The translations under genes were made by a program, and so were the position numbers. The notes below the pieces were generated by a model, which saw only the letters and a list, made by a program, of their open reading frames with translations, searched no databases and was not told the DNA's origin. From Microlunatus capsulatus (GTDB taxonomy: Bacteria; Actinomycetota; Actinomycetes; Propionibacteriales; Propionibacteriaceae), in assembly GCF_017876495.1 (NCBI RefSeq), contig NZ_JAGIOB010000001.1, forward strand, positions 1,736,001 through 1,800,000: a stretch of 64,000 nt of DNA, written 5' to 3'. Below, piece by piece: positions 1-64,000 of this stretch (position 1 is the stretch's first letter; every line of letters begins with the position of its first letter).

Positions 1-63
1 GCCGCTGCGGATCTCGTTCATGGCGAAGACGTAGCGTCCCCGTGGCAGCTCGACGTCCGTCAC
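1..63 (-). CDS. N-terminal fragment of an unidentified protein (cut by window edge)
   Basis: Only the first 21 codons are present. The frame opens with GTG at 63 and reads VTDVELPRGRYVFAMNEI before the edge. The start is chosen because a perfect TAGGGT -10 box at 71-76 on the minus strand lies exactly 7 nt before it, the spacing expected for a leaderless actinobacterial transcript. No domain can be recognised from so short a piece, so no function is offered. Confidence 0.45.
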   Translation of the reverse strand, partial: MTDVELPRGRYVFAMNEIRSG

Positions 64-162
64 GGACCTCACCCTAGGGGCGACGCCGTCCCGGTGCCGG
101 GCAGCCACCGGGGGGCCCGGGCGTGTCCGCACCGCCGGCTCCCGGCCGGACCCGGGGACCCG

Positions 163-1809
163 TCAGCGCTTGCGCTGCTTGTTCTGGGCGACCGCCGCGT
201 CGCGCTGTTTGCGCTGCCGCTCCAGCTCCTGGCGCTGCTCCGCCTGGCGGGCGCGGACCGACTCGGCGTCCATCGAGTTGAGCAGCACCAGGGCGGCGAT
301 GCCGGCGATCAGCAGGGACCAGACCGGGGAGAAGCCCAGCAGCATCGGGGCCGTGACCAGGATCGCGACGTCGAACCCGCGGAAGATGTTGGTCATCAGC
401 CCGGGCGGGAAGGCGCCCGCCTGGGTGGAGACCATCGGGGCGCTGAAGTCGACGCCCTTGGCCTGGGTCCAGCGGACCGCGGCCAGCAGGCCGGCGGCGG
501 CGGTGGCCACGGCCATCAGCGAGGCCTCCGGGATGCTCCGGTCCACGGCGCCGTCGCCGAAGCCCCGGTAGGCCGCCGTCGTCAGCACGGCCCAGACGCC
601 GGCGAGGATGGCCGGCACGGTGATCGAGGCCATCTTGATCTGGGCGAGCGAGAACGGCAGGCAGCGGGCGAGCCCGCCGGTCCGGGTGAGCACCCGCAGG
701 CCGCCGAGGGTCGGGATCAGGGCGCCGAACAGCGCCAGCGCCGACAGCACCGGCGTCAGCACGCTCATCCCCAGCGCGTCGGCGGCGTAGGGGACGACGA
801 CGGTCGCCGCCAGCACCACGAGGGGCTGGGGGAACCGGCGCAGCCGCTGCCACTCGCGCCAGGTCAGCGCCTGCACGCCCAGCCCCTGCCCTCGCTGGGG
901 CTTCACGTGCCCCTTCTCGACCGCCCGCCGCTCGACGACGATGTCACGGGCCAGACCGATGTCGAGGGCGAAGAACGCCCCGGAGATGCCGCTGACCAGC
1001 GCCCCGCCGCTCAGCAGCCGGGTGCGGCGGATCTGCCGCAGCCGGACCCGGGCCAGCAGGTAGCTGGCGGCCAGCACCAGCAGGGAGAAGCCGCCGAGCA
1101 CGAGGGCCACCTCGGCCCCCACGTCGTCGCTGATCCCCAGCCGCACCCACTCCGCGGCCACGGCGACGACGAGGAACAGGGCCGCCACCCCGACGAAGCC
1201 GAAGAGGTAGCCGATGGCCTGGGTGAGCCGGGTGCGCTCGACGCCCTGCTGGGCGGCGGCGAAGGCCACCGCGGCGGCGGCCGAGAGCCCGGTGGCGGCG
1301 GCCCAGACGAGGACCTCCCCGCCGGGCGAGCCGGTCAGCGCGGAGACGAGGGCGCCCAGCGCCGCGCCGAGGGCGAAGGCGCCGGCCACAGCGCCGACCA
1401 GCCGGGCGCCGAGCAGCTGGGCCCGCGAGATCGGGGCGTCGAGCAGCCAGAAGCCCTCGGCGGCCGAGGCCAGCACCGGCCCGAACAGCCGGCTGACCGC
1501 CAGCGCCACCGCGACCGCGGCCGCGAAGCCGGCCCAGGGCAGCACCGTCCGCGCGGACAGGCAGGACACCGAGTCGCACTGGGCGATCGTCCGCTGGGCT
1601 TTGAGGACGACGTTGACCAGCATCGCGCCGATCATGAGCGCGCCGATCAGGGCGACGTAGGCGTCGTGGAAGACCTCGGTGAGGTTCTTGGTGGCCCGGC
1701 CGCGCCGCCAGTCGCGGATCAGCCCCTTGAGCTCGCGGGGCGAGGCCGGGTCCCGCGGCGGGCTGGGCTCGGCCCAGCCGTCGGCCTCGGCGGTGTCGAG
1801 GGTGCTCAT
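163..1809 (-). CDS. DUF6297-type integral membrane protein, ABC transporter permease partner
   Basis: A 548-aa polytopic membrane protein. After a charged cytoplasmic N-terminus of about 50 residues come many hydrophobic stretches rich in Ala, Val and Leu, with basic loops between them, and a basic C-terminal tail rich in Arg, Gln and Lys. The start ATG at 1809 overlaps the stop of the upstream ATPase gene (ATGA), so the two are translationally coupled and almost certainly form one two-component ABC exporter. The topology and partner fit the actinobacterial DUF6297 family, which always travels with a small ABC ATPase. The substrate is unknown. Assignment to the family is from memory of sequence style; the permease role is inferred from the coupling. 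Confidence 0.75.
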   Translation of the reverse strand: MSTLDTAEADGWAEPSPPRDPASPRELKGLIRDWRRGRATKNLTEVFHDAYVALIGALMIGAMLVNVVLKAQRTIAQCDSVSCLSARTVLPWAGFAAAVAVALAVSRLFGPVLASAAEGFWLLDAPISRAQLLGARLVGAVAGAFALGAALGALVSALTGSPGGEVLVWAAATGLSAAAAVAFAAAQQGVERTRLTQAIGYLFGFVGVAALFLVVAVAAEWVRLGISDDVGAEVALVLGGFSLLVLAASYLLARVRLRQIRRTRLLSGGALVSGISGAFFALDIGLARDIVVERRAVEKGHVKPQRGQGLGVQALTWREWQRLRRFPQPLVVLAATVVVPYAADALGMSVLTPVLSALALFGALIPTLGGLRVLTRTGGLARCLPFSLAQIKMASITVPAILAGVWAVLTTAAYRGFGDGAVDRSIPEASLMAVATAAAGLLAAVRWTQAKGVDFSAPMVSTQAGAFPPGLMTNIFRGFDVAILVTAPMLLGFSPVWSLLIAGIAALVLLNSMDAESVRARQAEQRQELERQRKQRDAAVAQNKQRKR

Positions 1810-2450
1810 CCGCGCGCCGCCCCCAGCTCGACGACGCGGGTGGCGACGGTCTCGACCAGCGTGGGCTCGTGGCTGGCGAAGACGATGGCGAGGCCCTGCT
1901 GCCGCTCGGCCTTGAGCCGCTGGGCCAGCCAGGCGACGCCCTCGGTGTCGAGGCGCTGCTCGGGCTCGTCGAGGATCAGCAGCTTGCGCGGCCGGACGAA
2001 GGCGGTGGCCAGGGCCAGCCGTCGGCGCTGGCCCGAGGACAGGGTGCCGGGCAGCTGGCCGGACTGCGGGACCAGCTGCACCTCCTCGAGCACCTCGTCG
2101 ACGCGGGCGTCGGGGTCGGGGATGCCGTGCGCGCGGGCGAGCAGGTCGAGGTGCTCGACGACGCTGAGGTCGGGGAAGAAGTCGAGGTCGTCGATGACGG
2201 TCGCGACGTCGCGCCGGATCTGCGGGGAGGTCTCCGACATCGGGTTGCCGAGCACCTCGATGGTGCCCTCGTCCGGGCGGTCGGCGCCGACGAGGCAGCG
2301 CAGCAGCGTCGACTTGCCGGCGCCGTTGCGGCCGGTCAGGGCGATGGCCTCACCCGCGCGCACCTCGAGGGAGAAGGAGTCGATGATCGTCACCGGCCCG
2401 AAGGCCCGGCGGAGGCCGGAGACCTTGAGGACCGTGCTGCGTTTGGCCAT
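1806..2450 (-). CDS. ABC transporter ATP-binding protein
   Basis: A 214-aa single ABC ATPase. Visible motifs are Walker A (GRNGAGKST), signature LSSGQRRRLALA, Walker B (LLILDEPE) and the switch His (FASHEP). The Walker B block is followed by QRLD in place of the usual D-loop spelling (SALD or TGLD). ATG at 2450 is chosen because the codons just upstream contain no start. The stop overlaps the next gene's ATG by 4 nt. It should energise the membrane protein encoded at 163-1809. The short length and lack of an extra domain fit multidrug or lantibiotic-type exporters rather than importers. No binding-protein gene is nearby. Confidence 0.9.
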   Translation of the reverse strand: MAKRSTVLKVSGLRRAFGPVTIIDSFSLEVRAGEAIALTGRNGAGKSTLLRCLVGADRPDEGTIEVLGNPMSETSPQIRRDVATVIDDLDFFPDLSVVEHLDLLARAHGIPDPDARVDEVLEEVQLVPQSGQLPGTLSSGQRRRLALATAFVRPRKLLILDEPEQRLDTEGVAWLAQRLKAERQQGLAIVFASHEPTLVETVATRVVELGAARG

Positions 2451-2530
2451 GGGGACGATTCTGCCCCTCCGCGCCACGTCCCCCGACCGCCGGCGGTCGC
2501 GGGTGTGCGGGGTCCGTGGCCCGACCGTGA

Positions 2531-2558
2531 CCAATCCCGGGGGCCCGCCGTGCCGAAC
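2531..2558 (+). promoter_or_regulatory. Candidate SigK-type ECF promoter of the fasciclin-sigK-rskA unit
   Basis: CCAATCC at 2531-2537 and CCGAAC at 2553-2558 are separated by about 16 nt. This is close to the CCATCC / CCGAAT consensus known for mycobacterial SigK promoters, which drive the fasciclin proteins MPT70 and MPT83. It lies about 60 nt upstream of a fasciclin lipoprotein that precedes sigK, so positive autoregulation is likely. The match is by eye. Confidence 0.5.
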
Positions 2559-2618
2559 CCCTGGCGAGAGACGGACCTGACCAGGCCCGTCCCGCAGTCT
2601 TCGGAAGGACCTCCCCTC

Positions 2619-3290
2619 ATGTTCACCACCACCCGCATCGCCAAGATCGCCGGCCTCGCCGCAGCCCTCGCCCTGCCGCTGACCCTGGCCGCCTGTGGCG
2701 GCACCGAGGCCACCCCCGCCGGCACCTCCACCTCCTCCGCGCCCTCCATGAGCGCCTCCAGCTCCCCCATGGCCAGCCCCTCCATGACCCCCTCCATGAG
2801 CGCCTCCACCGCCGACGCCCCCTTCGGCGCCGCCTGCTCCGCCGTCCCCAAGACCGGCAAGGGCTCCTTCGACGGCATGAGCGCCGACCCCGTCGCCACC
2901 GCCGCCAGCAACAACCCCCTCCTCTCCACCCTCGTCACCGCGGTCAAGAAGGCCGGCCTCGTCGACACCCTCAACACCACCGACAACCTCACCGTCTTCG
3001 CCCCCACCAACGACGCCTTCGCCAAGATCGACAAGAAGACCCTCGACAAGGTCCTCGCCGACAAGGAGATGCTCACCGCGATCCTCACCGAGCACGTCGT
3101 CGGCGAGAAGCTCGACCCGATGACCCTCGCCGGCGAGCACGACAGCCTCAACCCCAAGCAGGGCATCACCGTCGAGGGCTCCGGTGAGAACTTCACCGTC
3201 AACGGCGACGCCAAGGTCCTCTGCGGCAACGTCCAGACCGCCAACGCCACCGTCTACATCATCGACACCGTCCTGCTGCCGAAGTCCTGA
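2619..3290 (+). CDS. Fasciclin-domain surface lipoprotein (MPT83-like)
   Basis: A 223-aa exported lipoprotein. The signal peptide ends in a lipobox LAAC with lipidated Cys26. Residues of about 27-66 form a low-complexity linker of Ser, Thr, Pro, Ala and unusually many Met (repeated PSM/SMSAS motifs). Residues of about 75-223 form one fasciclin (FAS1) domain, with recognisable FAPTNDAFAKI and the terminal VYIIDTVLLP. A GGAAGGAC ribosome site precedes ATG 2619. It is immediately upstream of sigK-rskA; in Mycobacterium tuberculosis the SigK regulon likewise consists of FAS1 proteins MPT70/MPT83. Expected role: cell-surface adhesion or envelope function. Codon use is strongly biased to C-ending codons, suggesting high expression. 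Confidence 0.9.
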   Translation: MFTTTRIAKIAGLAAALALPLTLAACGGTEATPAGTSTSSAPSMSASSSPMASPSMTPSMSASTADAPFGAACSAVPKTGKGSFDGMSADPVATAASNNPLLSTLVTAVKKAGLVDTLNTTDNLTVFAPTNDAFAKIDKKTLDKVLADKEMLTAILTEHVVGEKLDPMTLAGEHDSLNPKQGITVEGSGENFTVNGDAKVLCGNVQTANATVYIIDTVLLPKS

Positions 3291-3358
3291 GCCTGCGGGC
3301 TGCCCCGTGAGACAGTTCCACGACGGCACCCCGTCACCTGACGAAGGAACCCACCGAG

Positions 3359-3985
3359 ATGAACATCTCCGTCGTACCGGCCGGGCCGGGAGGCGAGTCC
3401 TCCCGACCCGAGCCGGTCGCGACCGGGCGCGAGGCCGATGCCGCGCACCTGGTTGAGCTGATGGCCCGCTCCGCCCGGGGCCACGAGGACGCGTTCTCCG
3501 AGCTCTACGACCTCACGTCGTCCCGGATCTACGGGACGGTCCTGCGGGTCCTGCGGTCCGCCGACCACGCGGCCGAGGTCACGCAGGAGGTCTACGTGGA
3601 GGTCTGGCGCCAGTCGGCCCGCTACGCTCCGGACCGGGGCAGCGTGCTGGGCTGGATGACGACGATGGCGCACCGCCGGGCGGTCGACCGGGTCCGCTCG
3701 GTGACCAGCGAGGTGGCGCGCGACGAGCGCTACGCCGTGACCGGGGCCGACCGCGAGGTCGACCACGTGTGGGAGGGCGTCGAGCAGAAGCTCGACGTCG
3801 AGCGCGTCCGCAAGGGGATGGCGAGCCTGACCGCGATCCAGCGGGAGGCGCTCACCCTGGCCTACTTCGGTGGGTACACCCAGAGCCAGGTGGCTTCGTT
3901 GCTGAAGCTGCCGCTCGGAACCGTGAAGACACGAATACGCGACGGCCTCATCGGCCTCCGCGACGCCTTGGGGGTAGAGGCATGA
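3359..3985 (+). CDS. sigK: ECF RNA polymerase sigma factor SigK
   Basis: A 208-aa group IV sigma factor. Region 2 is the DAFSELYDLTSSRIYG ... EVTQEVYVEVWRQ block, with the -10 recognition segment GWMTTMAHRRAVDRVR. Region 4 is TAIQREALTLAYFGGYTQ followed by the helix-turn-helix SQVASLLKLPLGTVKTRIRDG. The ORF starts at ATG 3359 after an AAGGAAC site and ends in a 4-nt overlap with the anti-sigma gene. The organisation fasciclin-sigK-rskA supports the SigK name. Oddity: the protein contains no cysteine at all, so the disulfide-based redox switch described for M. tuberculosis SigK cannot exist here. Confidence 0.9.
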   Translation: MNISVVPAGPGGESSRPEPVATGREADAAHLVELMARSARGHEDAFSELYDLTSSRIYGTVLRVLRSADHAAEVTQEVYVEVWRQSARYAPDRGSVLGWMTTMAHRRAVDRVRSVTSEVARDERYAVTGADREVDHVWEGVEQKLDVERVRKGMASLTAIQREALTLAYFGGYTQSQVASLLKLPLGTVKTRIRDGLIGLRDALGVEA

Positions 3986-4779
3986 GCGAGATCCACGGAG
4001 CCACGGGCTCCTACGTGCTGCACGCACTGGACGCCGACGAGCTCGAGGAGTTCGAGGCGCACCTGGCGGTCTGCCCGACCTGCAGCCGGGAGGTCGTCGA
4101 GTTCTGCGAGACGGCCGCCGAGCTGTCGCTGCTGGCGTCGGCCCCGCCGCCGCCCGCGCTCAAGGGCTCGGTGATGTCCGCCATCAGCGGGGTCCGGGTG
4201 CTGCCGCCCGACGTCCCCGCCGAGGACCAGGGCCCGGTCGTCGAGGCCGTGGACGACGAGCCCGTCGTGGCGGCGGCGCCGGTCACCCGGGTCGACGAGC
4301 TGGCCCTGCGCCGGCAGCGCCGGCTCACCCGGGTGCTGTCCCTGGCCGTGGCCGCCGCCCTCGTGGTGGCGCTGGGGCTGGGCGGCTGGGTGGTGTCGCT
4401 GACGCAGCGGGAGACCCCCGTCGCGACGTCGACGCTGGAGACCGAGCTGCTGAACGCGCCGGACGTCAAGGGCTACACGGTCCCGCTGTCCGGCGGCGGC
4501 CAGGCGACCTTCGTCGCCTCCAAGACGCTGGGCCGGGCGCTGTTCTCCAGCGGGGACCTCCCCGCGCTGCCGGCGGACAAGACCTACCAGCTCTGGACGC
4601 TGTCCGGCTCGCTGACCGATCCCGGCGTCATCACCCCGGACAACATCGTCAGCGGCGGCGGCACGGCGAAGTCCTGGCTGCGCGGCCCGGTGGCGCAGTC
4701 CGGCGCCCTCGCGGTGAGCGTCGAGCCGGCCGGCGGGTCGCAGACCCCGACCGACATCCGGGGCGGCACCAACCTCTGA
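3982..4779 (+). CDS. rskA: Anti-sigma-K factor RskA
   Basis: A 265-aa single-pass membrane anti-sigma factor. The cytoplasmic domain carries the zinc-binding anti-sigma motif H27-x3-C31-x2-C34. A transmembrane helix lies at about residues 117-138 after a basic stretch (RRQRRLTR). The extracytoplasmic C-terminal domain (RskA fold) includes TYQLWTLSG, typical of the family. Its ATG overlaps the sigK stop (ATGA), ensuring stoichiometric synthesis. It is expected to sequester SigK at the membrane until site-1/site-2 proteolysis releases it. The signal is unknown. Confidence 0.92.
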
Positions 4780-4780
4780 C

Positions 4781-4832
4781 GACGCACGCACCGGGCCGGT
4801 CCTCCTCGCGGGGGGCCGGCCCGTCGTGCGTC
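4781..4832 (+). terminator. Terminator after rskA
   Basis: Two nested stems: GACGCAC (4781-4787) with GTGCGTC (4826-4832), and GGGCCGG (4793-4799) with CCGGCCC (4816-4822). No U-tract follows, as is usual in high-GC actinomycetes. It separates the sigK unit from menG. Confidence 0.7.
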
Positions 4833-4885
4833 CGGGGCCGCTCGGACGGGCGGAACTGTCAGCCCGGCGTGGCAGGCTTCGCGGC

Positions 4886-5584
4886 GTGGTGGAGAACGCA
4901 CGAGCGACGCTCGAGAAGCGCCGGGCCGACGTGGCGGCGATGTTCGACCGCGTGGCGGTCCGGTACGACCTGCTGAACGACGTGCTCTCGCTCGGCCAGG
5001 ACCGCGCCTGGCGCCGCCGGGTGGTCGAGGCCGTCGCCCCCCGGCCGGGGCAGCGGGTGCTCGACCTCGCGGCCGGCACCGGGACCTCCAGCGAGCCGTT
5101 CGACCGGGCGGGTGCCACCGTCGTCCCCACCGACCTCTCGCTGGGCATGCTCGAGGTCGGCAAGCGGCGCCGCCCGGCGCTCGGCTTCGTCGCCGGCGAC
5201 GCGCTGGCCCTGCCCTACGCCGACGACGCCTTCGACGCTGTCACCATCTCCTTCGGTCTGCGCAACGTCGAGGACACGCTGGGGGCGCTCCGCGAGCTGC
5301 GCCGGGTCACCCGGCCCGGCGGGACGCTCGTCGTCTGCGAGTTCTCCACCCCCACCTGGCGCCCGTTCCGCACGGTCTACTCCGACTACCTGGTGGCGGC
5401 GCTGCCCCGGATCGCCACCGCCCTCTCCCCCAACCCCGCGGCGTACCGCTACCTGGCCGAGTCCATCCAGGCCTGGCCCGACCAGGCGGCGCTGGCCGCG
5501 CTCCTCCAGGAGGCCGGCTGGCAGCAGGTGGAGTGGCGCGACCTCAGTGGCGGGGTCGTGGCCCTGCACCGGGGTCGGGCGTGA
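4886..5584 (+). CDS. menG: Demethylmenaquinone methyltransferase MenG (UbiE family)
   Basis: A 232-aa class I SAM methyltransferase that makes menaquinone from demethylmenaquinone. Visible are the family start [26 protein letters not shown] motif [13 protein letters not shown], the UbiE signature [10 protein letters not shown]-like [11 protein letters not shown], and the tail [13 protein letters not shown] at 4886 is preferred: it starts just before the conserved N-terminus and lies 7 nt after a CAGGCT -10-like box (4873-4878), implying a leaderless mRNA. A longer ATG ORF from 4826 would begin inside the rskA terminator. Other men genes lie 2-7 kb downstream. Confidence 0.9.
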
Positions 5585-5597
5585 GCGGCGTGCGCCC

Positions 5598-7523
5598 GTG
5601 ATCGAGGTGGAGGCCGAGGCCGCAGCCGGCAGCGAGCGGCACGCCGTGCTGCTGGGCGCCACGGCTGCCCGCAGCTGCCCGGTGAAGACCCACAACGCCT
5701 TCGACCGCACCGTCCCCCGCCCGCCGGAGGGTTCGGGCGAGCTGCCCGTCCGGGTGCAGGCCGCCCGGACGTTCGAGGCCCAGCAGCTCGAGGCCCTCAT
5801 CGAGGCGGTGCCCGGGCTCGTCGTCGACCTGCGGCTGCTCGACGTCGCCAGCGCCGCGGAGGCCTGCCGGCAGGCGATGGAGGTCGGCGCGGCCGTGGTC
5901 GTCGGCGGCCCGCTGCCCGTCGACGCCGCCGGCCACCGGCTCGGCCGACCGGACCTGCTGGTCCGCGGCGCCGACCGCCCCGACGGCCGGCCCACCTACC
6001 ACCCCGGGGTCGTCAAGGCCCACAAGGTGCTGCTCCCCGCCAAGCGCCGCCCGGTCGAGGAGCCCGCGCCCTCCGCCGAGGCCGACCCGACCCCGTCAGA
6101 CCCCGTCCTGAGCCCGTCGGACCCCGTCCTGAGCCCGTCGGACCCCGTCCTGAGCCCGTCGAAGGAGGAGCCGCCGGTGCCCGCCGTCCGCTGGTCGCCG
6201 CTGGAGGCGCCGCGACCGCTCGACCTGCAGGTGTGGGACGGCGTCGGCCCCCGGCTGGGCAGCCGCGAGGGCGACTTCCTGCAGCTGGCGCACTACCACC
6301 GGATGCTGGAGGCCGCCGGCTTCGCCGCCGCCGAGCCGCTGGGGGCGGTGCTCGCCACCGACACCGTGCGCGAGCGCCCCGCGCACGACGGCGCTCTGCC
6401 CGACGGCCCTGCGCACGACAGCCCTGGGCACCACGAGGGCGCCGTGCTCGCCTGGGTCGACCTGTCCGCGCCGGTCGTGCGCACCTTCTCGCGCAGCGCG
6501 GCGTCCGGCTGGCGGCTGCGCAGCCTGCTGGAGCGCTACGACCACGAGCAGGGCCTGCGCGTCGACGTCGCCCGGGCCGCCGCCGCCCGGACGGGTGACC
6601 CGGCGAGCGACCCGGAGCCCCTGGTGCGACCGGTGGTCCAGCGCGAGTGCCAGACCTGCACGTGGTGGCCGCACTGCCGCACCGAGCTGGCCGACGACGA
6701 GGTGAGCCTGCGGATCGACAAGGGCGCGCTCGACGTGCGCGAGGTGCTCGCGCTCCGCCGCCGCGGCATCGGCACCGTGGCCGAGCTGGCGTCGGCCGAC
6801 CTCGACGCCCTGCTGCCCGGCTACCTGCCCGAGGTGAGCCACCGCACCGGGCCCGAGAAGCGCCTGCGGGTGGCGTCGCGGCGGGCCCGGATGCTCACCG
6901 ACGGGGTGTCCTTCGACCGGGAGACGACCGGGCCGATCGCCGTGCCGGCGGCCGCGCTGGAGGTCGACCTCGACATCGAGAGCGCGGCGGACGGCCGGAT
7001 CTACCTGTGGGGCTTCCTGCTGCACGACACGGCGTCGGCGGACCCGCCGCGCTACGTCGCGTTCAGCCGCTTCACCGCGCTCGACGACGCCGCCGAGGCC
7101 GCGCTCGCCGAGGAGGCCTTCGGCTGGCTCCGCGGTCTGGTCGAGGGTCCGCGGAGCGTCGCCGTCTACCACTACAGCGCCTACGAGCCGACGGCCGTCC
7201 GCACCCTCGCCGCCCGTGAGCCGGGCCACGCGTCCCTGGACTGGGCCGCCGGGTGGGCCGGCCGGTTCGTCGACCTCTACGACGTCGTCAAGGCCCACTT
7301 CTTCGGCGCCGGCGGGCTGGGCCTCAAGCCGATCGCCCAGCACGCGGGCTTCCGCTGGCGCGACGAGGACCCGGGCGGGCTCAACTCCCAGGCCTGGTTC
7401 GCCGACGCCGTCGACGGGCCCGACGAGGCCGCCCGCGAGCGGGCCCGCACCCGGGTGCTGGAGTACAACGAGGACGACGTGCGCGCCACCGCCGTGCTCA
7501 GAGCGTGGCTGCGATCGCGCTGA
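5598..7523 (+). CDS. TM0106-family RecB-like nuclease with RNase H-like C-terminal domain
   Basis: A 641-aa protein of the TM0106/RecB family, thought to act on nucleic acid. The N-terminal third looks like a PD-(D/E)XK nuclease of Cas4/RecB type (GPLPVDAAGHRLGRPDLLVRG). A Cys cluster CQTCTWWPHC resembles Cas4/AddB iron-sulfur ligands. The C-terminal part has the RNase_H_2 pattern LEVDLDIESA ... YNEDDVRATAVL. GTG 5598 is the only in-frame start after menG stops. Residues 168-188 are three exact DPVLSPS repeats encoded by 21-bp DNA repeats, an insertion not expected in the family. Its 3' end overlaps convergent menD by 26 bp. Biological role is uncharacterised. Confidence 0.8.
   Translation: MIEVEAEAAAGSERHAVLLGATAARSCPVKTHNAFDRTVPRPPEGSGELPVRVQAARTFEAQQLEALIEAVPGLVVDLRLLDVASAAEACRQAMEVGAAVVVGGPLPVDAAGHRLGRPDLLVRGADRPDGRPTYHPGVVKAHKVLLPAKRRPVEEPAPSAEADPTPSDPVLSPSDPVLSPSDPVLSPSKEEPPVPAVRWSPLEAPRPLDLQVWDGVGPRLGSREGDFLQLAHYHRMLEAAGFAAAEPLGAVLATDTVRERPAHDGALPDGPAHDSPGHHEGAVLAWVDLSAPVVRTFSRSAASGWRLRSLLERYDHEQGLRVDVARAAAARTGDPASDPEPLVRPVVQRECQTCTWWPHCRTELADDEVSLRIDKGALDVREVLALRRRGIGTVAELASADLDALLPGYLPEVSHRTGPEKRLRVASRRARMLTDGVSFDRETTGPIAVPAAALEVDLDIESAADGRIYLWGFLLHDTASADPPRYVAFSRFTALDDAAEAALAEEAFGWLRGLVEGPRSVAVYHYSAYEPTAVRTLAAREPGHASLDWAAGWAGRFVDLYDVVKAHFFGAGGLGLKPIAQHAGFRWRDEDPGGLNSQAWFADAVDGPDEAARERARTRVLEYNEDDVRATAVLRAWLRSR
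6099..6161 (+). repeat. Three tandem 21-bp repeats inside the nuclease gene, REP-like
   Basis: Three exact head-to-tail copies (6099-6119, 6120-6140, 6141-6161), preceded by a degenerate partial copy. The last copy runs into AAGGAGG. The unit contains GTCCTGAGCCCGTCG, and with the following AAGG it matches the widespread bacterial repeat family CCTTCGACGGGCTCAGGAC (reverse strand). Each copy is 21 bp, a multiple of three, so it adds DPVLSPS to the protein and leaves the frame open. Confidence 0.85.
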
Positions 7524-9144
7524 CGGCGGTGCTCAGCGTCCGGCGCTGGCCGCGGTCGACGACGGCCTCCACCAGCTCGACGCCCACCGGCGGCTCCTCG
7601 AGGACCTCGGCCAGCTGGTCGGTGGTCCGCACCCGCTGGTAGCGGGCGCCCGAGACCGCGGCGAGCGCCTCGAAGGACGCGCCGTGCGGGGTGCCGAAGA
7701 CCCGCTCGAAGGCGGCCTGGTGCTCGGGGCGGCCCTGCTCGAGGGTGGCGAAGATGCTGCCGCCGTCGTCGTTGGCGACCACCAGCCGCAGGTCCGGCCG
7801 GGGCTCGGACGGGCCGATGACCAGCCCGCCGGCGTCGTGCAGCAGGGTGAGGTCGCCCAGCAGGGCGTGCGTCGGGCGGCTGCGGGTCAGCGCGATCCCG
7901 ACGGCGGTGGACACCGTCCCGTCGATGCCCGCCAGCCCGCGGTTCGCGAAGACCTCCGCGGGGTCGGCCAGCACCGGGGCGAGGTCGAGGTCGCGGACCG
8001 GGTTGGACGAGCCGACCACCAGCGCGTCCGCGCCGCCGAGCGCGGCCCACAGCGCGGCGGCCAGCGCCGGCCCGGTGAGCACGGTCTGCGCGGCCAGCAG
8101 CTCCGCCAGCGCCTCCCGCGCGCGGACGTCGGCCTCCTGCCAGGCCGGCAGCCAGTCACCCGCCGCCGCGGGCTCGAACGCCACCGCGTCGACGACGGCG
8201 GACGCGGTCCGGCCGGGGTCGGGCCAGTCGGCGTGGGCGGAGACGACGACCAGCTCGACGTCGGTGCGCGCGAGCAGCCGGCTGACGGGGCGGGACAGGG
8301 TCGGGCGGCCCAGGACCACGACCCGCTCGACGTCCTCGGCCAGCGAGGACGCCAGCAGCAGCCGGTAGGTGCCCAGCGCCGCGGGGCCGCGGCGGGCGTT
8401 GCTGGAGGGCTCGGCGAGCAGCGGGACCCCGGCCGCGGCGGCCAGCTCCGCGGCGGCCCGGCCGGCGGCCGGGGGGAGGTCGCCGGCGACGAGGACGGTC
8501 TGCGGCCCGGCGGGCAGCACGACCGGCTCGGCGCCGCGCGCGGCGCTGACGAGCACCTCGGGTCCGGTCGGCAGCGGGGCGGCCGGACCGGGGACCAGCG
8601 GCTCGGTGAGGGCGACGTCGAGGTGCACCGGGCCCGGCTGGCGGGTCCGGGCGCCCGTGGCCGCGCTCAGCAGCCGGCCCAGCTCGAAGCGCCAGCCGGC
8701 GACGTCGCCCCCCTCGGGCCCGACCGGGGCGTCGGAGACGGCGGCGAAGGCCCGGACGTGCCGGCCGAACAGGTGGGTCTGGTCGGTGGTCTGGTTGGCC
8801 CCGGTGTGGGTCATCGCCGGCGGCCGGTCGGCGGTCAGCAGCACCAGGGGCAGGTGCGCGTGGAAGGCCTCGAGGACGGCGGGGTGCAGGTTGGCCACCG
8901 CGGTGCCGGAGGTGGTGACGACGGCGACGGGCAGCCCGGAGCCCTTGGCCAGGCCGAGGGCGAGGAAGCCGGCGCTGCGCTCGTCGATCCGGACGTGCAG
9001 GGTGAGCAGCCCGATCCGGTCGGCCTCGAACAGCTCGTAGGCCAGCGGGGCGCTGCGCGAGCCGGGCGCCAGCACGACGTCGCGGACCCCGGCGCCCAGC
9101 AGCCCCTCGACCAGCGCCCGGGCCAGCCGGGTGGCCTCAGCCAC
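7498..9144 (-). CDS. menD: 2-succinyl-5-enolpyruvyl-6-hydroxy-3-cyclohexene-1-carboxylate synthase MenD
   Basis: A 548-aa ThDP-dependent enzyme that joins isochorismate and 2-oxoglutarate (SEPHCHC synthase) in menaquinone synthesis. N-terminal pyrimidine-binding domain: VLAPGSRSAPLAYEL and VTTSGTAVANLHPAVLEA. The middle has DRPPAMTHTGANQTTDQTHLFG. The C-terminal ThDP/Mg domain has GDLTLLHDAGGL and NDDGGSIFATLEQ, all hallmarks of MenD. The start is GTG 9144, which lies inside the end of menC (8-nt overlap), so the two are coupled. The 3' end overlaps the convergent nuclease gene. Confidence 0.95.
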   Translation of the reverse strand: MAEATRLARALVEGLLGAGVRDVVLAPGSRSAPLAYELFEADRIGLLTLHVRIDERSAGFLALGLAKGSGLPVAVVTTSGTAVANLHPAVLEAFHAHLPLVLLTADRPPAMTHTGANQTTDQTHLFGRHVRAFAAVSDAPVGPEGGDVAGWRFELGRLLSAATGARTRQPGPVHLDVALTEPLVPGPAAPLPTGPEVLVSAARGAEPVVLPAGPQTVLVAGDLPPAAGRAAAELAAAAGVPLLAEPSSNARRGPAALGTYRLLLASSLAEDVERVVVLGRPTLSRPVSRLLARTDVELVVVSAHADWPDPGRTASAVVDAVAFEPAAAGDWLPAWQEADVRAREALAELLAAQTVLTGPALAAALWAALGGADALVVGSSNPVRDLDLAPVLADPAEVFANRGLAGIDGTVSTAVGIALTRSRPTHALLGDLTLLHDAGGLVIGPSEPRPDLRLVVANDDGGSIFATLEQGRPEHQAAFERVFGTPHGASFEALAAVSGARYQRVRTTDQLAEVLEEPPVGVELVEAVVDRGQRRTLSTAVSAIAATL

Positions 9145-10111
9145 GACCGGCTCCGGCGGCGGCCCGCGCTCGCGTCTGCACGAGCCGAGCCTGCCAGAAC
9201 GCCCCGACGGCGTCGGGCGCGCGGTGCCGCTCCAGGGCCTCGGGCGCGACGTCGAGCGCGCCGACGGGCAGCACCCCGTCCACCGCGACGAGCGGCGCGG
9301 CGACGAGGTCGTCGGCCAGCAGCCGGACGGTGTTGAGCCCGCAGGCGAAGGGCAGCTCCGGCAGCGCGGCGGCCAGCGCCAGGCCGGCCCGGATGCCGAC
9401 GGAGGTCTCCAGCGCGCTGGAGACGACGACGGGCAGGCCGATCCGCTCGGCGATCTCCAGGCACGCGCGCACCCCGCCCAGCGGCTGGACCTTGAGCACG
9501 GCCACGTCGGCGGCCTCCAGCGCCCGCACCCGGTACGGGTCGGCGGCGCGGCGGATCGACTCGTCCGCCGCCACCAGCACGTCGGTGCCGGAGCGGGCCA
9601 GCCGGCGCCGCAGGTCGGCCAGCTCCTCGACCGAGGCGCAGGGCTGCTCGGCGTACTCCAGCCCGAACGGCGCCAGGGCCGCCAGGGCGCGCCCGGCCTC
9701 GTCGACGGACCAGCCGCCGTTGGCGTCGACCCGGACCCGTCCGTCCGGGCCGAGGGCGTCGCGGACCGCCTCGACCCGGGCCACGTCGTCGGCCAGGGTC
9801 TGGCCCCGCTCGGCCACCTTGACCTTGGCGGTGCGGCAGCCGGCCTCGGTCGCCAGCCGGTGGGCGTGCTCGGGCCCCACGGCGGGGACGGTGCTGTTGA
9901 CCTCGACCCGGTCGCGGCGCGGCGCCGGCCAGCCCTGCTCGGCGGCCTCGTCGGCGGCCCGGAGCCAGGGCACCAGCTCGTCGCCGTCGTAGTCCAGGAA
10001 CGGGCTCCACTCGGCCCAGCCGGCGGGGCCGCGCCAGACCAGACCCTGCCGCTCGAGGATGCCGCGGAAGCGGGTGCGCAGCGGCAGCGCGTACGCGGTG
10101 GGGACGGTCAC
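9137..10111 (-). CDS. menC: o-Succinylbenzoate synthase MenC
   Basis: A 324-aa enolase-superfamily enzyme that dehydrates SHCHC to o-succinylbenzoate. Superfamily residues are visible: the KxK catalytic lysines in TAKVKVAE, the metal ligands in RVDANGGWS, LEYAEQPC and AADES, and the second catalytic lysine in VAVLKVQPLGG. GTG at 10111 is the start: 6 nt upstream is GAGACT (minus strand, 10118-10123), a -10-like box in leaderless position. It is transcribed divergently from menE with only 51 bp between starts, and runs into menD with an 8-nt overlap. Confidence 0.93.
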   Translation of the reverse strand: MTVPTAYALPLRTRFRGILERQGLVWRGPAGWAEWSPFLDYDGDELVPWLRAADEAAEQGWPAPRRDRVEVNSTVPAVGPEHAHRLATEAGCRTAKVKVAERGQTLADDVARVEAVRDALGPDGRVRVDANGGWSVDEAGRALAALAPFGLEYAEQPCASVEELADLRRRLARSGTDVLVAADESIRRAADPYRVRALEAADVAVLKVQPLGGVRACLEIAERIGLPVVVSSALETSVGIRAGLALAAALPELPFACGLNTVRLLADDLVAAPLVAVDGVLPVGALDVAPEALERHRAPDAVGAFWQARLVQTRARAAAGAGRG

Positions 10112-10117
10112 CGGCCC

Positions 10118-10155
10118 AGTCTCGCGCACCTCCGCGCACCGGCAGCGCCTAGCCT
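10118..10155. promoter_or_regulatory. Back-to-back leaderless promoters of menC and menE
   Basis: The minus-strand -10 GAGACT (10118-10123) serves menC and the plus-strand -10 TAGCCT (10150-10155) serves menE. Each is 6-7 nt from its start codon. With 17-nt spacers, each polymerase would cover the other's -10 region, so the two promoters should exclude one another. The -35 regions are not recognisable. Confidence 0.5.
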
Positions 10156-10162
10156 GGCGGGC

Positions 10163-11353
10163 GTGCAGCACGAGGGCAGCGCTCCCCCGGGGCGCCCGGA
10201 CGCCGGGCTCCGGCTGGTCGACGCGGCGGACCTGCCAGCCGCGCTCGCCGAGGCCCTGGCCGGGGGGCCCGCGGTCGCCCCCCTGCCACCCGCCCCGCTG
10301 GAGCGGCAGCAGGCGCTGGCCATGCTGACGCCCGACGAGCCCCTGGAGCCCGGCACCGCCGTCGTCGTCTCCACCTCGGGCTCCACGGGCCGACCCAAAG
10401 GCGTGCTGCTGTCCGCCGACGCCGTCGCCGCCTCGGTCCGGGCCACCCACGAGCGCCTCGGCGGTCCGGGCGACTGGGTGCTCGCCCTGCCCGCGCACTA
10501 CGTGGCCGGGCTGATGGTGCTGGCCCGCGCCGCCCTCGGCGGCACCCGCGCGCTCCGCGCGGCCCCGGACCTGGCCGACCTGCCCGCGGTCGCGTCCGCG
10601 ACGGAGGGCCGGCGCTACCTGTCCCTGGTGCCCACGCAGCTGGCCCGGGCCCTCCCGCAGCCCCCGCTGGCCCGGGCCCTGGCCGCCTTCGACGCCGTGC
10701 TCGTCGGCGGCGGCCCGCTGCCGCCGGCGCTGGCGGCCGCGGCGGCCGCGGCCGGCATCCGGGTCGTCACCACCTACGGGATGAGCGAGACCTGCGGCGG
10801 CTGCGTCTACGACGGCGTCCCGCTGGACGGGGTGGACGTCGCCCTGGCCGACGACGGCCGGGTCGCCCTGGGCGGGGCCGTCCTGTTCTCGGGCTACCGG
10901 GGCCGGCCCGACCTGAGCGCGGAGGCGCTGGTCGACGGCCGGCTGCGGACCGCCGACCGCGCGCGCTGGGAGGACGGCCGGCTGGTGGTGCTGGGCCGGG
11001 TGGACGACGTCGTGGTCAGCGGCGGGGTGAACGTCGACCTCGCCGAGGTCGAGCGCCGGCTGCGCACCTGGCCCGGGCTGGCCGGGGACGACGTCGCCGT
11101 CGTCGGGGTGCCCGACCCCGAGTGGGGCACCGCCGTCGTCGCCGTCGTCGAGCGGGCGGGGTGGTCCGACGCCGACACCGCCGCCGTCCGCGCGCACCTG
11201 CGGGCCGGGCTGCCGGCCTACGCAACGCCCCGCCGGGTCCTCGGACGGGACCGGCTGCCCCGCACCAGCAGTGGGAAGATCGACCGGCTCCGGCTCGTCG
11301 CCGGGCTGAGCACCCCCGGCGCGCCCGGGACCCCGACGACAGGAGACGCGTGA
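10163..11353 (+). CDS. menE: o-Succinylbenzoate-CoA ligase MenE
   Basis: A 396-aa member of the ANL (acyl-adenylate) superfamily that activates o-succinylbenzoate with CoA. Motifs: P-loop STSGSTGRPKG, substrate/AMP motif TTYGMSETCGG, hinge LGRVDDVVVSGGVNV and the C-terminal catalytic lysine context RTSSGKIDR. GTG 10163 is chosen because TAGCCT at 10150-10155 is 7 nt upstream, giving a leaderless start. It is shorter than typical fatty-acyl ligases, as is usual for actinobacterial MenE. Its stop overlaps the menA GTG start (GTGA). Confidence 0.93.
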   Translation: MQHEGSAPPGRPDAGLRLVDAADLPAALAEALAGGPAVAPLPPAPLERQQALAMLTPDEPLEPGTAVVVSTSGSTGRPKGVLLSADAVAASVRATHERLGGPGDWVLALPAHYVAGLMVLARAALGGTRALRAAPDLADLPAVASATEGRRYLSLVPTQLARALPQPPLARALAAFDAVLVGGGPLPPALAAAAAAAGIRVVTTYGMSETCGGCVYDGVPLDGVDVALADDGRVALGGAVLFSGYRGRPDLSAEALVDGRLRTADRARWEDGRLVVLGRVDDVVVSGGVNVDLAEVERRLRTWPGLAGDDVAVVGVPDPEWGTAVVAVVERAGWSDADTAAVRAHLRAGLPAYATPRRVLGRDRLPRTSSGKIDRLRLVAGLSTPGAPGTPTTGDA

Positions 11354-12258
11354 CCACCGAGACCGCCCGCCCGACCCCCGGCCAGTGGCTGGAGGGCGCG
11401 CGGCCGCGCACGCTGCCCGCCGCGGCGGCACCCGTGGTCGCCGCCAGCGGGCTGGCCGCGTTCGACGGCGGGCTCTCCCCCGTCCGCGCCCTGCTCGCCC
11501 TCGTGGTGGCGCTGGCCCTGCAGGTGGGCGTCAACTACGCGAACGACTACTCCGACGGCATCCGCGGCACCGACGCCGTCCGGGTCGGGCCGCTGCGGCT
11601 GGTGGGCTCCGGCGTCGCGGAGCCGGGGGCGGTCAAGCGCGCGGCCTTCGCCTGCTTCGGGCTGGCGGGCCTGGCCGGCCTGGCCCTGGTGGTGCTGACC
11701 GGTCAGTGGTGGCTGCTGGCCGTCGGCGTCGCCTGCGTCGTCGCCGCCTGGTACTACACCGGCGGGAAGCGGCCCTACGGCTACCGCGGGCTCGGCGAGG
11801 TGTTCGTCTTCGTCTTCTTCGGCCTGGTCGCGGTCTGCGGCACCTACTACGTGCAGGCCGGCCGGGTCAGCGTCGCGGCCCTGCTGACCGGGGTCTGGGT
11901 GGGCGCGCTGGCCTGCGCGCTGCTGGTGGCCAACAACCTCCGTGACCTCGACGGCGACCGCGCCGTCGGGAAGGCGACGCTGGCCACCCGGCTCGGGGAC
12001 CGCGGCACCCGGATCTTCTACGTCAGCCTGGTCCGGGGCGCCGCCCTGGTCGTCGTCGTCGTGGCCCTGCTCACCACCAGCTGGGCGCTGCTCGGGCTCG
12101 CCGGGCTGGTCGTCGCCGTGCCCGCCTCGCGCCGGGTGCTCGAGGGCGCCGTCGGCCGTGACCTCGTCCCCGTCCTCAAGGCCACGGGGCTGGCCGAGCT
12201 CGTCGCCGCCGTCGCCTTCGCCCTGGGCCTGGCCCTCGTCGCCGCCGGGGTCCTCTAG
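11350..12258 (+). CDS. menA: 1,4-Dihydroxy-2-naphthoate polyprenyltransferase MenA
   Basis: A 302-aa UbiA-superfamily integral membrane prenyltransferase that attaches the polyprenyl tail to DHNA, giving demethylmenaquinone. The two Asp-rich motifs are visible: NDYSDGIRGTD and NNLRDLDGDRAVGK. Between and after them are strongly hydrophobic helices. The GTG start overlaps the menE stop; AGGAG just upstream is its ribosome site. With menC, menD, menE and menG in the window, only menB, menF and the menaquinone hydrolase/thioesterase steps are missing locally. Confidence 0.93.
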   Translation: MTTETARPTPGQWLEGARPRTLPAAAAPVVAASGLAAFDGGLSPVRALLALVVALALQVGVNYANDYSDGIRGTDAVRVGPLRLVGSGVAEPGAVKRAAFACFGLAGLAGLALVVLTGQWWLLAVGVACVVAAWYYTGGKRPYGYRGLGEVFVFVFFGLVAVCGTYYVQAGRVSVAALLTGVWVGALACALLVANNLRDLDGDRAVGKATLATRLGDRGTRIFYVSLVRGAALVVVVVALLTTSWALLGLAGLVVAVPASRRVLEGAVGRDLVPVLKATGLAELVAAVAFALGLALVAAGVL

Positions 12259-12318
12259 CGCCGAGTTGTCAGAACCGAGGTCGGCCGGGGCCGACCTGAC
12301 GTCTGACAGCTCGGCGCT
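12257..12318. terminator. Long bidirectional terminator between menA and the Cds1-like gene
   Basis: AGCGCCGAGTTGTCAGA (12257-12273) is nearly fully complementary to TCTGACAGCTCGGCGCT (12302-12318). An inner stem AGGTCGG/CCGACCT lies in the loop. It starts within the menA stop codon and ends 10 nt from the stop of the convergent gene, so it can serve both strands. Confidence 0.85.
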
Positions 12319-12328
12319 CCGCCCGGCC

Positions 12329-13414
12329 TCAGCCGGTCCAGACGCCGGTGGCCAGCAGCTCGTCGAGCACGGCCCGGTGCGGGGCGAGGTCCCAGCCGCG
12401 CTCGGCCACCCACGCGTCGTCGTAGTAGCTGCGGGCGTAGCGCCGGCCGTCGTCGCACAGCAGGGTGACGACGCTGCCGCGCACCCCGGCGGCGCGCATC
12501 TCGGCGGCCAGCTGCAGCGCGCCCCACATGTTCGTCCCGGTCGAGCCGCCCGCCCAGCGGTCCAGCTTCTCCGTCGTCCAGCGCATGGCGGCCACGGAGG
12601 CCGCGTCGGGCACCGCGACCATCCGGTCGACCACCTGCGGGACGAAGCTGGGCTCCACCCGGGGGCGGCCGATGCCCTCGATCTTCGAGCCCGCGGCGGT
12701 GACGCCGGAGTCGCCCGTGGTCCACGAGGCGTGGAAGGCCGAGCCCTCGGGGTCGACGACGCAGAGCCGGGTGTGGAGCTTCTTGAGCCGCAGGTAGCGC
12801 CCGATCGTGGCGCTGGTGCCGCCGGTGCCCGCCCCGACGACCACCCACGTCGGCAGCGGATGGGGCTCGCGGCTCAGCTGGGCGAACATCGACTCGGCGA
12901 TGTTGTTGTTGCCGCGCCAGTCGGTGGCCCGCTCGGCGTAGGTGAACTGGTCGAGGAAGTAGCCGCCGCAGCTCTCGGCCAGCTGCTCGGCGACGGCGTA
13001 GATCTGGCCCGGGTCGTCGACGAGGTGGCAGCGGCCGCCGTAGAACTCGATGAGCGCGCACTTCTCCTTCACCGTCGAGGCGGGCATGACGGCGACGAAG
13101 TCCAGCCCGAGCAGCCGGGCGAAGTAGGCCTCGCTGACCGCCGTCGAGCCCGACGACGCCTCGACCAGCGGGGTCCCCTCGGTGATCCAGCCGTTGCACA
13201 GCCCGTAGAGCACCAGCGAGCGGGCCAGCCGGTGCTTGAGGCTGCCGGTCGGGTGCACCGACTCGTCCTTGAGGTAGAGGTCGACGCCCCACGCCGGGGG
13301 CAGCGGGAAGACGTGCAGGTGGGTGTCGGCGCTGCGGTTCGCGTCCGCCTCGACCTGGTCGATGGCCCAGGTGGACCAGGACCGGTCCCCGCCCGGGGCT
13401 GCTGGCGCGCTCAT
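12329..13414 (-). CDS. cds1: PLP-dependent L-cysteine desulfhydrase Cds1-type (cysteine synthase family)
   Basis: A 361-aa fold-type II PLP enzyme. Visible are the PLP-lysine context [11 protein letters not shown], the Asn/Ser loop [13 protein letters not shown], and the phosphate-binding glycine loop [14 protein letters not shown]. Sequence style ([30 protein letters not shown]) matches actinobacterial Cds1 (M. tuberculosis Rv3684), which degrades cysteine to sulfide, pyruvate and ammonia. A cysteine synthase role cannot be excluded. The start ATG 13414 follows a TAGCGT -10 (13421-13426, minus strand) by 6 nt, so it is leaderless. It is divergent from the DUF1905 gene. Confidence 0.8.
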
Positions 13415-13420
13415 GGGAGC

Positions 13421-13447
13421 ACGCTACCCAGCCGCCCGTGCCAGGCT
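13421..13447. promoter_or_regulatory. Overlapping divergent leaderless promoters
   Basis: TAGCGT on the minus strand (13421-13426) and CAGGCT on the plus strand (13442-13447) each lie 6 nt from their start codons (13414 and 13454). With a 17-nt spacer, the -35 of each falls on the -10 of the other, a symmetric arrangement. Confidence 0.5.
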
Positions 13448-13453
13448 GGCGTC

Positions 13454-13765
13454 GTGGAGTTCGCGTTCGAGGCCGTGCTGTTCCTCTGGGAGTCGCGCAC
13501 CGACGCCGAGGTGGCCCTGGTCAGCGTGCCGGTGGAGGCCTCCGAGGAGATCCGCGACCTCGTGGGCGGCGGGCCGCCCCGGGGTTTCGGCGCCGTCCGC
13601 GTCGAGGTGCAGGTGGGGCTCAGCCGCTGGCGGACGTCGGTCTTCCCCGACGCCGGCCGCGGGGCCTACGTGCTGCCGGTGAAGCGGGCGGTGCGCCGGG
13701 CCCAGGCCTGGGAGCTGGGCGGCACCGCGACCGTCCACCTGCGGGTGCTGGAGCCCGACGTCTGA
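13454..13765 (+). CDS. DUF1905-domain protein
   Basis: A 103-aa soluble protein. The sequence FEAVLFLWESRTDAEVALVSVPVEASEEIRDL ... GFGAVRVEVQVGLSRWRTSVFPD ... YVLPVKRAVRRAQ fits DUF1905, a small beta-barrel family often fused to YdeI-like domains; no such fusion is present here. The GTG start is leaderless (CAGGCT 6 nt upstream). Function is unknown; it stands alone between the Cds1-like gene and the glycosyltransferase. Confidence 0.8.
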   Translation: MEFAFEAVLFLWESRTDAEVALVSVPVEASEEIRDLVGGGPPRGFGAVRVEVQVGLSRWRTSVFPDAGRGAYVLPVKRAVRRAQAWELGGTATVHLRVLEPDV

Positions 13766-13774
13766 CCGGGGGCC

Positions 13775-14671
13775 TCAGATGACGGGCGGGTGCCCGGCCA
13801 GCAGCATCCGGCCGACCGTGCTCCAGCTCATCGGGCGCCGCCGCCCGCCCGGCTCGGTCAGGCCCAGCCAGTAGCCGCGCAGGGTCTCGGCGACCGCGAC
13901 CCGTGACCGCAGCCGCGCCCCGCCGACGAGCACCCAGGACAGCACGTAGAGCACGCCGACCGGCAGCGGCAGGTTGCGGCGGGCGAGCCAGACGCGGTTG
14001 CGGGCCTGGTAGCGGTAGAACTCCGCGTGCCGCGTGGGCTGGATCGCCGGGTGGTGGACCTCGATCTCGCCGTCGTAGCGGACGTGGAAGCCGGCGTCCC
14101 ACACCCGCCAGGCCAGCTCGACGCCCTCGTGGGCGTACCAGAACCGCTCGGGCCAGCCGTTGGCGTAGTCGAACGCCTCGCGGCGGATGGCCACCGCGCC
14201 CTCCCACACCGACATGGCGGGGCTGCTGCGGCCCGGGTCGCCCACCCGCAGCCGCGGCGTCCAGCGGCGCGGGGCGGGACGGCCCTCGGGGTCGACGACC
14301 CGCGGCTGGACCAGGCCCAGCTCGGGGTCGGCGGCGAACTGCGCGGCCATGGTGGCCAGCACCCGCTCGTGCGGCAGCCGGGCGTCGTCGTCGAGGAAGA
14401 ACAGCAGGTCGCCCTCGACCAGCGGCACCCCGGCGTTGCGGCCGGCGGGGATGCCGAGGTTCTCCGGCAGCCGGTGGGCCCGGACGCCGTCGGGCAGCCC
14501 GACGGGCTGCCAGCCGTTGCCGACCACGACCACGTCGAGCTCGACGTCGACCTGGCCCAGCAGGGAGGTCAGGGCCCGCTCGAAGTCGGCGGGCCGGTTC
14601 CCCATGGTCAGCACGACGGCGCCGATCCGGGGCCGCTCGTCCGCCGCGCCGGGTCCTGCGGGGGTGCTCAC
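13775..14671 (-). CDS. Family 2 glycosyltransferase
   Basis: A 298-aa GT-A glycosyltransferase. Residues near the N-terminus give AVVLTMGNRPADFERALTSL and the nucleotide-sugar metal motif FLDDDARLP (DXD-like). ENLGIPAGRNAGV and the acceptor-side EGAVAIRREAF follow, then a C-terminal amphipathic or membrane-associated region. The GTG start overlaps the stop of the upstream CDP-alcohol phosphotransferase gene (GTGA), so both act in one pathway, plausibly assembly of a glycosylated lipid or phosphopolyol of the envelope. The sugar and acceptor cannot be told from sequence. Confidence 0.85.
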   Translation of the reverse strand: MSTPAGPGAADERPRIGAVVLTMGNRPADFERALTSLLGQVDVELDVVVVGNGWQPVGLPDGVRAHRLPENLGIPAGRNAGVPLVEGDLLFFLDDDARLPHERVLATMAAQFAADPELGLVQPRVVDPEGRPAPRRWTPRLRVGDPGRSSPAMSVWEGAVAIRREAFDYANGWPERFWYAHEGVELAWRVWDAGFHVRYDGEIEVHHPAIQPTRHAEFYRYQARNRVWLARRNLPLPVGVLYVLSWVLVGGARLRSRVAVAETLRGYWLGLTEPGGRRRPMSWSTVGRMLLAGHPPVI

Positions 14672-15471
14672 CGCAGCCGCGCCGATCCGAGCACGGCCGC
14701 GAGGTGCCCGACGACGGTGACCACCGCCGCGGCGACCAGGCCGGCCAGCAGCACCCGGGTGGCCACGCCGTCGGCGACCAGGTCGACCAGCGCGGCGGCC
14801 AGCACCAGCAGCGAGAGCTCGACGGAGTGGAAGACGCGGTGGAACGGCACGAACCGCGCGACCTGCCGGGCCCGGCGCAGCAGGCCCCGGCTGGGCACCC
14901 GCACCTCCTCGGCGTCGCGCATCTGCGTCATCCCCGCGTAGTGCCGGGCCACGTGCACGAGGTCGTTCTCCACCTTGTTGAGCGCGACGAGCAGGCCGAG
15001 CAGCAGGCCGGCGCTGATCCACGGCCCGCTGACCCGCAGCTCGCCGGTGGCCCGGACGCCCAGGGCGACGGCGATGCCGCACTCCGCGACGTAGTGGCCC
15101 ACCCGGTCGAGGTAGACCCCGAGCGGGGACGAGGTCGCGCGCCAGCGGGCGACCTCGCCGTCGCTGCAGTCGAGCAGCATCTGCAGCTGGACGAGCACCA
15201 CGACCAGGACCGCCCCGAGCAGGGTGGGCCAGCCGGTGGCGACGGCGGCCAGCGCGGCGCTGAGGATCATCAGCCAGGTCACGCCGTTGGCGGTGAGGCC
15301 GGCCCGCAGCAGCAGCCGGGTGAGGTACGGCGAGATGTCGCGGAGGTAGGCGTGGGCGACCCAGTGCTCGGCGCCGGCCCGGGTGCGCACGCTCGGCGGC
15401 TGGGTCACCTCGCGCAGCTGCGCGATCGTCGGGTCGGCGGGCCGCGCCGACGCGGTGGCGGGGTCGCTCAC
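14668..15471 (-). CDS. CDP-alcohol phosphotransferase family membrane protein (variant active site)
   Basis: A 267-aa polytopic enzyme that would transfer a phospho-alcohol from a CDP-alcohol to an acceptor. The family motif D-x2-D-G-x2-A-R-x8-G-x3-D-x3-D is present as DCSDGEVAR ... GVYLDRVGH: the last aspartate, the proposed catalytic base, is His. About five hydrophobic helices surround it. The start is GTG 15471, overlapped by the stop of a 15-codon leaderless mini-ORF. It is coupled to the GT2 gene by GTGA. Substrate is unknown; candidates are inositol-phosphate or glycerol-phosphate lipid head groups. Confidence 0.82.
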   Translation of the reverse strand: MSDPATASARPADPTIAQLREVTQPPSVRTRAGAEHWVAHAYLRDISPYLTRLLLRAGLTANGVTWLMILSAALAAVATGWPTLLGAVLVVVLVQLQMLLDCSDGEVARWRATSSPLGVYLDRVGHYVAECGIAVALGVRATGELRVSGPWISAGLLLGLLVALNKVENDLVHVARHYAGMTQMRDAEEVRVPSRGLLRRARQVARFVPFHRVFHSVELSLLVLAAALVDLVADGVATRVLLAGLVAAAVVTVVGHLAAVLGSARLR

Positions 15472-15515
15472 CGCCTGGTCACCCGGAGTTCATCCAGGGT
15501 TCGGGCGGCAGGCAT
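15468..15515 (-). CDS. Leaderless 15-aa upstream ORF (leader peptide)
   Basis: ATG at 15515 follows TAGGGT (15523-15528, minus strand) by exactly 7 nt, so the transcript should begin at this ATG. It encodes MPAARTLDELRVTRR and stops with a TGA that overlaps the GTG start of the CDP-alcohol phosphotransferase gene (GTGA). Ribosomes would therefore reach that gene by termination-reinitiation. No translation evidence beyond geometry. Confidence 0.5.
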   Translation of the reverse strand: MPAARTLDELRVTRR

Positions 15516-15605
15516 GGCGACCACCCTAGCGGCGACGGCGACGGCGGCCGGGCGCCCGCGCCGGGCCCGGTTGTCCCGCTCGGCACCGCGACGCATACTC
15601 GACCC

Positions 15606-15863
15606 ATGGGGCGGTACCTGCCGATCATCATCGTGGCCCTGCTGATGATCTACTGCGTGGTCGAGGTGGCGCAGGCGCCGCCGCTCGCCGTCCGCCGGAT
15701 GCCCCGCTGGCTGTGGGCCGTGGCCATCATCTGCGTGCCGCTCGTCGGCGCCGTCGCGTGGCTGCTGCTCGGCCGGCCCAACGCCGAGAGCCTCGGCACC
15801 AGCCGCCCCCGTCCCCGCCCCCAGGCCCCGGACGACGACATCGACTTCCTCCGCGGCCTCTAG
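15606..15863 (+). CDS. Small PLDc_N-type membrane protein
   Basis: An 85-aa protein with two hydrophobic helices (residues of about 5-24 and 36-54) separated by PPLAVRRMPRWLW, then a soluble acidic tail DDDIDFLRGL. This is the phospholipase D-nuclease N-terminal (PLDc_N) architecture common in actinobacteria as a free-standing protein. The ATG is leaderless: CATACT (15594-15599) lies 6 nt upstream. It is divergent from the mini-ORF/phosphotransferase operon. Role unknown. Confidence 0.8.
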   Translation: MGRYLPIIIVALLMIYCVVEVAQAPPLAVRRMPRWLWAVAIICVPLVGAVAWLLLGRPNAESLGTSRPRPRPQAPDDDIDFLRGL

Positions 15864-15894
15864 CCCCGCACGTCAGCCCGGCTCTCCCGCGCAC

Positions 15895-17103
15895 TCAGCC
15901 CCGACCGGTGGGCAGCGCGTAGCAGGCCTCGACGGCCGCGTGGAACCGGGCGGTCGAGGCCCGGCCGGCGGTGTCGCCGAAGTAGTGCCGCGTCAGGTCC
16001 CCCAGCACGGCCGGGTCCTGGTCGTCCAGCCGCCCGAGGACCTGCCCGGCGTCGGCGCCGGCCAGCAGCGGCAGCCGGTCCAGCAGCGCCGACGGCGGCC
16101 GCAGCGCCGAGCGCGCCGGCTCGGTCACCACGAGCGGCTTGCCGGTGGCCACCCAGTCGTAGGCCACCGCCGAGACGTCGGTGACGCAGGCGTCGGCGAA
16201 GGTCCACTGCCAGCCGTAGGGGCCGCGGTCGACGAGGTGGTCCTCCCCCGCCCGGGCCAGCAGCTCGCGGACACGACGGTCGGCGGCGGCGTGCGCCGCG
16301 GAGGCGACGCCGGTGCGCGGGTGCGGCCGGTAGAGGACGCGGACGTCGCCGGCGGCCAGCAGCGCCTCGACCAGGGCGACGCCGTGGCTGGCCAGCGAGC
16401 CGTAGGCGATGCTGGGCCGGTCGCCCTCCCAGGTGGGGGCGTAGAGCACCCGCCGGCGGCCGTCGACGGGCCAGTCGGGGGCGCCCGGGTAGGCGTGGTC
16501 CAGCTGCGGCCGGCCGACCTGGACGGTGCGGGTCGCCGGGTCGAAGCCGCGCAGGGCCGCCCCCAGCCGCTCGCTGCCGGCCGGCCCGCCGACGAAGGTG
16601 AGGTCGTAGGCCTTGTGCTGGTTGGAGACGCTGGAGGCCTTGTCGCTCTCCCCGTGCCCCAGCTGGACGTGCACGGGCGCGGCGAAGCGCAGCATCCGGA
16701 AGTTGGCCTCGACCTGGTTGAGGTAGAGCACCACCCGGACGTCCCGCTCGGCCACCAGCGTCTCCAGCGCCGCGCTCCCGCGGGCCAGCGTCACCGGCAG
16801 CCGGCTGCCCGCCAGCACGGCCTCGCCCGTGTCGGCGCGGTCGACGACGACGAGCACCGGCCGCTGCGAGGCCAGCTCCTCCAGCGGCCGGCGCCACTGC
16901 TCGAACTGGTAGAGGTTCTCGGGGCCGGTGGCGAAGAAGACCACCACCGCCCCGTTGGGCAGCATCGCCCGCTCGGCGGCCTGCCGGGCGAAGCGGGGCG
17001 CGTTGACCTCGTTGGCCGCCCGGGCCGCCGCCGCCCGGGCCAGCCGGGCGGCGCGCCGGACCGGGCGCGCCAGGACCGCGGGCGCCGAGGGGGGCGGACG
17101 CAT
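15895..17103 (-). CDS. CDP-glycerol glycerophosphotransferase family protein
   Basis: A 402-aa GT-B-type enzyme related to TagF/TagB, which transfer glycerol phosphate during teichoic-acid synthesis. Supporting segments are VQLGHGESDKASSVSNQHKAYD, VLYAPTWEGDRPSIAYGS, VRVLYRPHPRTG and the nucleotide-binding DACVTDVSAVAYDWVATGKPLVV (TagF-like TDxS motif). The basic N-terminus (ARPVRRAARLARAAAARAA) may associate with membrane. It starts 2 nt after the gnd stop, so it is co-transcribed with gnd. In context with the nearby GT2 and CDP-alcohol phosphotransferase it suggests a phosphopolyol wall polymer. Confidence 0.82.
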   Translation of the reverse strand: MRPPPSAPAVLARPVRRAARLARAAAARAANEVNAPRFARQAAERAMLPNGAVVVFFATGPENLYQFEQWRRPLEELASQRPVLVVVDRADTGEAVLAGSRLPVTLARGSAALETLVAERDVRVVLYLNQVEANFRMLRFAAPVHVQLGHGESDKASSVSNQHKAYDLTFVGGPAGSERLGAALRGFDPATRTVQVGRPQLDHAYPGAPDWPVDGRRRVLYAPTWEGDRPSIAYGSLASHGVALVEALLAAGDVRVLYRPHPRTGVASAAHAAADRRVRELLARAGEDHLVDRGPYGWQWTFADACVTDVSAVAYDWVATGKPLVVTEPARSALRPPSALLDRLPLLAGADAGQVLGRLDDQDPAVLGDLTRHYFGDTAGRASTARFHAAVEACYALPTGRG

Positions 17104-17105
17104 CC

Positions 17106-18605
17106 TCAGGCCGGCGTCGGGTCCGACTTCTCGGCCGGCTCCGGCGGCAGCGCCTGGGCGTCGCCCGCGTCGAGCGCGGTCTCGCTGCGGTCGAGGCTCC
17201 ACTCCGTGTGGAAGGAGCCCGGCTTGTCGACGCGGCGGTAGGTGTGCGCCCCGAAGAAGTCGCGCTGGGCCTGGATCAGCGCCGCCGGCAGCCGGTCGGC
17301 GCGGATGCCGTCGTAGTAGGCCAGCGAGGAGGAGAAGGCCGGCGTCGGGATCCCGTTCTGCGCCGACAGCGAGACCACCCGGCGCCACGCGGCCAGCGAG
17401 CTGCCCACCGCGTCGGCGAAGTAGTCGTCGGCCAGCAGCAGGGGCAGGTCGGCGTCGCGCTCGTAGGCCTCGGTGATCCGGTTGAGGAAGCGGGCCCGGA
17501 TGATGCAGCCGCCCCGCCAGATGCGGGCCATCGCGCCGCGGTCGACGTCCCAGCCGTACTCCTCGCTGGCCGCGGCGATCTGGTCGAAGCCCTGGGAGTA
17601 GGCCACCACCTTGGACGCGTACAGGGCCTGCCGGACGTCCTCGACGAAGGCGTCGCGGTCGGGCACGTCCCAGTCCGCGGTGTGCGCGGCGAGCTTGCCC
17701 CGCGCGGCCTCGCGCTGCGGCAGCGAGCCCGACAGCGCGCGGGCGAAGGTCGCCTCGGCGATGCCGGTGATCGGCACCCCGAGGTCGAGGGCGTTCTGCA
17801 CCGTCCAGCGGCCGGTGCCCTTCTGCTCGGCCTGGTCCAGGATCAGGTCGACGAAGGCCTGCCCGCTCTCGGCGTCGGTGTGGGCCAGCACGTCGGCGGT
17901 GATCTCGATGAGGAAGCTCTCGAGGTCGCCCTCGTTCCAGGTGCGGAAGATCGCCGCGATCTCGGCGGCGCTGGCGCCCGTGCCCTGCTTGATGAGGTCG
18001 TAGGCCTCGGCGATCAGCTGCATGTCGGCGTACTCGATGCCGTTGTGCACCATCTTGACGAAGTGGCCGGCGCCGTCGGGGCCGACGTAGGTGCAGCACG
18101 GCTCGCCGTCGACCTTGGCGGAGATGTCCTCCAGCAGCGGGCCCAGCGACTCGTACGACTTCCGCGACCCGCCCGGCATGATCGAGGGGCCCTTGAGCGC
18201 GCCCTCCTCACCGCCCGAGACGCCGGTGCCGACGAAGTGCAGACCGTGCTCCTTGAGCTGGGCCTCGCGCCGGATGGTGTCCGGGAAGTGCGCGTTCCCC
18301 GCGTCGATGACGATGTCTTCGGTCTCCAGGAGCGGGATCAGCTCCTCGATCACCGCGTCGGTCGCCGGCCCGGCCTTGACCATGATGATGACCCGCCGCG
18401 GCCGCTCGAGGGAGGCGACGAAGTCGGCCATCGTCTCCGACGCGATGAAGGTGCCCTCGTGGCCGGCCTCGGCCAGCAGCGACTCGGCCTTGGCGTAGGT
18501 GCGGTTGTGGATGGCGACCCGGTGGCCGTGCCGAGCGAAGTTCCTCGCCAGGTTGCGACCCATCACGGCGAGGCCGGTCACACCGATCTGGGCGAGCTCA
18601 GGCAT
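17106..18605 (-). CDS. gnd: NADP-dependent 6-phosphogluconate dehydrogenase
   Basis: A 499-aa decarboxylating enzyme of the oxidative pentose phosphate pathway giving ribulose 5-phosphate and NADPH. The N-terminal Rossmann motif is GVTGLAVMGRNLARN with NRT (NADP preference). The substrate signature is VGTGVSGGEEGALKGPSIMPGG, and the catalytic region is HFVKMVHNGIEYADMQLIAEAY. The C-terminal all-helical domain ends in GSFHTEWS. Full length for the long (dimeric) form. A GAGGAG site precedes ATG 18605, and TACGCT (minus strand, 18665-18670) is a plausible -10 giving a leader of about 50 nt. Confidence 0.96.
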   Translation of the reverse strand: MPELAQIGVTGLAVMGRNLARNFARHGHRVAIHNRTYAKAESLLAEAGHEGTFIASETMADFVASLERPRRVIIMVKAGPATDAVIEELIPLLETEDIVIDAGNAHFPDTIRREAQLKEHGLHFVGTGVSGGEEGALKGPSIMPGGSRKSYESLGPLLEDISAKVDGEPCCTYVGPDGAGHFVKMVHNGIEYADMQLIAEAYDLIKQGTGASAAEIAAIFRTWNEGDLESFLIEITADVLAHTDAESGQAFVDLILDQAEQKGTGRWTVQNALDLGVPITGIAEATFARALSGSLPQREAARGKLAAHTADWDVPDRDAFVEDVRQALYASKVVAYSQGFDQIAAASEEYGWDVDRGAMARIWRGGCIIRARFLNRITEAYERDADLPLLLADDYFADAVGSSLAAWRRVVSLSAQNGIPTPAFSSSLAYYDGIRADRLPAALIQAQRDFFGAHTYRRVDKPGSFHTEWSLDRSETALDAGDAQALPPEPAEKSDPTPA

Positions 18606-18738
18606 GCGGGGACTCCTCGGGGGCTGTGAGACGATCGGAGCGCGAACGGGGGTCGCGCGGCCTCAGCGTAACCACACCGCCGCGGGGGCAAGCAGTGGCT
18701 ACAGTCGCAGTCTCACCACCTGAAGCCGGAGGAACGCC

Positions 18739-19743
18739 ATGCTCCAGCCGCTGGGCATCAGCGCCGAGGCGGAGGCCGTCTACCTCGTCCTCGCGCCGAT
18801 CGGCAACGCCACCAGCGCAGAGCTGTCCGAGCTCAGCTCGGTCCCCTCCGACGAGCTCGAGCGCCGCCTCGACGAGCTGCGGAAGCTGGGGCTGGCCACC
18901 GAGGTCTCGCGCGGCACCTGGCGCTCGCTCCCGCTGCCCGACGTCGCCAACGCGCTCAAGGCCCAGCGGCTCTCGGAGCTGGAGATGGCGAGCCTGGCGG
19001 CGGAGTCGCTGCACAGCCACCTGCTGGCGGCCACCCAGAACCAGAGCGACGACATCCGGATCATCGTCGGCCGCGAGGCCATGTCGGCCATCAACAAGGA
19101 GCTCTGCTCGAAGGCGCAGAAAGAGATCTGCATGTTCGACAAGCCGCCCTACGTCGACGAGCGGGAGGCGGACGAGGAGCTCCTCGAGGAGGACGCCGAG
19201 GAGTGGAAGGCGCTGGACCGCGGCACCCAGCTGCGCTGCGTCTACCACCCGGGCTTCGACGCCGACCGGCTCAAGGAGCTCACCCTCTTCGCCGCGAAGG
19301 GCGAGAAGTCGCGGACCGCGCCCGTGCCGATGAAGCTGGTCATCGTCGACGCGTCGGTCGCACTCATCCCCTCCATGCGGTCCTACCTGCCGGGTCACGA
19401 GCTGCGGATGTCCATCGTGCGGCACCCGCTGCTGGTCGAGGCGCTCCAGTGGCTGTTCGAGGCGGTCTGGGACACCGCCGTCCCGATCGTCGCCTCGACC
19501 TACACCGAGAACGACCCCCGGCGCCAGATGCTGCTCTCGTTGCTGATGACCGGCTCGACCGACCAGGCCATCGCCAGCAACCTCGGGATCAACGTCCGGT
19601 CGGTCCGGCGCTGGATCTCCGAGCTGATGGACGAGCTCGGCGTCACCACCCGGCTGCAGCTCGGGGCGGCGATGGTCCGGGCCGAGTACATCCGGACCCA
19701 GACTTCCGGCATGATGGGCGCCACGGCCTCTTCGCGCCCCTAG
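18739..19743 (+). CDS. TrmB-like/LuxR-type transcriptional regulator
   Basis: A 334-aa regulator with two DNA-binding modules. Residues of about 1-70 form a winged helix of the TrmB type (GNATSAELSELSSVPSDELERRLDELRKLGLATEV). Residues of about 85-255 form a sensor region with no recognised catalytic motif. The C-terminal GerE/LuxR helix-turn-helix is LLSLLMTGSTDQAIASNLGINVRSVRRWI. A GGAGGAA site precedes ATG, and TACAGT (18700-18705) is a good -10. It converges on a small secreted-peptide gene whose upstream region holds a perfect palindrome, suggesting a dedicated regulator-peptide pair. No receiver domain or partner kinase is present. Confidence 0.85.
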   Translation: MLQPLGISAEAEAVYLVLAPIGNATSAELSELSSVPSDELERRLDELRKLGLATEVSRGTWRSLPLPDVANALKAQRLSELEMASLAAESLHSHLLAATQNQSDDIRIIVGREAMSAINKELCSKAQKEICMFDKPPYVDEREADEELLEEDAEEWKALDRGTQLRCVYHPGFDADRLKELTLFAAKGEKSRTAPVPMKLVIVDASVALIPSMRSYLPGHELRMSIVRHPLLVEALQWLFEAVWDTAVPIVASTYTENDPRRQMLLSLLMTGSTDQAIASNLGINVRSVRRWISELMDELGVTTRLQLGAAMVRAEYIRTQTSGMMGATASSRP

Positions 19744-19747
19744 CACG

Positions 19748-19787
19748 CAGCAGCGCCCGCACCCCCGGTGGGGTGCGGGCGCTGCTG
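19748..19787 (+). terminator. Strong terminator after the TrmB/LuxR-type regulator
   Basis: CAGCAGCGCCCGCACCCC (19748-19765) and its exact complement (19770-19787) form an 18-bp perfect stem with a 4-nt loop, starting 4 nt after the stop codon. Perfectly symmetric, so it may also stop transcripts arriving from the peptide gene on the other strand. Confidence 0.9.
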
Positions 19788-19983
19788 GTCGGGCGTGGCG
19801 ACCGGTCTCGCTGCGGGGAACAGCGGGCCGGGCGACGGGGTCGTGCTGTGGCTCGTCGCTAGCCGTTTTCCGGGACTGTCAGGGTTCCGGCCTCCCGAAG
19901 GATGCCGCGTTGGCCCTGACCTGCCCGTTCCCCGACCGGTGCGCCGGCGACGGGTCGCCCGCGCCCGGTGCCGGGAGCCGGCC

Positions 19984-20142
19984 TCAGATGCCGCGGCCGT
20001 CGAGCGTCGAGAACGAGCCCTTGATGCCGCGGCCGGCGTCGTCGGACGAGACGGAGGCGACGGTGCCGCCGACGAGGAGCACGGAGACGACGGCAGCGGT
20101 GACGCCGGCGACGAGCTTGCGAGCGGTACGAGAAGTGCGCAT
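19984..20142 (-). CDS. 52-aa secreted/membrane-anchored peptide with duplicated GRGI motif
   Basis: A short gene missed by length cut-offs. ATG 20142 is preceded by GGAAGGA at ideal spacing. The product starts MRTSRTARKLVAG, has a hydrophobic core of about 18 residues ending near GGTVASVSS (a Sec signal or anchor with possible Ala-Ser cleavage), then a tail DDAGRGIKGSFSTLDGRGI. The tail repeats GRGI twice around KGSFSTLD. No Cys, so it is not a lanthipeptide. The 5' leader is AT-richer than the rest of the window and contains an AGGGTT/AACCCT hairpin (20182-20205). It is convergent with a TrmB/LuxR-type regulator. Function unknown; a signalling peptide is a reasonable but untested idea. Confidence 0.65.
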   Translation of the reverse strand: MRTSRTARKLVAGVTAAVVSVLLVGGTVASVSSDDAGRGIKGSFSTLDGRGI

Positions 20143-20634
20143 GGGGGAATTCCTTCCGATTTTGTCCAGCCATCGGGGGGGAGGGTTAATGATGGCGGGA
20201 ACCCTGACGTTTCGAGAAGAAATCTATGCACCCGGGGCATTGGTCGTCACTACCCAGACGTGGCCACTACCGGACATGTCCTCAAGAGGACATAGCAAAA
20301 TCGCGTTAGGTGCCCTTTCTGGCCCCTACGCGTGAGATCTCCGATCACCGCACCCGGTCCACCGGCCCCCGTGGTCGTGGAATCGCTCGCCCCTGTGGAG
20401 GAGCCGTCACCGTGTGCCGGCCATCTCGACCGGTGGGAGAACCGGGGCGCCTTTCGTCGCGCCCTTTCCCGCCGATCAGCCTTTCCCCATTAGCGGGCGC
20501 CGTCAAGGGTGTCGGCCGACGTTTGAGGAATTAGTTGGTCCGCGCGGCGAAATCGCGCACGAACCGCCCGGCGTACCGTGGGTGTCAGCGGTCCCTGCCA
20601 GCATCGGCTCCGACGACGAGACCTGGGAGACACC
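20143..20634. other. 490-bp gene-free, AT-richer regulatory region
   Basis: No credible gene is seen on either strand. For the minus-strand peptide gene it holds a candidate -10 TAGATT (20221-20226), with a weak -35 about 18 nt upstream, a leader hairpin (20182-20205) and, about 70 bp upstream of the expected start of transcription, the palindrome at 20276-20293. The base composition from about 20150 to 20320 is visibly lower in GC than everything else in the window. The right part must also contain the promoter of the M4 peptidase gene, but no clear -35/-10 was recognised there. Confidence 0.6.
20276..20293. promoter_or_regulatory. Perfect 18-bp palindrome, candidate regulator operator
   Basis: ATGTCCTCAAGAGGACAT: 8-bp arms around an AA centre, perfect. 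It is intergenic, in the AT-richer block upstream of the peptide gene, at a position suited to class I activation of the candidate TAGATT promoter. The obvious candidate binder is the TrmB/LuxR-type regulator encoded at 18739-19743, by neighbourhood only. Confidence 0.6.
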
Positions 20635-22047
20635 ATGACCTGCACCTTCATCCCCCCGTACCTGCTCGACCACCTGGCCACCGCCGCGGCCGACACCCCG
20701 GCCGGCGCGTTCGGCCGCTCGACCCTGGTGCTGGACCAGCGGCTGCGCGAGCAGCGCCTCCAGCCGGCCCTGCTCCCCCGGGTCGCCACGGTGCGGGCCG
20801 GGGTCGTCGCCGAGCGCCGGGTCGTGCACAGCGCGGGCGGCACCGAGACGCTGCCGGGCACCCCCGTCCGCTCCGACGACGACCCGGCCAGCGGCGACGC
20901 CGCCGTCGACGAGGCCTTCGTCTCCTCGGGCCAGGTGTGGGACCTCTTCGCCGAGCTCTTCGACCGCCGCTCGGTCGACGGGCAGGGCAGCACCCTCTCG
21001 GTCACCGTGCACTACGGCCAGCGCTACGACAACGCCTTCTGGGACGGCAGCCAGCTGGTGTTCGGCGACGGCGACGGCGAGGTCTTCGAGCGCTTCACCA
21101 AGCCCATGGACGTGATGGCGCACGAGTTCACCCACGGGGTCACCCAGTTCAGCGCGAACCTCACCTACCAGGGCCAGTCGGGCGCCCTCAACGAGAGCGT
21201 GAGCGACGTCTTCGCCGCCCTGACCAAGCAGCGCGCGCTGGGCCAGGACGCCGGCGCGGCGGACTGGCTGATCGGCGAGGGGCTGTTCCGGCCCGGCATC
21301 GCCGCCCGCGCCCTGCGCTCGATGCTGGAGCCCGGCACCGCCTACGACGACCCGCAGCTGGGCCGCGACCCGCAGGTGGGCTCGATGGCCGACTACGTCG
21401 AGACCGAGGAGGACAACGGCGGGGTGCACCTCAACTCCGGGATCCCCAACCGCGCGTTCGCCCTGGCCGCGGTGGCCCTCGGCGGTCCCAGCTGGGAGCG
21501 CGCCGGACGGGTGTGGTACGACACGCTGACGGGCGGGGCCATCGGCTCCGACGTCGACTTCGTCGGCTTCGCGGAGGCCACCGTCGCCTCGGCAGCCCGG
21601 CTCTTCCCCGACGACGCCGACGTCGCGACCCGGGTCCGCGGCGCCTGGGCCGAGGTGGGCGTGCTCACCGCCGCGGAGACCCCCGGGGCCACGCCGCCGG
21701 TCCCGGTCGACGCCGCGCCCGCCACCCCGCCGGCTCCCGCGGCCCCTGGCGTCCCGGCGGCGGAGGCCCGGACGGTGGCGGTGCGGCGCAGCGGCGGGTT
21801 CGCCGGCGCCGTGCGCGCCGCGGAGCTCGACCTCGACGGCGACCCGCAGGGCCCGGAGGTGCGCCGGCTGCTGCTCGACACCGACCTCACCCGGCTGGCC
21901 GGCAGCCGGCCGGCGGCGGACCGCTTCGTCTACACCGTGGCGGTCGGGGAGTGGCAGCTGACGGTGCCCGAGCAGGACCTGACGCCCGAGCTCGACCAGG
22001 TGGTCCGGATCGTGCTGGGCGGCTCGGGCCGCCTCGACCTCGGCTGA
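20635..22047 (+). CDS. M4-family metallopeptidase (protealysin-like) with C-terminal emfourin-like inhibitor domain
   Basis: A 470-aa zinc protease. There is no signal peptide; the N-terminus FIPPYLLDHLA matches the short protealysin-type propeptide. Zinc motif HEFTH at residues 163-167, third ligand Glu187 in NESVSD, substrate-stabilising region VHLNSGIPNRAF. After the peptidase domain comes a Pro/Ala linker of about residues 345-378, then about 90 residues beginning VAVRRSGGFAGAV and ending EQDLTPELDQVVRIVL. The SGGFAG start and overall pattern resemble emfourin, the protealysin inhibitor normally encoded by a separate neighbouring gene. Fusion would place protease and inhibitor in one chain. 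The start ATG follows TGGGAGA. Confidence 0.85.
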   Translation: MTCTFIPPYLLDHLATAAADTPAGAFGRSTLVLDQRLREQRLQPALLPRVATVRAGVVAERRVVHSAGGTETLPGTPVRSDDDPASGDAAVDEAFVSSGQVWDLFAELFDRRSVDGQGSTLSVTVHYGQRYDNAFWDGSQLVFGDGDGEVFERFTKPMDVMAHEFTHGVTQFSANLTYQGQSGALNESVSDVFAALTKQRALGQDAGAADWLIGEGLFRPGIAARALRSMLEPGTAYDDPQLGRDPQVGSMADYVETEEDNGGVHLNSGIPNRAFALAAVALGGPSWERAGRVWYDTLTGGAIGSDVDFVGFAEATVASAARLFPDDADVATRVRGAWAEVGVLTAAETPGATPPVPVDAAPATPPAPAAPGVPAAEARTVAVRRSGGFAGAVRAAELDLDGDPQGPEVRRLLLDTDLTRLAGSRPAADRFVYTVAVGEWQLTVPEQDLTPELDQVVRIVLGGSGRLDLG

Positions 22048-22048
22048 G

Positions 22049-22064
22049 CCGGCGGGCCCGCCGG
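22049..22064. terminator. Possible shared terminator between convergent genes
   Basis: CCGGCGGGCCCGCCGG is a perfect 16-bp palindrome beginning 2 nt after the M4 peptidase stop and ending 8 nt before the universal stress gene stop. A short-stem GC hairpin; assignment is by position. Confidence 0.4.
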
Positions 22065-22071
22065 TCGCGCC

Positions 22072-22587
22072 TCAGCCGACCGGCGGGTCCTCCCACGGCA
22101 GCGGGGTGCCGGCGCTGACCGGCTGCACCGGCACCACGACGACGGGCCGGTGCTGCCGGTGCGCCAGCTGGGCCGCGACCGAGCCGCCGAAGAACTCCTT
22201 GAGGCCCGAGCGCACGCCGCGGCGGCGGCTGCCGACGACGAGCATCTCGGCGTCGCAGATGTCGGCCAGCCGGGCCAGGGCGTAGGCCCGGTCCCCCGCC
22301 AGCTCGCGGAAGGTGACGGGCAGGTCGCCGACCAGCCCGCGGACGTGCTCGGCCAGGGCGGGGTCGAAGTCGCTCTCGGACAGCTCGGGCAGGTCGGGGT
22401 CCAGCGGGCGGGAGACGACGGTGCCGTCGGGCCGCTCCTCCACCACGTACCGGCCGACGTCGACGTGGGCGCAGACCAGCTCGGCGGCGAGCGCCCGGGC
22501 CAGCCGGACCGCCTGCTCGACGACGACGTCGGCCTGGCCGTGGTTCACGCCGACCAGGATGCGGTGCTGCCCAGGGGTGCGGTCCAT
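22072..22587 (-). CDS. Universal stress protein (UspA family)
   Basis: A 171-aa single-domain Usp. N-terminal strand ILVGVNHGQADVVVEQAVRLARALAAELVCAHV and C-terminal ATP-binding-type loop EMLVVGSRRRGVRSGLKEFFGGSVAAQLAHRQHRPVVVVP are typical (G-x2-G-x9-G(S/T) pattern present as GSRRRG ... GGSVA). ATP-binding is therefore plausible. Preceded by GAGGAGG. It is followed upstream by ogt on the same strand, 18 nt away, and could share its transcript. Confidence 0.9.
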   Translation of the reverse strand: MDRTPGQHRILVGVNHGQADVVVEQAVRLARALAAELVCAHVDVGRYVVEERPDGTVVSRPLDPDLPELSESDFDPALAEHVRGLVGDLPVTFRELAGDRAYALARLADICDAEMLVVGSRRRGVRSGLKEFFGGSVAAQLAHRQHRPVVVVPVQPVSAGTPLPWEDPPVG

Positions 22588-22605
22588 GAGTCCTCCTCGC
22601 GCCGG

Positions 22606-23274
22606 CTACCGGTCCTGGGAACGATAGTCCTCGGCGGCCGTCCGCGCCTCCAGGGCGAGCAGGCCCGCCTTGACCGCCAGCCCGCCCACGTAGCCGCCCG
22701 GGCTGCCGTCGGACCGCAGCACCCGGTGGCAGGGCACGACGACCGGCACCGGGTTCGTCGCGCACGCCGAGCCGACGGCGCGGACGGCCCGCGGGCTGGC
22801 CGTCGCCCGCGCCACCTCGGTGTAGGTCTCGGTCCGCCCGTACGGCAGCACGCGGAGGTGGTCGAGCACCGTCCGGCGGAACCCGCTGCTCAGCCGCAGG
22901 TCCAGCGCCACGGCGAAGTCGCGGCGCCGGCCGGCGAAGTACTCGTCGAGCTGGCGCCGGACGCCGTCCAGCCGGGCCGGGGCCCGGAGAACCCGCGGGC
23001 TGACCCGCTCGGCCAGCCGCACCAGCACCGCGTCGTGGTCCTCGCGGGCGAAGGCCAGCCGGACCAGCCCCTCGCGGGTGGCGGCCAGCAGCAGGGGGCC
23101 GAACGGGGAGTCGGTGGTGGTGTAGCCGACGTCGAGCAGGTCCGCGTCCTCCGCCGCGGCGGCGAGCCGGTGCCGGAGCCGCTCCAGCTGGGCGTCGGCC
23201 GAGAGACCTGCCGCGTCGGTGGCGGCCTGTGCGGGGGCGGAGAGCCCGGGGGTGCGGGAGGTCGGGGTGGTCAT
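22606..23274 (-). CDS. ogt: Methylated-DNA-[protein]-cysteine S-methyltransferase Ogt
   Basis: A 222-aa suicidal DNA repair enzyme that removes alkyl groups from O6-guanine. The active-site PCHRV is present in NPVPVVVPCHRVLRSDGSPGGYVGGLAVK, preceded by the DNA-binding helix segment YGRTETYTEVARATASPRAVRAVGSACATNP. The N-terminal about 45 residues are an extension before the typical domain. ATG 23274 overlaps the stop of an ECF sigma factor gene (ATGA), an unusual coupling for a repair gene. Confidence 0.93.
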   Translation of the reverse strand: MTTPTSRTPGLSAPAQAATDAAGLSADAQLERLRHRLAAAAEDADLLDVGYTTTDSPFGPLLLAATREGLVRLAFAREDHDAVLVRLAERVSPRVLRAPARLDGVRRQLDEYFAGRRRDFAVALDLRLSSGFRRTVLDHLRVLPYGRTETYTEVARATASPRAVRAVGSACATNPVPVVVPCHRVLRSDGSPGGYVGGLAVKAGLLALEARTAAEDYRSQDR

Positions 23275-23801
23275 GGTCGCTCCTGGGGGTCGGTCCGGTC
23301 GGGTGACGACGAGCGCCCCTGCGGTGCCGGGGCCCCGGGCGTCGCCCGGCGCAGCGCCGCGATGCCGTCGGCGGCGGCCCGGCGGGCGGCGGCGGCCGTC
23401 CCGCCGAGCAGCAGCGCGACCTCGGCGTGCGGCAGGCCCGCGACGTGGTGGTAGGCCACGGCCTGGCGCTGCTTCGGCGGCAGGGCCCGCAGCCGGTCCC
23501 ACAGCTCGTCCTCCGGCGGCTGCCACACCCCCAGCGCCGAGGGCCCGTCGGGGACCTCCGCCACCGCGGCGGGGCGCCGGCCGGCGGCCCGCAGCACGTC
23601 CAGCGCCTTGCGCCGGGCGATCCGGACCAGCCAGGCCTCGACGTTGGCGCCGCCCGGCAGGTCCGGGTAGGCCCGCAGCGCGGACAGGAAGGTCTCCGAC
23701 CAGGCGTCGTCCGCGTCGGGCGGGGTCAGCACGGAGCGGCAGACCCGCAGCACGGCGGGTCCGTGGCGGGTGACGACGACGTCGAACGGCAGGGTGCTCA
23801 T
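23271..23801 (-). CDS. ECF-type RNA polymerase sigma factor coupled to ogt
   Basis: A 176-aa short sigma70-family protein. Region 2: VVTRHGPAVLRVCRSVLTPPDADDAWSETFLSALRAYPDL with VEAWLVRIARRKALDVLR. Region 4: RALPPKQRQAVAYHHVAGLPHAEVALLLGGTAAAARRAAADGIAALRR. A GTG one codon upstream (23804) is an alternative start. No anti-sigma gene adjoins; the next gene in the unit is ogt. An acidic/proline linker (PPDADDAW) replaces part of the usual region 2.3 pattern. Target promoters are unknown; involvement in alkylation stress is suggested only by context. Confidence 0.82.
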   Translation of the reverse strand: MSTLPFDVVVTRHGPAVLRVCRSVLTPPDADDAWSETFLSALRAYPDLPGGANVEAWLVRIARRKALDVLRAAGRRPAAVAEVPDGPSALGVWQPPEDELWDRLRALPPKQRQAVAYHHVAGLPHAEVALLLGGTAAAARRAAADGIAALRRATPGAPAPQGRSSSPDRTDPQERP

Positions 23802-23849
23802 CACCGGGTAGACGCCGGCCGGGGCCCGGACGTGAGGTCGCCGGCCCGG

Positions 23850-24890
23850 TCAGTGCGTGCTGGTCGCGTCCCGCACCTCGCCGACGAGCTCCTCGATGAT
23901 GTCCTCGAGGAAGAGCACGCCCGTCGTCGCGCCGCCGGCGTCGACGCAGCGGGCCAGGTGCGCGCCCGTGGTCCGCAGGGCCGCCAGCGCGTCCTCGAGG
24001 TCGGCGTCGTGCGGGACGGTGGCCAGCCGGCGGATCCGGCCGGCGGGCACCGGCCGGGTGAAGACCTGGTCGCCGCTGAGGTCCAGCACGTCCTTGAGGT
24101 GGAGGTAGCCGACCATCCCCCCGGGGCCGCCGACCAGGTAGCGGGAGTAGCCGTGCTCGGCCACCCGGGACTGGACGTCGGCCGGGGTGCAGCCGGGCGG
24201 CAGCACGACCAGCGCGGCGACCGGCACCTCGACGTCGGCGACCTTCTTGGCCGTGAACTCGAAGGCCGCGCTGAGCGCGCCGGTCGAGTCCTCCAGGGTC
24301 CCCTCGCGGGTGGACTGGGCGACGATGTTGGCCACCTCGTCGAGGGTGTAGGTGCTGGTGGCCTCGTCCTTGGGCTCGACGCCGAACAGCCGGACGACGG
24401 CGTTCGCCACGGCGTTCAGCGACCAGATCACCGGCCGGAAGACCCGCGAGAAGAGCACCAGCGGCGGGGCCAGCAGCAGCGCGGCGCGGTCGGGGACCGA
24501 GAACGACAGGTTCTTGGGCACCATCTCGCCGAGCACCACGTGCAGGAAGGTGACCAGGGCGAGGGCCACGACGAAGGCGACCACCGAGATCGCCGTCGCC
24601 GACAGCGGCGTCAGCCCCAGCGGGACCTCCAGCAGGTGGTGGATCGCCGGCTCGGAGACGTTGAGGATCAGCAGCGAGCAGATCGTGATGCCGAGCTGGC
24701 TGGTGGCCAGCATCAGCGTCGCGTGCTCCATCGCCCACAGCGTGGTGCGCGCCGCCCGGCTGCCCGCCTCGGCGCGGGGCTCGACGGAGGACCGGCGGGC
24801 GGAGATGACGGCGAACTCGGCGCCGACGAAGAACGCGTTGGCGGCCAGCAGGACGACCAGCCAGACGAGCCCGGGCACGTACTCACCCAT
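23850..24890 (-). CDS. CNNM-domain membrane protein with CBS pair (hemolysin/CorC family, short paralogue)
   Basis: A 346-aa protein: an N-terminal CNNM (DUF21) transmembrane domain (about residues 1-190, with NAFFVGAEFAVISARRSSVE and VVLGEMVPKNLSFS), then a CBS-pair region (about 200-335) containing FLEDIIEELVGEV. It lacks the C-terminal CorC_HlyC domain present in its upstream neighbour. ATG 24890 overlaps the neighbour's stop by 8 nt, so the two are coupled and may form a heteromer. CNNM/CorC proteins are linked to Mg2+ or Co2+ efflux and homeostasis. Confidence 0.9.
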   Translation of the reverse strand: MGEYVPGLVWLVVLLAANAFFVGAEFAVISARRSSVEPRAEAGSRAARTTLWAMEHATLMLATSQLGITICSLLILNVSEPAIHHLLEVPLGLTPLSATAISVVAFVVALALVTFLHVVLGEMVPKNLSFSVPDRAALLLAPPLVLFSRVFRPVIWSLNAVANAVVRLFGVEPKDEATSTYTLDEVANIVAQSTREGTLEDSTGALSAAFEFTAKKVADVEVPVAALVVLPPGCTPADVQSRVAEHGYSRYLVGGPGGMVGYLHLKDVLDLSGDQVFTRPVPAGRIRRLATVPHDADLEDALAALRTTGAHLARCVDAGGATTGVLFLEDIIEELVGEVRDATSTH

Positions 24891-26295
24891 GACGGGCCTC
24901 CTCGTCGGAGCCGACCGCGGTGGCGCCGGCACGGGCGCGGCGCCCGTCGGCGGGGTCCCCGTCCTCGTCGGCCTCGTCCGGGTCGTCCGCCGGGGCGGGG
25001 GTGGGGGTGGGGGTGAAGCTCAGCCGGTCGACCCGGGCCCCGTCGACCCGCTCGACGCGGAGCGTGCCGGCGTCCAGCGCCACCTCGTCGCCCTCGGCGG
25101 GCAGCCGGTCCAGCTCGTCGGTGACGAAGCCGCCGACCGTCTCGTACTCGCGGTCGTCGGGCACCCGGATGCCGGTGTCCTCCAGCAGCTCGTCGGGGCG
25201 CAGGCCCGCGTCGAAGGTGACGACGTCGCCGTCGCGCTCCAGCGTCGCGCGGCGTCGGTCGTGCTCGTCCTCCAGCTCGCCGACGAGCTCCTCCACCAGG
25301 TCCTCCAGGGTCACCAGGCCGGCGGTGCCGCCGTACTCGTCGGCCACGATCGCCATCTGCAGGCCGCCGCGGCGCAGCACGCCCAGCAGGGTGTCGACGT
25401 TCATCGACTCCGGCACCCGGACCGGCTCCACGGCCAGCGTCGCCGCGGCGACCCGGGTCCGCTCGTGCACGGGCACCGCGAAGGCCTGCTTGACGTGCAC
25501 CACGCCGACGACGTCGTCCGCGTCGACCCCCACCACCGGGAAGCGGGACATCCCGCTGCGCCGGGAGAGCTGCACGATCTCCTCGGCGGTGTCGGCCCGG
25601 CCGACCTTGGTCATCCGGACCCGCGGCGTCATCACCTCCGACGCGGTGCGGTCGGCGAAGCGCAGCGTGCGGCCGAGCAGCGTGGCGTGGTCGGCGTCCA
25701 GCAGCCCCTCGGTGGCGGAGCGGCGGACCAGCGAGCTCAGCTCCTCGGCCGAGCGGGCGCCCGAGAGCTCCTCCTTCGGCTCCACGCCGAGCGCGCGGAC
25801 CAGGGCGTTGGCCGTGCCGTTGAAGAGCATGATCAGCGGCCGGAAGACGGCGGTGAACAGCGTCTGGAACGGCAGCACCAGCCGGGCGGTGCGCAGCGGC
25901 AGGGCCAGCGCGAAGTTCTTGGGCACCAGCTCCCCCACCACCATGGAGAACAGGGTGGCCAGCACCAGGCCGACGACGGTGCCCACCACGGGCACGGCCC
26001 CGGCCGGCAGCCCGAGCCCGGTCAGCGGGCCCTCCAGCAGCCGGCTGACCGCGGGCTCGAAGGTGAAGCCGGTCAGCAGCGTGGTCAGCGTGATGCCCAG
26101 CTGGGCGCCGGACAGGTGCGTCGAGGTGATGCGCAGGGCGTTGATGGTGGTGGCCAGGCCGGCCTCGCCGTCGCGCTCGCGGGCCTCCAGCTCGAAGCGG
26201 TCGAGGTTGACGAGCGCGAACTCGGAGGCGACGAACAGCCCCGTGCCCACGGTCAGGACCAGGCCGACGGCGACCATCAGCCAGTCGAGCAGCAT
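24883..26295 (-). CDS. CNNM/CBS/CorC-domain protein (hemolysin family, full length)
   Basis: A 470-aa protein: CNNM transmembrane domain (SEFALVNLDRFELEARERDGEAG and MVVGELVPKNFALALP), two CBS domains (VMTPRVRMTKV ... GMSRFPVVGVDADDVVGVVHVKQA; IVADEYGGTAGLVTLEDLVEELVGEL) and a C-terminal CorC_HlyC domain (FDAGLRPDELLEDTGI ... YETVGGFVTDELDRLP). A Thr/Pro and then acidic tail ends it. Transcribed with the shorter paralogue downstream. Probable divalent cation transport or sensing. Confidence 0.92.
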   Translation of the reverse strand: MLLDWLMVAVGLVLTVGTGLFVASEFALVNLDRFELEARERDGEAGLATTINALRITSTHLSGAQLGITLTTLLTGFTFEPAVSRLLEGPLTGLGLPAGAVPVVGTVVGLVLATLFSMVVGELVPKNFALALPLRTARLVLPFQTLFTAVFRPLIMLFNGTANALVRALGVEPKEELSGARSAEELSSLVRRSATEGLLDADHATLLGRTLRFADRTASEVMTPRVRMTKVGRADTAEEIVQLSRRSGMSRFPVVGVDADDVVGVVHVKQAFAVPVHERTRVAAATLAVEPVRVPESMNVDTLLGVLRRGGLQMAIVADEYGGTAGLVTLEDLVEELVGELEDEHDRRRATLERDGDVVTFDAGLRPDELLEDTGIRVPDDREYETVGGFVTDELDRLPAEGDEVALDAGTLRVERVDGARVDRLSFTPTPTPAPADDPDEADEDGDPADGRRARAGATAVGSDEEARHG

Positions 26296-26320
26296 GCGGG
26301 GCCTCTCCAGGGGTGGGGCG

Positions 26321-27124
26321 TCAGCCTAGCGAGTCCTCCGCGAGCCCCCGGTACGCGGCGCTGGGCACCTGGGTGGCCAGCTTGCCGCCGCTGACGTCGA
26401 CCAGGGTGCCGGTGATGTAGCCGGCGAGGTCGCTGGCCAGGAAGCAGAGCAGGTTGGCCACGTCCTGGGCCTGGCCCCAGCGGCGCAGGCTCAGCGTGTC
26501 CAGCTTGGCCGACTGCTCGTCGGCCGGCAGGTCGGCGAAGCCGTTCATCGCCGTCGGGATCATCCCGGGCGCGTAGGAGTTGGCGGTGATGCCCCAGGGC
26601 CCCAGCTCGCCGGCGATGGTGCGGGTGAACTGGACGACGGCGGCCTTCGACGCGGCGTAGGCCGAGGAGCCGATGCTGGGCACGATCGCCGCGAAGGAGG
26701 CCGCGTTGAGGATCCGGCCGGAGCGCTGGGCCTTCATCACCGGGGCGACGGCGCGGCAGGTGGTGAAGGTGCCGCGGACGTTGACCTCGAAGCAGCGGTC
26801 CCAGGCGGCGGCGTCCAGCTCCTCCAGCCTGCCCTCGACGTTGATGCCCGCGTTGTTGACCAGCACGTCGACCCGGCCGAAGCGGGCGACGGCGTCGTCG
26901 ACCACCCGCTGCACGGCGTCGCCGTCGCGGACGTCGGCCGTCGCGGGCAGCACCGTCGCGCCCTCGGCCTCGAGCCCGGCGACCACCTCCTCGACCTCGG
27001 CGGGCACCAGGTCGAGCGCCACCACCCGGGCGCCGTCGCGGGCGAAGGTCTCGGCGATGGTGCGGCCGATCCCCCGGCCGGCGCCGGTGACGAGGACGAC
27101 GCGGTCCTGCAGGTCGATGAGCAC
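26321..27124 (-). CDS. SDR-family NAD(P)-dependent oxidoreductase
   Basis: A 267-aa classical short-chain dehydrogenase. Cofactor motif VTGAGRGIGRTIAE, NNAGI (LVNNAGINVEG), catalytic Ser in NAASFAAIVPSIGSS, and Tyr-x3-Lys as YAASKAAVVQF. The Asp in VALDLVP at the end of beta2 suggests NAD rather than NADP. The C-terminal GYITGTLVDVSGG is standard. GTG 27124 start after a weak site. It lies opposite to another SDR gene with 123 bp between starts. Substrate unknown; sugar or polyol dehydrogenases look similar. Confidence 0.88.
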   Translation of the reverse strand: MLIDLQDRVVLVTGAGRGIGRTIAETFARDGARVVALDLVPAEVEEVVAGLEAEGATVLPATADVRDGDAVQRVVDDAVARFGRVDVLVNNAGINVEGRLEELDAAAWDRCFEVNVRGTFTTCRAVAPVMKAQRSGRILNAASFAAIVPSIGSSAYAASKAAVVQFTRTIAGELGPWGITANSYAPGMIPTAMNGFADLPADEQSAKLDTLSLRRWGQAQDVANLLCFLASDLAGYITGTLVDVSGGKLATQVPSAAYRGLAEDSLG

Positions 27125-27247
27125 GTGGGGACTCCTGGGGACGGGCCGGCGGGGCCGGCGGCGGTGGCGACGGGGCGGTGCGGGAGAGTGGTCCGCACCC
27201 TAGTCCTGCGCCGGTCGGCCGCCGCGGGCAGCGTCGAGAGGACCTCC

Positions 27248-28024
27248 GTGAGCACTGCTCCCACCCCCTCCGGGAACGGCGAGGGCGCCGTCCGCACCGT
27301 CTGGGTGACCGGCGCCGGCAGCGGCGTCGGCCGCGCCGTCGCGGTCTCGGCCGCCCGCGCCGGGGCCCGGGTCGTGCTGACCGGCCGCCGCCCCGACGCC
27401 CTGGCCGCGACGGCCGCCCTGGTCCGCGACGTCGGCGGGCAGGCCCTGGAGCTGCCGGCCGACACCAGCCGCGAGGACCAGCTGCAGGCGGCCTGGGAGA
27501 CCCTGGGCTCGACCTGGGGCGCCCCCACCGACCTCGTGCTGTCCGCCGGGCTCAACCACCCGCGGCGGTACTGGCGCGACCAGACGATGGCCGACTTCCG
27601 GGCGATCGTCGACACCAACCTCACCGCCGCCGCGATGGCGGTCGACCTCGCCCTGCCGGGCCTGCGCGCGGCCGGCGGCGGCGTCGTCGTCTTCGTGTCC
27701 TCGGTCTCGGGCTGGCAGTTCTCCCCGGACGCCGGGGTCGCCTACAGCGCCAGCAAGACCGCGGTCGGCTCGCTGGCCGCGCACCTCAACGCGCAGGAGA
27801 ACCGGAACGGGGTCCGCGCCTGCAGCGTCTGCCCCGGCGACATCGACAGCGACTTCCTGAGCCTGCGGCCGGTCGTGCCCGGGGAGGGCGACCGGGTGGC
27901 CATGCTGAGCCCGGAGGACGTGGCGCGCACCGTCCAGTTCGTCCTGGACAGCCCGCCGCACGTCTGCGTCGCCGAGCTCGTCGTCACCCCGACCAAGAAG
28001 GACCCGGCCACCGCCGGTCGCTAG
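27248..28024 (+). CDS. SDR-family oxidoreductase
   Basis: A 258-aa short-chain dehydrogenase. VTGAGSGVGRAVAV for cofactor, GR (TGRRPDAL) after beta2 suggesting NADP, atypical LSAGLNHP in place of NNAG, catalytic Ser in VFVSSVSGWQFS and YSASKTAVGSL. GTG 27248 is chosen for its GAGAGGACC site and position just before the Rossmann fold; a longer frame exists but lacks a ribosome site. TAGTCC at 27201-27206 may be its -10. Substrate unknown. Confidence 0.85.
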   Translation: MSTAPTPSGNGEGAVRTVWVTGAGSGVGRAVAVSAARAGARVVLTGRRPDALAATAALVRDVGGQALELPADTSREDQLQAAWETLGSTWGAPTDLVLSAGLNHPRRYWRDQTMADFRAIVDTNLTAAAMAVDLALPGLRAAGGGVVVFVSSVSGWQFSPDAGVAYSASKTAVGSLAAHLNAQENRNGVRACSVCPGDIDSDFLSLRPVVPGEGDRVAMLSPEDVARTVQFVLDSPPHVCVAELVVTPTKKDPATAGR

Positions 28025-28086
28025 GCGGGCCGCGGGCGCACCGGGCGCTGTGGTGACCGGGGTCCGTCCCGGCCTAGGGTGACCGC

Positions 28087-28113
28087 GTGACGGCGACGGC
28101 GGGGCGGGCGTAG
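28087..28113 (+). CDS. Leaderless 8-aa upstream ORF before phospholipase D gene
   Basis: GTG at 28087 sits exactly 6 nt after a consensus TAGGGT -10 (28075-28080). It reads VTATAGRA then TAG, which ends 2 nt before the GTG start of the phospholipase D gene. Because the next gene has no Shine-Dalgarno-like sequence, this mini-ORF may feed ribosomes to it. Confidence 0.45.
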   Translation: MTATAGRA

Positions 28114-28115
28114 CG

Positions 28116-29720
28116 GTGGCGCTGGACCCCGCGGACTGGCTGCTCAGCCAGGAGGAGCGCGGCAACCCGCGCACCACGCTGGACGACGCCCACCCCGACG
28201 ACACCGCCTGGTCCACGGGGAACCAGGTCCGCCCGCTCGTGCACGGCGCCACCTACTTCGCCGAGCTGGCGGAGAAGATCGCCGCCACCGGCCCCGGCGA
28301 CCTCGTCTACTTCACCGACTGGCGCGGTGACGCCGACGAGCGGCTGACCGGGGAGGCGGGCAGCGAGGTCGAGACCCTGCTCTCGGCCGCCGACCGACGC
28401 GGCGTCGACGTCCGCGGCCTGGTCTGGCGCTCGCACTGGGACGCCCTCTCCTTCTCCGGCGCCGAGAACCGCACCCTGGGCGAGCGGCTGCAGGCCAACG
28501 GCGCCGAGGTGCTGCTGGACATGCGGGTGCGGACGGGCGGCTCGCACCACCAGAAGCTGCTGGTCATCCGGTACGCCGCCCGCCCGGCCGACGACGTCGC
28601 CTACGTCGGCGGCATCGACCTCTGCCACTCCCGGCGCGACGACGCCGGGCACGCCGGCGACCCGCAGCCGCAGCGGATGGCGGCCGTCTACGGGCCGACG
28701 CCCGCCTGGCACGACGCCCAGGCCGCGATCAGCGGACCCGGCGTGCACGACGTCGAGACGGTGTTCCGCGAGCGCTGGCTGGACCCGACACCCCTCAGCC
28801 GGCACCCGCTGCAGCGGCTGCGGGACCGGCTCTCCGGCGACGACACCAGCCCCGACCCGCTGCCCGCGCAGGCCCCGCCGCCGCCCCCGGTGCCCGGCGG
28901 CACCCACGTCCTGCAGCTGCTGCGCACCTACCCGGACCTGCGGCACGGGCGCGACCACCCGTTCGCCCGGGGTGGTGAGCGCAGCGTCGCCCGCGGCTAC
29001 AGCAAGGCGCTGGCCCGGACCGACGAGCTGGTCTACGTCGAGGACCAGTACCTGTGGTCGCAGGAGGTGGCGCAGGCGTTCGCCGACGCCCTGCGCCGCA
29101 GCCCGCGGCTGCACGTCGTCGCCGTGCTCCCCCAGCGCCCCGACCAGTCCTCCCCGCTCTCCCGGGTCCCCCAGGACCTCGGCCGCCAGGCGGCGGTCCG
29201 GCTGATGGAGGAGGCGGGCGGGGACCGGGTCTCCTTCTACGGGCTGGAGAACCACGCCGGGACCCCGGTCTACGTGCACGCCAAGATCTGCGTGATGGAC
29301 GACTGCTGGGCCACCATCGGCTCGGACAACTTCAACCGCCGCTCCTGGACCCACGACTCCGAGCTGTCCGCGGTCGTCGTCGACACCGAGGGCGGCGACC
29401 ACTCGGCCTACGCCCGCCGGCTGCGGCTCACCCTGGCCGCCGAGCACCTCGACCGGGCGGTGGACGACGCCCCGGTCGAGCAGGTGATGGCCGACTGCGT
29501 CAGCGCCGAGGGCATGGCCACCGCCTTCGCGACCTCCGCGGCCCGGCTGCAGGCCTGGCACGACGGCGGGGAGGCCGGTCCCCGACCGCCCGGCCGGCTC
29601 GTCCCGCTGCACGTCCCCCGGGTCGGCCGGCTGACCCGGGCGTGGGCCTGGCCGCTCTACCGGGCGGTGCACGACCCCGACGGCCGGCCCCGCGCCCTGC
29701 GCCGCAGCGGCGGGTTCTGA
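28116..29720 (+). CDS. Phospholipase D family protein
   Basis: A 534-aa PLD-superfamily protein with two catalytic repeats. The second motif is canonical HxKx4D (VHAKICVMDD followed by GSDNFNRRSW). The first is GSHHQKLLVIR, in which the usual Asp is Arg. There is no signal peptide, so it is probably cytoplasmic or exported by another route. The linker between repeats includes a Pro-rich stretch (about residues 245-265). Start GTG 28116 immediately follows the mini-ORF. Likely hydrolyses or transphosphatidylates phospholipids; cardiolipin synthase activity is possible. Confidence 0.88.
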   Translation: MALDPADWLLSQEERGNPRTTLDDAHPDDTAWSTGNQVRPLVHGATYFAELAEKIAATGPGDLVYFTDWRGDADERLTGEAGSEVETLLSAADRRGVDVRGLVWRSHWDALSFSGAENRTLGERLQANGAEVLLDMRVRTGGSHHQKLLVIRYAARPADDVAYVGGIDLCHSRRDDAGHAGDPQPQRMAAVYGPTPAWHDAQAAISGPGVHDVETVFRERWLDPTPLSRHPLQRLRDRLSGDDTSPDPLPAQAPPPPPVPGGTHVLQLLRTYPDLRHGRDHPFARGGERSVARGYSKALARTDELVYVEDQYLWSQEVAQAFADALRRSPRLHVVAVLPQRPDQSSPLSRVPQDLGRQAAVRLMEEAGGDRVSFYGLENHAGTPVYVHAKICVMDDCWATIGSDNFNRRSWTHDSELSAVVVDTEGGDHSAYARRLRLTLAAEHLDRAVDDAPVEQVMADCVSAEGMATAFATSAARLQAWHDGGEAGPRPPGRLVPLHVPRVGRLTRAWAWPLYRAVHDPDGRPRALRRSGGF

Positions 29721-29778
29721 CCCTGGTCCGCGGGCGGTCGGCGGCCCTACGCTGAGGCCACCGTCCGGAAGGAGTCCC

Positions 29779-30183
29779 GTGGCCCTCCGCCTGCTCACCG
29801 GGGCGCTCGTCGCCGCGCTGGTCACCGCCGTGATGTTCGCGCTCAAGGCCGCCACGATCGCCCGCGGGGCGGACCCCTTCGACGACCCTCGGGTCAACGC
29901 CTTCTTCTTCGCAGGCCTGGTCGCCCTGCTCGTCACCGCCGCGCTGACCGGCGCGGCCCTCGCCCGCCGGCCCGGACGCCGCGGCCGGCTGGTCGCCGCC
30001 GGCCTCGGGCTCGTCGTCGGGGCGCTCGGCGGCGCCCTGGTCGCGCTGGCGGCCGGCGCGCTGCTCCCGGCCGGCGGCTCGTGGGTGTGGGGCGAGGTCA
30101 ACCTCTGGGTCATCGCGCTGCTCGCCCTGGCCGCCGTGCTGGTCCTCCGCGCCCGGGCGGGCCGTCCGGAGCGGACGACCTGA
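29779..30183 (+). CDS. Small integral membrane protein of unknown function
   Basis: A 134-aa protein with four predicted helices (about residues 3-24, 42-62, 72-95 and 106-124). Conserved-looking polar bits are DPFDDPRVNAFFFAG and GGSWVWGEVNLW. GTG 29779 follows a GGAAGGAG site; TACGCT (29748-29753) is a likely -10 with a leader of about 19 nt. I do not recognise the family. Confidence 0.7.
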   Translation: MALRLLTGALVAALVTAVMFALKAATIARGADPFDDPRVNAFFFAGLVALLVTAALTGAALARRPGRRGRLVAAGLGLVVGALGGALVALAAGALLPAGGSWVWGEVNLWVIALLALAAVLVLRARAGRPERTT

Positions 30184-30190
30184 CCACCCC

Positions 30191-30229
30191 TGCATAAGCG
30201 TTGACTTATGCAGCGTGTGCTGCTGCACT
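30191..30229 (+). promoter_or_regulatory. ArsR-gene promoter with overlapping palindromic operator
   Basis: TGCATAAG (30191-30198) and CTTATGCA (30205-30212) form a perfect inverted repeat around cgttga. The -35 TTGACT (30201-30206) lies in its centre, followed by a 17-nt spacer and the -10 TGCACT (30224-30229), 6 nt before the GTG of the ArsR gene. Binding of the repressor would block polymerase directly. Confidence 0.75.
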
Positions 30230-30235
30230 GGTCCC

Positions 30236-30568
30236 GTGCACGCGCTCGACGTCCTCGGCGACCCCGTCCGGCGACGCCTGCTCGAGCTGCTGCGCGACGG
30301 CGAGCAGGCGGCCGGGGAGCTCGGCGGGCGGGTGGGCGAGGAGTTCGGGATCTCCCAGCCGGCCGTCTCCCAGCACCTCCGGGTGCTGCGGGAGGCGGGC
30401 CTGGCCCGCGTCCGCGCGGTCGGGAACCGCCGGCTCTACGTCCTGGAGCCGGCCCCCCTGCAGGAGGTCGACGCGTGGCTGGAGCCCTACCGGGCGCACT
30501 GGGCGCACCGCCTGGACGCCCTCGACACCGAGATCCGGCGAGGACGCCGGGACAGGAGCACCCCGTGA
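30236..30568 (+). CDS. ArsR-family winged-helix repressor
   Basis: A 110-aa winged helix protein (DPVRRRLLELLRDGEQAAGELGGRVGEEFGISQPAVSQHLRVLREAGLARVRAVGNRRLYVLEPAPLQEVDAWLEPYR). This subgroup usually regulates the adjoining SRPBCC gene. No metal-binding cysteines are present, so it is not an arsenic sensor. The GTG start is leaderless (TGCACT 6 nt upstream) and the promoter carries a palindrome, indicating autorepression. Its stop overlaps the next gene's GTG. Confidence 0.9.
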   Translation: MHALDVLGDPVRRRLLELLRDGEQAAGELGGRVGEEFGISQPAVSQHLRVLREAGLARVRAVGNRRLYVLEPAPLQEVDAWLEPYRAHWAHRLDALDTEIRRGRRDRSTP

Positions 30569-31092
30569 ACCAGACCCGCACCACCCCGGCCACCGGCCAC
30601 CCGCTCGGCCGCCTCGGCGCCGTCGTCCGCGAGGGCGGCGCGGTGCTGCTGCGCTTCGAGCGGCTCTACGACGCCCCGGCCGCCGACGTCTGGTCGGCCC
30701 TCACCGACCCCGGGCGGACGGCGCGCTGGATCGGCTCCTGGACCGGGGACCCGGCCAGCGGGTCGGTGCTGCTGTCGATGACGGCCGAGGAGGGCGCCCC
30801 GGGCGAGCGCGTCCAGGTGGACCGCTGCGAGCCCCCGACCCGCCTCGACGTGACGATGGGCACCGCCGACGGGCCCTGGCCCCTCACCGTGCGGCTCACC
30901 GAGGAGGCGGGCCGAACCCGGCTGCTGTTCACCCACCGGCTGGCCGAGCCGTACGACGCGAGCGCCGTCGGCCCGGGCTGGCACTACTACCTGGACCGCC
31001 TGGACGCGGCGCTCGAGGGCACGCCCGTGCCCGACGACTTCACCGCCTACCACCCGGCGCTCGCGGAGTCCTACCCCGTGCCCGCGGCCTGA
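30565..31092 (+). CDS. SRPBCC (AHSA1/START-like) domain protein
   Basis: A 175-aa SRPBCC-fold protein: LRFERLYDAPAADVWSALTDPGRTARWIGSWTGDP ... YLDRLDAALEGT is the AHSA1 activator-of-Hsp90-like family pattern. The GTG start overlaps the ArsR gene stop and is preceded by ACAGGAG. The ArsR-SRPBCC pair is a common actinobacterial toxin-antitoxin-like or stress module; the ligand is unknown. Confidence 0.9.
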   Translation: MNQTRTTPATGHPLGRLGAVVREGGAVLLRFERLYDAPAADVWSALTDPGRTARWIGSWTGDPASGSVLLSMTAEEGAPGERVQVDRCEPPTRLDVTMGTADGPWPLTVRLTEEAGRTRLLFTHRLAEPYDASAVGPGWHYYLDRLDAALEGTPVPDDFTAYHPALAESYPVPAA

Positions 31093-31106
31093 CCGCGGGG
31101 ACCGGC

Positions 31107-31499
31107 TCAGGCCTTGACGGCCATCACCGGGCGGTGGACGGTGAGCAGGATCCGGCTGGCGGCGCTGCCGAGGATGAGCTTGCCCACCGGCGTCCGGCGG
31201 CGCAGCCCGATGACCACGAGCTCGGCGTCGACCTCGTCGGCGATCCGGTCGAGGTCCTCGGCGACGTCCTGGCCGTCGCTGGCCTGGCGGAGCTCCGCCT
31301 CGACGTCCAGGGCGTCCAGCTCGGCCAGCAGCGCGGCGACGGCGCCGTCCTGCAGGTAGCGCTCGTCCACCAGGGCGTCCCCGCGGGTGGTGTTCACCAC
31401 CACCAGCCGGGTCCCACGGAAGCGGGCCTCCTCCACGCCCTTGGCCAGGGCCGCGCGGCCCTCCGGGCTGGGCACGTAGCCCACGACGACGGCACTCAT
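31107..31499 (-). CDS. Universal stress protein (UspA family)
   Basis: A 130-aa Usp. It begins SAVVVGYVPSPEGRAAL and ends with the nucleotide-loop region ELVVIGLRRRTPVGKLILGSAASRILLTVHRPVMAVK, with the glycine pattern of ATP-binding Usps. A strong GGAGGAGG site precedes ATG 31499. It lies just downstream of tctA (70 bp) and may be part of the tct transcript. Confidence 0.9.
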   Translation of the reverse strand: MSAVVVGYVPSPEGRAALAKGVEEARFRGTRLVVVNTTRGDALVDERYLQDGAVAALLAELDALDVEAELRQASDGQDVAEDLDRIADEVDAELVVIGLRRRTPVGKLILGSAASRILLTVHRPVMAVKA

Positions 31500-31569
31500 C
31501 CCCCGACCTCCTCCTGTCCCCGCACCGCAGGACCTCGTGCGCTCACCGCAGGACCTCCTCCCGACCCCG

Positions 31570-33066
31570 TCACACCAGGGCCTCCTTGCGCCGGCGGGTC
31601 AGCTTCAGCAGCGGCGGCAGGACGACCGCCAGCAGCGCGACCAGCAGCACGACCCGGCTGAACCAGGAGTCCACCAGCGTCGAGAGGTCGCCGTCGCTGA
31701 TGGCCAGCGCCCGCCGCAGGTTGGTCTCGGCGATGGGGCCGAGGATCAGCCCGATCACCGCCGGCGCCACGGGCCAGCCGAAGCGCCGCATCGCGAAGCC
31801 CAGCAGGCCGAGGACCAGCAGGATGACCAGGTCCAGCGGCTGCGCGTTGACCGCGTACGAGCCGAGCGAGGCGAACAGCAGGATGCCGGCGTAGAGGTAG
31901 GGCCGCGGGATCTTCAGCAGCTTCACCCAGATGCCGACCAGCGGCAGGTTGAGCACCAGCAGCATGACGTTGCCGATGAACAGCGAGGCGATCAGCGTCC
32001 AGACCAGCGCCGACTCCGTCGTCAGCAGCGTCGGGCCCGGCTGGATGCCGTAGCCCTGGAAGGCCGCGAGCAGGATCGCCGCGGTCGCCGAGGTCGGCAG
32101 GCCGAGGGTCAGCAGGGGCACCAGCACGCCCGCGGCCGCCGCGTTGTTGGCCGCCTCCGGACCGGCGACGCCCTCGATGGCCCCGCGCCCGAACTCGTCG
32201 GGGTGCTTGGTCAGCCGGCGCTCGGTGGCGTAGGAGAGGAACGTCGGGATCTCGGCCCCGCCCGCCGGCAGCGCGCCGAAGGGGAAGCCGAACGCGGTCC
32301 CGCGCAGCCACGGCTTCCAGGAGCGCTTGAAGTCCTCCTTCGTCATGAAGGAGCCCTTGGAGCTCATCACCTCCACCGGCCCGTGCCGGAGCCGGGAGGC
32401 GACGTGAAGGGCCTCGCCGACGGCGAACAGGGCGACGGCGACGATGACGACGTCAATGCCGTCGGCCAGCTGCGGCAGCCCGAAGGTGAAGCGCTGCTGA
32501 CCGGTCAGCAGGTCGGTGCCGACCAGGCCGAGGAACAGCCCGACGCAGAGCGAGGCGAGCCCGCGCAGCGGCGAGGAGCCCAGCACGGTGGCCACCGCGA
32601 GGAAGGCCAGCAGGGCCAGCGCGAAGTAGTCGGCCGGGCCGATCGAGATGGCCAGCTCCACCACCGTCGGGGCCACCAGGGCCAGCAGCAGGGTCGCGAT
32701 GGTGCCGGCGACGAACGAGCCGATCGCCGCGGTGCCCAGGGCGGCCGCACCCCGGCCGGCCTTGGCCATCCGGTTGCCCTCGAGCGCCGTCATGATCGAG
32801 CTGGACTCACCGGGGGTGTTCAGCAGGATCGACGTCGTCGAGCCGCCGTACATGCCCCCGTAGTAGATGCCGGCGAACATGATGAACGCGGCCGTGGGCT
32901 CCAGCACGTAGGTGATGGGCAGCAGCAGGGCGACCGTCATGGCCGGGCCGATGCCGGGCAGCACGCCGACGGCCGTGCCCAGCAGCACCCCGAGCAGGGC
33001 GAAGAGCAGGTTGAGCGGGGTCAGGGCCTGGCCGAAGCCGTTGAGCAGCTCGTTGAGCGCCTCCAT
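31570..33066 (-). CDS. tctA: Tripartite tricarboxylate transporter large permease TctA
   Basis: A 498-aa membrane protein with about twelve helices. Family hallmarks include [17 protein letters not shown], the glycine-rich [23 protein letters not shown] and its second-half repeat [24 protein letters not shown]. It forms the carboxylate symporter with TctB and TctC, which lie immediately upstream in the order tctC-tctB-tctA on the same strand. Substrate (citrate, other tricarboxylates or aromatic acids) cannot be told. Confidence 0.95.
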
Positions 33067-33106
33067 CAGCCCTCACCGCTCCCGGTCCGGTGCCCGGCGC
33101 CGGCGC

Positions 33107-33661
33107 TCACAGCCACGCCGTCGCGAGCTCGAGCAGGACGCCGCCGGGCAGCACGACGCCCAGGGCCTTGACGAACAGCAGCCAGACGACCACCGAGGTG
33201 ATGCCGCCGGCCACCAGCGGGCGGACGATGCCGCGGGCGCCCAGGGCCCAGGCGACCACGCCGAACATGGAGGTGACGGCCAGCGGCCAGCCGACGACGT
33301 TGATGAGCAGCGCGTGGGCCAGGAAGGCGACGGCGATGATGGCGACCGCCCGCCACGAGGTGGGGGCGTCGGGGTCGATGTCCTCGCCGTCCTCCTCGGG
33401 ACCGCGGTCGCCGCGCAGGATGCGCAGGGCGAGCACCGCGCCCACCACGACCGTCGCCGCCCCCACGAGGTAGGGGAAGAACCGCGGGCCGACGGTGTTC
33501 GAGGAGCCGGGGACGGCGATCCCGCGGGCGTCGAGGAGCAGGTACGCGCCCAGGACGACCAGCAGGACGCTGAGCGCGAGCTCGCCGCGGCGCGGGCCGC
33601 GCACGGGCGGGTCGGCGACGACGGGGTCGGCCGCCCGCTCGCTGGCCGGCGGGGCGCTCAC
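33107..33661 (-). CDS. tctB: Tripartite tricarboxylate transporter small permease TctB
   Basis: A 184-aa membrane protein with four helices (LALSVLLVVLGAYLLLDARGI ... TVGPRFFPYLVGAATVVVGAVLALRIL at the N-terminal half; two hydrophobic segments after ADPDAPTSWRA-like hinge). TctB family. GTG 33661 overlaps the tctC stop (GTGA). A gap of 40 bp separates it from tctA. Confidence 0.88.
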   Translation of the reverse strand: MSAPPASERAADPVVADPPVRGPRRGELALSVLLVVLGAYLLLDARGIAVPGSSNTVGPRFFPYLVGAATVVVGAVLALRILRGDRGPEEDGEDIDPDAPTSWRAVAIIAVAFLAHALLINVVGWPLAVTSMFGVVAWALGARGIVRPLVAGGITSVVVWLLFVKALGVVLPGGVLLELATAWL

Positions 33662-34635
33662 GTCAGCCCGATGTCGGACAGGATCGCTTGCACGCGTTTC
33701 TCCTCCTCGGTCAGGAAGCCGGCGAACTCCTCCCCGGGCAGGAAGACGTCGTCGAAGCCGTTCTTGGCCAGCACGTCCCTCCACTCGGGGGTGTCGTGCG
33801 CCTGGGTGACCAGGTCGGTCAGGGCCGTGCGGGCCTCGGGCGTCAGCCCCGGGTGCGACATCAGCCCGCGCCAGTTGGACAGCACGACGTCGAAGCCGGC
33901 CTCGGAGATCGTCGGGACGTCGGGGACCTGGCCGGAGCGCTGCTCGCTGGACACGGCCAGCCCCTTGAGGTCGCCGGACAGCACCTGCGGCCCGTACTCC
34001 CCCACCCCGGAGATGCCGGCTGCGACCTTCCCGCCCAGCAGCGCGGCCAGCGACTCGCCGCCGCCGGAGTAGGCGATGTAGTTGATCCGGCGCGGGTCGA
34101 CCCCGCCCGCCCCGGCCAGCAGCCCGGCCAGGATCTGGTCGGTGCCGCCGGCCGAGCCGCCCGCGACGGGCAGCCCGCGGGTGTCGCCCTTCCAGGCGCC
34201 GACGAAGTCCTCGAGGGTGTCGTAGGGCGAGTCCCCCGGGACGACGACGATCTCGGCCTCGCCGACCAGGCGGGCGATCGGCGTGACGTCGGTGAGCTTG
34301 ACGGCGGACTTGTTGGTCTCGACGGCGCCCACCATGACCAGGCCCATCATCATCAGCAGGGCGTCGTCGGACTCGCGGCTGAGCTGGCCGAGGCCGATGG
34401 TCCCGCCGGCCCCCTCGACGTTGAACACCTGCACGTTGCGGGCCAGCCCGGTGGAGCGGATGACCCGCTGCAGCAGCCGGGCCGTGGTGTCCCAGCCGCC
34501 GCCGGGGCTGGCCGGAGCCATGATCCGCAGCCGGGAGAGGTCACCGGGCCGGGCGACCGTGCCCGCGCACCCGCTGAGGGCCAGCGCCGGCAGGGCCAGC
34601 GCACCGCCCAGCACGCTCCTGCGCGTCAGCGTCAT
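33658..34635 (-). CDS. tctC: Tripartite tricarboxylate transporter substrate-binding lipoprotein TctC
   Basis: A 325-aa extracytoplasmic solute receptor. The signal has twin Arg (LTRRSVLGGALALPALALSGC) with lipobox Cys23, so Tat export with lipidation is plausible. The Bug/TctC fold is indicated by RIMAPASPGGGWDTTARLLQRVI, GGTIGLGQLS and DVPTISEAGFDVVLSNWRGLM. GGGGAGA precedes ATG 34635. First gene of the tct operon. A 14-bp palindrome lies 78 bp upstream. Confidence 0.93.
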   Translation of the reverse strand: MTLTRRSVLGGALALPALALSGCAGTVARPGDLSRLRIMAPASPGGGWDTTARLLQRVIRSTGLARNVQVFNVEGAGGTIGLGQLSRESDDALLMMMGLVMVGAVETNKSAVKLTDVTPIARLVGEAEIVVVPGDSPYDTLEDFVGAWKGDTRGLPVAGGSAGGTDQILAGLLAGAGGVDPRRINYIAYSGGGESLAALLGGKVAAGISGVGEYGPQVLSGDLKGLAVSSEQRSGQVPDVPTISEAGFDVVLSNWRGLMSHPGLTPEARTALTDLVTQAHDTPEWRDVLAKNGFDDVFLPGEEFAGFLTEEEKRVQAILSDIGLT

Positions 34636-34712
34636 CGTCTCCCCGCCCTTCGACCCCGGTGTCGCCACGGACGCTACACCGCCGCGCTGACGAGGGGGAA
34701 CACCGACGTCCC

Positions 34713-34726
34713 CGCACATATGTGCG
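34713..34726. promoter_or_regulatory. Perfect palindrome in the tctC / secreted-protein divergent region
   Basis: CGCACATATGTGCG, a 14-bp perfect palindrome with an AT core, located between divergent starts 34635 and 34846. It could be an operator for either gene. No regulator gene adjoins. Confidence 0.4.
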
Positions 34727-34845
34727 TCCTGCCGACCGTTCTCCGGCGCGCCCCGGCCGGCCGCCCTACGCTCGACCGCGCTCCCCTCCACCCACGCCCC
34801 CCGGCGCCGGTGCGGTCCGGGGACGCGACCCTCGAGGAGTTCTCT

Positions 34846-35559
34846 GTGCGCTCGCCCCTGCCCGCCCTGACCGCCGCCGCCGTCGGCCTGGTCCTGGCCG
34901 CCTCCGCCGTCCTGCCCGCCTCCGCGGCGGCGTCCGGCACCATCGCCGTCCCGGACGACTTCGTCCCCGCCCTGTCCGACACCCGGGCGACCGGCCACTA
35001 CGAGGTCGTCGGCACCGGGCTCCGGGTCTGGACCACCGGCGCCACCGGCACCGACAAGGTGGCCGAGTACGTGGCCACGTCGACCCCGCTGGCGGACGTC
35101 GGCGAGCCGTCGCTCGACTTCACCAACACCGCCGGTGGAGTCCCTGGCTTCCAGCTGGTCGTCGACTTCGACAACGACGGCACCCGCGACGGGATCCTCG
35201 TCGGAGAGCCCGTCTACGGACAGGACTGGTGGCTCAACAACGCAGCGAAGACCTTCGTCAAGGCTGGCGCCCCGGTCACCGGAGGCGGCTCCGGCTCCGA
35301 CTGGCACGGCACCCTCGACCAGTGGCGCACCGCCTTCCCGACGGCCACCGTGCAGGCCTTCGGCTTCTCGCTGGGCAGCGGCGTCAAGGGCGACGGCGTC
35401 CTGAATGCGATCAACTTCGCCGGCACCCGCTACACCTTCGCGAAGCCCGTCGTGCTGACGAGCAAGGAGCAGTGCAAGAACGGCGGCTGGGCCACCAGCA
35501 CCAAGCCGGTCTTCGCCAACCAGGGCGCCTGCGTCAGCTCGTTCGCGACCGCGAAGTAG
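34846..35559 (+). CDS. Secreted protein with C-terminal CKNGGW motif, unknown function
   Basis: A 237-aa exported protein. Sec signal peptide (about residues 1-29, ending LPASAAA). The mature part reads VPDDFVPALSDTRATGHYEVVGTGLRVWTTG ... DFDNDGTRDGILVGEPVYGQDWWLNNAAK and ends with LTSKEQCKNGGW ... FANQGACVSSFATAK, a two-Cys C-terminal motif seen on many actinobacterial secreted proteins. GAGGAG precedes GTG 34846; TACGCT (34767-34772) is a plausible -10. Biological role unknown. Confidence 0.8.
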   Translation: MRSPLPALTAAAVGLVLAASAVLPASAAASGTIAVPDDFVPALSDTRATGHYEVVGTGLRVWTTGATGTDKVAEYVATSTPLADVGEPSLDFTNTAGGVPGFQLVVDFDNDGTRDGILVGEPVYGQDWWLNNAAKTFVKAGAPVTGGGSGSDWHGTLDQWRTAFPTATVQAFGFSLGSGVKGDGVLNAINFAGTRYTFAKPVVLTSKEQCKNGGWATSTKPVFANQGACVSSFATAK

Positions 35560-35575
35560 TCAGCCGGACCGACCG

Positions 35576-35615
35576 GTCAGCGCCGGTGGTGGCCAGGACG
35601 ACCACCGGCGCTGAC
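35576..35615. terminator. Terminator between the secreted-protein gene and yoaK-like gene
   Basis: GTCAGCGCCGGTGGT (35576-35590) and ACCACCGGCGCTGAC (35601-35615) give a perfect 15-bp stem with a 10-nt loop. Lies between convergent genes and can serve both. Confidence 0.88.
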
Positions 35616-35646
35616 AACCCGGCCGGGCGTGGGGTGACGGCCGGGG

Positions 35647-36342
35647 TCAGGCCGCGCCGAGCGCGTCGAGCCGCCGGGCCCGGCCCAGCAGCAGGACGCC
35701 CACGAGCATCACCGCGCCCGCCAGCAGCAGCGCGTAGGGCCCGCCCAGGTAGCGGGTGACCGCCGCCGCGGCCAGCGCTCCGAGGCCCATCGTCACGATG
35801 GCGCCCACCCGGCGCAGCCAGGCCTCGCCGCGGCCCCCGCCGGCCCGGCTGTCGGTCGAGAGGTTGACCATCGTCATGGTCACCACGACCGTCGAGAGGT
35901 CGCGGATGCCGACCTGCTTGACCCCGGCCGCCTGCGCGCCCAGCAGCAGCGCCAGCAGCCCGGTGATGACCACCATGACCGGGGTGCCGATCCGGCCCAG
36001 CGCCAGCCACGCCGCGCCGAGGGCCAGCACCAGCACCGTGCTGGCCAGCAGCATCACCAGCGTCCGCCGCCGCAGCCGCGCCCGCGGGCCGGGTCCGCCG
36101 CAGAGCCGGCCGCCGAGCACGGCGCCCAGCATGAAGGCCAGCAGCGCGACGAGGTTGTTGACCAGCGGGATGTCGGCCACCCCGACGAGGCCGAAGCCGA
36201 TGAACAGCACGTTGCCCGTCATGTTGCCGGTGAAGACGCGGTCCAGGGCCAGGTAGCTGACGGCGTCGATGGCGCCCGTCGCGGCGGTCAGCACCAGCAG
36301 CGCCCCCTCGTACGCGCGCTGCGGCCAGGGTCGGTCGGTCAT
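35647..36342 (-). CDS. YoaK/DUF1275 family membrane protein
   Basis: A 231-aa polytopic protein. The DUF1275 start is clear: LLVLTAATGAIDAVSYLALDRVFTGNMTGNVLFIGFGL, followed by MLGAVLGGRL and the central NLSTDSRAGGGRGE loop. About six helices. Function of the family is unknown. Preceded by GGAGGAG; an upstream TAGGGT on the minus strand near 36382 is a probable -10. Confidence 0.9.
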   Translation of the reverse strand: MTDRPWPQRAYEGALLVLTAATGAIDAVSYLALDRVFTGNMTGNVLFIGFGLVGVADIPLVNNLVALLAFMLGAVLGGRLCGGPGPRARLRRRTLVMLLASTVLVLALGAAWLALGRIGTPVMVVITGLLALLLGAQAAGVKQVGIRDLSTVVVTMTMVNLSTDSRAGGGRGEAWLRRVGAIVTMGLGALAAAAVTRYLGGPYALLLAGAVMLVGVLLLGRARRLDALGAA

Positions 36343-36441
36343 GCCGGGGCTCCTCCGGACGGCGTCAGGTCGCGGTCACCCTACGGCGCCCGCCCGGGAC
36401 CCTGGTCGGGCGTCCGCGCGGGCCGTTCCTAGACTCCGGCC

Positions 36442-37494
36442 ATGGACTACCGCCAGCTCGGCCGCTCCGGCCTCCGCGTCTCGACCATCACCCTCGGCAC
36501 CATGGGCTTCGGGGGCAGCGGCTGGGCCGCCGCCGTCGGGCAGATCGACGTCGAGGGCGCCAAGCGCCAGATCGGCCTGGCCCGCGACGCCGGGGTCAAC
36601 CTCTTCGACACCGCCGACGTCTACTCCAGCGGCACCTCCGAGGAGATCCTCGGCGCCGCGCTCGGCTCCGCCCGCGACGAGGTCCTCGTCGCCACCAAGG
36701 TGCGGATGCCGATGGGCGACGGGCCGAACGACGCCGGGCTGTCCCGGCACCACGTCATCCGGGCCGCCGAGGCCAGCCTGCGCCGCCTCGGCACCGACCA
36801 CATCGACCTCTACCAGGTGCACGAGTGGGACGGCCACACCCCGCTCGAGGAGACGCTGCACGCGCTCGACACCCTCGTCCAGTCGGGCAAGGTGCGCTAC
36901 GTCGGCTGCTCCAACTACGCCGCCTGGCAGCTGACCAAGGCGCTCTGGACGGCCGACAAGCACGGCTACCAGCCCTTCGTCAGCCAGCAGGTCTACTACT
37001 CCCTGCAGGCCCGCGACATCGAGAACGAGCTGGTGCCGCTGGCCGTCGACCAGGGCCTCGGCATCCTGGTCTGGAGCCCGATCGCCGGCGGCCTGCTGTC
37101 CGGGAAGTACCGCCGCGGCGTCGACGCCCCGGCCGGCAGCCGGCACCTCGGCGAGTGGAGCGAGCCGCCCGTCCACGACGAGGACAAGCTCTACGACACG
37201 ATCGAGGAGCTGGTCGCGGTCGGCGAGGCGCACGGCGTCTCGGCCGCCCAGGTCGCGCTGGCCTACACGATCGCGAAGCCGGCCGTCACCTCCGTCATCG
37301 TGGGCGCCCGGACCGAGGAGCAGCTGGCCGACAACCTCGCCGCGGCCGAGCTGACCCTCACGCCCGAGGAGATAGACCGGCTGGACGCCGTCAGCGCGCA
37401 GCCGCTCCCCTACCCGTTCTGGCACCAGGCCGCCACCTCCGGTGACCGGCTGAGCCCGGCCGACCTCACGCTGCTGCAGCGCCACCTGGGCTGA
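36442..37494 (+). CDS. Aldo/keto reductase
   Basis: A 350-aa NADPH-dependent AKR of the (alpha/beta)8 fold. The catalytic tetrad contexts are visible: Asp/Tyr in NLFDTADVYSSG, Lys in VLVATKVRMP, His in DLYQVHEWD. The nucleotide-binding end is TSVIVGARTEEQLADNLAAAELTL. It is an AKR11/12-like (YajO/YhdN) enzyme with unknown substrate. ATG 36442 lies 6 nt after TAGACT (36430-36435), a leaderless start. Isolated gene. Confidence 0.93.
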   Translation: MDYRQLGRSGLRVSTITLGTMGFGGSGWAAAVGQIDVEGAKRQIGLARDAGVNLFDTADVYSSGTSEEILGAALGSARDEVLVATKVRMPMGDGPNDAGLSRHHVIRAAEASLRRLGTDHIDLYQVHEWDGHTPLEETLHALDTLVQSGKVRYVGCSNYAAWQLTKALWTADKHGYQPFVSQQVYYSLQARDIENELVPLAVDQGLGILVWSPIAGGLLSGKYRRGVDAPAGSRHLGEWSEPPVHDEDKLYDTIEELVAVGEAHGVSAAQVALAYTIAKPAVTSVIVGARTEEQLADNLAAAELTLTPEEIDRLDAVSAQPLPYPFWHQAATSGDRLSPADLTLLQRHLG

Positions 37495-37544
37495 GCGCGC
37501 TCCCCGTCCTCGTGGAGCCTCCCCGGCTCTGCTAGGACGGGGGC

Positions 37545-38483
37545 GTGAGCACCACCGCCACCCCGGGCCTGCGGCCCGCGACCCACCCGACCGTCACCGA
37601 CGGCGGGCTGGAGACCGACCTGGTCTTCCACGCCGGCGTGCCGCTGCCCTTCTTCGCCGCCTTCCCGCTGCTCGACGACGAGGGGGGCCGGGCGCTGCTG
37701 CGGACCTACTACCGCGGCTACGCCGAGGTGGCCCTACGGGCCGGGGTGGGTCTGCTGCTGGAGACGCCGACGTGGCGCGCGAACCCCGACTGGGGCGCGC
37801 GCTTGGCCGTCGACGCGGCCGCGCTGGCCCGGACCAACCGGGCGGCCGTCGCGTTCCTCTCCGACCTCGGCGGGGACTACGCCGCCCGGCTGCCGGCCGT
37901 CACCGTCAGCGGTGTGCTGGGCCCCCGGGGGGACGGCTACCGGACCGACGGCGCCGTCGACCCCGACGAGGCCGCCGACTACCACCGCCCGCAGCTGGCC
38001 GCCTTCGCCGAGGCCGGCGCCGACCTGGCCGACGCCCTCACCCTGACCACGGCGGGCGAGGCGGTGGGCGTCGTGCGGGCCGCCCGCTCGGTCGGGCTGC
38101 CCGTCGCCGTCTCCTTCACCCTGGAGACCGACGGCCGACTGCCCGACGGCAGCCTGCTGGCCGACGCGGTGGAGGAGGTCGACGCCGACGGCGGCCCCGA
38201 CTTCTTCCTCCTCAACTGCGCGCACCCGCAGCACGTGCTGCGCGCGCTCGCCGAGCCCGGGGGCTGGCAGGCCCGGATCCGCGGTCTCCGCTGCAACGCC
38301 TCCACCGCCAGCCACGCTGAGCTGGACGAGGCCGAGCAGCTGGACGAGGGCGACCTGGACGTCTTCGCCGCCGGCCACGACGCGATCCGCTCCCGGCTGC
38401 CCTGGCTGACCGTGCTGGGCGGGTGCTGCGGCACCGACGTCCGCCACGTCGCCCGGCTCTGGGGTGTCGAGCCGCCGGGCTGA
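37545..38483 (+). CDS. mmuM: Homocysteine S-methyltransferase family protein
   Basis: A 312-aa zinc-dependent methyltransferase of the MmuM/BHMT type, using S-methylmethionine or betaine-like donors to make methionine. N-terminal TDGGLETDLVFHAG; zinc ligands in FLLNCAHPQH and LGGCCGTDVRHV (adjacent Cys pair). GTG 37545 is 6 nt downstream of TAGGAC (37533-37538), so leaderless. No associated transporter is present. Gene symbol is by family; the methyl donor is not provable. Confidence 0.85.
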   Translation: MSTTATPGLRPATHPTVTDGGLETDLVFHAGVPLPFFAAFPLLDDEGGRALLRTYYRGYAEVALRAGVGLLLETPTWRANPDWGARLAVDAAALARTNRAAVAFLSDLGGDYAARLPAVTVSGVLGPRGDGYRTDGAVDPDEAADYHRPQLAAFAEAGADLADALTLTTAGEAVGVVRAARSVGLPVAVSFTLETDGRLPDGSLLADAVEEVDADGGPDFFLLNCAHPQHVLRALAEPGGWQARIRGLRCNASTASHAELDEAEQLDEGDLDVFAAGHDAIRSRLPWLTVLGGCCGTDVRHVARLWGVEPPG

Positions 38484-38506
38484 GCAGCGGGACGGTCGGC
38501 GGCAGG

Positions 38507-38597
38507 GCTTCACCGCGAGGTCGCCCGGGGGACACCGGCACGACACCTGACCCCGCCAGGCTCCTAGCCGTCCAGCCCCTCGGCGACCGTGTCGCCG
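38507..38597 (+). promoter_or_regulatory. PhoX upstream region: PHO-box-like repeats and leader hairpin
   Basis: Two 11-nt units GCTTCACCGCG and AGGTCGCCCGG (38507-38528) loosely resemble actinobacterial PhoP direct repeats (GTTCACC-type). A perfect 7-bp hairpin CGGCGAC/GTCGCCG (38581-38597) precedes the ribosome site GACGGAG. Phosphate control is plausible for phoX, but the repeat match is weak. Confidence 0.3.
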
Positions 38598-38614
38598 GTG
38601 ACCGACGGAGACCC

Positions 38615-40648
38615 ATGCAAACCCTGCCCATGCTCGGCCAGACCCACGGCAACCGCAGCGCGGTGACCTGCCACCTCAAGTGCGACAGCGCGTGCGCGCA
38701 CCCGGCGCCCAACACCTCCGACGCCCCCAGCTTCCGCGACGTGGCCAGCACGCAGCTGAACCGGCGCACGCTGCTGGTCGGCGCCGGCGCCCTCGCAGTG
38801 ACCGCGGGCCTGCCGACGCTGGCCCCGCAGCACGCCGTCGCCGCGCCGGGGGCCGCCGCCGGTGCGGCCGCCGTCGGCCGCCGCGCCCCGCGCACCCCGC
38901 TCGCCTTCGACCCGATCGCCTCGGTGGCCGACACCGTCGACGCGGTGACGGTGCCGAAGGGCTACCGCTGGAACACCATCCTGCGCTGGGGCGACCCGCT
39001 GTTCCACACCTCGCCCGCCTTCGACCCGGAGCACCCGGACGCCGAGGCGCAGGAGGAGCAGTTCGGCTACAACAACGACTACCTGGACATCCTGGTCACC
39101 GACCGCCGCGGCCGCGAGGCCCTGCTGGTCTGCAACCACGAGTACACGAACCGGGCGATCATGTTCCCGCCGACCGCCGACGACGCGGCCGAGGCCGAGG
39201 TGCTGCGGACGCTGATGGCCGCGCACGGCATGAGCGTCGTGGACCTGCGCCGCGGCGGCAAGGGCCGCCCGTGGCGCTACGTCCGCGGCGGCGAGCACAA
39301 CCGCCGGATCACCGCGAACACCGTCTTCCAGCTGACCGGCCCCGCCGCCGGCAGCGAGCTGGTGCGCACCGCGGCCGACCCGAGCGGCACCCGGGTCAAG
39401 GGCACCTTCGGCAACTGCGCCGGCGGCACCACCCCGTGGGGCACGGTGCTGTCGGGCGAGGAGAACTTCAACGGCTACTTCCGCGCCGACCCGGCCGCGA
39501 AGGGCTCCAAGCGCTACGGCCTGACCGACACCCCGAGCGTCTACGGCTGGGAGGCGATCGACCCGCGCTTCGACGCGCGCAGCGGTGACCACGTCAACGA
39601 GCCGAACCGCTTCGGCTACGTCGTCGAGATCGACCCGACGGACCCCGACTCGACCCCCCGCAAGCACACCGCGATGGGCCGCTTCAAGCACGAGGGCGCC
39701 AACGTCCAGGTCGGCCGCGACGGCACCGTCGTCGCCTACATGGGTGACGACGAGCGCTTCGACTACCTCTACAAGTTCGTCAGCCGCTGGAAGTACCGCA
39801 CGGGCTCCAGCAAGGCCGCCCGCCGGCACAACCTGAAGCTGCTGACCGAGGGCGACCTGTACGTCGCCCGCTTCAGCGGCAGCCAGAAGCCGACGAACGA
39901 CAACCTGGGCCAGGGGGCCTGGATCCCGCTGACGCTGGACGGCCGCTCGATGGTCCCCGGCTTCACGGTCGAGGAGGTGCTGGTGCACACCCGGCTCGCG
40001 GCCGACGTCGTGAAGCCGACACCGATGGACCGCTGCGAGGACGTCGAGCCGAACCCGCGCACGGGCAAGGTCTACGTCGCCTGCACCAACAACGACCGGC
40101 GCGGCACGGGCACCAACCCGGCGGTCGACGCGGCCAACCCGCGGCCGGCCAACAAGAACGGCCACGTCATCGAGATCACCGAGCGGCACGGCGACCCCGG
40201 CGCCACCTCGTTCGCCTGGAACCTGTTCCTGGTCTGCGGCGACACGGGCCAGGCGGGCACCTACTTCGGCGGCTACGAGGGCCCGGTCGCGCCGATCTCC
40301 TGCCCGGACAACGTCGCCTTCGACAACGGCGGCAACCTGTGGGTCTCCACCGACGGCCAGCCCAGCTCGATCGGCAAGAACGACGGCCTGTTCCGGGTGC
40401 CGCTGGAGGGCGAGGAGCGCGGGCGCGTCGTGCAGTTCCTCGCCGTGCCGACCGGAGCGGAGACCTGCGGCCCGGTCATCCACGACAAGGACGGCTCGGT
40501 GTTCGTCGCCGTGCAGCACCCGGGCGAGAACGGCACCTGGGAGGAGCAGGTCTCCTTCTTCCCGGACTACGTGGCGGCCGGCTCGCGGCCCCGCAAGGGC
40601 GCCTGGCGCGGTCCGCGCCCCTCGGTCATCCAGGTCACGCAGGACTGA
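38615..40648 (+). CDS. phoX: PhoX family alkaline phosphatase (Tat-exported)
   Basis: A 677-aa DUF839/PhoX protein. Twin-arginine signal NRRTLLVGAGALAV with Arg50-Arg51, preceded by an unusually long n-region holding three cysteines (CHLKCDSAC). The mature domain shows PhoX landmarks: GNCAGGTTPWGTVLSGEENFNGYF, GRFKHEGANV, PMDRCEDVEPNPRTGKVY and CPDNVAFDNGGNLWVSTDG. PhoX enzymes use Ca and Fe to release phosphate from organophosphates outside the cell. GACGGAG precedes ATG 38615. Confidence 0.93.
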   Translation: MQTLPMLGQTHGNRSAVTCHLKCDSACAHPAPNTSDAPSFRDVASTQLNRRTLLVGAGALAVTAGLPTLAPQHAVAAPGAAAGAAAVGRRAPRTPLAFDPIASVADTVDAVTVPKGYRWNTILRWGDPLFHTSPAFDPEHPDAEAQEEQFGYNNDYLDILVTDRRGREALLVCNHEYTNRAIMFPPTADDAAEAEVLRTLMAAHGMSVVDLRRGGKGRPWRYVRGGEHNRRITANTVFQLTGPAAGSELVRTAADPSGTRVKGTFGNCAGGTTPWGTVLSGEENFNGYFRADPAAKGSKRYGLTDTPSVYGWEAIDPRFDARSGDHVNEPNRFGYVVEIDPTDPDSTPRKHTAMGRFKHEGANVQVGRDGTVVAYMGDDERFDYLYKFVSRWKYRTGSSKAARRHNLKLLTEGDLYVARFSGSQKPTNDNLGQGAWIPLTLDGRSMVPGFTVEEVLVHTRLAADVVKPTPMDRCEDVEPNPRTGKVYVACTNNDRRGTGTNPAVDAANPRPANKNGHVIEITERHGDPGATSFAWNLFLVCGDTGQAGTYFGGYEGPVAPISCPDNVAFDNGGNLWVSTDGQPSSIGKNDGLFRVPLEGEERGRVVQFLAVPTGAETCGPVIHDKDGSVFVAVQHPGENGTWEEQVSFFPDYVAAGSRPRKGAWRGPRPSVIQVTQD

Positions 40649-40654
40649 CCACCC

Positions 40655-40688
40655 GGTCGCGGCCCCGCCTCCGGGCGGGGTCGCGGCC
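40655..40688 (+). terminator. Terminator after phoX
   Basis: A hairpin with stem CCCCGCC/GGCGGGG extended by a further 8 pairs including two G-U, loop of 4 nt, beginning 7 nt after the stop codon. Confidence 0.75.
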
Positions 40689-40785
40689 GGCCCCGGCCGC
40701 CGTCCCGCGGCGCCGATCCTCACGATCGGCTCAGGGTGTCGTCCGAGCCCTCCCCACCGCTGTCCGCCGGTGCTACGTTCCGGCC

Positions 40786-40866
40786 ATGAACAGAGGAATC
40801 ATCGGGACCATCATCGGAGTGCTCGTCGTGATCATCCTCGTGCTGGTGATCATGCGCCTGGCCTGA
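40786..40866 (+). CDS. 26-aa single-helix membrane peptide, leaderless
   Basis: A gene too short for usual cut-offs. ATG 40786 is exactly 6 nt after TACGTT (40774-40779). The product begins MNRGIIGTIIGVLVVIILV and ends VIMRLA: one uninterrupted transmembrane helix with a positively charged residue near each end. It is in an intergenic space after the phoX terminator, and the codon choice inside (ATC, CTC, GTC, GTG) is that of expressed genes here. Function unknown. Confidence 0.6.
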   Translation: MNRGIIGTIIGVLVVIILVLVIMRLA

Positions 40867-40876
40867 GCCCGGGCGC

Positions 40877-41530
40877 TCACCCCTCGACGACGACCACCTC
40901 GAGGGTGCGGGGCCCGTGCACGCCCTCGACCCGGTTCAGCTCGATGTCGCTGGTCGCGCTGGGGCCGCTGATCATGGTCGTCGGACGGGTGAGGTCGAGC
41001 GCCCGCACGGCCTGCGGCACGTCGGCCACGACCTGGCCGGGCAGCACCACGCAGAGGTGGTAGTCCGGGATGAGGCTGGTGACCCGGCGGCCCTGGCCCG
41101 CGCTCCCGTCCAGCACGAGGGTGCCGGTCTCTGCCACCGCGACCGCGCAGGCCGAGAACACCCCGTCGGCGCCGTCGAGCGCGGCCACGGAGAGGTGCTG
41201 CTCCGGGCCCGGCCCGTCGGCCAGGACCTCCACGTCGTCGGCCAGGCCGGCCAGCCAGCGCGGCTCGGTCCCGGCCGGCACCACCAGCCGCCGCACCCCG
41301 CGCTCGCGCAGCGCCGTCGCGACCACGTCCGGCAGCTCGTCGGCCGAGCAGCGACGGACCAGCGCCTTGTAGTCCAGCAGCCGGTCCACCAGCCGCTCCA
41401 CCAGCGCCTCGTGGTCGAGCTCCGACGTCGTCCGGTAGTCCCGCGCCAGCGTCGCGTAGGGCAGGTCGGGCGGCGGCGCGGCGGCGTGCGCCGCGCGGAT
41501 CCGGGCCAGCACCTCCTCGCGCGCGCTCAC
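40877..41530 (-). CDS. lutC: Lactate utilisation protein LutC (LUD domain)
   Basis: A 217-aa LUD-domain protein (YkgG/LutC). Recognisable are the AVAVAETGTLVLDGSAGQGRRVTSLIPDYHLCVV segment and C-terminal TTMISGPSATSDIELNRVEGVHGPRTLEVVVV. With LutA and LutB it makes the iron-sulfur complex that oxidises L-lactate to pyruvate. GTG 41530 overlaps the lutB stop (GTGA). Last gene of the lut operon. Confidence 0.93.
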   Translation of the reverse strand: MSAREEVLARIRAAHAAAPPPDLPYATLARDYRTTSELDHEALVERLVDRLLDYKALVRRCSADELPDVVATALRERGVRRLVVPAGTEPRWLAGLADDVEVLADGPGPEQHLSVAALDGADGVFSACAVAVAETGTLVLDGSAGQGRRVTSLIPDYHLCVVLPGQVVADVPQAVRALDLTRPTTMISGPSATSDIELNRVEGVHGPRTLEVVVVEG

Positions 41531-43092
41531 GGCGCGCCCTCCGACCCGTCGGCGCCCGGCCCGTCGGCGCCCGGCCCGTCGGGCTCCGGTGCGGCGGACG
41601 CGTGCTCGGCGGCCCACCAGTCGCGGAAGGTCTGCTGCGGCGGGCGGCTGAGGTCGCGGGTCGCCGTCCACTGCGACGCCACGGGCAGCGGCACCTCGCC
41701 GATGACCCCGCGGCGCCGGCCGAGCACCCGCCCCAGCCGGCCGCTGCGCAGGGCCAGCGTCCACCGGGTGGGGTTGCGCATCACCCAGGCCGCCGCCGCC
41801 ATGGCGGTCGCCTCCGCGCTGGGCACCCGGTGCTCGGCGGCGTAGGTCTCGGTGTGCTCGGCCCGCAGGTGGACCAGGATGCTCGGGATGTCGATCTTGA
41901 CCGGGCAGACGTCGTAGCAGGCGCCGCACAGCGAGGACGCGTACGGCAGCGAGGCGTTGTCCTCGATGCCGGTCAGCTGCGGGGACAGGATCGCCCCGAT
42001 CGGGCCGGGGTAGACCGAGCCGTAGGCGTGCCCGCCGGCCCGCTCGTAGACCGGGCAGACGTTGAGGCAGGCGCTGCAGCGGATGCAGTTCAGCGCGTCG
42101 CGCCCCTGGGCGTCGCTGAGCACCGCCGTCCGGCCGTTGTCGAGCAGCACGAGGTGGAAGGCCTGCGGGCCGTCCCCGGGCGTGACACCGGTCCACATCG
42201 AGGTGTACGGGTTCATCCGCTCCCCCGTCGACGAGCGCGGCAGCAGCTGCAGGAACACCTCGAGGTCCTGCGCGCGCGGGACCAGCTTCTCGATCCCCAT
42301 CACGGTGATCAGCGTCTCGGGCAGCGTCAGGCACATCCGGCCGTTGCCCTCGGACTCGACGACGGCCAGCGTCCCGGTCTCGGCGACGGCGAAGTTGGCC
42401 CCGCTGACCGCGACCTTCGCGGAGAGGAACTTGCGCCGCAGGTGCCGGCGGGCCGCGGCGGCCAGGGCGGCCGGCTCGTCGCTGAGCTCCGGGTCCACGT
42501 CGGCCATCTCGCGCAGGAAGATCTCCCGGATCTCCGCCCGGTTGCGGTGGATGGCCGGGACCAGGATGTGCGAGGGCTTGTCGTGCCCCAGCTGGACGAT
42601 CAGCTCGGCGAGGTCGGTCTCGAACGCGGCGATGCCCGCCGCCTCCAGCGCCTCGTTGAGCGCGATCTCCTGGGTGGCCATCGACTTGACCTTGACCACC
42701 TCGTCGGCGCCGGCGGCCCGGACCAGGTCGACGACGATGCGGTTGGCCTCCTCGGCGTCACGGGCCCAGTGCACGACGCCGCCCCGCGCCGTCACGGCCT
42801 CCTCGAGCTGGACGAGGTAGTCCGGCAGGTGGGCCATGGTGTGCACCTTGAGCTGGCGGCCCGCCTCGCGCAGCGCCTCCCAGTCGGGCAGCTCGGCGAC
42901 GACGGCTGCCCGCTTGCCGCGGATGGTGCGGGTGGCCTTGCCGAGGTTGCGGCGCAGCTGGGTGTCGGTCAGCGAGCGGCGGGCGGCGTCGGGGAAGCTC
43001 TCGTCGCCGCGCAGGTGGCCGGTGCCGCGCGGCGAGGTGGGCAGGGCCGGCATGCCCAGCAGCACGGGGGACGAAGGACGGACCGCGGTCAT
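41527..43092 (-). CDS. lutB: Lactate utilisation iron-sulfur protein LutB
   Basis: A 521-aa protein: N-terminal LUD domain (VVKVKSMATQEIALNEALEAAGI, FAVAETGTLAVVESEGNGRM) and two 4Fe-4S motifs CIRCSACLNVCP and CGACYDVCPVKID, then a DUF3390-type tail. ATG 43092 is preferred over a more upstream frame that would overlap lutA. A gap of 1 nt separates it from the lutA stop. The tail repeats DGPGADG (three related heptads encoded by near-identical DNA). Confidence 0.95.
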   Translation of the reverse strand: MTAVRPSSPVLLGMPALPTSPRGTGHLRGDESFPDAARRSLTDTQLRRNLGKATRTIRGKRAAVVAELPDWEALREAGRQLKVHTMAHLPDYLVQLEEAVTARGGVVHWARDAEEANRIVVDLVRAAGADEVVKVKSMATQEIALNEALEAAGIAAFETDLAELIVQLGHDKPSHILVPAIHRNRAEIREIFLREMADVDPELSDEPAALAAAARRHLRRKFLSAKVAVSGANFAVAETGTLAVVESEGNGRMCLTLPETLITVMGIEKLVPRAQDLEVFLQLLPRSSTGERMNPYTSMWTGVTPGDGPQAFHLVLLDNGRTAVLSDAQGRDALNCIRCSACLNVCPVYERAGGHAYGSVYPGPIGAILSPQLTGIEDNASLPYASSLCGACYDVCPVKIDIPSILVHLRAEHTETYAAEHRVPSAEATAMAAAAWVMRNPTRWTLALRSGRLGRVLGRRRGVIGEVPLPVASQWTATRDLSRPPQQTFRDWWAAEHASAAPEPDGPGADGPGADGSEGAP

Positions 43093-43093
43093 C

Positions 43094-43891
43094 TCAGGCC
43101 ACCGCCGTCGGGCCCGCATGCACGTCGGCCTCCTGGCCGCCCGGCGCCAGCACCATCGGCCGCTCCCGCGTCGCGGCGAGGATCTGGGCCAGGTGCACCG
43201 TCTTGGCGCCGGCCCGCAGCCGGGAGAGCCCGCCGCCGATGTGCATGAGGCAGGAGCTGTCGCCGGCGGTGCAGATCTCGGCCCCGGTGCTGCTCACGTG
43301 CCGCATCTTGTCGGCCAGCATGGCGCTGGAGGTGTCGACGTTCTTCAGCGCGAAGGTGCCGCCGAAGCCGCAGCACTCCTCGGCACCCGGCAGCTCGACG
43401 AGGTCGATCGCCTGCACGGCCTGCAGCAGCCGCAGCGGCTTGTCCCCCACCCGCAGCATCCGCAGCGAGTGGCAGGTCGGGTGGTAGGTGACGCGGTGGG
43501 GGAAGTAGGCGCCGACGTCGGTGACCCCCAGCACGTCGACCAGCAGCTCGGAGAGCTCGTGGGTGCGGGCGGCGACCGACGCCACCTGCTGCTGCAGGAG
43601 CGGGGAGCCGAAGCGCTCGGCCACGACCGCGTGCTGGTGCCGCACCGAGCCCACGCACGAGCCCGACGGCGCCACCACGGCGTCGTAGGGGGCGAAGGTG
43701 TCGGCGAAGCGCTGCACCAGGGGCAGTGCCTGCTCCTGGTAGCCGGTGTTGACGTGCATCTGGCCGCAGCAGGTCTGGTCGCGGGGGAACTCGACGGTGT
43801 GGCCGAGCCGCTCGAGCACGGTGACCGTGGCCCGCCCGACGTCGGGGAACAGCGCGTCGGCCAGGCAGGTGATGAACAGCGCGATCCTCAT
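43094..43891 (-). CDS. lutA: Lactate utilisation CCG-domain protein LutA
   Basis: A 265-aa protein with two cysteine-rich CCG domains, including DQTCCGQMH and EECCGFGGTFALKN, as in heterodisulfide-reductase-type subunits. It starts at ATG 43891 after a GAGAGG site, with TAGGCT at 43933-43938 (minus strand) as a likely own -10 and a leader of about 35 nt. It heads lutA-lutB-lutC and lies directly downstream of the sugar ABC transporter. Confidence 0.94.
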   Translation of the reverse strand: MRIALFITCLADALFPDVGRATVTVLERLGHTVEFPRDQTCCGQMHVNTGYQEQALPLVQRFADTFAPYDAVVAPSGSCVGSVRHQHAVVAERFGSPLLQQQVASVAARTHELSELLVDVLGVTDVGAYFPHRVTYHPTCHSLRMLRVGDKPLRLLQAVQAIDLVELPGAEECCGFGGTFALKNVDTSSAMLADKMRHVSSTGAEICTAGDSSCLMHIGGGLSRLRAGAKTVHLAQILAATRERPMVLAPGGQEADVHAGPTAVA

Positions 43892-43939
43892 GGGCTCTGC
43901 GGTCAGCCTCTCGTGGTCCGGGGGTGCGGTCGAGCCTAG

Positions 43940-43968
43940 CCGCGGCACCGGAGGTCCCGGCGCCGCGG
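43940..43968 (-). terminator. Weak hairpin between the sugar permease and lutA
   Basis: CCGCGGC (43940-43946) pairs with GCCGCGG (43962-43968), in the 81-bp gap between the permease stop and lutA. It may attenuate read-through from the transporter operon into lutABC. Confidence 0.4.
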
Positions 43969-43972
43969 CGGG

Positions 43973-44800
43973 TCAGCCCTTGACGGAGCCGGCGGCCATG
44001 CCCTCGACGATCTTGCGGTTGAAGAAGACGAACATGACCAGCGGCGGGATCGCGACCAGCAGGATGCCCGCGAACAGCAGGTTGTACTGGGTGTTGAACT
44101 GGCTCTGGAAGTTGAACAGGGTCAGCTGGACGGTGGCGTTCTGGGTGCCCGGCAGGAAGTAGAGCGGGTTCTGGAAGTCGTTGTAGATCGCCACCGACTG
44201 CAGGATCACCACGGTCATGATCACCGAGCGCAGCACCGGGAAGATCACCTGGAAGAACGTGCGGACCGGGCTGGCGCCGTCCACCCGGGCGGCCTCGTCG
44301 AGCTCGCGCGGGATGCCGGCGATGAAAGCCCGGAACAGCAGGATGCTGAAGGGCAGCCCGAAGGCGATCTCGACGAGGATCAGCCCCGGCATGGTCTTGA
44401 ACAGCCCGACGCTCTGCAGCACCCAGATCGTCGGCACGACGGCCGGGGGGACGATGAGCCCGGCCAGCACCAGCAGCCCGACGGCGACGTTGAGCTTGCC
44501 GGTCCGGCGCTGCAGGACGTAGGCGATCATCGAGCCCAGCACCACCAGCACGGTCACGCTCACCACGGTGAGGACCACCGAGTTGATGAACGCGATCACC
44601 ATGAGGAAGTCCCGGGCCCGCACCACCGCGACGAGGTTGTCGAGCAGCACGAAGCGGGTCGGCAGGGTGAAGGCCAGGTCCGCGGCCTCCCGGACGCTCT
44701 TGCTGGCGATCGAGACCACGAACAGGAACGGGATGACGAACACGACGAAGGTGACCAGGATCGACGCCGACCCCAGCAGGGTGCCCCGCGCGTTCTTCAT
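43973..44800 (-). CDS. Carbohydrate ABC transporter permease (CUT1, MalG-like)
   Basis: A 275-aa six-helix permease. The ATPase-docking EAA loop is ELDEAARVDGASPVRTFFQVIFPVL, close to the end as usual. The C-terminus QYNLLFAGILLVAIPPLVMFVFFNRKIVEGMAAGSVKG is typical of MalG-type subunits (terminal GSVKG). ATG 44800 shares one base with the stop of the upstream permease (TGATG). Together with the next two genes it imports a sugar, here probably rhamnose oligosaccharides or rhamnosides. Confidence 0.94.
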   Translation of the reverse strand: MKNARGTLLGSASILVTFVVFVIPFLFVVSIASKSVREAADLAFTLPTRFVLLDNLVAVVRARDFLMVIAFINSVVLTVVSVTVLVVLGSMIAYVLQRRTGKLNVAVGLLVLAGLIVPPAVVPTIWVLQSVGLFKTMPGLILVEIAFGLPFSILLFRAFIAGIPRELDEAARVDGASPVRTFFQVIFPVLRSVIMTVVILQSVAIYNDFQNPLYFLPGTQNATVQLTLFNFQSQFNTQYNLLFAGILLVAIPPLVMFVFFNRKIVEGMAAGSVKG

Positions 44801-45735
44801 CAGCTGACCTCGTTCTTGTTGAGCCAGTAGGTGAGGGGCACGACGATCAGGGTCACGAGCAGGAAGAGCACCACGTTGCCCGCCGTCGAGAGGCCGAAGA
44901 ACCCGGCCTGGTACTGCTTGTAGATCACCGACGCGATGACGTCGGAGGCGAACCCCGGGCCGCCGCGCGTCATGGACCAGATGAGGTCGAAGGAGCGCAG
45001 GCCGCCGATCAGCGAGAGCGTGATCACGCTCGCGGTGGCCGGCTTGGCCAGCGGCAGGGTGATCCGGCGGAAGACCTGCCAGCGGCTGGCCCCGTCCACC
45101 CGGGCCGCCTCGTAGTACTCCTGCGGGATGGAGACCAGGCCGGCGATGAAGATCACCGTGGCCAGCCCGACGCCCTTCCAGATGTCGACCAGCCCGATCG
45201 AGTAGATGGCGAGGTCGGGGTCGGTGAGCCACCCCGGCCCGCTCACCCCGACGGCGCCCAGCGCCTTGTTGACCAGCCCCCTCTCCGGGTCGAGCAGCAC
45301 CGTGAAGGTGATGCCCACCCCGATGGTGCTCACGAGGACGGGGAAGAAGATCACCGAGCGCAGGTAGCCCCGGGCGATGATCTGCGACGTCAGCAGGACC
45401 GCCAGGGCCATCCCGATGACGACCTTCAGCCCCGAGGTCATGAACGCGTAGATGAGCGTGTTGCGCAGGCCGATCAGCAGCGCCTGCTCCTGGAAGAACG
45501 TGCGGTAGTTGTCCAGGCCGATCCAGGTGGAGGTGAACAGGTCCCAACGGGTGAAGGAGTAGTAGAAGGAGGCGAACGTCGGGATCACGAAGAAGAGCCC
45601 GTAGATCACCGCCCCCGGCAGGTAGAACCAGTAGGGGTAGGGCCCCGTCCGCCCGCGAGCGGTGGGGCTGGGCCGGGCACCCGGGCCGGCCGCCGCGAGC
45701 CGCGATGTGTCCGTGGTGCTGAGGGTGTTGGCCAT
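44800..45735 (-). CDS. Sugar ABC transporter permease (CUT1, MalF-like)
   Basis: A 311-aa six-helix permease. N-terminal PYWFYLPGAVIYGLFFVIPTFASFYYSFTRWD; the EAA loop is YYEAARVDGASRWQVFRRITLPLAKPA. No ATP-binding subunit is encoded nearby, so an MsmK/UgpC-type shared ATPase elsewhere must energise the complex, a common situation in actinobacteria. It lies 112 bp after the binding-protein gene, the gap holding hairpins and repeats. Confidence 0.94.
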   Translation of the reverse strand: MANTLSTTDTSRLAAAGPGARPSPTARGRTGPYPYWFYLPGAVIYGLFFVIPTFASFYYSFTRWDLFTSTWIGLDNYRTFFQEQALLIGLRNTLIYAFMTSGLKVVIGMALAVLLTSQIIARGYLRSVIFFPVLVSTIGVGITFTVLLDPERGLVNKALGAVGVSGPGWLTDPDLAIYSIGLVDIWKGVGLATVIFIAGLVSIPQEYYEAARVDGASRWQVFRRITLPLAKPATASVITLSLIGGLRSFDLIWSMTRGGPGFASDVIASVIYKQYQAGFFGLSTAGNVVLFLLVTLIVVPLTYWLNKNEVS

Positions 45736-45765
45736 GCGGGGCCTCTCGGGCTGGCGCCCCGCCGC

Positions 45766-45838
45766 CGGCCCCCGCGAGGGGGGCCGACGGCCGGGCCGGG
45801 CGGTCAGGACGGGCGGTCAGGAGCGGGCGGTCAGGAGC
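45766..45838 (-). repeat. Intercistronic hairpin and three tandem 13-14-bp repeats
   Basis: CGGCCCCC/GGGGGCCG (45766-45786) forms a stem between the binding-protein and permease genes. Next to it, three near-identical units GGGCGGTCAGGAGC (45798-45810, 45811-45824, 45825-45838; the first one base shorter). Such elements commonly stabilise the upstream binding-protein mRNA so that it is made in excess. Confidence 0.6.
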
Positions 45839-45847
45839 GGACCGGGG

Positions 45848-47191
45848 TCAGTCCCAGCCGGGCAGGCCCAGCTGCTGGGCCTGCTTCTTCACGTCGGCGT
45901 CGTAGAGGGCCGCGCCCTTGTCGCCGCTCTCCTGGCCGGTGCCCACCTGGATGCAGATCTGCTCCAGCGACGGGCCCTTGATCGGGGACTTGAACTCCAG
46001 CGCCGGGCTCACGTCGCCCGCCTCGAAGTAGGCGCTGGTGTCCTTGGCCACGGTGATCACGTCGTCCGGCAGCGTGCAGGTGCTGTTGAGGTACGGGCCG
46101 GTCGGCAGGGCGGCGCTGCTGACGGCGTCGCAGCCCGGCTGGGTCTGGGTGAAGGCCACGAACTTCTTCGCCGCCTCCAGCTTCGCGCCCTCGGTCGTCT
46201 TCGGGATGTAGAAGGCGTTGGGCGACCACACCGTGAGCGTGTTCTTGCCCGCGTCCTGGCCGGGCCAGGCGAACATCCCGACGTCGTTGGTCTTGCCGTC
46301 GGACAGGGCGTCGAGCCCGGCCGCGACGGAGCCGATCTGCGGGTAGTGGGCGGCCTTGCCGCTGGCGATGTCCTTGAGCCCGTCGTTGAACTTGGCCGAG
46401 GCGAAGTTCTTGTTGAAGTACCCGCCCTTGCTCAGCTCCTCGATGTGCTGGAAGCCCGCGAGCGCCGCCGGGGTGGTGGCGTACTTGGCCTGGCCGGCCG
46501 TGTACTGCTCGGCGAAGTCCGGGTTGGCGGCCTCGACGTTGGCGTAGTCGGCCAGGACCGGCAGCTGCGAGGTCCAGGTGTCGCCGTAGGTGGCCTCGAC
46601 GGGGGTGATCCCGGCGGCCTTGATCTTGTCGTTGTTGGCCATGAACTCGTCCCACGTCTTGGGGATCTGCAGGCCCAGCTGCTCGTAGACCTTGGTGTTG
46701 TAGAGGACCCCGCCGCCGAAGGCCGTGCCGTTCGGCGCCCCGAAGAGCTGGCCGTCGACGGTGGTCGCGTCGACGAACACCTTGTCCAGCGTCGAGGCCC
46801 AGGCCTCGCCGGCCATCGGGACGAGGTTGGTCGTCGGCTTGAGCGCCGCCAGCAGGGAGCCGTTGTTGTAGGCGAAGACGTCGGACATGTCCTGGGTCGA
46901 GAGCTTGGTCTTGATCAGGTTGTCGCCGTCGGAGCCGCCGGGGCGGGACTCGGTCTCGACGGTGATCCCCGGATTGGCGGCCTGGAAGGCCTCGACGAGC
47001 TTGGCGGCGCTGGCCACGGTCGCGTCGTCGTTGCCGCCGAGCAGGTAGGTGAGGGTGACCGCCTCGCCGCCCTCCCCCGTGTCGGTGCTGCTGCCGAGGC
47101 TGCCGGCGCTGCAGCCGGCGGCGACCAGCGTGCTGGCGGTGGCCAGGGCCACGAACGCGAGACCGCGTCGGGCGGACGTGCTGAACCTCAT
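45848..47191 (-). CDS. Carbohydrate ABC transporter substrate-binding lipoprotein (CUT1)
   Basis: A 447-aa extracellular sugar-binding protein. Lipobox VAAGC with Cys27. The mature region has family 1 features: VTLTYLLGGNDDATVASAAKLVEAFQAANPGITVETESRPGG, GVLYNTKVYEQLGLQIPKTWDEF and KKFVAFTQTQPGCDAV. GGAGGT precedes ATG 47191. The promoter (TTGACG, 17 nt, TAGCGT) and a TGAAACG operator lie just upstream. Substrate is likely rhamnose-containing, from the adjacent GH78 and rha genes. Confidence 0.94.
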   Translation of the reverse strand: MRFSTSARRGLAFVALATASTLVAAGCSAGSLGSSTDTGEGGEAVTLTYLLGGNDDATVASAAKLVEAFQAANPGITVETESRPGGSDGDNLIKTKLSTQDMSDVFAYNNGSLLAALKPTTNLVPMAGEAWASTLDKVFVDATTVDGQLFGAPNGTAFGGGVLYNTKVYEQLGLQIPKTWDEFMANNDKIKAAGITPVEATYGDTWTSQLPVLADYANVEAANPDFAEQYTAGQAKYATTPAALAGFQHIEELSKGGYFNKNFASAKFNDGLKDIASGKAAHYPQIGSVAAGLDALSDGKTNDVGMFAWPGQDAGKNTLTVWSPNAFYIPKTTEGAKLEAAKKFVAFTQTQPGCDAVSSAALPTGPYLNSTCTLPDDVITVAKDTSAYFEAGDVSPALEFKSPIKGPSLEQICIQVGTGQESGDKGAALYDADVKKQAQQLGLPGWD

Positions 47192-47250
47192 GGGACCTCC
47201 GTGTGGGTGAGCGAGAGCTGACGGGGCCCGCGGGCCGACCGGCATCGTCG

Positions 47251-47300
47251 CCTGGATCGTTTCAAGCGAGGACGCTAGCGCAGCGACGGGTGCGCGTCAA
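47251..47300 (-). promoter_or_regulatory. Promoter and LacI operator of the rhamnose transporter operon
   Basis: On the minus strand: -35 TTGACG (47295-47300), exactly 17 nt, -10 TAGCGT (47272-47277). The operator CGCTTGAAACGATCCAGG (47251-47268) covers the expected transcription start. The same TGAAACG core occurs at three other sites in the rhamnose block, so LacI repression is very likely. Confidence 0.8.
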
Positions 47301-47416
47301 CAGGTTGGCGCGATCGTCACCGCGCCGCGATCCCGGCGGCAGCCGGTCGCGGCCCTCGGGGCGCGGCCGACCGCGTTCCCGCTAGTCACGGCCGGGATGG
47401 CTCCACCGAGCGGGGC

Positions 47417-47424
47417 AAGCGCTT
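47417..47424. promoter_or_regulatory. Second LacI-family-like palindrome
   Basis: GGCAAGCGCTTACCC: the AAGCGCTT core with flanking complementarity is typical of LacI/GalR-family operators and differs from the TGAAACG sites. It may bind another LacI-family protein acting globally. Confidence 0.35.
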
Positions 47425-47476
47425 ACCCAGCGGTCCTACCGCCCTGGAGGATCGAGCTTCCGTCCGAGCGGCATTC

Positions 47477-47486
47477 TGAAACGATC
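47477..47486. promoter_or_regulatory. Distal TGAAACGATC operator
   Basis: TCTGAAACGATCGAGA shares the 10-bp core with the sites at 47255-47264 and 49849-49858. It is about 200 bp upstream of the binding-protein promoter, a distance suitable for a looping auxiliary operator. Confidence 0.55.
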
Positions 47487-47493
47487 GAGACGA

Positions 47494-47517
47494 GGCCGCG
47501 GCTGGTCAGCCGCGGCC
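47494..47517 (-). terminator. Terminator of the alpha-L-rhamnosidase gene
   Basis: GGCCGCGGCTG (47494-47504) and CAGCCGCGGCC (47507-47517) are perfectly complementary, 14 nt beyond the stop codon. Confidence 0.75.
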
Positions 47518-47531
47518 CCGCCTCCCGCTCG

Positions 47532-49808
<2,277 letters not shown>

Positions 49809-49848
49809 GACACTCCTGCGGGTCGGGGTGGGCCGCCGAGCGGCCCTG

Positions 49849-49894
49849 TGAAACGATCAAGAGGAGGCAACCACCCGCTGCGGAGGCTTGTCAA
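49849..49894 (-). promoter_or_regulatory. Rhamnosidase promoter with TGAAACG operator
   Basis: The minus strand has -35 TTGACA (49889-49894) and a weak -10 (TTGCCT, 18-nt spacer). TGTGAAACGATCAAGA around 49849-49858 lies just downstream of it, over the start of transcription. Confidence 0.6.
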
Positions 49895-49940
49895 TCGTCC
49901 GGCTCGCTGCCCCCCGGGGCCGGGCCGCACGGGGCCGTCG

Positions 49941-49990
49941 TTGCGTGCCCGGGGACGCCCCGCTAGCATGCCAACCGACTTGAAACGTCT
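49941..49990 (+). promoter_or_regulatory. Promoter and operator of the rhaI-rhaD-rhaB genes
   Basis: -35 TTGCGT (49941-49946), 17 nt, -10 TAGCAT (49964-49969), then CTTGAAACGTCTCATT with the TGAAACG core at 49981-49987, a few bases after the expected start. The ribosome site TGAGGAG follows. Confidence 0.72.
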
Positions 49991-50006
49991 CATTGAGGAG
50001 TCGACC

Positions 50007-51170
50007 GTGGCATTCGCCGACATCGCCGACCGGCTGGCCGCCCAGGCCATCGAGCTGCCCTCCTGGGCCTTCGGCAACTCCGGGACCCGCTTCCGCGTGT
50101 TCGGCACCCCCGGCACCCCCCGCACCGTGCAGGAGAAGATCGCCGACGCGTCCCGGGTGCACGCGCTGACGGGCCTGGCGCCGACGGTGGCCCTGCACAT
50201 CCCGTGGGACCGCGTCGACGACTACGCCGCCCTCGGCCGCTTCGCCGCCGACCACGGCCTGGCGCTGGGCACCGTCAACTCCAACACCTTCCAGGACGAC
50301 CTCTACAAGTTCGGCAGCCTGACCCACACCGACGAGGCGGTCCGCCGCAAGGCCGTCGACCACCACCTCGAGTGCCTCGACATCATGGACCAGACCGGCT
50401 CCCGGGACCTCAAGATCTGGCTGGCCGACGGCACCAACTACCCCGGCCAGGGTGACATCCGCGGCCGCCAGGACCGGCTGGCCGAGAGCCTGCGGCTGAT
50501 CTACGACCGGCTGGGGCCCCAGCAGCGGCTGGTGCTGGAGTACAAGTTCTTCGAGCCGGCGTTCTACCACACCGACGTCCCCGACTGGGGCACCTCCTAC
50601 GCGCAGGTGAGCGCCCTCGGCGACCGCGCGCTGGTCTGCCTCGACACCGGGCACCACGCCCCCGGCACCAACATCGAGTTCATCGTCGCCCAGCTGCTGC
50701 GGCTCGGGAAGCTCGGCTCCTTCGACTTCAACTCCCGCTTCTACGCCGACGACGACCTCATCGTCGGGGCGGCCGACCCGTTCCAGCTGTTCCGGATCCT
50801 CTACGAGGTCGTCCGCGGCGGCGGCTACGGCCCGGACTCCCCCGTCGCCTTCATGCTCGACCAGTGCCACAACGTCGAGGACAAGATCCCCGGCCAGATC
50901 CGCTCGGTGCTCAACGTGCAGGAGATGACGGCGCGGGCGCTGCTCGTCGACACGACCGCGCTGCGCACCGCCCAGGACGAGGGCGACGTGCTCGGCGCCA
51001 ACGCCGTGCTGATGGACGCCTTCTACACCGACGTGCGGCCCGACCTCGCCGCCTGGCGCGAGAGCCGCGGCCTGCCCGCCGACCCGGTGCGCGCCTACGC
51101 CGAGTCCGGCTACCAGCGCCAGATCGCCGAGGAGCGGGTCGGCGGCGCGCAGTCGGGCTGGGGCGCCTGA
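50007..51170 (+). CDS. rhaI: L-rhamnose isomerase
   Basis: A 387-aa TIM-barrel sugar isomerase of the actinobacterial/rhizobial RhaI type, converting L-rhamnose to L-rhamnulose. Metal-site regions visible: LVLEYKFFEPAFYHTDVPDWGTSY, ALVCLDTGHHAPGTNIEF, LGSFDFNSRFYADDDLIVG and FMLDQCHNVEDKIPGQIRSV. GTG 50007 follows a TGAGGAG site. First gene of a rha operon under a TGAAACG operator. Distinct from the E. coli RhaA family, but the neighbouring aldolase and kinase make the role secure. Confidence 0.93.
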   Translation: MAFADIADRLAAQAIELPSWAFGNSGTRFRVFGTPGTPRTVQEKIADASRVHALTGLAPTVALHIPWDRVDDYAALGRFAADHGLALGTVNSNTFQDDLYKFGSLTHTDEAVRRKAVDHHLECLDIMDQTGSRDLKIWLADGTNYPGQGDIRGRQDRLAESLRLIYDRLGPQQRLVLEYKFFEPAFYHTDVPDWGTSYAQVSALGDRALVCLDTGHHAPGTNIEFIVAQLLRLGKLGSFDFNSRFYADDDLIVGAADPFQLFRILYEVVRGGGYGPDSPVAFMLDQCHNVEDKIPGQIRSVLNVQEMTARALLVDTTALRTAQDEGDVLGANAVLMDAFYTDVRPDLAAWRESRGLPADPVRAYAESGYQRQIAEERVGGAQSGWGA

Positions 51171-51209
51171 TCTTCTGCCCTCGCTCCGCTCGGGCGCGCC
51201 CCGCGCTCT

Positions 51210-51259
51210 GACCCGCCGACGTCGTCGTCGCGGGTCGACGGAAGAACGTGTCGACCCGC
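51210..51259 (+). promoter_or_regulatory. Two mutually exclusive hairpins before rhaD
   Basis: GACCCGC (51210-51216) can pair with GCGGGTC (51230-51236); alternatively GCGGGTCGAC (51230-51239) pairs perfectly with GTCGACCCGC (51250-51259). Both share the middle strand, so only one can form. They lie in the 150-bp rhaI-rhaD gap. Confidence 0.45.
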
Positions 51260-51320
51260 TCCTCCTCCGTTCGGCGGCGCGCGGTCCGGCGCACCCGACC
51301 TCCAACCCTGGGAGACCTTG

Positions 51321-53354
51321 ATGAACGAGACCGTCGCCGACCTGATCGGCCGCTCCAACCGCCTCGGCGCGGACCCGAAGAACACCAACTACGCCGGCGG
51401 GAACACCTCCGCGAAGGGCACCGCGACCGATCCGGTCACCGGGGGGGACGTCGAGCTGCTGTGGGTCAAGGGCTCGGGCGGCGACCTCGGCACCCTGACC
51501 GAGCCGGGGCTGGCCGTGCTGCGGCTGGACCGGGTGCGGGCGCTGGCCGGGGTCTACCCGGGCGTGGAGCGCGAGGACGAGATGGTGGCGGCGTTCGACT
51601 ACTGCCGGCACGGCCTCGGCGGCGCCGCGCCCAGCATCGACACGGCGATGCACGCGCTGGTCGACGCGCCGCACGTCGACCACCTGCACCCCGACGCCGG
51701 GATCGCGCTGGCCACCGCGGCCGACGGCGAGGCCCTGACGCAGCAGATCTTCGGCGGCACCGTCGTCTGGGTGCCCTGGCGCCGGCCCGGCTTCCAGCTG
51801 GGCCTGGACATCGCGGCGATCCAGGCGGAGCACCCCGAGGCGATCGGCTGCATCCTCGGCGGGCACGGGATCACGGCCTGGGGCGAGACCTCCGCCGAGG
51901 CCGAGGAGCACAGCCTGCGTATCATCGACACCGCCGCCGCGTGGATCGCCGAGCACAGCCGGCCCGAGCCGTTCGGCCCGCCGCTGGAGGGCTACGGCCC
52001 GCTGCCGGCGGCCGAGCGCCGCGCGAAGGCGGCCGCGCTGGCGCCGACGCTGCGCGGGCTGGCCTCCCACGACAAGCCCGTCGTCGGCCACTTCACCGAC
52101 GCCGACGTGGTGCTGGACTTCCTCGCCGCGACCGAGCACCCGCGGCTCGCCGCGCTGGGCACCTCCTGCCCCGACCACTTCCTGCGCACCAAGGTGAAGC
52201 CGCTGGTCCTCGACCTGCCGGCCGACGCGTCCGTCGAGGACGGCCTCGCCCGGCTGCGCGAGCTGCACGCCGCCTACCGCGCGGACTACCAGGCCTACTA
52301 CGACCGGCACGCGACGCCGGACTCCCCCGCCCTCCGCGGCGCCGACCCGCTCGTCGTGCTGGTGCCCGGCGTCGGCATGTTCACCTACGGCAAGGACGCA
52401 CAGACCGCCCGGGTCGCCGGGGAGTTCTACGTCAACGCGATCAATGTCATGCGCGGCGCCGAGGGGATCTCCCACTACGCGCCCATCGACGAGGCGGAGA
52501 AGTTCCGGATCGAGTACTGGGCGCTGGAGGAGGCCAAGCTCGCGCGGATGCCCGCGCCGAAGCCGCTGGCCACCCGGATCGCCCTGGTCACCGGCGCCGC
52601 CTCGGGCATCGGGAAGGCCATCGCGACCCGGCTGGCCGCCGAGGGCGCCTGCGTCATCATCGCCGACCTCGACGCCGCGAAGGCCAGCGCCGCGGCCGCC
52701 GAGATGGGCTCGACCGACATCGCCGTCGGGGTGGCCGCCGACGTCACCGACGAGGCCGCCGTGCAGGCCGCCGTCGACGCCTGCCTGCTCGCCTTCGGCG
52801 GGCTCGACCTCGTGGTGAACAACGCCGGGCTGTCGCTGTCGAAGTCGCTGCTGGAGACCACCGTCGCCGACTGGGAGCTGCAGCACGCGGTGATGGCCAA
52901 GGGCTCGTTCCTCGTCGCCCGGGCCGCGGCCAAGGTGCTCATCGAGCAGGAGCTCGGCGGGGACGTCGTCTACATCAGCAGCAAGAACTCCGTCTTCGCC
53001 GGCCCGAACAACATCGCCTACTCCGCGACCAAGGCCGACCAGGCCCACCAGGTCCGGCTGCTGGCCGCCGAGCTGGGCGAGCACGGCGTCAAGGTCAACG
53101 GCATCAACCCCGACGGCGTCGTGCGCGGCTCGGGCATCTTCGCCGGCGGCTGGGGCGCCAAGCGCGCCGCCGTCTACGGGGTGCCCGAGGAGGAGCTGGG
53201 TGCCTTCTACGCCCAGCGGACGCTGCTCAAGCGCGAGGTGCTGCCCGAGCACGTGGCGAACGCGGTGTTCGTGCTGTGCTCGGCCGACCTCAGCCACACC
53301 ACCGGCCTGCACGTGCCCGTCGACGCCGGCGTCGCCGCCGCGTTCCTGCGGTGA
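51321..53354 (+). CDS. rhaD: Bifunctional rhamnulose-1-phosphate aldolase / L-lactaldehyde dehydrogenase
   Basis: A 677-aa fusion. N-terminal class II aldolase domain (about residues 1-400; PKNTNYAGGNTSAKG, VDHLHPDAGIALATA, GGHGITAWG) splits rhamnulose-1-phosphate into DHAP and lactaldehyde. The C-terminal SDR domain (from about 415; VTGAASGIGKAIA, NNAGLS, SKNSVFAGPNNIAYSATKADQ) oxidises lactaldehyde to lactate. ATG 51321 suits the GGGAGA site best; a TTG one codon earlier is also open. The stop overlaps the rhaB GTG. The pathway continues with LutABC encoded 8 kb away. Confidence 0.94.
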   Translation: MNETVADLIGRSNRLGADPKNTNYAGGNTSAKGTATDPVTGGDVELLWVKGSGGDLGTLTEPGLAVLRLDRVRALAGVYPGVEREDEMVAAFDYCRHGLGGAAPSIDTAMHALVDAPHVDHLHPDAGIALATAADGEALTQQIFGGTVVWVPWRRPGFQLGLDIAAIQAEHPEAIGCILGGHGITAWGETSAEAEEHSLRIIDTAAAWIAEHSRPEPFGPPLEGYGPLPAAERRAKAAALAPTLRGLASHDKPVVGHFTDADVVLDFLAATEHPRLAALGTSCPDHFLRTKVKPLVLDLPADASVEDGLARLRELHAAYRADYQAYYDRHATPDSPALRGADPLVVLVPGVGMFTYGKDAQTARVAGEFYVNAINVMRGAEGISHYAPIDEAEKFRIEYWALEEAKLARMPAPKPLATRIALVTGAASGIGKAIATRLAAEGACVIIADLDAAKASAAAAEMGSTDIAVGVAADVTDEAAVQAAVDACLLAFGGLDLVVNNAGLSLSKSLLETTVADWELQHAVMAKGSFLVARAAAKVLIEQELGGDVVYISSKNSVFAGPNNIAYSATKADQAHQVRLLAAELGEHGVKVNGINPDGVVRGSGIFAGGWGAKRAAVYGVPEEELGAFYAQRTLLKREVLPEHVANAVFVLCSADLSHTTGLHVPVDAGVAAAFLR

Positions 53355-54802
53355 CCGCTCCCGCGCGCCCCGGGGCCGACGGAGCGGTCTTCGGCGCCGT
53401 CGACATCGGCGCGTCCAGCGGCCGGGTGGTCGCCGGGGTCCTCGACGACGACGGGCTGCACCTCGAGGTCGTGCACCGGTTCGCCAACGGCGCCGTCGAG
53501 GTCGACGGGCACCTTCGCTGGGACCTCACGGGCCTGTTCGCCGAGGTGCTGACCGGGCTGACGGCGCTGGCCGCCCGCCACCCGGGCGTCCGCAGCGTCG
53601 GCATCGACACCTGGGCGGTCGACTACGGCCTGCTGGGGTCCGACGGCGCCCTGCTGGCCGAGCCGGTCGCCTACCGCGACGGCCGCACCGCGTCCGTCGT
53701 CGACCTCGTGCACCGCCGCGTCGACCCGGCCCGGCTGTACGCCGTCACCGGCCTGCAGTTCCTGCCCTTCAACACCCTCTACCAGCTCTCGGCCGAGCGC
53801 GAGGGCCCGCTGTGGCCGCGGGTGGCGCAGGCCCTGCTGCTGCCCGACCTGCTGGCCTGCTGGCTGACCGGCGAGCGCCGCACCGAGGCGACGAACGCCT
53901 CCACCACCGGGCTGCTGGACGCCACCACCCGGACCTGGTCGACCGAGCTGCTCGAGGCGCTCGGCCTGCCGCTGGACCTCTTCCCCCCGCTCATCCAGCC
54001 CGGGGAGACCCTCGGCCCGCTGCTGCCCGACGTGGCCCGGCGGACCGGCCTGGACCCGACGACGACGGTGGTCGCCGTCGGCTCCCACGACACCGCCTCC
54101 GCCGTCGTCGGCGTGCCGGCCGAGGACCGGGCCTTCGCCTACGTCTCCTCCGGCACCTGGTCGCTGGTGGGCCTCGAGCTCGACGCGCCGGTGCTGACGC
54201 CGCAGAGCCGTGCGGCGAACTTCACCAACGAGGGCGGGGTCGACGGCCGCACCCGCTACCTGCGCAACGAGGGCGGCCTGTGGCTGCTGCAGGAGAGCCT
54301 GCGGCACTGGGCCGAGGAGGGCCCGGCCCCCGACCAGGACGCGCTGCTGGCCGCGGCCGCCGCGCTGCCGGCCGGCGGGCCCGTCTTCGACGTCGACGCC
54401 CCCGACCTCATCGCCCCGGGCGACATGCCCCGCCGCATCGCCCGCGCGGTGCAGGCGGCCGGCGGCACCGCACCGCCGACGCGGGCCGCGCTGGTGCGGG
54501 CCGTGCTCGACTCGCTGGCCGTCGCCTACGCCCGCACCACCGCCGAGGCCGAGGCCCTGTCCGGGCAGCGGGCCGCGGTGGTGCACCTCGTCGGCGGCGG
54601 CAGCCGGAACGCCCTGCTGTGCCAGCTCACCGCCGACCTGTCGGGCCGCACCGTGCTGTCCGGACCGGTCGAGGCCACCGCGCTGGGCAACCTCGCGGTG
54701 CAGGCCCGGGCAGCCGGCCTGCTGCCCGCCGACCTCGGGGCGCTCCGCCGCACGCTGCGCGCCGGCCTGGCGCTGGAGACCTACGTGCCGAGCGGCTCGT
54801 GA
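53351..54802 (+). CDS. rhaB: Rhamnulokinase
   Basis: A 483-aa FGGY-family sugar kinase phosphorylating L-rhamnulose. ATP/phosphate motifs: AVDIGASSGRVVAGVL, VGSHDTASAVVGVP, YVSSGTWSLVG and VHLVGGGSRNALLCQLTADLSGR. RhaB-like substrate region GIDTWAVDYGLLGSDG. GTG 53351 overlaps the rhaD stop (GTGA). Order isomerase-aldolase-kinase completes the pathway. Confidence 0.94.
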   Translation: MTAPARPGADGAVFGAVDIGASSGRVVAGVLDDDGLHLEVVHRFANGAVEVDGHLRWDLTGLFAEVLTGLTALAARHPGVRSVGIDTWAVDYGLLGSDGALLAEPVAYRDGRTASVVDLVHRRVDPARLYAVTGLQFLPFNTLYQLSAEREGPLWPRVAQALLLPDLLACWLTGERRTEATNASTTGLLDATTRTWSTELLEALGLPLDLFPPLIQPGETLGPLLPDVARRTGLDPTTTVVAVGSHDTASAVVGVPAEDRAFAYVSSGTWSLVGLELDAPVLTPQSRAANFTNEGGVDGRTRYLRNEGGLWLLQESLRHWAEEGPAPDQDALLAAAAALPAGGPVFDVDAPDLIAPGDMPRRIARAVQAAGGTAPPTRAALVRAVLDSLAVAYARTTAEAEALSGQRAAVVHLVGGGSRNALLCQLTADLSGRTVLSGPVEATALGNLAVQARAAGLLPADLGALRRTLRAGLALETYVPSGS

Positions 54803-54827
54803 GCCGGACCGCTAGCCTGAGCCGTCG

Positions 54828-54878
54828 GTGACCAGCAGGCCCGGCGGGCGTCCGGCCCCCGTGCACGTCGGAGGGTAG
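54828..54878 (+). CDS. Possible 16-aa upstream ORF before the LacI regulator
   Basis: GTG 54828 lies 9 nt after TAGCCT (54813-54818), near the expected transcript 5' end. It reads VTSRPGGRPAPVHVGG and stops 4 nt before the regulator's GTG; its last codons contain the regulator's ribosome site GGAGGGTAGGAG. It may just be leader sequence. Confidence 0.3.
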   Translation: MTSRPGGRPAPVHVGG

Positions 54879-54882
54879 GAGA

Positions 54883-55941
54883 GTGTCCCGCGTGGCGCGC
54901 AAGGCCTCGATCAGCATGAAGGACGTCGCCGCCCTGGCGGGTGTGTCGCTGGGCACGGTGTCCAACGTCGTCAACTCCCCCGCGCTGGTCAGCCCGGCCA
55001 CCCGCGAACGCGTCGAGACCGCCATCGCCAAGCTGGGCTGGGTGCCCAACGAGTCGGCCCGCCAGCTGCGGGCCGGCCGCAGCAGCGCCGTCGGGCTCGT
55101 CGTCATGGACATCGCCAACCCGTTCTTCACCGACGTCCTGCGCGGCGTCGAGGACCACGTGCTGGAGCGCGGCTACTCCGTCCAGGTGGGCAACAGCGCC
55201 TCCCAGCCCCAGCGCGAGGACGACCAGCTGCGGCTCTTCGAGCAGCAGCGGGTCCGCGGGGTGCTCTGCGCGCCGATCTGGGGGGTCAACCAGCGGGTCG
55301 AGGACCTGCGCCGCCGCGGCATCCCCGTGGTCCTGGTGGACCGCGCCCCCGAGGAGTCGGGCTTCTGCTCGGTCTCGGTCGACGACGTCGAGGGCGGCCG
55401 GCTGGCTGTGGACCACCTCGTCCGGCTCGGCCACCGGCGGATCGCGCTGGTCGGCGGTCCCGGACGGCTGCAGCAGATCCGCGACCGCCGGCTGGGTGCC
55501 GACCTGGCCCGGGCCGAGCACGGCGACGTGGTCGACCTGCTGACCCTGTCCACCAGCGGCCTGGACACCACCGCCGGCGTGCTCGCCGCCGACGAGCTCG
55601 CGGCCCTGCCCGACCGGGAGCGCCCGACGGCGGCCTTCGCGGCCAACGACCTGCTGGCCATCGGCCTGCTGCAGGGATTCGTCACCCACGGGATGCGGGT
55701 GCCCGAGGACATGGCGCTGATCGGCTACGACGACATCAGCTTCGCCGCGGCCGCCGCCGTCCCGCTCTCCTCGGTCCGCCAGCCGCGCGTCGACCTCGGC
55801 CGGCGGGCCGCCGAGCTGCTCTTCGAGGAGATCGAGGCCGACGACGAAGACCGGCCGCACGAGCACCAGGCCGTCCGCTTCACCCCGACGCTCGTGGTGC
55901 GCCGCTCCACCGCTGGGCCGGGCCCCCAGCGCCACGGCTGA
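54883..55941 (+). CDS. LacI-family transcriptional regulator of rhamnose genes
   Basis: A 352-aa repressor. N-terminal helix-turn-helix SMKDVAALAGVSLGTVSNVVNSPALVSPATRERVETAI and hinge helix GWVPNESARQLRAGRS, then the periplasmic-binding-like sugar domain (IANPFFTDVLRGVEDHV; FAANDLLAIGLLQGF; IGYDDISFAAAAAVPLSSV). GTG 54883 follows GGAGGGTAGGAG. It adjoins rhaB, and TGAAACG operators occur at the transporter, rhamnosidase and rhaI promoters but not at its own. Effector probably L-rhamnose or rhamnulose (inferred). Confidence 0.92.
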   Translation: MSRVARKASISMKDVAALAGVSLGTVSNVVNSPALVSPATRERVETAIAKLGWVPNESARQLRAGRSSAVGLVVMDIANPFFTDVLRGVEDHVLERGYSVQVGNSASQPQREDDQLRLFEQQRVRGVLCAPIWGVNQRVEDLRRRGIPVVLVDRAPEESGFCSVSVDDVEGGRLAVDHLVRLGHRRIALVGGPGRLQQIRDRRLGADLARAEHGDVVDLLTLSTSGLDTTAGVLAADELAALPDRERPTAAFAANDLLAIGLLQGFVTHGMRVPEDMALIGYDDISFAAAAAVPLSSVRQPRVDLGRRAAELLFEEIEADDEDRPHEHQAVRFTPTLVVRRSTAGPGPQRHG

Positions 55942-55946
55942 CCCCG

Positions 55947-55967
55947 GGCCGGTGCCGCGCACCGGCC
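55947..55967 (+). terminator. Terminator after the LacI-family gene
   Basis: GGCCGGTG (55947-55954) and CACCGGCC (55960-55967): perfect 8-bp stem, 5-nt loop, 5 nt after the stop. Confidence 0.75.
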
Positions 55968-56037
55968 GCCCACCTGCGAGGATCCTGCCCTCGCCCCCGC
56001 GAACCGTCGTCCGTCGTCACCCCTCCGAGGAGCCCTC

Positions 56038-56337
56038 GTGTTCGCCCTGGTCGTCCGATTCAACCTGACCGACGAGACCGCCGCCGACCGCTTCGACGCC
56101 CTGGTCGCCGACCTGCTGCCGCAGATCGCCGCGCACGAGCCCGGCACCCTGACCTACGCGGTCCACACGGTCCACGACGCGCCCACCTCGCGCGTCTTCT
56201 ACGAGTGCTACCGCGACCGCGACGCGTTCGAGGAGCACGAGCGGCAGCCGCACACCGCGCACTTCCTGCAGGAGAAGGACGCCCTGCTGGCCGACGCGCG
56301 GGTGGAGTTCCTCACCCCCACCGGTAGCGGCACCTGA
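56038..56337 (+). CDS. Antibiotic biosynthesis monooxygenase (ABM) domain protein
   Basis: A 99-aa dimeric ferredoxin-like barrel protein: FALVVRFNLTDETAADRFDALVADLLPQIAAHEPGTLTYAVHTV ... RVFYECYRDRDAFEEHERQPHTAHFL. The HE and H (EEHERQPHTAHF) pattern matches YgiN-like quinol monooxygenases, which oxidise menaquinol/quinol-type substrates without cofactors. GAGGAG precedes GTG 56038. Isolated gene. Confidence 0.88.
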   Translation: MFALVVRFNLTDETAADRFDALVADLLPQIAAHEPGTLTYAVHTVHDAPTSRVFYECYRDRDAFEEHERQPHTAHFLQEKDALLADARVEFLTPTGSGT

Positions 56338-56360
56338 GCCACCGGTCCGGGGACGACGAC

Positions 56361-56418
56361 GCCCCCTGAGCTCCCCACCGCGCCCGCGGGTGCGGGGACG
56401 ACGGGGAGCGCAGGGGGC
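56361..56418. terminator. Long hairpin between convergent genes
   Basis: GCCCCCTG and GCTCCCC (56361-56376, one unpaired A between) pair with GGGGAGC and CAGGGGGC (56403-56418). 15 pairs with one internal mismatch, lying between the ABM gene and the minus-strand unknown pair. Confidence 0.75.
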
Positions 56419-56454
56419 GGAGCCCGGGCGGGACGGGACGGACCGGGCACCGGC

Positions 56455-56943
56455 TCAGCGCCGGCGGCGGACCACCCGGCGGCCGAGCTGGCGCAGCGTG
56501 ACGGCGACCCGCCGGCGACGCGTGCGCTGCCGGTCGGTGACCGCCGGCAGCACGGCCGAGGGCGGCAGGGCGACCTCGAAGACCCGCGGGCCGCGCAGCG
56601 AGCGGGCGACCGCGCGCGGTGAGACCAGCTCGATCCGCGCGCTGCGGGTGGCCGGCCACTGCCACCACGGCGCGGCGACCCCGGCCCCGAGCCGGACCAG
56701 GGGTCCGTCGGGGCCGTTCACGTGCAGGGTCAGGCCGAGGTCGTCCAGCCGCTCGGCCAGCGGACGCACCAGGGGGCGCGTCGACGTGCCCCCCAGCGAG
56801 GGCATCGGCGAGAAGCTGACCGTGACGTCGCGGCCGCCGTCGGCCTCCACCCGACCCGTGACCCGGGTCGGGCGGGCCGGGTCGCCCGGCACGTCGACGG
56901 TGAACGTCAGGTCAGCCCTGACGTGGAGCTGCTCGCCCCTCAT
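56455..56943 (-). CDS. Conserved-looking hypothetical protein with basic C-terminus
   Basis: A 162-aa protein of unknown family. It starts MRGEQLHVRADLTFTVDVPGDP, with beta-strand-rich alternating patterns (VTGRVEADGGRDVTVSFSPMP; GLTLHVNGPDGPLVRLGAG), then WWQWPATRSARIELVSPRAVARSL and a strongly Arg-rich last 25 residues. No signal peptide or helix. Codon third positions are strongly GC, supporting a real gene. It follows the 74-aa gene by 19 nt on the same strand, so the two probably form a module. Confidence 0.6.
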   Translation of the reverse strand: MRGEQLHVRADLTFTVDVPGDPARPTRVTGRVEADGGRDVTVSFSPMPSLGGTSTRPLVRPLAERLDDLGLTLHVNGPDGPLVRLGAGVAAPWWQWPATRSARIELVSPRAVARSLRGPRVFEVALPPSAVLPAVTDRQRTRRRRVAVTLRQLGRRVVRRRR

Positions 56944-56962
56944 CGCGGACGTGGCGCTCCGG

Positions 56963-57187
56963 TCAGGACGCGTCGTCGCTGGTGGTGATCTGGAGCGTGC
57001 CGTCGAGCTTCCAGGTCGCCCGGGGCGCGTCGGCACCCGTGTCGCGCGGGACCTCGACCGTCATGTCGATGAGCTTGTAGTTGATGGCGGCCCCGCGCCC
57101 GGTCAGGTAGGACCACATCTCCTTGCCGAGCTGGGTCCAGCTCTGCGGCTCCTGGCCGTCGGTGCCTTCGGTCGGCTGAGAGGTCAT
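56963..57187 (-). CDS. Small hypothetical protein
   Basis: A 74-aa acidic protein, MTSQPTEGTDGQEPQSW ... ending KLDGTLQITTSDDAS. The centre LGKEMWSYLTGRGAAINYKLIDMTVEVPRD is well ordered-looking; the ends are polar. ATG 57187 follows a GAGGAGA site. No known domain recognised. Co-directional with the 162-aa gene. Confidence 0.6.
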   Translation of the reverse strand: MTSQPTEGTDGQEPQSWTQLGKEMWSYLTGRGAAINYKLIDMTVEVPRDTGADAPRATWKLDGTLQITTSDDAS

Positions 57188-57207
57188 GGGTGTCTCCTCG
57201 GGTGTTC

Positions 57208-57231
57208 AGAGGTCCGCAGACGCGGACGACT
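57208..57231 (-). terminator. Probable terminator of the rpiB-containing unit
   Basis: GTCCGC (57212-57217) and GCGGAC (57222-57227) around AGAC, extended by CAGAG/CTCTG with a small bulge. Located about 65 nt after the rpiB stop on the minus strand. Confidence 0.5.
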
Positions 57232-57293
57232 CTGCTTCCCGGCACGGGCCGCCGCCGGATGCACGGACGGCCGGGGTCACCCGCCCGCCATGC

Positions 57294-57758
57294 TCAGCAG
57301 CCCTCGTACGCCGTGATCTCGGCGACCTTGGCGCCCGAGGGGGTGCTCGGGTCGAAGACGTAGCCGATCCACTCCTTGGCCAGCCGGCGCGCCAGCTGCA
57401 GGCCGATGACCCGCTGGCCCAGCGTCAGCACCTGGCAGTCGTTGGACAGGATCGAGCGCTCGACGCTGAAGGAGTCGTGGGCGACGGTGGCGCGGATGCC
57501 GGGCACCTTGTTGGCGGCGATGGCCACCCCGATGCCGGTGCCGCAGAAGAGGATCGCGCGGTCGGCCTCGCCGGCCCGGATCTTCTCGCCGGCGGCGATG
57601 GCGACCGACGGGTAGGAGCCGCCGTCGAGGTCGCCGGCGTGCACGCCGAGGTCGCTCACCTCGACGCGGTCGTCGGCCTGCAGGTCGGCGAGGATGGCGT
57701 CCTTGTAGTCGAAGCCGGCGCTGTCGCTGCCGACCAGCAGGCGGATCTTGTCACTCAT
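57294..57758 (-). CDS. RpiB/LacAB-family sugar-phosphate isomerase (possible tetrose-phosphate isomerase)
   Basis: A 154-aa RpiB-family isomerase. The catalytic Cys is present in LFCGTGIGVAIAANKVPGIRAT and AHDSFSVERSILSNDCQVLTLGQRV is typical. In the N-terminal loop, the usual DHAG of ribose-5-phosphate isomerases is DSAG (LVGSDSAGFDYK). Such departures occur in RpiB paralogues acting on erythrulose 4-phosphate (EryI/DerI). It ends a cassette with a DhaK-type kinase and a CUT2 importer, so a tetritol pathway is favoured over the pentose phosphate role. Confidence 0.85.
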   Translation of the reverse strand: MSDKIRLLVGSDSAGFDYKDAILADLQADDRVEVSDLGVHAGDLDGGSYPSVAIAAGEKIRAGEADRAILFCGTGIGVAIAANKVPGIRATVAHDSFSVERSILSNDCQVLTLGQRVIGLQLARRLAKEWIGYVFDPSTPSGAKVAEITAYEGC

Positions 57759-57791
57759 GGTCGTGGTCTCTCTGTGGTGGGGGAACGGGGG

Positions 57792-59519
57792 TCAGCTCGC
57801 GGGACGGAGGTCGTCCAGGACAACGCCGACGGCGCTCACGATCATCCCCAGCGACACGGCACCGGGGTCGGGCGTGCCGACGCTGCGCTCGGCCAGCGGG
57901 CGGGCCCGGCCGATCCGCGGGGTGAGGGCGGCGGTCTCGTCGGCGGCCCGGACGGCGACCTCCGCGGCCGCGCGCCAGGCCGGGCCCAGCGCGGCGCCGC
58001 CGCGCACCTCGGCCTCCAGGGCGTCGACGAAGGGGAAGAGCGCGTCGAGCATCGTCTTGTCGCCCGGCTCGGCCTTGCTGAAGGTCTGCAGCTTCTGCAC
58101 CGCGGACCGGACGGCCTCGACGGCGCGCGCGGTGGTCACGGGCTCGGTGTTGCCGAGGCCCTGGCCGACGCCGTCCAGCAGCACGCCCCAGAGGATGCCG
58201 CTGGTGCCGCCGGCCCGGTCGCCGAAGGCCGCGCCGGCCGCGCTCAGCACCGTCTGCACGCCGCCCTGCGTCGCCTCCGCCGCCTCGGTGGCCGCGGTGG
58301 CGCCCCGGGACATGCCGATGCCGTGGTCGCCGTCGCCGGCCACGGCGTCCAGCTGGCCCAGCTGCTCCTTGTGCTCCTCCACGGTGGCGTGCAGCGCGGC
58401 GACCGCGCGCCGGGCCACGGCGGCGGCGGCGACCGAGGCCTCGCTGGCCTCCTCGGCCGCGGCCGCGTCGTCCTCGGGGACCTCGCGCCGGACCGGCCGG
58501 GTGCGCTGGGTGGCGACGGCGTTGCCGCGCTTGAAGGCCGGGGTGTCGGCGGGCGCGGTCCAGAAGGTCTCCAGCTCCTCGTCCAGCCAGGTGACCGAGA
58601 GCGAGCAGCCGGCCATGTCCAGGCTCGTCACCAGCTCGCCCACCTCCGGGGCGACCAGCTCGACGCCGGCATCGGCCAGCAGCGCGGCGACGTCGCCGAA
58701 CAGCACGAAGAGCTCCTCGTACTTGGTGGCGCCCAGGCCGTTGAGCAGGACGGCGGCGCGCCCGCTGACGCCCTCGGGGCGCTCGGCCAGCACGCGCTCG
58801 ACCAGCTGCGCGGCCAGCTCGCTGGCCGGCATCCAGGGGGCGGAGCTGATCCCGGGCTCGCCGTGGATGCCCAGCCCGAAGTCCATCTGGCCGGGCTCGA
58901 CGTGGAACAGCGGGGCGTCGGCACCCGGCATGGTGCAGCCGTCGAAGGCGACGCCGAAGGAGAAGGTGGCCGCATTGGCGGCGCGCATCACGCGCTCGAC
59001 GCCGTCGAGGTCCAGACCGGCCTCGGCGGCGGCCCCGCCGATCTTGTAGACGGTGAAGGTGCCGGCGATGCCGCGCCGCTTCTCGGGCTCCTCGGCGGGG
59101 CCGGAGGCGATGTCGTCGGTGACGAAGACGATCCGGGTGTCGATGCCGTCGGCCCGCAGCCGGTCGGCGGCGACGGCGAAGTTCAGCCGGTCGCCGGCGT
59201 AGTTGCCGAAGGAGAGCACGACGCCGGCACCGCCGTCGGCGGCCCGGCCGATCCGGTAGACCTGCTCGGCCGAGGGCGAGGCGAAGAGGTCGCCCAGCAC
59301 GGCGGCGTCGGCGAAGCCGGTGCCGACCACGCCGTTGTAGGAGGGGTAGTGGCCCGAGCCGCCGCCGATCAGCAGGCTGACCTTGCCCTCGCCCGGGCCG
59401 CCGGCGCGGACGAAGCCGGACGCGCCCTCCACGCGCTCGACGTGGGCCGGGTACGCGGCGGCGAAGCCCCGCAGGATCTGGTCCTTGAACGCGGCGGGGT
59501 CGTTGTGCACGTGGGTCAT
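57792..59519 (-). CDS. Fused DhaK-DhaL dihydroxyacetone-kinase family protein (possible erythrulose kinase)
   Basis: A 575-aa ATP-dependent kinase. DhaK domain (about residues 1-330): LLIGGGSGHYPSYNGVVGTGFADAAVLGDLFASP and GLGIHGEPG, whose His binds the ketose covalently. DhaL domain (about 370-575): DAVAGDGDHGIGMSRGATAA (Mg/ATP aspartates) and GGTSGILWGVLLDGVGQGLG. Charged linker between. AGGAGG precedes ATG 59519. LerK/DerK erythrulose kinases of M. smegmatis have this architecture. With an RpiB-type gene 33 bp downstream, a four-carbon ketose is a likelier substrate than dihydroxyacetone. Confidence 0.9.
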   Translation of the reverse strand: MTHVHNDPAAFKDQILRGFAAAYPAHVERVEGASGFVRAGGPGEGKVSLLIGGGSGHYPSYNGVVGTGFADAAVLGDLFASPSAEQVYRIGRAADGGAGVVLSFGNYAGDRLNFAVAADRLRADGIDTRIVFVTDDIASGPAEEPEKRRGIAGTFTVYKIGGAAAEAGLDLDGVERVMRAANAATFSFGVAFDGCTMPGADAPLFHVEPGQMDFGLGIHGEPGISSAPWMPASELAAQLVERVLAERPEGVSGRAAVLLNGLGATKYEELFVLFGDVAALLADAGVELVAPEVGELVTSLDMAGCSLSVTWLDEELETFWTAPADTPAFKRGNAVATQRTRPVRREVPEDDAAAAEEASEASVAAAAVARRAVAALHATVEEHKEQLGQLDAVAGDGDHGIGMSRGATAATEAAEATQGGVQTVLSAAGAAFGDRAGGTSGILWGVLLDGVGQGLGNTEPVTTARAVEAVRSAVQKLQTFSKAEPGDKTMLDALFPFVDALEAEVRGGAALGPAWRAAAEVAVRAADETAALTPRIGRARPLAERSVGTPDPGAVSLGMIVSAVGVVLDDLRPAS

Positions 59520-59546
59520 GGCGCCTCCTGGCTGTCCGGTCCGCCG

Positions 59547-60356
59547 CTACTGGGCGACGGCGTAGTCGATCCCGGCGCCCGCCCAGGCCGCGAGGATCGC
59601 GGGGTCCGCTCCGGCGTCGGTGATGATCAGGTCCAGCTCGGTCAGCGAGGCGATCTTGAGCAGCGCGAGGCGGCCGAGCTTGGTGTGGTCGACGAGCAGG
59701 TACTTCTTCGTGGCGGAGTTGAGCATCTCGCGCTTGAGCGCGACGATCTGCTCCTCCTGGTGGAACATGTCGGTGGCCGAGACCGCCGAGGTGGACATGA
59801 ACACGGCGTCGACGTGGATGCCGCGCACCTGCTCGTTGGTCTGCACCCCGACGAAGGAGTCGTGGGCCACGTCGTAGCGGCCGCCGATCCCGATCCCGAT
59901 CACGGTGAGGTTGTGGTCGTGGGTCAGCTCGCTGAGCTGGCGCAGGCCGGCGACGAACGTCGTCGCCACGTGCAGCGGGGCCCGGTCGGGCAGCCCCTCG
60001 ACCATCTTGAGCGTGGTGGTGCTGTCGTCGAGCAGGATCGACATCCCGGGGTGCACGTGCTCCAGCGCCGTCTCGGCGATCGCGGTCTTCTCCGACGTCA
60101 TGGTGGCCAGCCGGTAGGACATCTGGGACTCGAAGATCCCCGACGGCTGGGCGGTCACGCCGCCGTGGAACTTGCGCACCACCCCGCGGCGCTCGAGCTC
60201 GTCGAGGTCGCGGTGGATGGTGACGATGCTGACCCCGAAGCGGGTGGCCAGGTCCTGCGCCGTGGCCGAGCCGGAGTCCAGCACCACCTCGGTGATGAGC
60301 CTCTTGCGCGTCTCGGTCTTCCGCTCGCGGGGGGAGCCCGCCTCAGCTGCCGTCAT
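59547..60356 (-). CDS. DeoR/GlpR-family transcriptional regulator
   Basis: A 269-aa regulator. N-terminal DeoR helix-turn-helix (RLITEVVLDSGSATAQDLATRFGVSIVTIHRDLDELERRGVVRKFHGGV) and C-terminal ISOCOT sugar-phosphate-sensing domain (ILLDDSTTTLKMVEGL; VFMSTSAVSATDMFHQEEQIVALKREML; KYLLVDHTKLGR). The HxD in DVAHDSF and the sensor loop are intact. It sits between the transporter and the kinase, 27 bp from the latter. Effector is likely a phosphorylated ketose of the cassette. Confidence 0.93.
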   Translation of the reverse strand: MTAAEAGSPRERKTETRKRLITEVVLDSGSATAQDLATRFGVSIVTIHRDLDELERRGVVRKFHGGVTAQPSGIFESQMSYRLATMTSEKTAIAETALEHVHPGMSILLDDSTTTLKMVEGLPDRAPLHVATTFVAGLRQLSELTHDHNLTVIGIGIGGRYDVAHDSFVGVQTNEQVRGIHVDAVFMSTSAVSATDMFHQEEQIVALKREMLNSATKKYLLVDHTKLGRLALLKIASLTELDLIITDAGADPAILAAWAGAGIDYAVAQ

Positions 60357-60414
60357 GGCTGGCCGTTCCTCCTCGAAGGGTGTCGCGGTCCGGGCTCGCG
60401 CGGGGGCCGCCGGG

Positions 60415-60442
60415 CCGGGCCCGGGGTCGCCCCCGGGCCCGG
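60415..60442 (-). terminator. Terminator after the CUT2 binding-protein gene
   Basis: CCGGGCCCGGGG (60415-60426) and CCCCGGGCCCGG (60431-60442), a perfect 12-bp stem with a tetraloop, 45 nt beyond the stop codon. It would partly uncouple the transporter from the regulator and kinase genes. Confidence 0.8.
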
Positions 60443-60447
60443 TGCCA

Positions 60448-60476
60448 CGACGCGTCGCGTGGATCATAACGACGCG
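60448..60476 (-). promoter_or_regulatory. Candidate promoter/operator of the deoR gene
   Basis: TATGAT on the minus strand (60463-60468) is a good -10, with GTGACC 16 nt upstream as a weak -35. The palindrome CGACGCGTCG (60448-60457) and a second CGACGCG copy (60470-60476) flank it and may be DeoR-type operator sites. Confidence 0.4.
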
Positions 60477-60486
60477 CCGTCGCGGG

Positions 60487-61488
60487 TCACTCGCTGAGGA
60501 CGAAGTTGTCCAGCTTGTCGGCGTTGTCCTTGGTGATGAGGACGCAGTCGATGGCCTGCTTCTCCTCGGGCACACCGGTCTCGCCGCCGGTGAGCACGCC
60601 GTTCAGCTGCTCGACGGCCTTCGTGGTGCCCTCGACGATCGGCTGCAGCACGGTGGCGACCATCTCGCCGTCCTTGACCGCGTCGGCCGCGTCCTGGTTG
60701 CCGTCGAAGCCGAGGACCTTGACCTGGTCGAGCTTCTTGGCCTCCTTGAGCGCGTTGATCGCGCCGAGGGCCATCTCGTCGTTGCCCGCGATGACGCCGT
60801 CGATGTCCGGGTTCTTGGACAGCAGCGACTCCATCTTCTCCTGGCCCTCCTGGCGGTCCCAGTTGGCGATCTCCTCGCCGACCTTCTTGAGGTCGGGGTA
60901 CTGGGAGATGACCGACTTGTAGCCGTCGGAGCGGACCTGGGCGTTGTTGTCGCTCGGCTTGCCGAGGAGCTCGACGTAGGTGCCCTTGTAGTCCATGGCC
61001 TCCGACCACGCCTCGGCGCCGGCGACGGCACCCTGGGCGTTGTTGGAGACGATCTGGGCCTTGGCCAGGCCGGTCTTGCTGATCTCGGCGTTCACCAGGA
61101 CGACCGGGATCTGCGCGTCGACGAGCTTCTGCACGGCGGCGACGCTCTCGTCGGCGCCGGCCGGGTCGAGGACGACGCCCTTGACCTTGTCGTTGATCGC
61201 GGTCTCGATGAGGCTGTTCTGGGTCTCCGGGTCGTTCTTGTGCGCGGAGGTGGTCGTCTCGTAGCCCAGCTTCTCGGCCTCGGCGACGGCCGTGTCGGTC
61301 TCGGCCTTCCAGTACGGGTTGGACGGGTCGACGGTGATGACCGCGATCGTCCCGCCGGCGGCGGCCGCGGACGAGGAGGCGCCGGAAGCAGCGGGCTCGG
61401 CGGCGTCGCCACCGCCGCCACCGCAGGCGGCGAGGCTGAGCAGGACCGCGCTGGCGAGCGCGGTGCGGAGGACCAGGCGAGGTCGCAT
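60487..61488 (-). CDS. Sugar ABC transporter substrate-binding lipoprotein (CUT2, RbsB-like)
   Basis: A 333-aa type I periplasmic-binding protein. Lipobox LAAC with Cys22 followed by Gly-rich and Ser/Ala linker. Mature: TIAVITVDPSNPYWKAETDTAVAEAEKLGYE, VVLDPAGADESVAAVQKL, IDGVIAGNDEMALGAINALKEA and VLGFDGNQDAADAVKDGEMVATVLQ, all RbsB-family. The gene lies downstream of its permease, separated by 183 bp with a strong hairpin. Likely ligand: a pentitol, tetritol or similar polyol, from context only. Confidence 0.94.
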   Translation of the reverse strand: MRPRLVLRTALASAVLLSLAACGGGGGDAAEPAASGASSSAAAAGGTIAVITVDPSNPYWKAETDTAVAEAEKLGYETTTSAHKNDPETQNSLIETAINDKVKGVVLDPAGADESVAAVQKLVDAQIPVVLVNAEISKTGLAKAQIVSNNAQGAVAGAEAWSEAMDYKGTYVELLGKPSDNNAQVRSDGYKSVISQYPDLKKVGEEIANWDRQEGQEKMESLLSKNPDIDGVIAGNDEMALGAINALKEAKKLDQVKVLGFDGNQDAADAVKDGEMVATVLQPIVEGTTKAVEQLNGVLTGGETGVPEEKQAIDCVLITKDNADKLDNFVLSE

Positions 61489-61535
61489 GGGTGTTCCTTT
61501 CAGGGTGGGGCACGGCGGTGTGGACGGGCCCTGGA

Positions 61536-61561
61536 CCCGTCCGGGGAGACCCCCGGACGGG
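61536..61561 (-). terminator. Intercistronic hairpin between permease and binding-protein genes
   Basis: CCCGTCCGGGG (61536-61546) and CCCCGGACGGG (61551-61561), perfect 11-bp stem with AGAC loop. In such transporters this kind of element tunes relative subunit levels; full termination would require a separate promoter for the binding protein. Confidence 0.6.
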
Positions 61562-61645
61562 GTGGTGCGGGACGTGCGCGGGGCCGGGCGACCCGGCGGG
61601 GCCGGGTCGGGCAGGTCGTGGTGTGCGGTCGGGCTGAGTGGGTCA

Positions 61646-61675
61646 GGCGGCGGAGATCAGGGCGGTGGAGATCAG
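61646..61675 (-). repeat. Tandem 15-bp duplication over the permease stop codon
   Basis: GGCGGCGGAGATCAG (61646-61660) and GGCGGTGGAGATCAG (61661-61675), one mismatch. The second copy includes the permease stop, so an in-frame second stop follows 15 nt later. Confidence 0.7.
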
Positions 61676-62811
61676 GCCGGGGTGGCCGCGGGGGGCGTCG
61701 CGCCCCGGTTGGCCGCCCGGGCGTTGGCGACGGCGCGGCGGGCGCTGCGCCGGCGCTGGATGATCTGCTGGATCTGGTCGACGGCGACCGCGAGGATGAT
61801 CACCGCGCCGGTGATGACCTGCTGCCAGAACGGGGAGACGCCGACGATGACGAGGCCGTTGGCCAGGAAGCCGATGACGAAGGCGCCGATGATCGTGCCG
61901 CGCACGGTGCCGCGGCCGCCGGAGAGCGCCGCGCCGCCGATGACCACCGCGGCGATGGCGTTCAGCTCGTAGAACTGGCCGAGGTCGGCCGTCGAGGAGC
62001 TGATGTTGGCCATCTGCAGGATGCCCACCACGCCGGCGCAGAAGCCGGAGATCACGTAGATCCGGGTCTGCACGCGCTTGACCGGGACGCCGGACAGCTG
62101 GGCCGCGCGCTCGTTGCTGCCCGTGGCGTACAGCCAGCGGCCGAACGGCGTCCGGGTGAGCAGCAGGGAGAAGACGACGGCCAGGATGATCATGACCCAG
62201 GCCGAGATCGGCAGCCCCAGCGGCCGGCTCGCGAAGACCTCGAAGAAGCCGGTGTTGCCCAGGTAGGGCTGGCCGCTGAGCTCGTTGGTGATGTTCTGGC
62301 CGTTGAGCAGCACCTGGGTGAGGCCGCGGGCCACGTAGAGCATGCCGAGGGTGACGATGAACGGCGCCAGGTTGAGCTTGGCGATCAGCAACCCGTTCAC
62401 GTACCCCACGAGCATGCCGACCGCGACCGAGAGGACGACGATCACCCACACCTGCGGGAACATGATCGCCTGGGTGAGCGGCAGGTCGAGGCCGCGGAAC
62501 AGGTTGCCCGCCACGGCCGCGGTGAGCCCCACCGTGGAGCCGACGGAGAGGTCGATCCCGCCGTTGAGGATCACCATCAGCATGCCGAGCGCGACGATGG
62601 CGTTGAAGGCCACCTGCTTGGTGATCGTGGTCAGGTTGCCCGTGGTCAGGTAGTTGTCGCTCATGATCGCGAAGATCGCGACGATGATCACCAGGGCGAT
62701 GAGGGCGCGGCCCTCGATCAGCACGGCGTTCAGGTTGAAGGAGCGGGCCGGCGTGGCGCCGCCCGAGGGGCCGGCCCCCGCGGGCGCCGGGGCGGCGGTC
62801 GTGGTGCTCAT
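61672..62811 (-). CDS. Sugar ABC transporter permease (CUT2, RbsC-like)
   Basis: A 379-aa permease of the BPD_transp_2 family with about ten helices. Landmarks: NGGIDLSVGSTVGLTAAVAGNL (substrate-pathway motif), GMLYVARGLTQVLLNGQNI, GRWLYATGSNERAAQLSGVPV and AVVIGGAALSGGRGTVRGTIIGAFVIG (ATPase docking). ATG 62811 shares one base with the ATPase stop (TGATG). The basic C-terminal tail ends in a Pro/Ala stretch. Confidence 0.95.
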   Translation of the reverse strand: MSTTTAAPAPAGAGPSGGATPARSFNLNAVLIEGRALIALVIIVAIFAIMSDNYLTTGNLTTITKQVAFNAIVALGMLMVILNGGIDLSVGSTVGLTAAVAGNLFRGLDLPLTQAIMFPQVWVIVVLSVAVGMLVGYVNGLLIAKLNLAPFIVTLGMLYVARGLTQVLLNGQNITNELSGQPYLGNTGFFEVFASRPLGLPISAWVMIILAVVFSLLLTRTPFGRWLYATGSNERAAQLSGVPVKRVQTRIYVISGFCAGVVGILQMANISSSTADLGQFYELNAIAAVVIGGAALSGGRGTVRGTIIGAFVIGFLANGLVIVGVSPFWQQVITGAVIILAVAVDQIQQIIQRRRSARRAVANARAANRGATPPAATPA

Positions 62812-64000
62812 CAGTGGGCTCCGTTCGGCTCGTGCGGGAAGTCGGTGTCGTGCTCGCCGGACGCGGCCATGATGTCGTCGCGGGTGCAGGTGCGCGGGTC
62901 GAGCTCGCGCACGATCCGGCCCTTGCTCATCACCAGGACGCGGTGCGACGCGGTGAGCGCCTCGCCCACCTCGGAGGTGACGTAGAGGACGCCCAGCCCG
63001 CGGGCGGCCTCGCGGAAGAGGAGGGAGAAGATCTCGCCCTTGGCGCCGACGTCGATGCCGCGGGTGGGCTCGTCGAGCAGCAGCACCTTCGGGTCGGTCA
63101 GCAGCATCTTGCCGATGACGACCTTCTGCTGGTTGCCGCCCGAGAGCGAGGTGATCAGCGCGCCCGGCCCGGCGGTCTTGACCCGCACGTCGGAGATCTC
63201 GCGCTCGACGTTGGCCCGCTCGGCCCGGCGGCCGATGAAGAAGCTCTTCACCGTCGAGAGCAGGCTGGGCAGCGACATGTTGGCGCCGACGCTGAGCATC
63301 TGCACCAGGCCGTCGCGCTGCCGGTCCTCCGGCACCAGGCCGAGGCCCCGCTCGATCCGCTCGGCGATGTCGAGCCCGGCGAGGTCGGTGCCGCCCAGCA
63401 GCACGCGGCCCCCGGACAGCGGGTCGCGGCCGGCCAGGGCCTCCATCAGCTCCGTGCGGCCGGCGCCCATCAGCCCGTAGAGGCAGACGATCTCGCCCTC
63501 GCGCACGTCGAGCGACAGGTTGTTGACCGCCACCCGGCCCGTGTCGAGCTCGGCCACCGTGACGTCCTGGATCGACAGCGCCACGTCGCCGAACTCGCGC
63601 GGGGCGTCGCGGAAGTCGTAGTCGGCCTCGCGGCCCACCATCTGCCGGACCACCCAGCTGAGGTCGATGTCCGCCGCCGGGGCGGTCGCCACCAGGTCGC
63701 CGTCGCGGAAGACCACCGCGTGGTCGGCGATCTCGATGGCCTCCTCGAGGTGGTGGCTGATGTAGACGATGGCCACGCCGTTGGCCGTCAGGTCGCGGAT
63801 CACCTTGAACAGCACCTCGACCTCGCTGGCGCTGAGCGCGGAGGTGGGCTCGTCCATGATGAGGATGCGGGTGTCGGCGGCCAGCGCCCGGGCGATCTCG
63901 ATGATCTGCTGCTGCCCGACGCGGAGGTCCTGGACCAGCGTCGAGGCCTTGATCGGCTCCTCGAGCCGGCGCATCAGCTCCTCGGTGATCTGCTTCTCGC
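62811..64000 (-). CDS. Sugar ABC transporter ATP-binding protein (CUT2, RbsA-like), 5' end beyond the window
   Basis: About 396 codons of the C-terminal part of a double-domain ATPase. The end of the first ATPase module is seen (LVQDLRVGQQQIIEIARALAADTRILIMDEPTSALS), then the second with its degenerate Walker A region LYGLMGAGRTELMEALAGRDPLSGG, LVPEDRQRDGL, signature LSGGNQQKVVIGKML and LLLDEPTRGIDVGAKGEI. The frame remains open through base 64000 (REKQITEELMRRLEEPIKAS), so an internal ATG at 63974 is not the start. Couples to the permease by a 1-nt overlap. Confidence 0.95.
   Translation of the reverse strand, partial: EKQITEELMRRLEEPIKASTLVQDLRVGQQQIIEIARALAADTRILIMDEPTSALSASEVEVLFKVIRDLTANGVAIVYISHHLEEAIEIADHAVVFRDGDLVATAPAADIDLSWVVRQMVGREADYDFRDAPREFGDVALSIQDVTVAELDTGRVAVNNLSLDVREGEIVCLYGLMGAGRTELMEALAGRDPLSGGRVLLGGTDLAGLDIAERIERGLGLVPEDRQRDGLVQMLSVGANMSLPSLLSTVKSFFIGRRAERANVEREISDVRVKTAGPGALITSLSGGNQQKVVIGKMLLTDPKVLLLDEPTRGIDVGAKGEIFSLLFREAARGLGVLYVTSEVGEALTASHRVLVMSKGRIVRELDPRTCTRDDIMAASGEHDTDFPHEPNGAH

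Follow-up and report, generated by a model that had tools for sequence, protein, structure and literature searches.

The locus and its features

The window is the whole 64,000-nucleotide stretch analysed here, which corresponds to positions 1736001–1800000 of the 4.41-Mb single-contig genome of Microlunatus capsulatus. In this window, a regulator gene on the plus strand converges with a small gene on the minus strand. This arrangement had been proposed in a preliminary description, and the list of open reading frames (ORFs) confirms both genes, with products of 334 and 52 residues. A −10 box and an operator lie upstream of the small gene, and a peptidase gene follows beyond the operator. The features are listed below.

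18739–19743, plus strand: regulator gene; winged helix at about residues 1–65, long helix at 66–100, PLD-like domain at about 103–252, LuxR-type helix-turn-helix (HTH) at about 260–325
19045–19494, plus strand: PLD-like part of the regulator (residues 103–252), a putative sensor for a ligand
19516–19713, plus strand: LuxR/GerE-like C-terminal HTH of the regulator, residues 260–325
19750–19785, unstranded: inverted repeat directly after the regulator stop codon, 16 bp perfect with a 4-nt loop; terminator-like, a candidate terminator
19984–20142, minus strand: gene of the 52-residue precursor; the product has a signal-like N-terminus and carries GRGI twice, with the second copy as its last four residues
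20152–20157, minus strand: ribosome-binding site GGAAGG before the ATG of the 52-residue ORF
20169–20196, minus strand: hairpin with a C-rich loop and a 6-bp stem in the peptide mRNA leader; weak candidate
20221–20226, minus strand: −10 box TAGATT on the peptide side of the operator, at a distance of 34 bp from its edge
20261–20292, unstranded: tandem-dyad operator TGGCCACTACCGGACATGTCCTCAAGAGGACA, 32 bp with one mismatch, holding most of 20276–20293
20302–20332, unstranded: inverted element CGCGTTAGG...CCTACGCG, adjoining the operator on the peptidase side
20635–22047, plus strand: M4 (thermolysin-family) peptidase with a C-terminal emfourin domain (Pfam), beyond the operator

Architecture and distribution of the regulator

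In an AlphaFold2 model built from 18 orthologues, the regulator begins with a winged helix and a long helix, followed by a PLD-like domain and, at the C-terminus, an HTH. The mean pLDDT is 76.6, and the arrangement of the domains is uncertain because the pTM is only 0.48. The best solved fold matches are TrmBL2 and TrmB over residues 1–250, and PLD-fold proteins and enzymes over residues 103–252. The winged helix, sensor-like domain and second HTH described earlier are seen again in the predicted model and its fold matches. Pfam TrmB scores 22.5 bits on the regulator (cut-off 25.6) and Pfam GerE 21.4 bits (cut-off 23.5). Despite the sub-cut-off score, GerE-like is the likeliest assignment for the C-terminal HTH, in which R287–W292 is invariant among the 18 orthologues.

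The regulator is present in all 20 genomes of the genus, in genome G014 as no more than a fragment, at the edge of a contig. At E ≤ 1e-20 it was found in 26 of 198 family genomes, and the named contigs that carry it belong to Microlunatus, Friedmanniella, other Propionibacteriaceae and Auraticoccus.

A tandem operator and its promoter geometry

The site at 20276–20293 (ATGTCCTCAAGAGGACAT) had been described as an 18-bp perfect palindrome, yet its 8-bp arms surround a non-palindromic AA. We rejected the palindrome reading and assign the site to the 32-bp tandem dyad at 20261–20292, whose consensus is TGTCC-N6-GGACA-TGTCC-N6-GGACA. Allowing up to three mismatches, we find 63 sites of this tandem operator, spread over all 20 genus genomes, compared with 3 sites for the reversed control. 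With up to two mismatches, 41 sites remain in 19 of 20 genomes and the control yields none; the 175 other family genomes hold a single site (G068). The dyad alone is not enriched over chance in the window, where TGTCCN6GGACA with up to two mismatches gives 20 matches against 34 expected. Contrary to what had been stated, the block around the operator is also not the only AT-richer one: the GC fraction is 0.652 at 20001–20500 and likewise 0.652 at 44001–44500, followed by 0.654 at 60501–61000 and 0.656 at 44501–45000. From the co-occurrence and adjacency of regulator and operator, we infer that the regulator binds the tandem site. A sequence similar to the inverted element at 20302–20332 stands beside the operator at four other loci (L075, L078, L083, L084) and partly at L080.

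The candidate −10 box had been placed about 70 bp from the palindrome; the box that recurs across the genus is instead TAGATT, 34 bp from the operator edge. All 18 precursor genes that we located in the genus are preceded by an operator (0–5 mismatches) and a −10 box 33–35 bp away from it, and the distance from operator to ATG is 101–119 bp in 17 of the 18. The precursor of locus L087 fits only in a second operator register with 5 mismatches, which was read by eye. Around the 63 operators, TANNNT lies at offset 33 or 34 on 37 of the 126 sides, against a background mean of 0.17 per offset at 60–240. A box at 31–37 is found on exactly one side of 44 operators, on both sides of none, and on neither side of 19. 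At the window operator, the box was found on the peptide side only; on the side of the M4 peptidase, no −10 box at the operator spacing was found.

An activator centred near −61.5 occupies a class-I position. When the box is placed at −12 to −7, the operator centre falls at about −61.5, which points to a class-I activator and suggests that the bound regulator activates. Regulator, operator and peptide gene had been proposed to belong together, and the same unit recurs in 18 of 20 genomes with the operator and −10 layout before all 18 peptide genes. On these genome comparisons, we regard a conserved regulator–operator–peptide unit as very probable.

Precursor genes share position, promoter and repeat design

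In 18 of 20 genus genomes, a small precursor gene lies in the same position, convergent with the regulator. At this position in G007 stands instead a gene for a secreted-looking TAP-like hydrolase, driven by the operator (a gene of the M4 peptidase type is also found in the corresponding region), and in G017 the contig ends 280 bp past the regulator, so that the position cannot be assessed. The precursors show little or almost no sequence conservation across the genus. Searching near homologues for an ORF of the MRxSRxxRKLVAG type, as had been proposed, would not have succeeded; the sequence of the window peptide can be recognised in G006 only, among 19 relatives. Locating the peptide gene by similarity was therefore rejected, since the 22 other matches listed besides G006 all have E values of 0.04 or worse; plasmid sequences searched with the window peptide gave no match. 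In G006, both GRGI copies are replaced by GRGV, and the comparison with the window precursor over 51 codons gives dN 0.13, dS 0.32 and dN/dS of about 0.4. What is conserved among precursors is position, promoter and repeat design.

The repeat design is seen in 15 of the 18 precursors, which carry 2–27 copies of a short species-specific motif: GRGI, GRGV, VNGV, VNSI, VNSL, GNSL, VNGL, AHNL, INGV, LNGA, INGS, VNGF, GHTL or GHSL. The motif forms the exact C-terminus in 12 of these 15. The C-terminus is not on the repeat in L076 and L086, and the L085 precursor is frame-broken. The precursors of L075, L078 and L084 end in one GRGY and have no repeats. Seven repeat copies in L090 are encoded by seven DNA versions and 27 copies in L076 by 19, the differences being synonymous. 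Such variation at synonymous codons is as expected if selection keeps the amino acids, and at the level of codons it demonstrates selection on the repeats. Motif classes cluster on the regulator tree, where their 7 groups need a minimum of 7 changes. For the window precursor, the candidate mature peptides are short and end in GRGI.

A hydropathy test, which is cruder than a dedicated signal-peptide predictor, assigns a signal-like N-terminus to 15 of the 18 precursors, L089 among them being borderline. No such N-terminus was found by this test in L079, L087 and L088, which keep repeats, operator and promoter, and these three are the strongest sequence evidence against an export step. They would fit a peptide that acts within the producing cell, its repeats binding the regulator as feedback inhibitor or co-activator. 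We consider this improbable, given the signal-like N-termini of the other 15 precursors.

Homologues outside the genus

The expectation that homologous regulators would be accompanied by a peptide gene and a palindrome holds within the genus, where the unit is kept in 18 of 20 genomes, and fails outside it (36 loci). Most of these 36 loci are without a convincing tiny secreted peptide, and an operator-like tandem site with up to four mismatches is found at 4 of them. This absence suggests that the pairing is characteristic of this orthologous group and that any parallels elsewhere may be separate ones.

The outside loci also bear on the proposal that the neighbours are unrelated, with the small ORF untranslated or the operator belonging to another regulator. 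Homologues that mostly lack both peptide and operator would fit it. It leaves aside, however, the ribosome-binding site, the synonymous repeat variation and the constant promoter distance in 18 of 18 precursor genes, and the operator is confined to the genus of the full-length orthologue except for the one site in G068. We give this proposal very little weight, less than that of an intracellular peptide.

Convincing small peptides outside the genus were found only in genus g19, in both of its genomes. There, secreted-looking peptides ending in NGFGW or GGFQW stand divergent from distant regulator homologues (L161 at about 1024, L162 at about 1044). The L162 peptide carries GGFQW twice, C-terminally; the L161 peptide was seen in one scan and missed by a stricter filter, whose further ORFs we judged unconvincing. 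In Auraticoccus, the regulator is full-length, and neither a tandem operator (up to two mismatches) nor a tiny peptide was found. At L108 5135–7246 of Auraticoccus, a 703-residue secreted-looking hydrolase with a DGQI-type repeat insert converges with the regulator; the G007 TAP-like protein is similar to it. In other families of the order, operator-like tandem sites lie just upstream of homologous regulator genes (L171 1460–1491, and L221), which suggests self-regulation of these homologues. Large genomes of genus g30 of the order (G198–G279) hold at least 3–5 regulator paralogues each.

Hairpin RNAs with a shared C-rich loop beside the operator

Copies of ACCCCCGAG on the outward strand number 24 in the 27 kb within 220 nt of the 63 operators, compared with 1 in the 237 kb at 220–2220 nt. 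The 24 copies sit at 20 of the 63 operators and form hairpins with the loop CCCCCGAG (C loop). The hairpin lies on the same side as the −10 box at 16 of these 20 operators and on the opposite side at none; at the remaining 4, no −10 box was found. Around the 24 loops, 89.3% of the cells of the 16-bp stem are paired, against 52.7% after shuffling. Doubly changed cells number 137, against 48 in shuffled stems, and the covariation score is 0.877, against 0.216 for shuffled and 0.16–0.23 for slid stems. The weak hairpin in the peptide mRNA leader at 20169–20196 differs from these 16-bp small-RNA hairpins.

The loop letters were used to choose the sequences of alignment A2 and of a table of 46 hairpins, so that loop invariance in both follows from the selection. 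Three tests are independent of it: stem covariation, the near/far count and a search with a covariance model. This model finds 103 copies in 20 of the 20 genus genomes, and at E ≤ 0.001 it matches 20 of 195 family genomes, all within the genus. At most 24 of the 103 matches belong to alignment A2, 46 more hairpins were read in 40 loci, and about 33 lie outside both sets. Of the 46 further hairpins, 10 have an in-register operator at 4–6 mismatches and 36 have none. Of the 10 copies in the genome that contains the window, 7 are no more than 125 nt away from an operator. The many loop RNAs that lack this operator suggest that the genus uses the loop RNA as a general device, only a part of which would be under this switch.

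At L183, L184, L188 and other loci, the C-loop hairpin stands behind other promoters with a CGATG-type −10-like sequence, and in L183 and L184 a CRP-like TGTGAC...TCACA lies upstream of it. We also notice an element (G/A/C)ATCGGGGG, complementary to the loop segment CCCCCGA, at eight loci (L062, L064, L066, L067, L071, L074, L126, L131). It lies on the operator side away from the C-loop RNA or stands alone, with two copies in L126, and it is possible that it serves as a target or sponge of the loop RNA. The notion that each operator serves two divergent RNAs, one carrying the C loop and the other a complementary UCGGGGG loop, did not hold up in that form, since the operator-spaced −10 box is found on one side only and the G element folds differently from locus to locus; it stays a lead.

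A proposed model of self-inducing peptide signalling

On the basis of these comparisons, we propose a self-inducing peptide signalling module that activates small RNAs, to which we assign a probability of roughly 0.6. In this model, the 52-residue precursor would be exported and cut down to a short peptide with GRGI as its C-terminus, which would re-enter the cell and bind the regulator at its PLD-like domain. Probably as two dimers, the regulator would then occupy the 32-bp tandem operator and activate the peptide gene, giving positive feedback. Elsewhere in the genome, it would activate some species-specific genes as well as the small RNAs with the CCCCCGAG loop. These RNAs would probably pair with G-rich mRNA starts, and the complement of CUCGGGGG at start codons is a candidate target. 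With regard to re-entry, SBP_bac_5 proteins can serve oligopeptide import and are widespread in bacteria; oligopeptide-binding members were found in 20 of 20 genus genomes.

Peptide sensing by the regulator is a good inference, and we hold it with reasonable though limited confidence. The PDB entries with TrmB-type PLD domains are titled sugar-binding, which we count against it, and we know of no peptide ligand for such a domain. The main rival reading is that the regulator runs the operator regulon in response to a sugar, lipid or other metabolite, and that the repeat peptide is an output rather than the signal, for instance a surface, adhesive, anti-competitor or protease-related peptide. 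The fold of the putative sensor, shared with the TrmB sugar-binding domain and with PLD enzymes, agrees with this reading, as does the M4 peptidase next door. Some other operator-linked genes point the same way. In L118 (2619–3263), the operator precedes a Flp-pilin-like small-protein gene followed by TadE, with a similar pair in L139; the Flp-pilin label was given by eye, Pfam having no match for that protein. An S13 (cell-wall) peptidase is linked to the operator in L132. Apart from these, L133 has an operator-linked short-chain dehydrogenase. Fast-changing exported peptides are also consistent with antagonism. A metabolite sensor, however, leaves unexplained why no other operator target is as constant as the peptide gene, which neighbours the regulator in 18 of 20 genomes, and why the repeat is the exact C-terminus in 12 of 15 precursors. 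We therefore consider an output peptide unlikely, while rating it well above the other alternatives, and prefer peptide sensing.

Relation to known systems

The RRNPP-type systems Rap, PlcR, PrgX and Rgg are cytoplasmic peptide receptors with small exported precursors. The present unit is similar in that a small precursor gene lies beside a cytoplasmic DNA-binding regulator, with a proposed positive feedback and no kinase. A small, predicted exported precursor gene beside the receptor is found in 18 of 20 genomes (by hydropathy, export is predicted for 15 of the 18). In contrast to the TPR-based RRNPP receptors, the regulator here combines a TrmB/PLD part with a LuxR-type HTH, and no TPR-repeat peptide-binding domain was found in its AlphaFold2 model or fold matches. 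The frequent multiple repetition of the motif, the occurrence in Actinobacteria and the small-RNA regulon differ as well. The archaeal, sugar-responsive TrmB and TrmBL2 share the winged helix and PLD-like effector domain seen in the regulator model, whereas the extra C-terminal LuxR-type HTH, the peptide-gene linkage and the sub-cut-off Pfam TrmB score set the regulator apart.

Vibrio Qrr and S. aureus RNAIII are small RNAs of quorum sensing. The likeness is that one signal regulator, here a predicted one, drives several related regulatory RNAs; regulator, signal and RNA family are all different. Whether the module represents a new class of peptide communication seems to us evenly balanced. 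Such a class would combine hypervariable, often tandem-repeat precursors with a TrmB/PLD-LuxR receptor that turns on its own precursor and genus-specific CCCCCGAG-loop RNAs, as a Gram-positive counterpart of the Qrr/RNAIII logic made from unrelated parts. If true, it would add a receptor superfamily to bacterial peptide signalling, and Actinobacteria would gain a peptide-based system for which a regulon is predicted. The operator, the promoter spacing and the candidate mature peptides are defined closely enough for direct testing. The repeat unit varies by species and the regulator and operator are retained, which makes the group a natural experiment on the divergence of signal and receptor. 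The loop RNA family is of interest by itself, as the same loop also stands behind other promoters; the predicted small-RNA part of the regulon is not visible from a single window. A search of the open-access literature found no description of this system, and the consulted passages of PMC4748050 mention none.

Like the loop RNAs, 6C RNA (RF01066) and mycobacterial B11 are hairpins from Actinobacteria whose loops contain a run of C. The hairpins described here differ in their longer stems, in the loop CCCCCGAG and in being restricted to the genus among 195 family genomes. The 6C model exceeded its gathering cut-off in none of the 20 genus genomes, 5 of which gave a match with E ≤ 1, and no RF01066 match was found in the 7 loci tested. 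We dropped the identification with 6C RNAs, all 20 genomes being below the RF01066 cut-off. More generally, Rfam gave no match above the gathering score for the hairpins of 16 loci and none in 7 loci at permissive thresholds. Its two matches in the window are at chance level. At L066 (709–774), a Guanidine-III riboswitch scores above the Rfam cut-off.
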